IMG/VR virus record: IMGVR_UViG_3300046804_001715
Span: 1 to 24,853 of that record
DNA from: a virus
Direction: 5' to 3' (one strand)
Length of the DNA stretch: 24,853 nucleotides
The notes below the pieces were generated by a model, which was given only the letters and a program-made list of their open reading frames with translations, had not been told where the DNA came from and did not search any database. Made by a program: the position numbers and the translations under genes. This document shows, piece by piece, positions 1-24,853 of the stretch (position 1 is its first letter; each line of letters starts with the position of its first letter).

Positions 1-526
1 CGAGCGGCATAGCATCAGAGAAGGAACCTTGTCCAAAGGGATAGACGAGGAAAACTGCAGAAGCAGCAGCAACGGGTGCGCTGTAGGCAACACAAATCCA
101 AGGACGCATACCAAGTCGGTAAGAAAGTTCCCATTCGCGGCCCATGTAAGCATAGATTCCAATCAGAAAATGGAAGACGACCAGTTGGAATGGTCCACCA
201 TTATATAGCCATTCGTCAAGTGAGTTGGCTTCCCAGATAGGATAGAAGTGAAGACCGATTGCGTTGCTAGAAGGAACGACAGCACCAGAGATGATGTTGT
301 TTCCATACATTAGCGAACCAGCAACAGGTTCACGGATGCCGTCAATATCCACGGGGGGTGCGGCGATGAAAGCGATGATGAAGCAGATGGTTGCTGCAAG
401 CAGGGTAGGAATCATGAGAGTTCCGAACCACCCAACATAAAGACGATTGTTGGTAGAGGTAACCCACTCGCAGAAGCTTTCCCATCCACTGCCAACACCG
501 CGACGTTGTGCGATAGTTGCAGTCAT
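1..526 (-). CDS. psbA: Photosystem II D1 protein, N-terminal 175 residues (3' part outside window)
   Basis: The reverse strand from ATG at 526 reads the D1 reaction-centre protein: [18 protein letters not shown] at the N-terminus, then the transmembrane helices and the [15 protein letters not shown] stretch carrying the redox-active tyrosine (Tyr162 here, Tyr161 in standard numbering). D1 is about 360 residues, so roughly half is present and the frame is open to the edge. In cyanophages it replaces the photodamaged host D1 in thylakoids during infection. Glu131 (standard position 130, in YMGREWELS) is the residue of high-light D1 forms. It has a CGGAG ribosome site and overlapping early and late promoters upstream. 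Identification is certain; the functional role is family knowledge. Confidence 0.98.
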
Positions 527-558
527 TGAAAATACTCCGAGTAGTTGAGGTATGTATT

Positions 559-584
559 GTTAAGGAATGTTTCGTTTCCTTAAC
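559..584. repeat. Inverted repeat in psbA leader
   Basis: GTTAAGGAA (559-567) and TTCCTTAAC (576-584) are perfect 9-bp arms around an 8-nt loop. The repeat lies 32 bp upstream of the psbA start and just downstream of its promoter motifs, so it would be a stem-loop at or near the 5' end of psbA mRNA, or an operator. There is no U-run, so it is not an obvious terminator. Confidence 0.7.
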
Positions 585-587
585 ATT

Positions 588-595
588 TATTTATA
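588..595 (-). promoter_or_regulatory. T4-type late promoter motif TATAAATA for psbA
   Basis: The reverse strand reads TATAAATA, the exact T4 late promoter box recognised by the gp55-type sigma. With the usual spacing RNA would start near 582, inside the inverted repeat and about 56 nt before the psbA ATG. Confidence 0.7.
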
Positions 596-621
596 GTAGC
601 ACGGTTTCCCGCACCTGTCAA
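593..621 (-). promoter_or_regulatory. Sigma70-type promoter of psbA
   Basis: Reverse strand: TTGACA (621-616), exactly 17 bp, TACTAT (598-593). The -35 is perfect and the -10 keeps the key T, A and T positions. It overlaps the late motif at 588-595, so psbA appears to have both promoter classes at one place. Confidence 0.65.
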
Positions 622-639
622 GCCCCTAGGAGCACCATT

Positions 640-656
640 TATAAATAACATAAATA
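640..656 (+). promoter_or_regulatory. Tandem late promoter motifs for the virion block
   Basis: TATAAATA (640-647) is a perfect T4 late box; CATAAATA (649-656) is a second copy with one mismatch. The first predicts a start near 653 and a leader of about 25 nt before the ATG at 679, fitting late expression of the two structural genes that follow. Confidence 0.75.
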
Positions 657-678
657 GAAACCTTTTTGCGTTCGTGTA

Positions 679-2877
679 ATGGCAAACCGCTTCCCTTTGA
701 TTGTCAATCCAGACACCCAAGAAATACAAGAATTAAAAGCAAATGATAACTTAAATTTAACAGGTAATGGTATATTTGTTAATGGTTCTTCTGGATTGAA
801 TGGTCAAGTATTAACTAGTAATGGCACATCAGTAGAGTGGAGAACTGTTTCTGGTGGTGGAAGTGGTGGCGGTGGGGCATCTACTTTAAATCAATTAGAT
901 GACGTTTCATTATCTCTACCTTTAGTAGGTCAAGTATTAAAATATAATGGCACTCTTTGGACTAATGCTGATGACGAAACTGGTGGTTTGAATTTAAATG
1001 ATTTAACAGATGTCACTTTAACCAACAAAGTAAATAATCAATTACTAAAATATGATGGAGCAACCCAGCAATGGTATAACTGGACTCCCAATTATCTAAC
1101 CAGCGAAACAAGTCACGCTGACGTTTTAGTTGATTCTGATTTCACATCAACTGGGTTGATGAGAAGAGGCAATAATGCAGGTGTGTATAGTGTAATCACA
1201 GACAACTCTGCAAATTGGAATACTGCATTTAGTTGGGGTAATCATGCCTTAGCTGGTTATTTAACAACAATAGGTTCAATCAATAATGCAACTGACGTTA
1301 CAATAACTGCTGCAGCAAACAATCAATTATTAAAATATAATGCTTCCACTTCACAATGGGAAAACTGGTCGCCAAATTATCTATCTTCTTACACAGAAAC
1401 AGATCCTATTTTCTCAAATCACCCCGCATTTGGAGTTTCTGCCGCACTTATATCTCAATGGGAAGATGCATATAACTGGGGCAATCACGCCGACGCTGGG
1501 TATTTTACAACCACCACCCTTAAAGCAAACGCAGATTTAAATGCACTAAAAAATGTCAACATCAATACTAATACTTTAGTTACAGGAAATGTTTTAAAGT
1601 GGAACGGCACTAACTGGACTAACTTAGATGACTTAAGCGAAGGTGGCAATCTAAATGCATTATCTGATGTAGCTATCACAACTCCAACAACCAATCAACT
1701 TCTAAGATACAATGGCACAGAATGGGTAAACTGGTCACCTAATTTCTTGTCATCAGTTGGTTCAATTGACAACGCAAGTGATGTAGCAATAACAAATGCT
1801 CAATTAAATCAACAATTAAAATGGGATGGGACTAACTGGATTAACTTTACTCCATCCGCACCAATTGTAAATCTTGATGGACTAACTGATGTATCTATTT
1901 TAAATCCACAAGCAGGTCAAACCTTAAAATATAATGGTGTTGATTGGGTCAATGGAGTAGATACCTCTGGGGTTTCTGGACCAGAAACAACGCTTGATAA
2001 TTCTATTACAAGATGGAGTGGAGTTATTGGAGGTATACTTAAAAATTCATCGGTAACTATTTCAGATGAAGGAGCAATTTTTGCTCCGCAAGCAGGTAGT
2101 TGTATTCCATTTTATTTTGCTACAGCAGCTACTTTCCCAGATTACACAGTCTATAGAGGTGCTTTAGCATATGCCCAAGATGTCAATAGAGTATATGTAG
2201 CAAACACAACTGGATGGGGTGGTCTGGTAAACGTAAATGATTCAATTGATGTATTGGGTGACGTTGCTGTTAGCAATCCATCCAACAATCAATTATTAAG
2301 ATACAACTCCTCTACTTCACAATGGATTAATTGGACCCCAAATTATCTAACAGCAGAAACAGATCCAATATTTGTTTCTTCATCCGCATACTCAATTACA
2401 AATGCACAAAAAACTAATTGGGACACAGCATATGGATGGGGCAACCACGCAAGTGCTGGTTATTTAACATCGTTACCATCAAGACAAACAGCACAAGTTA
2501 CAACATCTTCACTGGCAGCTGCATCAGTCTTGGGATCAGAAGGCGGAAGTGCAAATGCTACCCTAGTAGCAGCAAAAGCATATTCGTTATTCAAAATCCA
2601 AACTTCATCTCCTGCCTGGGTTATTTTATACACTGATTCAACAAGTAGAACTAATGATTCTGCTAGAGTAATAAATGCAGATCCTTTACCAGGAAACGGT
2701 ATCATTGCAGAAGTAATAACCACATCCAGTGCATTAACTCAAATTATTAGCCCAGGAACTATAGGATGGAATAATGATACGACTCCATCCACTAATGTAT
2801 ATGCAAAAATAGTTAATACAAATACTAGCTCAGCTGCTATTACAGTAACAATTACTTATCTAAAACTAGAGGGTTGA
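679..2877 (+). CDS. Repeat-rich virion protein, tail-fibre-like
   Basis: A 732-residue low-complexity protein. After a compact N-terminus ([20 protein letters not shown]) and a glycine linker (about residues 58-67) it contains about eight copies of a repeat of the form LxDVxI...NQLLxYNGxxWxNWxPNxL and three copies of W..A..WGNHA.AGY (around residues 180, 265 and 585). Such repeats are common in phage fibres and appendages, where they form beta-structured trimeric shafts. The C-terminal 130 residues lack repeats and may be the tip or a trimerisation domain. It follows late promoters and its stop is 1 nt before the next ATG, so the two form an operon. Asn, Thr and Ser are very abundant. Fibre assignment is inference; a virion protein is likely. 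Confidence 0.75.
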
Positions 2878-2878
2878 T

Positions 2879-4912
2879 ATGGAAGAAATCTATGTCGTCA
2901 CACTATATAATTTCGATGATTTAGAACAATTCTATTTGGATATGGAAGAAAAAGGCATACGCCTGAATCTAAAAAGACCTTTGAGTAGAAATACTTTATA
3001 CTGGATGACTCCAGAGCAAGTAGAAGAATTAAGAAATGATGATAGGGTATGGGATATAGAAAAAGCAGATAATATTGTTGCTGCTACATACGGTTACAAC
3101 CCCACATCCTACACTAAAAACGGTACTTTTACAAAATCAACATCGACTACCACCCCATCAACAGATAATTATTTGCAATGGGGACATCTTCATAGTGCTG
3201 GAACTTCTACACAGAGAAGAAAAGATAGTTGGGGTAATGATAAAGGAGTTTTTACTGTAACAGACAACGTAAGTATTTTTAATGATGGCAAACACGTAGA
3301 CGTTATTATTTGTGATGATCCAGTATCATATGATTGTGCTGAATGGAATAGTCCTTCCACTGGATTAACTAGATTTGTACAATATCAATGGTTTAATAAT
3401 CTAAATGCTTATGTTAGTAGTATAGATGATGATGGACAAGGAAAACCATCTGGTAGTATAACATATTATTCAAACGCATCCAATCCATACTATCATGCTA
3501 ATCACGTAACTGGCACTGTAGCTGGTAAATATTATGGGTGGGCAAGAGAAGCAAATATCTACAACTTAGCAGTTACTGCCGCTTGGTCTTCTGGGCAAAC
3601 TGTTGGAGGACTATTAATATTTGATTATCTAAGAGCATTTCATAGATACAAAGGTATTAATCCAGTAACAGGTAAAAAGAACCCTACAGTAACTAACCAT
3701 AGTTATGGCGGCATTGTTTCTGGCAGCAACAATTTAACTTTTGCAAATCTATCGTCACTAGTTTATAGAGGTACTACTTATAAAAATACAAATCCTGGTC
3801 CCTCGGGATGGAGTCAAACAGGTGTGACAACTGATTTTGGTGTGCGATTTGGAAGTTCAGAATACTATCCAGGATATAGTTCTTCAGTTGTAGCTGATGT
3901 GCAAGATGCCATAAAAGAAGGTATTATAATTGTCGGTGCTGCTGGAAATGTAAATTTATATATGGCAAACGGTCCATCAGATCCAGACTGGAATAATTAC
4001 ATTACTGTTGCTGGAGTAGGTAGTATCAATTATATGCGAGGTAGTTGGCCCAATAGTGCGGACAGTGGCACTGTAACAGTTGGTGCTTTGGATAGAAGTT
4101 CTAATTTCACAAGAGCAACTTTTAGCAATTATGGTCCAGCAATTGATGTATTTGCTCCTGGTGTAGCGATTGTTTCGTCCTATAATAATACTGGAACCGC
4201 AGATACAAAATATGGAGGCTCCAATTATTATGCTTCTATAAGCGGAACTAGTATGGCATCCCCTCAAGTATGTGGAATAGCAGCATGTCTAGCAAGTGGC
4301 AAACAAAGATTTACTCAAGAAGATCTTTTTAATTATTTAAAAAATAATTCTCAAACTAATGACATGACATTTGATGTGTATGGTGGAGGATTTGCAGATA
4401 ATACTTCATCATCTGGAAGTATTAATTCTTATGTTGTTTGTAAAAATCCAAGAGCAACACAAGGTTTAATAGATCCATTAAAAGGACAAAGAAAAACATC
4501 AGGTCAAGTTTTTCCGAGAAGAAATACTTTACATGAGCAACCATTTGGTTTTACTGCTCAAATTTATACATTCGATATTAGTGCTAGTGGGTCATTAGAT
4601 TATACTATATCAGGAGCAGATAGAAATGGTCTAGTAAATGCTCCAGACCCACCAATAACAATTTACGTTGGAGATAAAATTAATTTTATTTTGGGAGCAG
4701 GTATTACCAGTCACCCTTTTTGGTTAAAAACAAATCAAATAATTGGCACCACAGCAGGAATAACTTCTGGAACAGTAACAAACAATGGAGGAATATTATC
4801 TGGTGATATTGTGTCATGGGATACCACTGGAGTATCACCTGGAACATACTACTATATTTCTCAGTATGATTTAAATATGACAAATACCATTACTGTATTG
4901 GCAGTGCCTTAA
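2879..4912 (+). CDS. Subtilisin-like serine protease (S8) with cupredoxin-like C-terminal domain
   Basis: A 677-residue protein. Residues 1-70 resemble a small propeptide or inhibitor-like domain. The S8 domain has a candidate catalytic Asp in VIICDDPV (146/147), His206 in [12 protein letters not shown], oxyanion Asn357 in GAAGN and Ser458 in SGTSMASPQ. From about residue 565 a beta-rich domain looks like a cupredoxin: [18 protein letters not shown] (His612) and a final [13 protein letters not shown] segment where copper proteins carry Cys and His; here these are Ser and Asp, so copper binding is probably lost. The gene is 1 nt downstream of the fibre-like gene and ends before a strong terminator. 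No signal peptide is visible, suggesting a virion-associated enzyme that matures particle proteins or attacks host surface proteins; that role is inference. Confidence 0.85.
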
Positions 4913-4924
4913 TTTTAATAGTAA

Positions 4925-4950
4925 AAAGGGGTCGCAAGACCCCTTTCTTT
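4925..4950. terminator. Rho-independent terminator, probably bidirectional
   Basis: AAAGGGGTC (4925-4933), loop GCAA, GACCCCTTT (4938-4946), then CTTTTAT on the + strand; read leftward it is followed by TTTTTAC. It separates the converging protease and hli transcripts. Confidence 0.9.
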
Positions 4951-4952
4951 TA

Positions 4953-5072
4953 TCAAAGAATACCAGGAATAATCTGCCCAGTAATCAGATAGGAACCGAC
5001 GCCAGCAACGAAACCAAGCATTGCTAGACGAGCGTTGAGGATCTCTGCCTCAGGGGTGAATCCGAATTTCAT
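4953..5072 (-). CDS. hli: High-light-inducible protein, short form
   Basis: A 39-residue protein beginning MKFGFTPEAEILNARLAM and containing the E..N.R.AM.GF chlorophyll-binding signature of the Hli/CAB family, in one transmembrane helix. Hli proteins sit in thylakoid membranes and quench excess excitation around photosystem II; phage copies are thought to protect the photosystem during infection. It is the last gene of a leftward cassette with ferredoxin and another hli, 15 bp after ferredoxin. The leader carries AGGAT. The stop abuts the terminator shared with the converging operon. Length is typical of the smallest phage Hli proteins. Confidence 0.93.
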   Translation of the reverse strand: MKFGFTPEAEILNARLAMLGFVAGVGSYLITGQIIPGIL

Positions 5073-5087
5073 AATTGTTATCCTAAA

Positions 5088-5378
5088 TTAAAGATTTTCT
5101 TCTTGTTCAGTCAGAATAACACAATCTGACTTGGGGTATGCAGTGCATGTTAGAATCCAGTTTTCTCCCAATTGATCGTCATCTAGGAAAGATTGTTCAG
5201 AATTATCAATCATACCTTCAATGATAACAGCAGCGCAAGCAGAGCAAGCACCAGCACGGCAACTGGAAGGAAGGTCAATACCTGCCTCTTCAGCAGCATC
5301 AAGGATGTATTGGTCTTCAGCACATTGAATAGTTTGCTCAGTGCCATTGGGGGCACGAAGAGTAACGCTATAAGTCAT
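5088..5378 (-). CDS. petF: Plant-type [2Fe-2S] ferredoxin
   Basis: A 96-residue protein with cluster ligands Cys40, Cys45, Cys48 ([11 protein letters not shown]) and Cys78 (ILTCTAYP), the exact pattern of photosynthetic ferredoxins. It accepts electrons from photosystem I; phage ferredoxins are thought to supply reductant for bilin reductases or ribonucleotide reduction (family knowledge, not shown here). The chain is acidic, as expected. Its ATG shares an A with the TAA stop of the 28-codon gene before it (TAATG), implying translational coupling. Full length for the family. Confidence 0.95.
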
Positions 5379-5464
5379 TAGTAAGTCTCACAAAGTTTTT
5401 CTACGGAATATGCCAGCAGCACAAGCAAACTGACTCCAGTAATTGTAAATGTAATCTCAGCCAT
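5378..5464 (-). CDS. 28-residue single-span membrane peptide coupled to ferredoxin
   Basis: Starts at ATG 5464 ([14 protein letters not shown]) and ends in TAA overlapping the ferredoxin ATG by one base. A short polar N-terminus is followed by one hydrophobic stretch (about residues 6-20) and a charged tail EKLCETY. Size and topology recall the small one-helix subunits of photosystems and cytochrome b6f, but I do not recognise a specific family. It lies between an hli gene and ferredoxin in one leftward transcript, so a thylakoid role is plausible inference. Being a gene is supported by position, the TAATG overlap and tight packing. Confidence 0.65.
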
Positions 5465-5477
5465 TGTCAATCAATTG

Positions 5478-5681
5478 TCAGAAGATGCCGAAGAAGAGTT
5501 TGCCAGTGCCAATATAAGAAATAGCCCCAGCAATAATGCCGACCATAGCCCAGCGTCCATTATACATCTCCGTAGTTTGCATGGGAGTCAAAAGACCCTT
5601 GCGATTATATTCTTGATAGACCATAGTGGGCTCCTTTGCCCACATGTTTTGTTGTCCACGATCATTAGTCGTTACAGTCAT
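5478..5681 (-). CDS. hli: High-light-inducible protein, long form
   Basis: A 67-residue protein. Its N-terminal 35 residues are polar (MTVTTNDRGQQNMWAKEP), then EMYNGRWAMVGIIAGAISY carries the Hli chlorophyll-binding signature (E..N.R.AM.G) in one transmembrane helix. The family protects photosystem II from excess light in thylakoids. It is the first gene of the leftward cassette and starts about 20 nt downstream of the predicted start of a near-consensus promoter, so this cassette is probably expressed early. The longer N-terminus distinguishes it from the 39-residue copy downstream. Confidence 0.93.
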   Translation of the reverse strand: MTVTTNDRGQQNMWAKEPTMVYQEYNRKGLLTPMQTTEMYNGRWAMVGIIAGAISYIGTGKLFFGIF

Positions 5682-5708
5682 GTTACATTTTGTTGTAAAT
5701 CTTTACAT

Positions 5709-5737
5709 AGTATATAGCATCTCAACGCCGTTGTCAA
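5709..5737 (-). promoter_or_regulatory. Near-consensus sigma70 promoter of the photosynthesis cassette
   Basis: Reverse strand TTGACA (5737-5732), 17 bp, TATACT (5714-5709). Predicted start near 5702, 20 nt before the hli ATG. Divergent from the promoter at 5770-5797. Confidence 0.85.
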
Positions 5738-5769
5738 GCCCCCTTTGTCAGGAAATTCTAATAGGTATA

Positions 5770-5797
5770 TTGACGCATCTAAATAGCTCGTTATACT
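5770..5797 (+). promoter_or_regulatory. Sigma70-type promoter of the small-gene cassette
   Basis: TTGACG (5770-5775), 16 bp, TATACT (5792-5797). The first ATG follows at 5806, so the transcript would be nearly leaderless. It lies back to back with the hli promoter. Confidence 0.7.
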
Positions 5798-5805
5798 ACG
5801 TCAGT

Positions 5806-5931
5806 ATGAGATACATTCATATTTGTTTGTTACTTTGGAATGGAAAAACGGAATGGAGAGTCATACCTTGGGGTAAAAAACACCTCGATTTTCACAGAAA
5901 ACATGGCGACATAATAATGTATAGAGAGTAA
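5806..5931 (+). CDS. Hypothetical 41-residue basic protein
   Basis: MRYIHICLLLWNGKTEWRV begins 9 nt after a promoter -10 element; in-frame codons further upstream would lie before the promoter, so this start is preferred. The protein is basic, with Lys, Arg and His clustered in the middle (WGKKHLDFHRKHGD), and shows no transmembrane segment beyond a short hydrophobic run near the N-terminus. I do not recognise it. It is the first gene of a rightward run of very small early-type genes and ends 4 nt before the next. Confidence 0.55.
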   Translation: MRYIHICLLLWNGKTEWRVIPWGKKHLDFHRKHGDIIMYRE

Positions 5932-5935
5932 TCAC

Positions 5936-6148
5936 ATGTATAACCTATCAAGCAGAGATGTCAATCGCATCATCACAGCATGTAAGCATTATGCATACCA
6001 TGAAACTGGTAGTGAATGGATGCATGATGAATATATGAAAATCATCGAGAAACTTTGTGTCTACTTAGACCAAAACTTTGATTCAGAAACTCAGAAGCCA
6101 CTTGAATGTTACATCCATGTAAAGAAAAATGACTCATCTGGTAGTTGA
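5936..6148 (+). CDS. Hypothetical 70-residue protein
   Basis: Begins MYNLSSRDVNRIITACKHYA. It is soluble, mixed-charge and predicted helical, with several aromatic and His residues (HYAYHETGSEWMHDEYMK) and no known motif. The second gene of the small-gene cassette; its last 20 nt overlap the next gene in another frame. I do not recognise a function. Good coding character and tight placement support it as a gene. Confidence 0.7.
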   Translation: MYNLSSRDVNRIITACKHYAYHETGSEWMHDEYMKIIEKLCVYLDQNFDSETQKPLECYIHVKKNDSSGS

Positions 6149-6269
6149 AATCTTAAATAATCCTGTTAGTTTGGGCATCCTTTGCTTTGCCCTTGTTATG
6201 TTTCCCATTATCGGAATCGCTAAAATCCATGACACAAGTAACCAAAGAAGAAGTTCAGGAGATGATTGA
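6129..6269 (+). CDS. 46-residue single-span membrane peptide
   Basis: ATG at 6129 opens MTHLVVEILNNPVSLG, followed by a hydrophobic helix (about residues 13-32, LGILCFALVMFPIIGIA) and a basic, polar tail. It overlaps the gene before by 20 nt and the gene after by 41 nt, each in a different frame. No family recognised. The long hydrophobic helix with a charged tail and its place in a run of similar peptides support it, but the overlaps leave some doubt. Confidence 0.55.
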   Translation: MTHLVVEILNNPVSLGILCFALVMFPIIGIAKIHDTSNQRRSSGDD

Positions 6270-6417
6270 CGATGCAATACGAAGACACAATCGTAATGCT
6301 TCGATTATTTCAATGTGTGTTGGTTGGGTTGTTCTTTCACTTTTTGCTGAAGGTCTTCTTCGACTTATTGGAGTAATACCACCTTTACTGCCATGGCTCA
6401 ACATTACCCTGAAATAA
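6229..6417 (+). CDS. 62-residue membrane protein
   Basis: ATG at 6229 gives MTQVTKEEVQEMIDDAIRRH, an acidic-basic amphipathic helix, followed by a hydrophobic segment (about residues 26-55) with Pro near the end. An upstream in-frame ATG at 6187 would add a hydrophobic stretch read in another frame by the preceding gene, so the later start is preferred. Function unknown. It overlaps both neighbours by 41 and 25 nt. Confidence 0.6.
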   Translation: MTQVTKEEVQEMIDDAIRRHNRNASIISMCVGWVVLSLFAEGLLRLIGVIPPLLPWLNITLK

Positions 6418-6572
6418 TAGGAATAGTTTTCCTGTTGGTATTTGCTGCCACCATGTTCTATCAAGGGACATGTATCATGCGAGGGCAGCGTGGTTATTCT
6501 TTGAGAGATTATCTCAAACAAGATAGCACAAATATGCGTAAAAGAATAGAAGAATTATTAAAGGACAAATGA
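6393..6572 (+). CDS. 59-residue single-span membrane protein
   Basis: ATG at 6393 reads MAQHYPEIIGIVFLLVFAA: a short N-terminus, one transmembrane helix (about residues 8-22), then a long basic cytoplasmic-type tail with MRGQRGYSLRDYLKQD and a C-terminal amphipathic helix. It overlaps the gene before by 25 nt, and its TGA overlaps the next ATG (ATGA). No family recognised. Topology and coupling suggest a real small membrane protein. Confidence 0.65.
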   Translation: MAQHYPEIIGIVFLLVFAATMFYQGTCIMRGQRGYSLRDYLKQDSTNMRKRIEELLKDK

Positions 6573-6682
6573 TAACTCTCACAGAAGAAGACTTACAAGA
6601 ATTACAAGAAATAGTTTTCCAACAAAAGATGGACGAGTTATTTGAAGAACCATCTACTTATGAGGACGATGACCACTACTGA
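6569..6682 (+). CDS. 37-residue acidic peptide
   Basis: MITLTEEDLQELQEIVFQQK is a short, strongly acidic helical peptide ending EEPSTYEDDDHY. It starts with an ATGA overlap on the gene before and overlaps the next ATG by 14 nt. It is the one clearly soluble member inside a run of membrane peptides. No function recognised. Confidence 0.55.
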   Translation: MITLTEEDLQELQEIVFQQKMDELFEEPSTYEDDDHY

Positions 6683-6791
6683 ATGGTTACAGTTTATTAG
6701 TTTTGTATCCGATATGCTCTACATGTTCGTTGCATTTATGTGCGGACTCATCATCGGATACATAATAGGATTTAGAAACGGGAGCATGTAA
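6669..6791 (+). CDS. 40-residue single-span membrane peptide
   Basis: MTTTEWLQFISFVSDMLYMF leads into one hydrophobic helix with small-residue and Gly motifs (CGLIIGYIIGF) and a short basic end. The TAA stop shares an A with the next ATG (TAATG), which implies coupled translation. No family recognised. Part of the overlapping membrane-peptide run. Confidence 0.6.
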   Translation: MTTTEWLQFISFVSDMLYMFVAFMCGLIIGYIIGFRNGSM

Positions 6792-6916
6792 TGGACCAAC
6801 TTCCATGGGGAGTAATCATATTACTATCATCTGGGTTATTGTTTACACTATATTGTATCTACTACATACTACGCTTAGCATACGAGGAAACAAAAGATGA
6901 ACCACCTCATCATTAA
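6791..6916 (+). CDS. 41-residue single-span membrane peptide
   Basis: MDQLPWGVIILLSSGLLFTL forms one transmembrane helix, followed by YYILRLAYEETKDEPPHH as a charged tail. Start and stop interlock with the neighbours: TAATG with the gene before and a 20-nt overlap with the one after. No function recognised. Confidence 0.6.
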   Translation: MDQLPWGVIILLSSGLLFTLYCIYYILRLAYEETKDEPPHH

Positions 6917-6998
6917 GTCTTTACTGTTGTTCACTTCCATAGGTCTATTCATCTATTGGGGATTGCACAATGCATATCCTACTGACTTGACAAGTTGA
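6897..6998 (+). CDS. 33-residue single-span membrane peptide
   Basis: MNHLIIKSLLLFTSIGLFIY is one hydrophobic helix with a basic N-terminus; the tail is short. It is the last gene of the overlapping run. Its final codons contain the -35 element of the next promoter (6987-6992). No function recognised. Confidence 0.5.
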   Translation: MNHLIIKSLLLFTSIGLFIYWGLHNAYPTDLTS

Positions 6999-7015
6999 CA
7001 TATATACCCTATAAT
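6987..7015 (+). promoter_or_regulatory. Perfect-consensus sigma70 promoter
   Basis: TTGACA (6987-6992), 17 bp, TATAAT (7010-7015): exact bacterial consensus in both boxes and spacing. Predicted start near 7022, 17 nt before the ATG at 7039. The -35 overlaps the end of the upstream gene. Confidence 0.9.
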
Positions 7016-7038
7016 CAGCCACATATATCTGTTTTGTT

Positions 7039-7239
7039 ATGACGCACTACAAACCATACTCAGCTGAGTGGCACCGCAAACGCTATCTAAAAGAAGCATT
7101 AGACAAATACCTAGACGAATACGTTGACAATGAAGTAATCGTTGAAGATATTTTAGACATTCTATCTGAACGTTCAGAAAAAGCATACCAAGAATTCAGT
7201 AGAGTAAACGATTTAGAAGCAATGATTAATGCTAAATAA
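7039..7239 (+). CDS. Hypothetical 66-residue protein behind a consensus promoter
   Basis: MTHYKPYSAEWHRKRYLKEA opens a charged helical protein with an acidic middle (YLDEYVDNEVIVEDILDIL). No transmembrane segment or known motif. It is the first gene after a perfect sigma70 promoter, so high early expression by the host polymerase is expected; a role in early takeover is inference only. Two similar small genes follow, ending in a terminator. Confidence 0.75.
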   Translation: MTHYKPYSAEWHRKRYLKEALDKYLDEYVDNEVIVEDILDILSERSEKAYQEFSRVNDLEAMINAK

Positions 7240-7258
7240 CCCTATATGGAGATTGCAC

Positions 7259-7585
7259 ATGCTCTCTACACAATATCGCCTACGCTTGGAAGGTATCTGC
7301 AGCAAGATTGCCAAGCATGAATCGGTAGGTTTAGAAGATATGATTTGGGCAGAGAAACTGGCCAAAGCAAATCGTTCTGCTGCAACAATACTACGTCAAG
7401 CAAGACGTAAAGCAGAGAACCCAGACATGCAAGAAGGAGATATGGATGATTTTTTAAATCAACTTGACATCGGTGGTCTTGGACACGAACGTTTCGGCAA
7501 GCGTGGTTTTGATAGCGTAGATGATATGGTTGATTGGTGGACAGAAGGAAGAGACAAACCAGACGACTGGAGGCAACGTGACTGA
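7259..7585 (+). CDS. Hypothetical 108-residue protein
   Basis: Start chosen at ATG 7259 (MLSTQYRLRLEGICSK) because GGAG at 7248-7251 is well spaced; an in-frame ATG at 7229 would overlap the gene before. The N-terminal 60 residues are basic and helical, the C-terminal part acidic with tryptophans (DDMVDWWTEGRDKPDDW). No known family recognised. Middle gene of a three-gene early-type unit. Confidence 0.75.
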   Translation: MLSTQYRLRLEGICSKIAKHESVGLEDMIWAEKLAKANRSAATILRQARRKAENPDMQEGDMDDFLNQLDIGGLGHERFGKRGFDSVDDMVDWWTEGRDKPDDWRQRD

Positions 7586-7745
7586 AGACAACGACAAATG
7601 GAATAGAGGATTAGACTTATTCATTGAAAGCGTACACAAACCAGACAACGAACTGAGACAGTGTGCTCACAATCAGAAATGCTACCATGAGTTAATGTAT
7701 ATCAGGGAAGCAATGATTCAATATCTACACACACTGAGGAAATAA
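7578..7745 (+). CDS. Hypothetical 55-residue protein, GTG start
   Basis: GTG at 7578 (MTEDNDKWNRGLDLFIESVH) is preferred because GGAGG lies at 7569-7573 with 4-nt spacing and it overlaps the upstream stop by 8 nt. It is a helical, charged protein with two Cys (RQCAHNQKCYHE). No family recognised. Last gene before the terminator at 7747. Confidence 0.7.
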   Translation: MTEDNDKWNRGLDLFIESVHKPDNELRQCAHNQKCYHELMYIREAMIQYLHTLRK

Positions 7746-7746
7746 A

Positions 7747-7774
7747 AAAGGGGGCATATGCCCCCTTTCGTTTT
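7747..7774. terminator. Rho-independent terminator
   Basis: A palindrome of AAAGGGGGCAT and ATGCCCCCTTT (7747-7768) followed by CGTTTT. It ends the rightward unit; read leftward it is preceded by the last codons of the converging gene and followed by TTTTTTATT, so it may work both ways. Confidence 0.9.
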
Positions 7775-7904
7775 ATCTAATCGTTGCAATCTGTGCTGCT
7801 TTACGACGCTGTTCTTTTTCAATCTGTTCTTTAATCATCTGAAGAACATTGAGCTTACGCTCTTCTACGTTATATTTAACGCCACGATATGTTGCTGTTG
7901 TCAT
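7773..7904 (-). CDS. DUF4278-like 43-residue protein
   Basis: MTTATYRGVKYNVEERKLNV carries the YRGVxY signature of the short DUF4278 proteins frequent in cyanobacteria and their phages; the rest is a charged helix. Function unknown in the family. AAGGAG lies 8 nt before the ATG. Last gene of a leftward group, its stop touching the terminator that also ends the converging operon. Confidence 0.75.
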   Translation of the reverse strand: MTTATYRGVKYNVEERKLNVLQMIKEQIEKEQRRKAAQIATIR

Positions 7905-7943
7905 TAGGTATCTCCTTAGTTGTTTAGGTTAAAGAGCGTTCCT

Positions 7944-8096
7944 TCAGTCAACCTTTGCGTCTATTTTACACTCTTTGGGAGATATTTGTTTAATCTCCCA
8001 AATTAAATCATTCTTTGCTTGCTTTGGGAGTTCCTGTTTATAAACTCTTCCAGCAATTAGTTGTGCTTGCAAACATGTAAGAATGAGTGTCTCCAT
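7944..8096 (-). CDS. 50-residue protein controlled by a glutamine riboswitch
   Basis: ATG at 8096 reads METLILTCLQAQLIAGRVYK, a hydrophobic-amphipathic helix, followed by a basic, polar C-terminus (KQELPKQAKND). No known family recognised. Immediately upstream is a Downstream-peptide type glutamine aptamer, a class named for controlling such short genes. The reading frame stays open upstream through the aptamer but has no ATG, GTG or TTG there, so translation from 8096 is preferred. No Shine-Dalgarno is visible, fitting control by leader structure. A role in sensing or changing host nitrogen status is inference. Confidence 0.7.
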   Translation of the reverse strand: METLILTCLQAQLIAGRVYKQELPKQAKNDLIWEIKQISPKECKIDAKVD

Positions 8097-8100
8097 AGAT

Positions 8101-8148
8101 GAACGACCCGTTCCGAGTTGTCTTACTTCCGTCCCAAAGGGATGAACG
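8101..8148 (-). promoter_or_regulatory. Glutamine riboswitch (glutamine-II / Downstream-peptide class)
   Basis: Reverse strand from 8148: CGTTCATCC, a short hairpin (TCCC-TTT-GGGA), then ACGGAAGTAAG and a closing GGAACG (8114-8109) that pairs with the opening CGTTC (P1). The invariant CGUUCA and GACGGAAGUA blocks are the hallmark of cyanobacterial and cyanophage glutamine aptamers. A second CGTTC (8105-8101), 4 nt before the ATG, can pair with the P1 3' strand in a GAACG-GGT-CGTTC hairpin, giving two exclusive folds. Ligand assignment rests on family knowledge. Confidence 0.8.
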
Positions 8149-8157
8149 TATTGTATA

Positions 8158-8165
8158 TATTTATC
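8158..8165 (-). promoter_or_regulatory. Late promoter motif GATAAATA before the riboswitch
   Basis: Reverse strand GATAAATA (8165-8158), one mismatch from the T4 late box. T4 spacing puts the start at 8152, 4 nt before the aptamer P1, leaving almost no extra leader. Confidence 0.5.
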
Positions 8166-8190
8166 TACTATTGTAGTATATTATACAAAA

Positions 8191-8264
8191 TGGGAAATCC
8201 TGGACTCGAACCAGGCACCTCACGATTATCAGTCGTGCGCTCTAACCAACTGAGCTAATCTCCC
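8191..8264 (-). tRNA. tRNA-Ile (GAU)
   Basis: 74 nt. Acceptor GGGAGAT/ATTTCCC with discriminator A, anticodon loop CTGATAA (GAT) on a 5-bp stem, T-arm CCTGG-TTCGAGT-CCAGG. CCA is not encoded. First of three closely packed tRNAs. Confidence 0.96.
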
Positions 8265-8268
8265 AAGG

Positions 8269-8350
8269 TGGGCAGGGAGGGATTTGAACCCCCGTAGGCA
8301 GAGCCAGCGGATTTACAGTCCGCCTCCATTAACCACTCGGACACCTACCC
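8269..8350 (-). tRNA. tRNA-Tyr (GUA)
   Basis: 82 nt, class II with a long variable arm. Acceptor GGGTAGG/CCTGCCC, anticodon loop CTGTAAA (GTA) on GCGGA/TCCGC, T-loop TTCAAAT. Four bases from tRNA-Ile. Confidence 0.96.
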
Positions 8351-8353
8351 AAA

Positions 8354-8425
8354 CTCCCCCACCTCGATTCGAACGAGGAACCTTAGAGTTAACAGCTCTC
8401 TGCTCTGCCGTTGAGCTATAGGGGA
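8354..8425 (-). tRNA. tRNA-Asn (GUU)
   Basis: 72 nt. Acceptor TCCCCTA/TGGGGGA, anticodon loop CTGTTAA (GTT), T-arm CCTCG-TTCGAAT-CGAGG. The base pair at 27-43 is a G-A mismatch; the other arms are intact. Confidence 0.94.
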
Positions 8426-8431
8426 ATGAAA

Positions 8432-8602
8432 TCAGGATTGCTTACAATCCATCATGTATTCTACTGTGTTTGCAATGTCATTCATGGCATCGCGTAGATG
8501 TGGTTGTTGACCACTCTCTTGTCTAACAATTGGTCGATGGTCATCTGTGAGAGACCAACGCCATTGATTCATGTGAGTGCAATACCACAGATTAATTTTC
8601 AT
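8432..8602 (-). CDS. Hypothetical 56-residue protein
   Basis: Start chosen at ATG 8602 (MKINLWYCTHMNQWRWSLTD), which overlaps the stop of the gene before by 11 nt; longer in-frame extensions would run through that gene. The protein is rich in Trp, Gln and His and ends in a helix (LRDAMNDIANTVEYMMD). No family recognised. It sits between tRNA-Asn and tRNA-Gly, 6 nt before tRNA-Asn, so it is probably co-transcribed with the tRNAs. Confidence 0.7.
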   Translation of the reverse strand: MKINLWYCTHMNQWRWSLTDDHRPIVRQESGQQPHLRDAMNDIANTVEYMMDCKQS

Positions 8603-8747
8603 GTTTGAAATGTTCCAGTCGTAACCAATTGGCGAGTGCGTTGAGTTGCATTCTTTTGTCTTCAGTGAAATCATGATGTTTATTAAAAAGATAGAAATCA
8701 ATAGCTTCAAGTGCCAATTGTCTGTCTGCTTGTGAAATAAGTGACAT
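8592..8747 (-). CDS. Hypothetical 51-residue protein
   Basis: ATG at 8747 reads MSLISQADRQLALEAIDFYL, a helical, charged protein (NKHHDFTEDKRMQLNALANW) without recognised motif. GAGGA lies 9 nt upstream but inside a hairpin (TTATCC-TTGA-GGATAA on the reverse strand, 8768-8753), which may limit translation or mark an RNA processing site after tRNA-Gly. Overlaps the following gene by 11 nt. Confidence 0.7.
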   Translation of the reverse strand: MSLISQADRQLALEAIDFYLFNKHHDFTEDKRMQLNALANWLRLEHFKHEN

Positions 8748-8769
8748 GTTATTTATCCTCAAGGATAAG

Positions 8770-8841
8770 AGCGGAGTATCGGATTCGAACCGACGACATC
8801 TAACTTGGAAGGATAGCGTTCTACCACTGAACTAACTCCGC
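8770..8841 (-). tRNA. tRNA-Gly (UCC)
   Basis: 72 nt. Acceptor GCGGAGT/ACTCCGC, anticodon loop CTTCCAA (TCC), T-arm GTCGG-TTCGAAT-CCGAT, discriminator T. Followed within 25 nt by a small gene. Confidence 0.96.
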
Positions 8842-9014
8842 AGGTGCTCTCCACTACACTATATATCTGCTACGATACTATGTAGTTTTGAGCGTTTCCC
8901 TGCCTAAACAGGGAGGGATGATAGAGGCTTGATTGCGAAAGGCAATCTGTTTGAGCATATCATAGGACCGTGCCAATCTCGGACTAGGCTAACTTATACT
9001 ACCTGGCCAGATAG
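8842..9014 (-). other. Structured non-coding spacer between tRNA-Leu and tRNA-Gly
   Basis: 173 nt without a plausible gene but full of pairing. On the + strand: CCCTG/CAGGG (about 8899-8914), a long stem-loop with ATGATA/TATCAT arms enclosing GATTGC-GAAAG-GCAATC (about 8930-8967), CTACCTGGCCAGATAG (about 8999-9014), and CTAC-GATACTAT-GTAG (about 8870-8885). Probably part of the tRNA precursor transcript; possibly one or more stable small RNAs like the RNA C/D species of the T4 tRNA cluster (analogy only). Confidence 0.55.
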
Positions 9015-9052
9015 TTGGCGTCTTTCTAGGCTATCTGCCTAACGACTACCAA
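9015..9052 (-). ncRNA. Covarying 38-nt hairpin element, copy A (after tRNA-Leu)
   Basis: Begins at the base after the tRNA-Leu discriminator. Three stacked helices: TTGG/CCAA (outer), GTC/GAC, and TAGGC/GCCTA closing an AGATA loop, separated by small internal loops. The other copy at 12211-12248 has the same length and 32 of 38 bases; it keeps every pair through two compensatory swaps (9020-9046 G-C versus C-G; 9029-9039 G-C versus T-A). Strand is inferred from the tRNAs. Confidence 0.75.
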
Positions 9053-9134
9053 TGTCGGTAAGAGGACTTGAACCTCCACGAATTACTTCACTGGAACCTA
9101 AACCCAGCGCGTCTACCAATTCCGCCATACCGAC
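9053..9134 (-). tRNA. tRNA-Leu (UAG)
   Basis: 82 nt, class II. Acceptor GTCGGTA/TACCGAC, D-arm with GGTAGAC, anticodon loop TTTAGGT (TAG) on CTGGG/TCCAG, T-loop TTCAAGT. The 38-nt hairpin follows its discriminator base directly. Confidence 0.95.
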
Positions 9135-9136
9135 GA

Positions 9137-9273
9137 GGTGGGGGAGGTCAACCCCCCGTGTGAGCAGGCTCGCCACTTGCCCTTTGACCAGAGGCAAGAA
9201 ACTGGGCGGGAGTTATCCCATCCGCACCACCAATTCTTTAAAGAGAAATTGGAAACTCATCGAGGGGGTTTCC
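9137..9273. other. GC-rich region of consecutive hairpins, possible structured RNA
   Basis: No convincing gene. Perfect arms occur one after another: GGGGG/CCCCC (9140-9156), GAGC-AG-GCTC with outer GTG/CAC (9158-9176), CTTGCC/GGCAAG (9176-9198), GGGA-GTTA-TCCC (9208-9219), CCAATT/AATTGG (9230-9252) and GGAAAC/GTTTCC (9251-9273, alternative to the last). GC content is well above the AT-rich flanks. It resembles a tRNA precursor but no clean cloverleaf folds. Bases 9274-9361 are AT-rich with nothing recognisable. Confidence 0.5.
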
Positions 9274-9361
9274 CGACCAGGGCAAGTTTAATGTCATTCC
9301 GAGACAGGTATTATTCTTGTCCTAAAAAATTATTCCAAACATTATCTAATACTAATATCAT

Positions 9362-9565
9362 TTATATCTCAGCATTTTTCACTAAATCTTCAGTAGCAGC
9401 ATTGATAGCTTCTTCTGGAGTATCATACGGTCCTACATTTACTTCATCATATATGTAATAATATTTTTCATTTAATTCTAACAACTCAAAGTATGTAGTA
9501 ATAGAATCTCCGTTTGAGAGAGGTTCCACGATACGCATCTGCATTGGATTTGTATGAAATTCCAT
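9362..9565 (-). CDS. Hypothetical 67-residue acidic protein
   Basis: MEFHTNPMQMRIVEPLSNGD opens an acidic protein with alternating polar-aromatic pattern (YYYIYDEVNVGPYDTPEEAI) suggesting a small beta sheet followed by a helix. It loosely resembles the short DYxxTPEEA-type phage proteins but no family is recognised. It follows cpeT by 36 nt on the same strand and is probably in that operon. Confidence 0.7.
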   Translation of the reverse strand: MEFHTNPMQMRIVEPLSNGDSITTYFELLELNEKYYYIYDEVNVGPYDTPEEAINAATEDLVKNAEI

Positions 9566-9601
9566 AATAATTACAGGGTAAACTTGACTCCACCAGTGCT
9601 G

Positions 9602-10057
9602 TTAAAGTCCATCCGTGACTTGTTTTTCAAAGATATATAGGTCTCTTCCACCCCACACAACTTTGTTATCTTTTATTCCAGCATCATAGCATATAACTTC
9701 TTTTCCTGTCAAGGTCATTCTAGATTCTAGGATTGCATCATAAATTATACACTCTCCTAAATTTTTTCCTTCCCAAGTAAATTCATGTTTTTCAAAAATA
9801 ATATCGCTTGGATGTTTATTCCAATTAATATCAAAATTTCTCACAATAATATTGTCACCTAGAGTTTCAATACGGTGAAACTTTTCACGATAAGGAGCAT
9901 CTTCGCCAGCATAATTATACCAGTGCTTTGAATGTAATTCTTCTGCTCCAATTTTTTCCCAATAACAATGAATATATGCAAACTTGGATGGATTTACAAA
10001 TGCTTGATTTCTATTATGATATCTACCAAGCAAGAATGACAGGAAATCTTCTATCAT
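9602..10057 (-). CDS. cpeT: CpeT-like phycobiliprotein bilin lyase
   Basis: 151 residues. The pattern YHNRNQAFVNPSKFAYIH near the N-terminus, a later PYREKFHRI and the C-terminal order of a Cys, an L.SRMTLTG.E strand, a YDAG turn, a V.WGG step and IFEKQ match the CpeT/CpcT family, which attaches chromophores to phycoerythrin or phycocyanin beta subunits. Host enzymes are near 200 residues; phage forms are shorter, as here. Phage CpeT is thought to act on light harvesting during infection. The ATG overlaps the previous stop (ATGA). Family assignment is from residue pattern; activity is not shown. Confidence 0.8.
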   Translation of the reverse strand: MIEDFLSFLLGRYHNRNQAFVNPSKFAYIHCYWEKIGAEELHSKHWYNYAGEDAPYREKFHRIETLGDNIIVRNFDINWNKHPSDIIFEKHEFTWEGKNLGECIIYDAILESRMTLTGKEVICYDAGIKDNKVVWGGRDLYIFEKQVTDGL

Positions 10058-10335
10058 GAAAGGTCTATTAATTTATTATCAGTATATTTAAAATCATACT
10101 GCACTTTACCATCTTCTCTTTCTGTTTTGTTAATAGAAATGAGACCTTGTGCTGAAGTATTACCTTCTTTTGCTGCTTTCTCTATCCGCTCTACAAACAA
10201 AACTGCATCGAGATCTACAAGTGCCTTAGAGATAGCAGAGATTACATAAACATTCTCACTATCAGAAAGAAGTTTAAGTGCTGTGCGAAGAGCACTCTCT
10301 GCTTTTTCTACTTGATACTTAACTGAATCACTCAT
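10054..10335 (-). CDS. Hypothetical 93-residue protein upstream of cpeT
   Basis: Start chosen at ATG 10335 (MSDSVKYQVEKAESALRTAL), which overlaps the upstream stop by 8 nt; earlier in-frame ATGs would lie within that gene. The first 60 residues are a long amphipathic helix pair (KLLSDSENVYVISAISKAL), the rest short strands with charged residues. Unrecognised. Couples to cpeT through ATGA. Confidence 0.75.
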   Translation of the reverse strand: MSDSVKYQVEKAESALRTALKLLSDSENVYVISAISKALVDLDAVLFVERIEKAAKEGNTSAQGLISINKTEREDGKVQYDFKYTDNKLIDLS

Positions 10336-10597
10336 CTTCATCGTAGTCATCCTCTTTAACGTAGCATGGAACAGTGTCTGGGTCAAGCCACTTAGTATAC
10401 TCAAAGTCTTCAATCGCTGTCATAAACTGCATCTCGTTATCGCAGAGATACATGTCACGGTAGCGACCAGTGTATGAATCTACTTTTTGAATACGGCAAT
10501 CAGGTTTGCCATTAATTTCTAAAGTGCCTACTTGCACATATCGATAGGGAAAACGATCAAGAATGGTCTTCACGCGGCTTTGGTTTGTTACACTCAT
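10328..10597 (-). CDS. Hypothetical 89-residue protein
   Basis: MSVTNQSRVKTILDRFPYRY starts the protein; the middle has beta character (YVQVGTLEINGKPDCRIQKV) and the C-terminus is very acidic (KEDDYDEDE). No family recognised. A promoter-like sequence (10628-10657) inside the upstream gene would start RNA about 24 nt before this ATG. It overlaps the next gene by 8 nt and the zinc-ribbon gene by 41 nt. Confidence 0.72.
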   Translation of the reverse strand: MSVTNQSRVKTILDRFPYRYVQVGTLEINGKPDCRIQKVDSYTGRYRDMYLCDNEMQFMTAIEDFEYTKWLDPDTVPCYVKEDDYDEDE

Positions 10598-10739
10598 TGC
10601 AGTAGTAGGAGAATCCTGTATGAAAGTATTTTACCACTTGGTAGTGGTCCTTGTCAAGCGGTTTGTCTTGGTGACACTTGGAGCACTGTCTAGTCCCACC
10701 ACCAACAAAGGTTTGTGAGCGTGTTGAGAAACTGCTCAT
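10557..10739 (-). CDS. Small zinc-ribbon protein, 60 residues
   Basis: ATG at 10739 reads MSSFSTRSQTFVGGGTRQCS. Two CxxC knuckles (CSKC and CNEC, 28 residues between) separated by a KPLDKDHYQVVKYFHTGFSYY segment fit a treble-clef or zinc-ribbon fold, often seen in small HNH-less phage proteins that bind nucleic acid. No catalytic residues are visible. It overlaps the gene before by 50 nt and the gene after by 41 nt. Confidence 0.65.
   Translation of the reverse strand: MSSFSTRSQTFVGGGTRQCSKCHQDKPLDKDHYQVVKYFHTGFSYYCNECNKPKPREDHS
10628..10657 (-). promoter_or_regulatory. Intragenic sigma70-type promoter
   Basis: Reverse strand TTGACA (10657-10652), 18 bp, TAAAAT (10633-10628), inside the zinc-ribbon gene and facing the 89-residue gene and cpeT. 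Confidence 0.55.
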
Positions 10740-11262
10740 GATAGACCGTGCGACTTGGATTGGGTTTACCATCTTTCATGTCTTGGAGATACTGTATTAT
10801 ACCACGAACTACTGGTGTGTCTTGGAAGTATTCGTGCATTCGGTAACAATCAAACTTTTCAATGTATTCAATGAAGTCATGTAATGGATCCATGTTACGA
10901 CGGTAAGCATAGATGAATACATCTTCATCTTTGATACCTTCTTTGTTGATGATATCTAATGGATAAAACTTTTCTCCATCCTCATCTCTTTCTTCTTTTG
11001 GTGCGAACTTAAAGTGCAGACCATCGTAATACTTGTCATGTAACTCTTCATCTGGTGCTACACGAACTCTTTCATTTTCTTTCAGAATGTATTCCATGCG
11101 ACCTTTCGCAGATTCGTTAGTCAAACGGAACACAATGTTGCCGATGTAATAATCTACAGGACCACCACACATATTATTAGACCTTCTCTTTCTAAATGAG
11201 AGATGAGTAATCTCAAATCCAGGCTCTTCCTCTTCAATTCCTGTTAATCCTTGTGACAACAT
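10690..11262 (-). CDS. Hypothetical 190-residue protein
   Basis: ATG at 11262 (MLSQGLTGIEEEEPGFEITH) is preferred over a TTG two codons upstream because GAGAGG lies 8 nt before it. The protein is acidic, rich in aromatic residues, with strands in the first half (DYYIGNIVFRLTN) and helices later (HDFIEYIEKFDCYRMHEYF), ending in WWWD. No motif or family recognised. Largest unknown in this leftward unit; a 71-residue gene ends 3 nt upstream, suggesting an operon. Confidence 0.8.
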   Translation of the reverse strand: MLSQGLTGIEEEEPGFEITHLSFRKRRSNNMCGGPVDYYIGNIVFRLTNESAKGRMEYILKENERVRVAPDEELHDKYYDGLHFKFAPKEERDEDGEKFYPLDIINKEGIKDEDVFIYAYRRNMDPLHDFIEYIEKFDCYRMHEYFQDTPVVRGIIQYLQDMKDGKPNPSRTVYHEQFLNTLTNLCWWWD

Positions 11263-11264
11263 AA

Positions 11265-11480
11265 TCAATACCTCTCAGGGATTTGGTCGTAATCTAATGG
11301 ATGGTCTTGTTTCTTTTCTTGTTTGCGAAATTTTTTAAGATCTTCAAATAAATGTTTGATTTTTTTATATGCTTCGTTAGCATCTTCTTTACCTGCCATC
11401 TCAGCAGCAATAATGTATTCTACTTTTTTACCGAAGTCAAATAGGTGATATTCAAAATCTGTTTGATGTTGATAAGACAT
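11265..11480 (-). CDS. Hypothetical 71-residue charged protein
   Basis: ATG at 11480 (MSYQHQTDFEYHLFDFGKKV) has an excellent GGAGG 5 nt upstream. Longer in-frame readings run through the tRNA gene beside it and are artefacts. The protein is helical and highly charged (KKIKHLFEDLKKFRKQEKKQD), like a small coiled-coil or nucleic-acid-binding protein; not recognised. Starts 25 nt downstream of the atypical tRNA. Confidence 0.8.
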   Translation of the reverse strand: MSYQHQTDFEYHLFDFGKKVEYIIAAEMAGKEDANEAYKKIKHLFEDLKKFRKQEKKQDHPLDYDQIPERY

Positions 11481-11504
11481 TTGACCTCCTTTGTTTATTG
11501 TATA

Positions 11505-11597
11505 TAGGGGCGGAGGGACTCGAACCCCCAACCGCACGGTAATCTGCCGTATACGAAAGGTATAAGCTTTCCGCTCTGCCAATTGAGCTACACCCCC
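11505..11597 (-). tRNA. Atypical tRNA, possibly Ile (UAU), with extra hairpin
   Basis: 93 nt. Acceptor GGGGGTG/CGCCCCT, a class I D-arm (GCTC-AATTGGCA-GAGC) and a perfect T-arm (GGGGG-TTCGAGT-CCCTC). Between D- and T-arms are 43 nt instead of about 23: a first hairpin GAAAG-CTTATAC-CTTTC, whose loop gives anticodon TAT, and a second TACGG-CAGATTA-CCGTG, whose 7-nt loop lacks U33. Either a long variable arm or an insertion in a class I tRNA. Reading AUA would suit an AT-rich phage. Confidence 0.6.
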
Positions 11598-11601
11598 ATA
11601 G

Positions 11602-11674
11602 TGCTGGTTGCGAGGATCGAACTCGCCTCCCATCGATTATGAGTCGATTGCATTCACCAGATTGCTAAACCAGC
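11602..11674 (-). tRNA. tRNA with CAU anticodon (Met, or Ile2)
   Basis: 73 nt. Acceptor GCTGGTT/AACCAGC, D-arm GCA/TGC, anticodon loop CTCATAA on ATCGA/TCGAT, T-arm GCGAG-TTCGATC-CTCGC. Acceptor starts with a paired G, so it is not initiator-like; elongator Met and lysidine-type Ile2 cannot be separated by eye. Confidence 0.93.
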
Positions 11675-11684
11675 ATGTATTAAA

Positions 11685-11757
11685 TGGAGAATAGCGGACT
11701 CGAACCGCTGACCTCCTGCTTGCAAAGCAGGCGCTCTACCAACTAAGCTAATTCCCC
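11685..11757 (-). tRNA. tRNA-Ala (UGC)
   Basis: 73 nt. Acceptor GGGGAAT/ATTCTCC, anticodon loop TTTGCAA (TGC) on CCTGC/GCAGG, T-arm AGCGG-TTCGAGT-CCGCT. Its first base follows the stop codon of glutaredoxin with no gap. Confidence 0.95.
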
Positions 11758-12030
11758 TCATATCACACACTCCATGTCTTTTTCTTCTTGTAGGCAACCA
11801 ATGCTAGTAAGATATTCAATAGTTTCTGTGCATCCACCCATACGTTGACCATCAATAGATGTCTGAGGGAAAGTTGCTCCTTCACCAAAAATAGTATAAA
11901 ACTCTTCTCGTGAAAAATCTTCTTCTAATTTAAATTGTATGTATTTAACCGTAAAACTATCAAGGATTACCTTGAGTTTACGACAATACTCACAGTTATC
12001 TCGTGTGTAAATAACTAATTGCGAAATCAT
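11758..12030 (-). CDS. nrdC: Glutaredoxin
   Basis: 90 residues with the thioredoxin-fold start QLVIYTRDNCEYCRKLK, active-site Cys13-Glu-Tyr-Cys16, and the TFPQTSIDGQRMGGC segment holding the cis-proline and GG turn for glutathione binding. In T4-like phages glutaredoxin (NrdC) reduces the phage ribonucleotide reductase, whose genes lie at the right end of the window. AGGAGAG precedes the ATG. It lies between tRNA-Pro and tRNA-Ala and its TGA touches tRNA-Ala, so mRNA and tRNA must be cut from one transcript. Length is typical. Confidence 0.9.
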   Translation of the reverse strand: MISQLVIYTRDNCEYCRKLKVILDSFTVKYIQFKLEEDFSREEFYTIFGEGATFPQTSIDGQRMGGCTETIEYLTSIGCLQEEKDMECVI

Positions 12031-12051
12031 TAATCTCTCCTAAAAGAAGAA

Positions 12052-12123
12052 TCGGGGCGGCAGGGATCGAACCTGCGACTTTCTGTTCCCAAAACAGACG
12101 CGCTACCGCTGCGCTACGCCCCG
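12052..12123 (-). tRNA. tRNA-Pro (UGG)
   Basis: 72 nt. Acceptor CGGGGCG/CGCCCCG, anticodon loop TTTGGGA (TGG) on TCTGT/ACAGA, T-arm GCAGG-TTCGATC-CCTGC, discriminator A. Confidence 0.95.
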
Positions 12124-12210
12124 TTGATGGAGTAAGTGTGATATACCTCAAGGATATAACAGTGACTTACCCTCTATCTACGACTCTACGGAAGATACCC
12201 GTAGTAGAAG
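12124..12210 (-). other. Structured spacer between tRNA-Ser and tRNA-Pro
   Basis: 87 nt without a gene. Reverse strand shows CTACGG-GTATCTT-CCGTAG (about 12205-12185) and a longer stem GTAAGT/ACTTAC (about 12171-12132) capped by ATATCC-TTGA-GG-T-ATAT. The CC-TTGA-GG cap recurs in the hairpin before the 51-residue gene (8753-8768). Confidence 0.6.
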
Positions 12211-12248
12211 TTGGTCTCCTTCTATGCTATCTGCATAACGAGTACCAA
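12211..12248 (-). ncRNA. Covarying 38-nt hairpin element, copy B (after tRNA-Ser)
   Basis: Begins directly after the tRNA-Ser(UGA) discriminator. Helices TTGG/CCAA, CTC/GAG and TATGC/GCATA around an AGATA loop; the outer helix can extend by G12210-C12249. Same length and fold as 9015-9052, with swaps at 12216-12242 and 12225-12235 that preserve pairing. Two remaining differences are in internal loops. Confidence 0.75.
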
Positions 12249-12333
12249 CGGAAGTGGTAGGATTCGAACCCACGATGGCTTTCACCATGCTTGTTTTCAA
12301 GACAAGTTCCTTCAACCACTCGGACACACTTCC
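12249..12333 (-). tRNA. tRNA-Ser (UGA)
   Basis: 85 nt, class II. Acceptor GGAAGTG/CACTTCC, discriminator G, anticodon loop CTTGAAA (TGA) on CTTGT/ACAAG, variable arm ATGGTGAAAGCCAT, T-loop TTCGAAT. A consensus promoter ends about 17 bp upstream. Confidence 0.96.
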
Positions 12334-12340
12334 ATTTGTT

Positions 12341-12384
12341 GACCTCCATATTATATAGGAGGTCGGGGGGTCTGTCAACCCCCC
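12341..12384 (-). promoter_or_regulatory. Consensus promoter built into two hairpins, upstream of tRNA-Ser
   Basis: Reverse strand TTGACA (12378-12373), 17 bp, TATAAT (12355-12350), exact consensus. The -35 is the loop of a 7-bp inverted repeat (GGGGGGT/ACCCCCC, 12365-12384) and the -10 is in the 10-nt loop of another (GACCTCC/GGAGGTC, 12341-12364). The first hairpin is 7 bases past the porin stop, so it may also end porin mRNA. Predicted start is near 12343. Confidence 0.85.
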
Positions 12385-12391
12385 TGATTCA

Positions 12392-13888
12392 TCAGAAGGT
12401 AAACTTCGTTTGAATCACGCCACCCCAGTTAGAGGAAGCATTTTGGAATGCTTGGTTGTTAGCAACGTAGATGATAGCAGGAGTGATACTAATGTTATCA
12501 GATACTTTGTACTTGTAGAAGATTTCAAGTAGGCTAGCTTTCTCGCTGAGACCAGCAGCATTGCCAGGTTGACCATAGGCAACACCAGCACCATTACCCT
12601 TAGCAAATACATCGCTCCACTGAAGACCAGCAAACCATGTCTGAGAGTTGGTAGCACCAGCAGGAGTAGAAGGACCACTCACAGTGTTCCAACCATAAGC
12701 ACCGCTCACAGAAGGAATAATACCAGAGGTCTTAGGTTGCCAGTAAGCGTTGATAGCATAACCATTGGAGCTTTGACCAGCAGCAAGAGCACCAGAAGCA
12801 CCCAGAAGACCGTTGAAGGTGCGGACGCGAGATCCCTGTGTGCCATAACGGTAACCGAAAGCGATACCATACTGAGGCGCACGGTAACCAATCTGAGCCA
12901 TGGTGTTCAGAGCACCAGCAGCATTGAATACACCAGTATCACTGTTGTCGCCATTCTGAGCAACGTAGTTTACACCAGCGACAATACCCTTAGTTCCAGG
13001 TTGAACATACTGAGCACCGAAACCAGCACCAGTTGCCTTGTTATAGACACCAGGAGCACCAGCAACAGCAAAGAAGTCAAGGATTTCTGAGCGATAAGCA
13101 GAAGGAATCCATGCCATCTCAGTGTTACGAACCAGAGGACCAGCAGTAAGAGTTACACCCTTAGCAAGTGCTGGAAAACTATAGTACAAACGGTCAAGGG
13201 TTACTTGGTTTTCATAAGTTTCTGCTTTATCCAGTTTCAGAATAGAAGAAGAACTTCCGAAAGGTTGAGCACTGAAGTTACCAGAACGAAGACGAGTACG
13301 AAGCAAATCTTTGCCAGTGAACGAAGTGTCAAAATTTAAACGAAGATCGTAGTTGAAAGCAGTATTGCCAACGTTAGCACCAGCGGTGGTTTTAGCACCA
13401 GGAACTCCACCAATAACAAAGTTTGCTTCACCCTTCAGTTTAGTAGTGGTGGAAAACTGAGTTGCTTGCAATTGACCAACTTTATTCTCAAGTCCATCAA
13501 CACGAGCAGTGATAACAGAGAGTTCTTTATCAAACTCAGCAAGAAGACGCTTGAGTTCATCGGTAGTTTCGGTTACACGATCAAGGCAAGCATTCAGAAG
13601 AGCTGCTGCCTCAAAACGAGTCATTGCTTTGCCGCCACCATAGGTGCCGTTAGGATAACCAGCAACGCAACCATATCGGTCTACGAGGTTGGTGAGTGCC
13701 TGATATGCCCAGTCAGTAGGCTTAACATCAGAGAGTTGTGTAATGCTCGTAACCTGATCTTGAGAGTATTGATTGACTGCTGTTATGTTAAGATCTGCTG
13801 CATTTGCAACAGCAGGAGCAATCATACTCACAGCAACGGGCGCGAACATCAGTTGTTTGAGTTTCATAAAATTTTTACTAAACGACAT
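12392..13888 (-). CDS. SomA-like outer-membrane porin (SLH + OprB)
   Basis: 498 residues as drawn; the homologous start is more likely ATG 13867 (MKLKQLMFAPVAVSM), giving 491. A signal peptide ends APAVANA. Then an SLH domain (DVKPTDWAYQALTNLVDRYG... AMTRFEAAALLNACLDRV, about residues 53-105) that binds peptidoglycan, a coiled coil (about 105-140), and an OprB-type beta barrel ending in Phe (TKFTF). This is the architecture of the major porin of marine Synechococcus. A phage copy would be inserted in the host outer membrane, changing permeability or masking receptors (inference). A near-consensus promoter and a 5-bp leader hairpin (GCCTC/GAGGC) precede it. Probably acquired from a host. Confidence 0.92.
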   Translation of the reverse strand: MSFSKNFMKLKQLMFAPVAVSMIAPAVANAADLNITAVNQYSQDQVTSITQLSDVKPTDWAYQALTNLVDRYGCVAGYPNGTYGGGKAMTRFEAAALLNACLDRVTETTDELKRLLAEFDKELSVITARVDGLENKVGQLQATQFSTTTKLKGEANFVIGGVPGAKTTAGANVGNTAFNYDLRLNFDTSFTGKDLLRTRLRSGNFSAQPFGSSSSILKLDKAETYENQVTLDRLYYSFPALAKGVTLTAGPLVRNTEMAWIPSAYRSEILDFFAVAGAPGVYNKATGAGFGAQYVQPGTKGIVAGVNYVAQNGDNSDTGVFNAAGALNTMAQIGYRAPQYGIAFGYRYGTQGSRVRTFNGLLGASGALAAGQSSNGYAINAYWQPKTSGIIPSVSGAYGWNTVSGPSTPAGATNSQTWFAGLQWSDVFAKGNGAGVAYGQPGNAAGLSEKASLLEIFYKYKVSDNISITPAIIYVANNQAFQNASSNWGGVIQTKFTF

Positions 13889-13909
13889 GCCTCTTGTTGA
13901 GGCTCAGGT

Positions 13910-13938
13910 ATTTTAACATTCTCTTTAGAATATGTCAA
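13910..13938 (-). promoter_or_regulatory. Sigma70-type promoter of the porin gene
   Basis: Reverse strand TTGACA (13938-13933), 17 bp, TAAAAT (13915-13910). The spacer holds an imperfect palindrome around ATTCT-AAAG-AGAAT, a possible operator. Predicted start is near 13903. Confidence 0.8.
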
Positions 13939-13953
13939 CTAAGAGAAGGTTAA

Positions 13954-14042
13954 CGGAAGATGATGGATTCGAACCATCGGAATGGTTAATCCCATTCGGC
14001 GGTTTAGCAAACCGCTGCCTTAAACCGCTCGGCCAATCTTCC
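13954..14042 (-). tRNA. tRNA-Ser (GCU)
   Basis: 89 nt, class II. Acceptor GGAAGAT/ATCTTCC, discriminator G, anticodon loop TTGCTAA (GCT) on GCGGT/ACCGC, variable arm with AATGG/CCATT, T-loop TTCGAAT. Two bases from the stop of the upstream gene. Confidence 0.96.
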
Positions 14043-14044
14043 AA

Positions 14045-14380
14045 TCAATCTAATACTTCTACATCAACTTCTTTAACTTCTTCAGAAATTGTTTCAAAAT
14101 CTGATAAAGGTATTGATGTTTGTTTTTTTCTTTCTTCTATTTCTGCAACCTTTTTATCAACTGCATCCCAATCGGGAATTGATCTCAATTCAACAACATC
14201 AGGAAGGGCAGAAGAATATTCTGCCACTTCCATGTTATTCCCACTGTCAACAATTTTCTGCGGGTCTTCTTTGTTATCAAATTGTTGAGCTTCTTCAATA
14301 TTAGTTGACCACAATTTTCCTGGTTCTGTATCACCAGTCCAATATGCATTGTAACCAACTACACGAACAATATATGACAT
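14045..14380 (-). CDS. Hypothetical 111-residue protein, paralogue of the next
   Basis: MSYIVRVVGYNAYWTGDTEP opens a small beta-strand and YWTG module (to about residue 45, EAQQFDNKEDPQKI), followed by an acidic coiled-coil tail (VAEIEERKKQT... EEVKEVDVEVLD). The N-terminal 45 residues resemble the gene immediately upstream (14398-14673), so the pair is probably a tandem duplication with divergent tails. No known family recognised. It ends 2 nt before tRNA-Ser. Confidence 0.78.
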   Translation of the reverse strand: MSYIVRVVGYNAYWTGDTEPGKLWSTNIEEAQQFDNKEDPQKIVDSGNNMEVAEYSSALPDVVELRSIPDWDAVDKKVAEIEERKKQTSIPLSDFETISEEVKEVDVEVLD

Positions 14381-14397
14381 AATAAATCCTCAACTAA

Positions 14398-14673
14398 TCA
14401 AGAATTAAGAGCTCTTAGTTCTTCTGCCGACAACGATTCATCGACTACTGGTGCTTGTTCTTCAACAGCAGGACGCTCCGCTGAAGGTGCGTCGTCAGAC
14501 TTAACTGCTTCAAGAGTAGTATAACCCCATGCTTCAGCAACTTCTTTGAGATCCTTTTCTGCTTCTTTTTTAGTAGCATACTGTTTTGCTTCAGCAGCCT
14601 GGTCTACCCAAACCGCATCTTCTTTTCCTGACCAGTAAGTTGGTTTTGCACCTACTTTAATTAGATAAGCCAT
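14398..14673 (-). CDS. Hypothetical 91-residue protein, YW-G module
   Basis: MAYLIKVGAKPTYWSGKEDA carries the same strand and YW(S/T)G module as the gene downstream, with W...AAEAKQYATKKEAEKDL aligning to its W...IEEAQQFDNKEDPQK. The tail is acidic and Ala/Glu/Pro-rich (APSAERPAVEEQAPVVDES). A similar W-T-G...FET.EEA pattern occurs in the 64-residue protein at 18302-18496. Late (TATAAATA) and sigma70-type promoters both lie upstream. Function unknown. Confidence 0.78.
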   Translation of the reverse strand: MAYLIKVGAKPTYWSGKEDAVWVDQAAEAKQYATKKEAEKDLKEVAEAWGYTTLEAVKSDDAPSAERPAVEEQAPVVDESLSAEELRALNS

Positions 14674-14706
14674 ATCTTTTAATTAAACAATACGTTTATT
14701 CTATCT

Positions 14707-14714
14707 TATTTATA
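14707..14714 (-). promoter_or_regulatory. Late promoter motif TATAAATA
   Basis: Reverse strand exact T4 late box; start predicted near 14701, 28 nt before the ATG at 14673. Confidence 0.7.
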
Positions 14715-14718
14715 CCAA

Positions 14719-14976
14719 TCAACGAATTTCAAAATCCAATTTTCTTGGTATTCTTTTAGTATACTCTGGTGTAGATTGAATGTCAAGCTTTTTTTCTTTC
14801 GGTTTTCCGACACCATCAATTCCAGTAACTAACGACAGGTTATTACCAGTGATAATCGGTAGACCATTTCTATCCAATCGTATCATAGTGTGGTTGTCAC
14901 ATCCACACGCTTTACTTTTATTTGCTTGGTAAACTTCTAACTCTGTTCCGCAAGCGTTACATCTTATCCTTGCCAT
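14719..14976 (-). CDS. Zinc-ribbon-like 85-residue protein
   Basis: MARIRCNACGTELEVYQANK begins with a CxxC knuckle and a second Cys pair (KACGC) about 18 residues later, a short zinc ribbon. The remainder (residues 35-85) is polar and basic (GKPKEKKLDIQ, KRIPRKLDF). A nucleic-acid-binding role is plausible but not shown. It overlaps the gene upstream by 20 nt, and a promoter for the next gene lies within its 3' end. Confidence 0.75.
   Translation of the reverse strand: MARIRCNACGTELEVYQANKSKACGCDNHTMIRLDRNGLPIITGNNLSLVTGIDGVGKPKEKKLDIQSTPEYTKRIPRKLDFEIR
14758..14786 (-). promoter_or_regulatory. Intragenic sigma70-type promoter
   Basis: Reverse strand TTGACA (14786-14781), 17 bp, TATACT (14763-14758), inside the zinc-ribbon gene and facing the YW-G paralogue pair. 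Confidence 0.75.
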
Positions 14977-15184
14977 TTTCTTTTAACCATTCCATCATTT
15001 CTTTTTGCATTTTTTTTGCTTCTCTATCAAGTTCTCGTTTCATATTTTTTGCCATTCTCCACCGAATAAAGTTAATGTGAAGAAGTTTTATTCTGAGGTT
15101 GATATATTCTGGCACATTTGGGTCTTGCCAGACAATGTAAATCAACGCACAGAGTAATATTAGAGAGATATAATATGTATTCAT
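14957..15184 (-). CDS. 75-residue membrane-anchored helical protein
   Basis: MNTYYISLILLCALIYIVWQ is an N-terminal membrane anchor (or uncleaved signal), then a long basic helix (RWRMAKNMKRELDREAKKM) with coiled-coil character. No family recognised. It starts 9 nt downstream of tRNA-Val, so it probably shares the tRNA transcript, and overlaps the zinc-ribbon gene by 20 nt. Confidence 0.7.
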   Translation of the reverse strand: MNTYYISLILLCALIYIVWQDPNVPEYINLRIKLLHINFIRWRMAKNMKRELDREAKKMQKEMMEWLKENGKDKM

Positions 15185-15192
15185 AGTTTATA

Positions 15193-15264
15193 TGGGAAAT
15201 GTCGGATTCGAACCAACGACCGTCTGCGTGTAAAGCAGCTGCGCTACCACTGCGCCAATCTCCC
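15193..15264 (-). tRNA. tRNA-Val (UAC)
   Basis: 72 nt. Acceptor GGGAGAT/ATTTCCC, anticodon loop TTTACAC (TAC); the outermost anticodon-stem pair is a G-A mismatch. T-arm GTTGG-TTCGAAT-CCGAC. Confidence 0.94.
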
Positions 15265-15267
15265 TGG

Positions 15268-15340
15268 CGACTCAGGTTGGGGTCGAACCAACGACCGACT
15301 GCTTAGAAGGCAGTTGCTCTATCCACTGAGCTACTGAGTC
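15268..15340 (-). tRNA. tRNA-Arg (UCU)
   Basis: 73 nt. Acceptor GACTCAG/CTGAGTC, anticodon loop CTTCTAA (TCT) on ACTGC/GCAGT, T-arm GTTGG-TTCGACC-CCAAC. It lies 12 bp downstream of a perfect promoter -10 and is the first gene of its unit. Confidence 0.96.
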
Positions 15341-15352
15341 ATGTATGGAAGT

Positions 15353-15381
15353 ATTATATCACTGCTTGGGGCAGTTGTCAA
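15353..15381 (-). promoter_or_regulatory. Perfect-consensus sigma70 promoter of tRNA-Arg/tRNA-Val
   Basis: Reverse strand TTGACA (15381-15376), 17 bp, TATAAT (15358-15353). The -35 and most of the spacer lie in the last codons of the 135-residue gene, and the spacer holds a perfect ACTGC/GCAGT inverted repeat. Confidence 0.88.
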
Positions 15382-15766
15382 GCCATGGAGCACAGAGTCT
15401 CATTGGAGGAGCGAGAGATTTACATTCATTAGTGTAACATAACGATTCGTTGTTTTCCTCTTCTATATAGCGAGGTTTGTATACTTCTGCTTTTTTGTAT
15501 CCTGTTTGTTTCCAGTAATCGTCTACTGCTTTACCTACGTCACGTTCTACTCTTCTTTCTACTTTCTTGGGGTCTAAGAGTATCAACTCTTTTAATACTG
15601 AAGGATACTTTCTACTTATCTCATCTATTAAATCCCACCATTTGTCATCAGAGATTCCTGTGCATTGGGTGAGTGCTGCAATAATAGATGATACTACAAT
15701 ACTTAATACAATGATTTGTTTTTTATCTGGTCGTTTGTTTCCAAACTGAAAGTTAAACTGAGGCAT
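15359..15766 (-). CDS. Hypothetical 135-residue membrane-anchored protein
   Basis: MPQFNFQFGNKRPDKKQIIV: a basic N-terminus, one transmembrane helix (about residues 19-36) and a soluble domain with many charged residues (KKVERRVERDVGKAVDDYW) and four Cys near the C-terminus (CYTNEC, CAPWLDNC), which could form disulphides in the periplasm. No family recognised. It lies downstream of the tail-lysozyme gene with a late motif between, so a lysis or virion role is possible inference. Confidence 0.75.
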   Translation of the reverse strand: MPQFNFQFGNKRPDKKQIIVLSIVVSSIIAALTQCTGISDDKWWDLIDEISRKYPSVLKELILLDPKKVERRVERDVGKAVDDYWKQTGYKKAEVYKPRYIEEENNESLCYTNECKSLAPPMRLCAPWLDNCPKQ

Positions 15767-15793
15767 ATAGGGGAGGTCTGCAGCACTCCCCCA

Positions 15794-15801
15794 TATTTAT
15801 T
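15794..15801 (-). promoter_or_regulatory. Late promoter motif AATAAATA
   Basis: Reverse strand, one mismatch from the T4 late box; start predicted near 15788, 22 nt before the ATG at 15766. Confidence 0.5.
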
Positions 15802-15808
15802 CAGTTGT

Positions 15809-16450
15809 TCAAACTTCTACCTTGACCAGTCGGGATGCATAATCATACGCATACTCTGTGCGGGCGCCATGATGACCCCAACCAATCCAATCATACGCAT
15901 AGTCCATGTAACTATAGATTGATTTACCAGGAGTTTTCATCTTCTCCTCAATCTTTTGCCACTGGATTTCGTTTGTGAGATAACGAAGTTGCGTGTATAA
16001 GGATGATGGCGAACCACCAAACTTTCTGGCAAAATCACCCAATCCATAATAACGGTTGGCAGATGTCCATTGAATCAGACCATATCCACCCCAACAGGAT
16101 GAATAAGACCTGATGCTACCACCTTCACAAACATTAGGCACGAATGTGGATTCTTGCTTAATGTTGCCCATGATAGTAGCAAGGGCGTTTCTGTCTTTAA
16201 CTCCAATGTCCTGAAAATATTTCAGGGCTTCATTTTCATTTGTATTACACCCTTTACAAATTAACCTTGTCTCTTTAGGTTTTTCGGGAGCAACCATTTT
16301 GGTCGCTGTCTTTAATGTAGGCTCCTCTTGAATGATAGAAAATGGTGGGGGACCACTCACAGGTGGAGGAGGAAACACGCTAGGCATCGTTGCCGTTGTG
16401 GTTGTAACCGTTGCCACGAGAGGCAGGGCTACTGTAAGGAATTGTTGCAT
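15809..16450 (-). CDS. Secreted-type tail lysozyme (Phage_lysozyme2-like)
   Basis: 213 residues. An N-terminal hydrophobic, Thr/Val-rich signal-like stretch (1-20), a Pro-rich linker (about 23-45), a CKGC pair, then a lysozyme-like domain: YFQDIGVKDRNALATIMGNI, KQESTFVPN with the likely catalytic Glu, GGYGLIQWTS, and a C-terminal Tyr-rich part. This pattern is that of the Phage_lysozyme2 (tail lysozyme) family, which cleaves peptidoglycan. The signal-like start suggests export by the host or a SAR-type endolysin rather than a baseplate component; this is inference. Overlapping early and late promoter motifs and a long structured leader lie upstream. Confidence 0.8.
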   Translation of the reverse strand: MQQFLTVALPLVATVTTTTATMPSVFPPPPVSGPPPFSIIQEEPTLKTATKMVAPEKPKETRLICKGCNTNENEALKYFQDIGVKDRNALATIMGNIKQESTFVPNVCEGGSIRSYSSCWGGYGLIQWTSANRYYGLGDFARKFGGSPSSLYTQLRYLTNEIQWQKIEEKMKTPGKSIYSYMDYAYDWIGWGHHGARTEYAYDYASRLVKVEV

Positions 16451-16577
16451 TAACTTTGATTGAACTCTACATCCGTATAGGCAAAGGAGAGTTTCCCCTT
16501 CTCAGGGGCAGTGCCCACGGCTCTAATTGTCACATCACCTTCTCATAATGTGAAACCCGACACGCTTGGTATCGGGT
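16451..16577 (-). other. Structured 5' leader of the tail-lysozyme gene
   Basis: About 127 nt between the predicted start and the ATG. Reverse strand hairpins: CCCGA/TCGGG (about 16574-16554), TCACAT/ATGTGA (about 16553-16529), GGGC-ACT-GCCC (about 16514-16504) and CCCC-TGAGAA-GGGG (about 16507-16494; shares bases with the previous). No small gene is evident. It may be a regulatory leader; no known riboswitch is confidently matched. Confidence 0.55.
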
Positions 16578-16583
16578 CGTAAC

Positions 16584-16612
16584 ATAATATCACGTATTTA
16601 TTTGCGTGTCAA
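16584..16612 (-). promoter_or_regulatory. Sigma70-type promoter with overlapping late motif
   Basis: Reverse strand TTGACA (16612-16607), 17 bp, TATTAT (16589-16584). The late-type box AATAAATA (16602-16595) lies in the spacer, as in the psbA promoter. Drives the tail-lysozyme gene. Confidence 0.75.
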
Positions 16613-16616
16613 GTTT

Positions 16617-16624
16617 CATAAATA
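16617..16624 (+). promoter_or_regulatory. Late promoter motif CATAAATA
   Basis: One mismatch from the T4 late box; start predicted near 16630, 27 nt before the ATG at 16657 of the exported-protein genes. Back to back with the promoter on the other strand. Confidence 0.55.
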
Positions 16625-16656
16625 TAGATGGTCGTTTTTAATACCAAAAAAGAACA

Positions 16657-17118
16657 ATGAAAAGATTACTTCTAATCTCTTCGTTATTCTTAATCACTCC
16701 TGTAAGTGCTGCTGAAATTACTTCAAAGATTACTGATTCGGTTCAATTAGGTGTACAGGGCGCAGCGGTTCAATCAACTAGAATTGGAGCATCATATTCT
16801 GCTTCTGGCACAAATGTTCAAGCAACTTCATTCGGTGGTGTAGGTGGTGCTGGAAGTTACAACATCAATACAGCAGGTCAAGCATTCAGTTTCTCAGAAA
16901 CTTTCAATGCTGCTGATACACCAGTCACCACTCAGTCGGTCAGTGGTGGAGTTATTGCTTCTCCCAACCTTTATGGGGATAGTGTTACTCAGTTAGCAGG
17001 GGACAAAGGTTCTCTCGCTGGTACATTATCACCTACTAGTATTCCTACTGTAACTGCTGGTGGTGCTGGTACTACAGCAACAGGACAAAGAACCATTGAG
17101 TTGAGCGTATTCAAATGA
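16657..17118 (+). CDS. Exported 153-residue protein, first of a paralogous pair
   Basis: MKRLLLISSLFLITPVSAAE is a clean signal peptide (cut after VSA). The mature chain is Ser/Thr/Gly/Ala-rich with beta character and few charges. Its middle, ASYSASGTNV...YNINTAGQAFSFSETF, aligns with TSYTVTGTNI...YSIMTQGAPFQFSETY of the next gene, and both end in (L/I)SVF. So the two are paralogues. It would go to the periplasm or outer membrane. Function unknown. Expressed from a late motif; its last 4 nt overlap the next start (ATGA). Confidence 0.75.
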   Translation: MKRLLLISSLFLITPVSAAEITSKITDSVQLGVQGAAVQSTRIGASYSASGTNVQATSFGGVGGAGSYNINTAGQAFSFSETFNAADTPVTTQSVSGGVIASPNLYGDSVTQLAGDKGSLAGTLSPTSIPTVTAGGAGTTATGQRTIELSVFK

Positions 17119-17474
17119 GAAGTATCCTAGCAGGGTTGTTCCTGCTAGGGTTTTCTTGTCCTGCCCTAGCTGAAAGTGTTGTGCCTAATTTTACTAGGGG
17201 CACAATTAATGCAACCACAGAATCAACTACAAAAATAATAGAATCAATTCGTCAAGTTGAATATACAACTGGCACATCATATACTGTAACTGGAACTAAT
17301 ATTAACATTCCTGTCACTCCCCAACAGGGAGCAAACTATAGTATCATGACTCAAGGTGCTCCATTCCAGTTCTCGGAAACTTATCTCGGACCTGGAGTGG
17401 CAAAAGAAACATGGATAGATCGTACCACAGAAACTCAATCAACCACTACATCAATCTCTGTCTTTACGCAGTAG
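17115..17474 (+). CDS. Exported 119-residue protein, second paralogue
   Basis: MRSILAGLFLLGFSCPALAE is a signal peptide (cut after ALA). The mature part is Thr-rich with the FQFSETY motif shared with the gene before. No Cys-lipobox is placed for lipidation. It overlaps the gene before by 4 nt (ATGA) and the gene after by 64 nt. Function unknown; as phage genes seldom encode periplasmic proteins, a part in envelope modification or lysis is a guess. Confidence 0.72.
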   Translation: MRSILAGLFLLGFSCPALAESVVPNFTRGTINATTESTTKIIESIRQVEYTTGTSYTVTGTNINIPVTPQQGANYSIMTQGAPFQFSETYLGPGVAKETWIDRTTETQSTTTSISVFTQ

Positions 17475-18019
17475 TATCACTAGGAGGTGTAGCACATGCA
17501 CAAACTGCTCCCGCACCTTCTAACACTAACATTGCTGGCCCTTCTGCTAGTGCTACTGGAAACGTCACTAATCAGGCGGTGCAAGTATTACAGGGGCCAT
17601 ACGCAGTTAATACCTACGGTGGAGGGGTTAGTTGCCAGGGAGCAACGTTCTCCGTGTCTCCCTTCGCTTTAAAAAGTGGTAACGAAAGTGACGACCCAGA
17701 ATCATTTGCATCTCGTAACAATAACTATGGTATCTCTGCTGGATTAAACATTCCTTTAGATGGCAGTTTGATGGAGCTGTGTAAAGAAAGAGCAGCGATT
17801 GAAATACAAAGACAAAAAGCAGAAACAGACAAGGCAAGACTTGACTTTGAACTTGTAAGATTATTGAAGTGTGGCGAAGCAATTAAATCTGGTGTAACAT
17901 TTCACCCCGATTCTCCTTACGCTAGGATATGTTCTGATGTAGTTGTTAGATATCCTCAGATAAATACTACGTTATCTGCGCCACAGAATAATGTCCAAAT
18001 CAAAAAACAAGGGCAGTAA
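17411..18019 (+). CDS. Exported 202-residue protein with helical C-terminal half
   Basis: ATG at 17411 gives a polar start, then a hydrophobic stretch and an A-H-A cut site (YAVVSLGGVAHAQ), a signal peptide beginning inside the previous gene. The mature N-terminal half is Asn/Gly/Ser-rich (TNIAGPSASATGNVTNQAV), then YGISAGLNIPLDG, then a charged helix (CKERAAIEIQRQKAETDKARL) and a C-terminal part with Cys pairs (about C154, C169). The order resembles a periplasmic protein with a coiled coil, spanin-like in size, but no family is recognised. Overlaps the gene before by 64 nt. Confidence 0.7.
   Translation: MDRSYHRNSINHYINLCLYAVVSLGGVAHAQTAPAPSNTNIAGPSASATGNVTNQAVQVLQGPYAVNTYGGGVSCQGATFSVSPFALKSGNESDDPESFASRNNNYGISAGLNIPLDGSLMELCKERAAIEIQRQKAETDKARLDFELVRLLKCGEAIKSGVTFHPDSPYARICSDVVVRYPQINTTLSAPQNNVQIKKQGQ
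17959..17966 (+). promoter_or_regulatory. Late promoter motif GATAAATA
   Basis: One mismatch from the T4 late box, inside the 202-residue gene; start predicted near 17972, 19 nt before the ATG of the lysine-rich gene. Confidence 0.45.
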
Positions 18020-18098
18020 TAAAGCAGCCAAGAAACCTAAACAAAATCAAGGTAATGCTACTGCCAAGAAAGCAAAGAATGGCGGAAAGAAAAAGTGA
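17991..18098 (+). CDS. 35-residue lysine-rich protein
   Basis: MSKSKNKGSNKAAKKPKQNQ: 13 of 35 residues are Lys, with no acidic residue and no hydrophobic core, the rest Ala, Gly, Asn and Gln. It is disordered, resembling histone-H1-type tails, and probably binds nucleic acid or an acidic protein. It overlaps the 202-residue gene by 29 nt and has its own late motif. Small size lowers certainty. Confidence 0.55.
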   Translation: MSKSKNKGSNKAAKKPKQNQGNATAKKAKNGGKKK

Positions 18099-18104
18099 GG
18101 TATT

Positions 18105-18305
18105 ATGCCAAGAGAATGGAATACTCCTATTCGTGAACCTTGGAATCCTGTAATTAAAAAATGCCTTGATGCGATTGATGAACACATGAGGCAACACATT
18201 AAAACAGGAGATGACTGGCATTTATCACAAGCAGAAACATTAAGAAAATATGTAAAAGATTTGAAAGTTTGGATACATAAAGAAGAGGGATGGTGGAACG
18301 AATGA
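18105..18305 (+). CDS. Hypothetical 66-residue protein
   Basis: MPREWNTPIREPWNPVIKKC opens a Trp-rich, positively charged protein, with a helical middle (DAIDEHMRQHIKTGDDWHL) and a final KEEGWWNE. GAGG lies 5 nt before the ATG. No family recognised. Its TGA overlaps the next ATG (ATGA), the start of a coupled run of three small genes. Confidence 0.7.
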   Translation: MPREWNTPIREPWNPVIKKCLDAIDEHMRQHIKTGDDWHLSQAETLRKYVKDLKVWIHKEEGWWNE

Positions 18306-18496
18306 AATACATCGCGGCAAGAGAAGTCTTTGGTGGTGATTGCCTTTACTTTCAAGACAACGAAAACGATTCTCCCAAGTGGACAGGAGACATTTCAAAA
18401 GCAATGAGATTTGAAACTGCAGAAGAAGCAGTAACAAAGTCAGATAGAACTGGCGTGTACGTAGATGCAATCACAGCAATGGGGGTATCAGAATGA
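18302..18496 (+). CDS. Hypothetical 64-residue protein, W-T-G module
   Basis: ATG 18302 (MKYIAAREVFGGDCLYFQDN) is preferred over a start four codons upstream because of the ATGA overlap. The KWTGDISKAMRFETAEEAV segment resembles the YW(S/T)G...EA.Q(F/Y).(N/T)KE pattern of the two paralogues at 14045-14673, so it may be a distant member of that group. Function unknown. Confidence 0.68.
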   Translation: MKYIAAREVFGGDCLYFQDNENDSPKWTGDISKAMRFETAEEAVTKSDRTGVYVDAITAMGVSE

Positions 18497-18702
18497 AACA
18501 TTTAGCATTAGCGTTATCAGTTACAAGTTTAGCAATCAGTGGAGCACTATGCTATGGTGCTTATGTGACATATCAAAAAGCACAGAAGATTCTAGACAAT
18601 CCAGAAGAGTTTGTTGGTGCTGTTGTAGAGAAGCAAGTATCAAAAGCATTTGAAAAACTACCTATTCCTAAACTAAATACTGAGAAGTTTAAACTATTTT
18701 GA
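18493..18702 (+). CDS. 69-residue exported or membrane-anchored protein
   Basis: MKHLALALSVTSLAISGALC is a membrane anchor or signal; a Cys at position 20 follows a weak lipobox-like segment (SGALC), so lipidation cannot be excluded. The rest is a helix (YQKAQKILDNPEEFVGAVVEKQ) and a Pro/Lys tail. No family recognised. ATGA overlap with the gene before. Confidence 0.65.
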   Translation: MKHLALALSVTSLAISGALCYGAYVTYQKAQKILDNPEEFVGAVVEKQVSKAFEKLPIPKLNTEKFKLF

Positions 18703-18705
18703 AGA

Positions 18706-19119
18706 ATGGCTGACAAAGATCCTTATATCTATAGAATACGTTCAGTTCACAAAGTAGTAGATGGCGACACCATTGATGCTGACATTGATCTGGGGTTTGA
18801 TATTAGTCTTACTAAACGAATACGTTTGGCGGGTATTGATACCCCAGAGAGTAGAACGACAGACACAAAAGAAAAAGCACTCGGGCTTGAAGTCAAAGAA
18901 TGGCTCAAGCACAGACTAGAAGGTGCTAAAGATATTCTAATTAAAACAGAACTACCTGATAGCACTGAGAAGTATGGTCGTATCATCGGTCATCTGTTTA
19001 TCAATGGCGAGACAACTTCAATCAATAATCAGATGGTTGTCGAAGGATATGCTTGGGAATATGATGGTGGCACAAAAGTTAAAAACTTTGCTGAGTTAGA
19101 ATCTAAGCGTAAGAAGTAA
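18706..19119 (+). CDS. Staphylococcal-nuclease-fold endonuclease
   Basis: 137 residues. VHKVVDGDTIDADIDLGFD (Asp19, Asp21), RIRLAGIDTPESR with the conserved Arg, and later EKYGRIIGHLF with the second Arg follow the thermonuclease (SNase) pattern of calcium-dependent nucleases. It is shorter than the secreted S. aureus enzyme, and no signal peptide is present, so it acts inside the cell, perhaps in degrading host DNA. It is the last gene of the rightward run and meets the leftward genes with no gap at 19119/19120. Confidence 0.88.
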   Translation: MADKDPYIYRIRSVHKVVDGDTIDADIDLGFDISLTKRIRLAGIDTPESRTTDTKEKALGLEVKEWLKHRLEGAKDILIKTELPDSTEKYGRIIGHLFINGETTSINNQMVVEGYAWEYDGGTKVKNFAELESKRKK

Positions 19120-19140
19120 TCACTTCGAGTGAAACTTTTT
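19120..19140 (+). terminator. Possible weak terminator after the nuclease gene
   Basis: TCACT-TCG-AGTGA (19120-19132) followed by AACTTTTTAT. A 5-bp stem is short; it lies within the 3' end of the converging gene. Confidence 0.4.
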
Positions 19141-19878
19141 ATATTGTTCTTTCTTTTCTTTCTTCTGTTCTTTCTTGAGTAACTTGTTGACCTTCTTGAG
19201 AGAAGCGGATTTTTCAAAAGCAAAATAAACCTGAGTTTCATATGGGGTGAGATCCTTACTAAGTAGTTTCTTGCCCCTTACAAATATCTGTTCAACTATT
19301 GGTTTCATTTTCTTTACCATCCATTCCACCAAAGATTTGCCAATAAGAGCCGCAGCAACAGAAGCAGTAGCAGTGGTGCCAGCAAGTATAACTTGTTCTT
19401 TAGGTGGGACTGGGACTTGTCCGATGATGGGGACTTCAATAACAGGCACCCCTAGATTACTATTTTGAATAGGTTGATCGGAAACATTCCGATTATCCTG
19501 TGTATTTTGTACAGGAATTTGCACCTGTGGTAATACAGGTTTACTATCGGGAAGTCCTCTGGACTTCTCTTTTTTTTCTTCTTGTTCTTTTTCTCTTTCT
19601 GCTTGTACAGCCGCATCAAATTCTTCCTGTGTTGGCACATTAATCACAGGATACTGAACAGAAGTATTTGGCGCTTCAAATATAGGAAGCGCCAAACCTT
19701 GCGTTACGGGTATATTAAACTTCTGGGCGGGCAGCTGCTCTACTGTAGTCTGGGGTATCCCCTGGATCACAGTTTGGGCAACCTGAGGTTGATTCACTGG
19801 CGATAGTTGGCTCTGTTGGAGCTGGGGTATCGATGACGAACTCTGGTTCGGGATCCCTCCTATTTGATTTATCGGCAT
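19120..19878 (-). CDS. Proline/glutamine-rich protein with C-terminal membrane segment
   Basis: 252 residues. The N-terminal 160 are Pro/Gln/Val-rich and disordered (NQSSSSIPQLQQSQ, VPTQEEFDAAVQ, EREKEQEEKKEKSRG); then one hydrophobic segment (about 166-185, AGTTATASVAAALIG) and a highly basic tail (about 25 Lys in the last 60 residues). Such architecture occurs in virion or lysis proteins; no family is recognised. GGGAGAGG precedes the ATG. Its first 164 nt overlap the holin-like gene in another frame. Confidence 0.72.
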   Translation of the reverse strand: MPINQIGGIPNQSSSSIPQLQQSQLSPVNQPQVAQTVIQGIPQTTVEQLPAQKFNIPVTQGLALPIFEAPNTSVQYPVINVPTQEEFDAAVQAEREKEQEEKKEKSRGLPDSKPVLPQVQIPVQNTQDNRNVSDQPIQNSNLGVPVIEVPIIGQVPVPPKEQVILAGTTATASVAAALIGKSLVEWMVKKMKPIVEQIFVRGKKLLSKDLTPYETQVYFAFEKSASLKKVNKLLKKEQKKEKKEQYKKFHSK

Positions 19879-20074
19879 CTTCTTTATCCTCTCCCTTCTT
19901 CAATGTGTCAACTCCAAAGGTTGCTGCAGCAGCAGTGAATACTGTAGCAATAAATGTAGGGTCCATCTTAGCGAGTAGACCAGCATAACTAGCAGTGAGA
20001 AGAGCAGCACTCCAACTCAAAACACTAATCCTAATAATTGTGCTCATACATTTTTCCTTTTTGTTTTCGTTCAT
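19715..20074 (-). CDS. Holin-like two-helix membrane protein
   Basis: 119 residues from ATG 20074 (AAAGGAC upstream), or 110 from ATG 20047 (MSTIIRISVLSWSAALLTAS). Two hydrophobic helices (about residues 14-32 and 38-55 of the long form) joined by KMDPT, then a charged segment (KKGEDKEDADKSNRRD) and a Pro/Thr-rich tail. The position directly downstream of lysozyme suits a holin, which would make the membrane lesion for lysis; holin identity rests on topology and context only. The tail overlaps the next gene by 164 nt. Confidence 0.65.
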   Translation of the reverse strand: MNENKKEKCMSTIIRISVLSWSAALLTASYAGLLAKMDPTFIATVFTAAAATFGVDTLKKGEDKEDADKSNRRDPEPEFVIDTPAPTEPTIASESTSGCPNCDPGDTPDYSRAAARPEV

Positions 20075-20091
20075 TGTCCTTTAACGTGAGG

Positions 20092-20763
20092 TTAACTTTT
20101 TTTCCAAGCTTCACCTTCTGCTTTTCTTCTACGTGCTAGTCCTGCTTCTACATTTGAACCAGGATTTCTGTAGAGGTAAAGCGCATCTGGCACCTTATCC
20201 CATTCTTTATTTTTTAATGTACGTGTTATAGTATTAAAATTTTCGCCGCCATAAAAACCAGCACCAAGATTATAGGCAAAAGAAAGTAGGGCACCTCTTT
20301 TACCATCAGACATCTCATTCCAATGAGGAATCTTACGAAGTGCTGGCAGAAAATGTTTACGGCATTCGTCAATCAGAAGTTCATCTGCTTCTGCCTGAGT
20401 GATGCTATCGCCCATATGGAATGGTGAACCATCCTTTTTACGGGTACAACCCCAACCAATAGTGATTGGCAGACCACCCGAGAGAGGATCTGGATATGCA
20501 TTTAGTCTGCATCCTTCAAACTCTTTGATCAACTTAATACCCATCATAGGCATATCATCACCACTTACTGATGTGGATGCAGCTGGAGCAGCAGGGGCTG
20601 ATCCAGCACTAGTCTTTTTTCCTCTATAAATCTCTGCCCAATCAATATTATCTTCCAAATATTTTACTGGAAGATTATCTTCTAACCACTGAACTGCTTT
20701 CACATGGTTAGGATTTTTTTCGTCGTAAAATTTAAAAAAGTTGTGTAAATCAATTCTTGCCAT
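20092..20763 (-). CDS. T4-type lysozyme (GH24) with N-terminal accessory domain
   Basis: 223 residues. Residues 1-48 (DLHNFFKFYDEKN... VQWLEDNLP... WAEIYR) form a module also found at the start of the C39-like peptidase upstream; residues 49-70 are an Ala/Ser/Gly linker. The catalytic domain has GIKLIKEFEGCRLNAYPD with Glu83 and Asp92, and PITIGWG with Thr101, matching the Glu-Asp-Thr triad of T4 lysozyme. It cleaves peptidoglycan glycan strands. No signal peptide, so export through a holin or a place in the virion is expected. Followed by the holin-like gene. Confidence 0.93.
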   Translation of the reverse strand: MARIDLHNFFKFYDEKNPNHVKAVQWLEDNLPVKYLEDNIDWAEIYRGKKTSAGSAPAAPAASTSVSGDDMPMMGIKLIKEFEGCRLNAYPDPLSGGLPITIGWGCTRKKDGSPFHMGDSITQAEADELLIDECRKHFLPALRKIPHWNEMSDGKRGALLSFAYNLGAGFYGGENFNTITRTLKNKEWDKVPDALYLYRNPGSNVEAGLARRRKAEGEAWKKS

Positions 20764-20896
20764 TGTTGCCTCCGATATTTGGAAAGTATATGTTAAACAA
20801 TTCGCTTGCTTCTTTATGTCTACCGTGATTTGTGAGTTTTTTCACTTCTTCCAGAATTTTCTTTTTAAACTCAGTCAAAGATCCTTCCCCATCCAT
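20750..20896 (-). CDS. Hypothetical 48-residue helical protein
   Basis: MDGEGSLTEFKKKILEEVKK is a charged amphipathic helix followed by TNHGRHKEASELF and a Gly/Asn-rich end. The second of two adjacent ATGs (20896) is favoured because AGGAGG lies 5 nt upstream; the first (20899) is too close. It overlaps the peptidase gene before (26 nt) and lysozyme after (14 nt). Unrecognised. Confidence 0.65.
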   Translation of the reverse strand: MDGEGSLTEFKKKILEEVKKLTNHGRHKEASELFNIYFPNIGGNNGKN

Positions 20897-21542
20897 CATT
20901 ACCTCCTGGGCACCAACGATGCTTAAGCATTGCTTTTGTATAAATGGTCTTCTTACCATTTGTTACTGGACCAGTGTAGTTATCATTACACGAACCATAT
21001 GGATCGTTACAGTAATAACCTTTACCATCTGGGGTCTTACCAATAACTACAACCATGTGCCCACCAGTAGGTGCAGATAGAGGACCGCGATGCAGAATAC
21101 CAATAACAACAGGTTTCCCAGCATCAAGACTCTTATCAATGTCAGCAAAAGAAAGATTGTAACTAAAGTGTGACTTAACACCATAACCTGCGAGAACTTT
21201 CGTCTGTACCGCATGGTCAGTAGTGTCGCCAATCGCAAATACTTTCTTGACATATTCATCGTCGCCTTTGATGCTACCTGGCTTGAGGAAAGCAAGGCAC
21301 ATAGCGCACGATGAACTGTTGCAAGTTCTATGTGCATCTCTGTAGTTATCTACTTGGTTGAAGTATGGGACAGCGAGTACTTCTGGTGTTGGTGGTTTTG
21401 TTCTGTAAATACCAATCCATTCTGTCTCTGCGTCATCTAAAAAATTAGCGGGAAGGTTATCTTCTAACCATTGTACTGCCGCCACATGATTATCATTTTT
21501 CTCATCATAAAATTTAAAAAAGTTATGAAGATCTAGAGTCAT
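20871..21542 (-). CDS. C39-like cysteine peptidase with the shared N-terminal module
   Basis: 223 residues. The first 48 residues (LDLHNFFKFYDEKNDNHV, AAVQWLEDNLP, WIGIYR) match those of the lysozyme two genes on. After a short linker, VPYFNQVDNYRDAHRTC gives the oxyanion Gln63 and catalytic Cys74 (CNSSSCAMCL fits CGPxSLAMxL), GGHMVVVIG supplies the His and CNDPYG the Asp/Asn of the C39_2 peptidase family (PF13529). Such enzymes cut Gly-rich or peptide cross-links. Together the two may attack glycan and peptide parts of the wall; substrate is inference. Confidence 0.82.
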   Translation of the reverse strand: MTLDLHNFFKFYDEKNDNHVAAVQWLEDNLPANFLDDAETEWIGIYRTKPPTPEVLAVPYFNQVDNYRDAHRTCNSSSCAMCLAFLKPGSIKGDDEYVKKVFAIGDTTDHAVQTKVLAGYGVKSHFSYNLSFADIDKSLDAGKPVVIGILHRGPLSAPTGGHMVVVIGKTPDGKGYYCNDPYGSCNDNYTGPVTNGKKTIYTKAMLKHRWCPGGNDGWGRIFD

Positions 21543-21876
21543 TTTTCTCTCCGAATAAACTAATGAAATACTCTGCGTCTACCACTGCTAGTGGTTTCTT
21601 ACCATTCTTTTTAATAACGACGAGAGGTTCATAGTCACCAGAGTTGGCAGATGCCTGCTCATAGGCATCCCATATATTTAGCTTCTCCACATTTTTGCAC
21701 TCAATACTATGGGGAAACTTTAACCTTGCAGCACGAGCCATGATAAGGTCTTCTCCACCTGCTCCCATGCTACGGGATTCGATATCTTCGGGGTGAACTT
21801 CAAGCATCTCAATCAATTTATCTCTTACCCACTGTTGTAGACGGCGACCCTTTGCTTTTGCCGAACTTGGATTCAT
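21523..21876 (-). CDS. PD-(D/E)XK-fold nuclease
   Basis: 117 residues. GRRLQQWVRDKLIEML helix, then SRSMGAGGEDLIMA (Asp43), and FPHSIECKN (Glu59, Lys61), the D..ExK active site of the restriction-endonuclease-like fold; the following NIWDAYEQASANSGDYEP resembles phage Holliday-junction or mismatch-type nucleases of this fold. It probably cleaves DNA during replication or host breakdown. The GGAGG Shine-Dalgarno (21890-21886) lies in a hairpin, see the regulatory entry. Overlaps the C39-like gene by 20 nt. Confidence 0.8.
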   Translation of the reverse strand: MNPSSAKAKGRRLQQWVRDKLIEMLEVHPEDIESRSMGAGGEDLIMARAARLKFPHSIECKNVEKLNIWDAYEQASANSGDYEPLVVIKKNGKKPLAVVDAEYFISLFGEKNDSRSS

Positions 21877-21879
21877 AAT

Positions 21880-21907
21880 AAAAAACCTCCAGATGGAGGT
21901 ATTTATC
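21880..21907 (-). promoter_or_regulatory. Late promoter overlapping an SD-masking terminator-like hairpin
   Basis: Reverse strand GATAAATA (21907-21900) is a late box overlapping the stop of the small gene. ACCTCC (21900-21895), loop ATCT, GGAGGT (21890-21885), then a T-run form a terminator-like hairpin whose 3' arm is the ribosome site of the nuclease gene. RNA begun at the late promoter would start at 21894, after the 5' arm. Confidence 0.65.
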
Positions 21908-22053
21908 TATTCAGTTGTACCATGGGTCGGGAATCTTCGTTTGAGTGCTGCGAGCATGTATGCCTGTGACAGACTCTTTGGACCTTCCTTCTCCAGTTGC
22001 TCTTTCACTTTGAGCAACTTTTCTATATTCTTTTTTCTTAAATACTTTTTCAA
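21907..22053 (-). CDS. 48-residue basic protein after nrdB, TTG start
   Basis: TTG at 22053 overlaps the nrdB stop (CTTTGA), giving MKKYLRKKNIEKLLKVKEQL with TTG read as Met, a basic helix, then EKEGPKSLSQAYMLAALKRRF and PTHGTTE. In-frame alternatives (GTG near 22008, ATG near 21957) would lose most of the protein. Another frame here is open but less protein-like. No family recognised; tight linkage to nrdB suggests co-expression. Confidence 0.6.
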   Translation of the reverse strand: MKKYLRKKNIEKLLKVKEQLEKEGPKSLSQAYMLAALKRRFPTHGTTE

Positions 22054-23180
22054 AGTTTGAAACCAGCGAAAGTATCTTTCTTAACATCCTGTTTAATACC
22101 TCCAATGACATAGGACTCTACCTCAGTCTCCTGTGGTGCAACTTGCAGACCCTTAGATGATAACCAATGCTGAGTCCATGGCAGTGGATTGTTTGACATA
22201 GGAGTATCAAACACAGGCTTCAAACCAATCGCTCTCATACGACGATTAGCAATATACTCAACGTAAGAGTTGAGCAACTTATCATTCAATCCAATGATGC
22301 TGCCATCCTTGAATAGATACTGCGCCCATGCTTTCTCTTCATCAACAGTTTTCTTAAACTGCTCTACTGTCCATGCTTCTTCTTCTTTAGAAATCTGGAG
22401 CATTTCTGGGTCATCTCCATTAAGCCAATTTTTAATAATGTTTTGCGTAAGGACAAGATGTTGGCTTTCGTCTCTGGCGATGAGAGAGATAATTTTAGCG
22501 GATCCCTCCATAAGTTTAAGTTCGCCAAAAGCGAACGAGCACGCGAACGAAACATAGAATCTAATTCCCTCTAGAATGTTGACATTAACTACAGCACGAT
22601 AGAGTTTACGCTTCAACTCATATAGAGTTTCTTGAGCGGCAGGTACACCTTCTAATTGATGTCGCCACTGATTACCAGAAGAATAATCTTGTGCGGCTTG
22701 GATGAATTCATCGTATGCCTCAGTAACACTCTTCGCTCTTTCAAGGATATTCTGATCATCAAGGATAGTATCAAATACTTCTGATGGATCAGAATAGATA
22801 TTCTTTATAATATATGTATAAGAGCGGGAATGAATCATCTCCATCGTCTCCCAGATAGTCATCGCTGACTCTAATTCTGGGAGAGAGCAGTAGGGAATGA
22901 ATGCCATACCAGGACCACGACCCTGCACAGAGTCAAGCATAATCTGATACTTAAGATTAGAAGTATAGATATGTTTCTGCTCTGGGCGGAGAGTGGCATA
23001 GTCAGCACGATCTTTCTGAAGAGAGACCTCTTCAGGTCTCCAGAAGTATCCAAGTTGCTGTTGAGTTAGCTTATCGAAGATAGGATACTTATAAGTATCA
23101 TATCTTTGAATGCCTAGTGGAGCACCAAAAAACATTGGTTGCTTCTTTACATCTACATGTTTTGTATTAAAAACAGTCAT
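22050..23180 (-). CDS. nrdB: Ribonucleotide reductase class Ia, small (beta) subunit
   Basis: 376 residues from ATG 23180 (MTVFNTKHVDVKKQPMFFG), the start matching T4 NrdB; an ATG 17 codons upstream overlaps nrdA and lacks homology. Diiron and radical residues are in order: Asp83 (IMLDSVQG), Glu114 and His117 (ETMEMIHSRS), Tyr121 as radical site, then EGIRFY and ARDESQHL with further Glu and His ligands. The C-terminus (KKDTFAGFKL) contacts NrdA. With NrdA and glutaredoxin it makes deoxynucleotides for phage DNA. Very close to E. coli R2 numbering (84/115/118/122). Confidence 0.97.
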   Translation of the reverse strand: MTVFNTKHVDVKKQPMFFGAPLGIQRYDTYKYPIFDKLTQQQLGYFWRPEEVSLQKDRADYATLRPEQKHIYTSNLKYQIMLDSVQGRGPGMAFIPYCSLPELESAMTIWETMEMIHSRSYTYIIKNIYSDPSEVFDTILDDQNILERAKSVTEAYDEFIQAAQDYSSGNQWRHQLEGVPAAQETLYELKRKLYRAVVNVNILEGIRFYVSFACSFAFGELKLMEGSAKIISLIARDESQHLVLTQNIIKNWLNGDDPEMLQISKEEEAWTVEQFKKTVDEEKAWAQYLFKDGSIIGLNDKLLNSYVEYIANRRMRAIGLKPVFDTPMSNNPLPWTQHWLSSKGLQVAPQETEVESYVIGGIKQDVKKDTFAGFKL

Positions 23181-23211
23181 TCCCTCAATGGAAGGGGTGG
23201 TCTCGTTTAAT

Positions 23212-24853
23212 TTAAATTTTGCAACTGTCACAATCTTCTTCCTCCTGTGCTCCTTCTAGAATTGAATTAAGTAAACTTTCTACTGATTTTTTCTTCTCGT
23301 CATCATCAGCATCATCTTTCTTAATATCATATGTGTTCTGATAATAAGATGTCTTCCATCCATACTTATATGTGTTGAGTAAGTCTTGTGCCATTACCGA
23401 CACAGGTACTTCATTATCGGCATAATGCTCTGGATTATACGACCAGTTACCCGAGATTGCTTGATCAAAGAACTTTTGCATAACAGCAACAATATTGATA
23501 TAACCAGTATTGTCAGGCATATCCCACAGAAGCGTATAAGCATTCTTAAGGCTTTGATACTGGGGGACAATCTGCTTAAGAACCCCTTTCTTGGATTTCT
23601 TAACGGACAGGAAGGCACGGGGAGGTTCGATTCCGTTTGTCTCATTTGACACAACGGAACTGCTCTCTGAAGGCATTTGTGCGGACAGTGTTGAGTTCCT
23701 AAGACCGTGACGCTTGATAGATTCCCTAAGAGATTCCCAATCATAGTGAAGAACGTGTGGTACGATTTCGTCTACATCTTTCTTGTAGGTGTCAATGGGA
23801 AGAATCCCATCGGCATATTTAGTGCGGTCAAAATAACCACACTTACCTTTCTCGATAGCAAGTTGATTAGAAGCCTTCAGTAGATAATACTGGAATGCTT
23901 CAGTCAGACCATGCACAAGATGAGCAGCAGCACCATCAGAATACTTAACCTGATGACGAGCTAACCAGTGAGCAAGACCGATGTAACCAATGCCCAGCGA
24001 GCGGCGGTTACGGGTGGATGCTTCAGCAGCAACCACAGGATACTCTTGGTAGTCAATCAATTCGTCCAGCGCCCTCACAGAGAGGTCACAGAGTTCTTCA
24101 AGGTCATCGAGGTGCTTAATCTTACCTACGTTGACAGCAGACAAAATGCACAGGGCAATCTCACCACTGATATCATCAATGTGCTGTAAAGGATTGGTGG
24201 GCAGTGTAATCTCTTGGCAGAGGTTACTCATCCAAATTTTGTCCTTGAAAGAAGAGTGCTCGTTACAGTGGTCAATATTCATGATATAGATACGACCAGT
24301 CTCTGCTCTCTCCTTCAAGAGTGAAAGAAATAGTTCTTGAGCGCCAATAGTTTTTCTTGGAATAGAAGTATCTCGTTCGTAAACATTGTATAACTCATCA
24401 AATCCAGCAAGACCAAAAGCATCAGACAAACCTGGAACGTCGTGTGGAGAGAAGAGGGAGATTTCTTGATTGGTGATGAATCGTTCATAGAACAGTTTGC
24501 TGATTTGAATACTGTAGTCTAACTTACGAACGCGATTATCTTCAGTTCCTTTGTTATTTTTTAATACTAAGATGTCTTCGATTTCCCTGTGCCAGATTGG
24601 GAAGTGGACTGTCGCGCTTCCTCCTCGTATACCATTTTGCGTACAGCAACGGACAGTTGCTTCAAACTTTTTGAGAAACGGTATAACTCCAGTGTGAGCC
24701 ACTTCGCCCCCTCTAATTTTGCTGTTGAGAGCACGGATTCTACCTGCGTTGATACCGATGCCCGCCCTTTGTGCAACGTATCTGCCAATAGCCATATCAC
24801 TAGTAAAGATACTATCGAGGGTGTCATCGCTATCAACAAGGACACAGCTAGCA
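23212..24853 (-). CDS. nrdA: Ribonucleotide reductase class Ia, large (alpha) subunit; 5' end missing
   Basis: The frame is open to the window edge; at the edge it reads ASCVLVDSDDTLDSIFTSD, with the active-site Cys225-type residue, then AQRAGIGINAGRIRALNSKI. The radical-loop NLCQEITLP holds the catalytic Asn, Cys and Glu. The C-terminus EDCDSCKI carries the Cys pair that glutaredoxin or thioredoxin re-reduces. The ATP cone and N-terminal part lie outside. nrdA and nrdB are close, as in T4-like cyanophages; their products act together in the cytoplasm. Confidence 0.97.
   Translation of the reverse strand, partial: ASCVLVDSDDTLDSIFTSDMAIGRYVAQRAGIGINAGRIRALNSKIRGGEVAHTGVIPFLKKFEATVRCCTQNGIRGGSATVHFPIWHREIEDILVLKNNKGTEDNRVRKLDYSIQISKLFYERFITNQEISLFSPHDVPGLSDAFGLAGFDELYNVYERDTSIPRKTIGAQELFLSLLKERAETGRIYIMNIDHCNEHSSFKDKIWMSNLCQEITLPTNPLQHIDDISGEIALCILSAVNVGKIKHLDDLEELCDLSVRALDELIDYQEYPVVAAEASTRNRRSLGIGYIGLAHWLARHQVKYSDGAAAHLVHGLTEAFQYYLLKASNQLAIEKGKCGYFDRTKYADGILPIDTYKKDVDEIVPHVLHYDWESLRESIKRHGLRNSTLSAQMPSESSSVVSNETNGIEPPRAFLSVKKSKKGVLKQIVPQYQSLKNAYTLLWDMPDNTGYINIVAVMQKFFDQAISGNWSYNPEHYADNEVPVSVMAQDLLNTYKYGWKTSYYQNTYDIKKDDADDDEKKKSVESLLNSILEGAQEEEDCDSCKI

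What the first reader, a model, noticed from the sequence alone, without database searches (positions are those of the whole stretch)
9015..9052. A 38-nt RNA element repeated directly after two tRNAs, with compensatory base-pair changes
The segments 9015-9052 and 12211-12248 start at the base after the discriminators of tRNA-Leu(UAG) and tRNA-Ser(UGA). They are equally long and differ at six positions. Two pairs of differences keep pairing (9020/9046 G-C versus 12216/12242 C-G; 9029/9039 G-C versus 12225/12235 T-A); the other two lie in internal loops. Both fold as TTGG/CCAA, a 3-bp helix, a 5-bp helix and a fixed AGATA loop. That is what selection for RNA structure leaves. Both hosts are class II tRNAs. 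I know no named family for it. It may be a tRNA trailer, a processing signal or a small stable RNA.
Basis: partly seen in the sequence, partly recalled or inferred. Interest (0 to 1): 0.87.

Follow-up and report, generated by a model that had tools for sequence, protein, structure and literature searches.

The report
Phage-only portable RNA hairpin module
A 38-letter RNA hairpin that sits directly behind two tRNA genes of this cyanobacterial virus turns out to be one of more than 300 copies of an undescribed, phage-only RNA family that unrelated phages graft onto tRNAs, into tRNA-shaped RNAs or into intergenic hairpins, often beside a known toxin-neutralising RNA, which suggests a small RNA weapon or shield used against the host.

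Summary
On the minus strand, 9052->9015 and 12248->12211 are two copies of one hairpin (z about -4.3). Its core (C-G-Y-T-R-N-G-C-[HNAYA]-G-C-N'-Y-A-G-A-A) recurs in 319 copies (228 distinct contexts) in IMG/VR contigs and five isolated Synechococcus phages. Covariation is strong: 177 double-changed cells in 69 sequences against 59 expected. It is not in Rfam. In 84,980 prokaryote genomes the only true hit lies in a contig that looks phage-derived. It is usually single-copy per phage, even in records of 100-370 kb. It occurs behind many different tRNAs, as the anticodon arm of tRNA-shaped RNAs, and in hairpins with no tRNA, in at least five phage lineages that share no common protein by BLAST. 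abiF-type RNA words (abiF is a known toxin-binding antitoxin RNA) cluster beside it: 68 of 95 within 500 nt, 5.4 expected; the window carries a circularly permuted abiF motif 54 nt further on. A tRNA-processing role is unlikely. Best reading: a trans-acting phage RNA that titrates a host RNA-binding factor, probably a defence RNase. The partner is unknown.

The parts
9015..9052 (-). Copy 1 of the hairpin: P1 UUGGU/GCCAA, bulged A, P2 GUC/GAC, core CGUUAGGC-AGAUA-GCCUAGAA
   Evidence: 62.4 bits with model R1
12211..12248 (-). Copy 2 of the hairpin: P1 UUGGU/ACCAA, P2 CUC/GAG, core CGUUAUGC-AGAUA-GCAUAGAA
   Evidence: 64.9 bits
9053..9134 (-). tRNA-Leu(UAG), no encoded CCA; copy 1 starts at the next base
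12249..12333 (-). tRNA-Ser(UGA), no encoded CCA; copy 2 starts at the next base
8999..9014 (-). Hairpin CTATCTGGCCAGGTAG directly after copy 1, also after the element in L041, L064, L072, L092
8920..8961 (-). Circularly permuted abiF-type RNA motif: GAUAU-GCU-CAAAC-[AGAUUGC cuuuc GCAAUC]-A-AGC-CUCU-AUC; the helix changes to GACUGC/GCGGUC in L092
   Evidence: not found by the Rfam abiF model, as expected for a permuted order; inferred from the consensus
12179..12210 (-). CTTCTACTACGG...CCGTAG hairpin directly after copy 2, recurrent beside the element (16 of 16 copies in the loci)
12126..12178 (-). GATAGAG...TCCATC structured module, recurrent beside the element (78 of 102 copies within 500 nt); in L020/L048-type phages the element is nested inside it

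Best explanation
The segment is one member of a phage-only structured RNA family whose invariant part is a 21-nt core: a C-G pair, G facing A-A-R, then a 6-bp stem closed by C-G over an H-N-A-Y-A loop. Phages graft this core onto whatever scaffold makes a stable RNA: right behind a tRNA, where RNase Z cleavage after the discriminator would set its 5' end; in place of the anticodon arm of a tRNA-shaped RNA; or in a longer intergenic hairpin. I infer that it acts in trans, by binding and titrating a host RNA-binding protein, most likely a defence or abortive-infection RNase. This would work as solitary abiF RNA, pseudo-ToxI RNA and RNA anti-CRISPRs do. The scaffold would serve production and stability, the core would be the ligand. 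Shown: structure, covariation, phage-only distribution, single copy, scaffold swapping, clustering with abiF-type RNA. Inferred: processing, trans action, host partner, defence as target.
For: Covariation: 94.8% of cells paired against 75.0% shuffled, 177 double-changed cells against 59, score 0.532 against 0.181, 0 of 500 shuffles as high. Core and loop-closing pairs invariant in an unbiased scan: 0 stretches with a non-C at position 16, against 111 stretches of the same class found in the earlier scan that requires C there; loop H-N-A-Y-A with A at position 3 always. Same core with changed outer helices in tRNA trailers, tRNA-like RNAs and tRNA-free hairpins, including cases whose downstream genes are antisense (L083, L263). 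tRNA-like scaffold itself covaries in acceptor and T stems. Usually one copy per record, 311 of 315 loci. No protein family in all 16 records compared (best 12) from at least five lineages, so the partner is more likely host-encoded. Essentially absent from 84,980 prokaryote genomes. Clusters with abiF-type RNA: 68 of 95 words within 500 nt against 5.4 expected, 18-28 nt away in S-CBS4-like phages, where no tRNA cluster could explain it. abiF RNA neutralises AbiF toxin in cis and in trans (PMC12373285). Phages are known to use RNA mimics of antitoxins (PMC3475682) and of CRISPR repeats (PMC10651486).
Against: No toxin, defence gene or host RNA with this core was found, so there is no known thing that it mimics. 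The jumbo-phage and Methylophilaceae-phage-like lineages carry it without a detectable abiF RNA. Co-location with abiF RNA may only reflect shared hot spots for RNA genes. No transcript data were available. Host range beyond Synechococcus is inferred from relatives only.
Confidence: 0.4

Rival explanations
1. Takeover RNA: the hairpin binds a conserved host machine (RNA polymerase, an RNase, a ribosomal or tRNA-handling protein) to redirect it during infection, with no link to defence.
For: It occurs in phages of unrelated lineages, with nearest relatives infecting Synechococcus, Methylophilaceae and possibly other hosts, so the partner would have to be conserved. No shared phage protein.
Against: Clustering with abiF-type RNA. 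Patchy presence: a word-based search finds it in only a handful of the cyanophage isolates in the collection, which fits an arms race better than core takeover.
Confidence: 0.25
2. Decoy of a tRNA anticodon arm: the core mimics tRNA positions 25-45 (C25-G10, G26 facing A44, stem 27-43, seven-base loop C-H-N-A-Y-A-G) and soaks up an anticodon nuclease or another anticodon-arm enzyme. This is the narrow form of the best explanation.
For: In S-CBS4-like phages and a few others the core lies exactly at the anticodon arm of a tRNA-shaped RNA whose other stems covary. ARAGORN calls some of them tRNA-Ile(gat). It explains why no cellular antitoxin RNA shares the core.
Against: Position 33 is A, C or U rather than the universal U, position 34 is free and C32-G38 pairs, so no single tRNA is copied. 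Stem sequence matches no tRNA that I know (from memory, not tested).
Confidence: 0.2
3. Cis-acting tRNA trailer or processing, termination or stability signal of the phage tRNA operon, as first proposed.
For: 141 of 319 copies lie behind a tRNA, 95 of them starting exactly at the next base; strong hairpin.
Against: Usually one tRNA of a cluster carries it (median of 7 same-strand tRNAs in these loci); 140 copies have no tRNA next to them and 38 replace an anticodon arm. There is no run of T after it. A generic signal would not need an invariant loop and core.
Confidence: 0.1
4. Binding site of a phage protein (regulation, RNA localisation or packaging).
For: An invariant core with variable flanks is typical of protein-binding hairpins.
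Against: No protein family is shared by the 16 records compared at BLAST E<1e-4; one lineage shares no gene with any other at E<1e-8. A short or fast-evolving protein could be missed.
Confidence: 0.1
5. Mobile DNA hairpin or recombination target that spreads between phages and is copied at tRNA 3' ends.
For: Found at tRNA 3' ends; HNH endonuclease-like genes are frequent nearby in tRNA clusters (identified by eye).
Against: Outer helices change in compensation with no conserved boundary or target duplication seen; the core is kept inside tRNA-like RNAs whose helices co-vary.
Confidence: 0.05

Closest known systems
abiF RNA (Rfam RF03085), antitoxin of AbiF/Abi_2 HEPN toxins, found solitary in cyanophage S-CREM1 (PMC12373285, PMC9964418)
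   Same: About 37-nt hairpin with an internal loop and a conserved core; freely changing outer stem; solitary in phages; often the immediate neighbour of our element.
   Different: No sequence match to the abiF model; different core; abiF occurs in many bacteria beside its toxin, our element is essentially confined to phages.
RNA anti-CRISPRs, solitary repeat units (PMC10651486)
   Same: Single small hairpin per phage, proposed to sequester a host RNA-binding protein.
   Different: Racrs copy a host CRISPR repeat; no host repeat with this core was found among 84,980 species genomes.
Pseudo-ToxI of phage PhiTE (PMC3475682) and type III toxin-antitoxin RNAs
   Same: Phage RNA that neutralises a host endoribonuclease, 36-nt size class.
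   Different: ToxI is a tandem-repeat pseudoknot with a host cognate; ours is a single hairpin with none.
Phage tRNAs that evade tRNA-targeting defence (PMC11555353)
   Same: tRNA-like molecules used against tRNA-cleaving defence; one scaffold here is a complete tRNA shape.
   Different: Those are decoding tRNAs; here the anticodon arm is replaced by a non-decoding hairpin and the same hairpin also occurs outside tRNA scaffolds.
T4 stable RNAs C and D in the tRNA cluster (from memory)
   Same: Small stable phage RNAs of unknown role encoded among tRNAs.
   Different: Not compared by sequence here.

Membership tests
abiF RNA (RF03085) | Match to the Rfam covariance model at or above 37 bits | tested here: not met
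   No match over the element even at E<=5 or E<=10
abiF RNA (RF03085) | Conserved AAGCCUCUCAACGAUGCUCAAA core | tested here: not met
   Core is CGYURNGC-HNAYA-GCN'YAGAA
Type III toxin-antitoxin RNA (ToxI/CptI/TenpI) | Tandem repeats in front of a toxin gene | tested here: not met
   One copy in 311 of 315 loci; no common adjacent protein family
Type III toxin-antitoxin RNA (ToxI/CptI/TenpI) | Pseudoknot fold bound by the toxin | not testable with these tools
   A kissing partner TATCT downstream is not enriched: 5 observed, 3.1 expected
RNA anti-CRISPR (Racr) | Same sequence as a repeat of a host CRISPR array | tested here: not met
   Strict core 0 hits, relaxed core 38 hits of which one is real and phage-like, single copy
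tRNA | Cloverleaf with acceptor, D, anticodon and T arms | tested here: met
   Only for the tRNA-like scaffolds (alignment A4), not for the window copies
tRNA | Seven-base anticodon loop with U33 | tested here: not met
   Position 33 is A in all 16 tRNA-like rows; A, C or U across the family
tRNA processing or trailer signal | Present behind most tRNAs of the operon and only there | tested here: not met
   2 of 13 tRNAs here; 178 of 319 copies not behind a tRNA
Any Rfam 15 family | Model match at the gathering score | tested here: not met

The most novel reading that the evidence does not exclude
A phage-invented RNA inhibitor module with no cellular counterpart: a transplantable core that phages display on tRNA trailers, on the anticodon arm of sham tRNAs and on intergenic hairpins, arranged in arrays with other RNA inhibitors (abiF RNA, its circular permutation, a second sham tRNA), i.e. 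RNA counter-defence islands targeting a still unknown host system.
Probability: 0.35. Interest if true: 0.92.

Novelty: new variant of a known kind. Interest (0 to 1): 0.8.

Why it matters
It is an undescribed RNA family with hundreds of members in environmental dsDNA phages, with a core so invariant that it must bind something, and essentially absent from cells. If it is a counter-defence RNA, it points to an unknown host target and gives a sequence handle for finding it. It would also show that phage tRNA clusters double as islands of RNA inhibitors, which bears on the old question of what the non-tRNA small RNAs in phage tRNA clusters do. Its reuse as the anticodon arm of non-decoding tRNA-shaped RNAs means that some annotated phage 'tRNAs' may not be tRNAs.

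Tried and rejected
Kissing-loop partner TATCT near the AGATA loop: 5 observed against 3.1 expected, rejected. Searching with the loop-closing GC...GC freed gave only chance hits. Cis antitermination of downstream genes: rejected for L083/L263, where downstream genes are antisense. Common phage protein partner: none in all 16 records; the top shared families that Pfam named are general phage or metabolic genes (ThyX, HNH, dCTP deaminase, AdoMet decarboxylase). Common neighbouring gene across contexts: none; the frequent neighbours belong to particular lineages or tRNA clusters. Host copy in Methylophilaceae: 0 of 150 genomes; this is a weak test, since no positive control exists. Cyanobacterial genomes could be tested only through the strict and relaxed pattern scans, because no cyanobacterial genome handle could be obtained. 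P19250A and S-CBS4, relatives of carriers, lack the element. The Bacteroidota MAG hit L329 is identical to a phage group and is taken as a phage contig in the bin.

Full report
Observation. The window is a cyanomyovirus fragment: the nearest records are Synechococcus phages, and there are 13 tRNAs, all on the minus strand, a wcaG RNA and a glutamine riboswitch. The two 38-nt segments exist as stated, one behind tRNA-Leu(UAG), one behind tRNA-Ser(UGA), each starting at the base after the discriminator. They are the only matches in the window; none is expected in shuffled sequence. Both fold far better than shuffles (z -4.4 and -4.2). The compensatory pairs are correct. Flanks differ, so this is not a recent duplication of tRNA plus trailer.

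Relatives. The core CGTTANGCAGATAGCNTAGAA has 99 exact stretches in IMG/VR and none in 84,980 prokaryote genomes. Variant scans added loops AAATA, ACATA, ATATA, AGACA and others, CGCTA, and stems such as CGTTGGGC...GCCCAGAA, nearly always with complementary changes. Scans with the loop left free gave H-N-A-Y-A: AGATA 130, ACATA 40, CCATA 14, TCATA 12, AGACA 10, AAATA 5, ACACA 3. A scan with the outside fixed and the loop-closing C excluded gave nothing. One isolate, S-B05, has U-G there. A relaxed core in the prokaryote genomes gave 38 hits; inspection left one real one, identical to a phage group and lying in a small MAG contig. Isolates with it: S-SZBM1, DSL-LC02 (two copies), DSL-LC03, S-EIVl, S-B05. 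Note that most scans fixed part of the core, so invariance at those fixed positions is partly by selection of hits.

Structure. On 69 distinct sequences the 14-pair model is 94.8% paired (75.0% in shuffles), with 177 double-changed cells (59 expected) and a covariation score of 0.532 (0.181 expected); sliding the partner destroys it. Helices: P1 of 5 bp that varies freely, a usual bulged A, P2 of 3 bp (CUC/GAG, GUC/GAC, CGC/GCG, UUC/GAA), an invariant C-G, G opposite A-A-R, and a 6-bp P3 (Y-G, U-A, R-Y, N-N', G-C, C-G) under the loop. Rfam has nothing like it.

Contexts. Of 319 copies, 141 are behind a tRNA (95 exactly at the next base), 38 inside tRNA-like RNAs and 140 elsewhere. Host tRNAs are Gly, Leu, Thr, Ser, Asn, Arg, Ile, Asp, Pro, Met and Val, mostly class I. 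In tRNA-like RNAs the core occupies the D-stem/anticodon-arm junction and the anticodon arm; acceptor and T stems covary, the T loop is UUCGAUU and position 33 is A. Other copies sit in longer intergenic hairpins, inside a GATAGAG...TCCATC module, or in TTGGGCG...GTAAGTCCCAA hairpins. Downstream genes can be antisense (L083, L263). Copy number is one in 311 of 315 loci and in 47 of the 48 whole records with a match; the window and DSL-LC02 have two.

Phage lineages. Whole-record comparison separates Kyanoviridae (psbA present), S-EIVl-like phages, S-CBS4-like siphoviruses, a jumbo lineage whose terminase is 50% identical to PA5oct and a lineage whose terminase is 61% identical to Methylophilaceae phage P19250A. 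The last shares no gene with the others. No protein family reaches all 16 records. A phage-encoded partner is therefore unlikely, though a short or divergent protein could escape.

Neighbours. abiF-type words (ATGCWCAAAC) occur 95 times in the loci and 68 lie within 500 nt on the same strand, 5.4 expected. The Rfam abiF model gives a match in 13 records, ten of them above its cut-off, several at 18-260 nt from the element. In S-CBS4-like phages abiF RNA is followed after 18-28 nt by the tRNA-like RNA that carries our core. In the window a circularly permuted abiF motif lies at 8920-8961 minus, 54 nt beyond copy 1; its closing helix changes in compensation in L092. Other modules are enriched in the same way: GATAGAG...TCCATC, a second tRNA-like RNA, AACAAGGAACGTT, CTTCTACTACGG, GGAAGTTAAGTC.

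Mechanism. The constant core on exchangeable scaffolds, the trans-compatible scaffolds (processed tRNA trailer, tRNA shape), single copy, phage-only distribution and company of an RNA known to bind and neutralise a toxic HEPN RNase in trans (PMC12373285) point to a trans-acting RNA that titrates a host protein. Precedents for phage RNAs of this sort are pseudo-ToxI (PMC3475682) and RNA anti-CRISPRs (PMC10651486). Estuarine Synechococcus CB0101, host of S-SZBM1, carries seven type II toxin-antitoxin pairs (PMC5498466), so toxins are available, but none is linked to this RNA. I give 0.4 to a defence target, 0.25 to a conserved host machine and 0.2 to the narrower anticodon-arm decoy, which overlaps with the first. 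Every step beyond structure, distribution and co-location is inference.

Verdict. Membership in abiF RNA, CRISPR-repeat mimics, type III antitoxins and tRNAs was tested on sequence features and not met for the window copies, which does not exclude that the element works like one of them.

Noticed in passing
window 8920-8961 (-); L041, L072, L092: Circularly permuted abiF-type RNA motif (inner AGC/GCU helix and CAAAC loop kept, hairpin moved to the other side), missed by the Rfam model because of the changed order.
   Followed up: partly
L048 from 1663; L012, L044, L049, L056, L143 downstream of the element: A second tRNA-like RNA (TAGTCYATTGGYAAGGAC...) with a CCCTGACAAGGG-type hairpin where the anticodon arm should be; 38 of 39 copies lie within 500 nt of our element. 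ARAGORN reports some as tRNA-???(gaca).
   Followed up: partly
window 12126-12178 (-) and many loci: GATAGAG...TCCATC structured module, another undescribed recurrent RNA beside the element; it sometimes contains the element inside it (L020, L048, L195).
   Followed up: partly
L021, L040, L055, L081 and others: Hairpin GGGTRYAACAAGGAACGTTGYA, recurrent in the same arrays (26 of 28 copies near the element).
   Followed up: no
L004, L014, L145, L204, L378 and L178-type loci: Recurrent GTAAGTC segment closing hairpins that hold the core (TTGGGCG...GTAAGTCCCAA; GACGCAAGTAAGTCG).
   Followed up: no
L385, L408, L422, L234: Outer stem with GGGGGAAA.../...GAGTACCCC, which looks like a bulged-G (loop E) internal loop beneath the element.
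   Followed up: no
tRNA clusters (63 and 58 loci): Two families of small proteins with HNH/zinc-ribbon-like motifs lie a few hundred bases downstream on the same strand, possibly homing endonucleases that spread the tRNA/RNA islands.
   Followed up: no
window 12392-13888 (-): 498-aa ORF resembling a cyanobacterial porin/S-layer-homology protein, next to tRNA-Ser; 22 loci carry relatives. Identified by eye only.
   Followed up: no
S-SZBM1 (W01) 176913-177086 and relatives: Solitary MazE-type antitoxin gene (Pfam PF04014) in 7 of 16 carrier phages.
   Followed up: no
L329 (Saprospiraceae MAG UBA7328 contig DKPS01000241.1): Probably a phage contig wrongly binned in the MAG; its element is identical to that of the L178 phage group.
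   Followed up: partly
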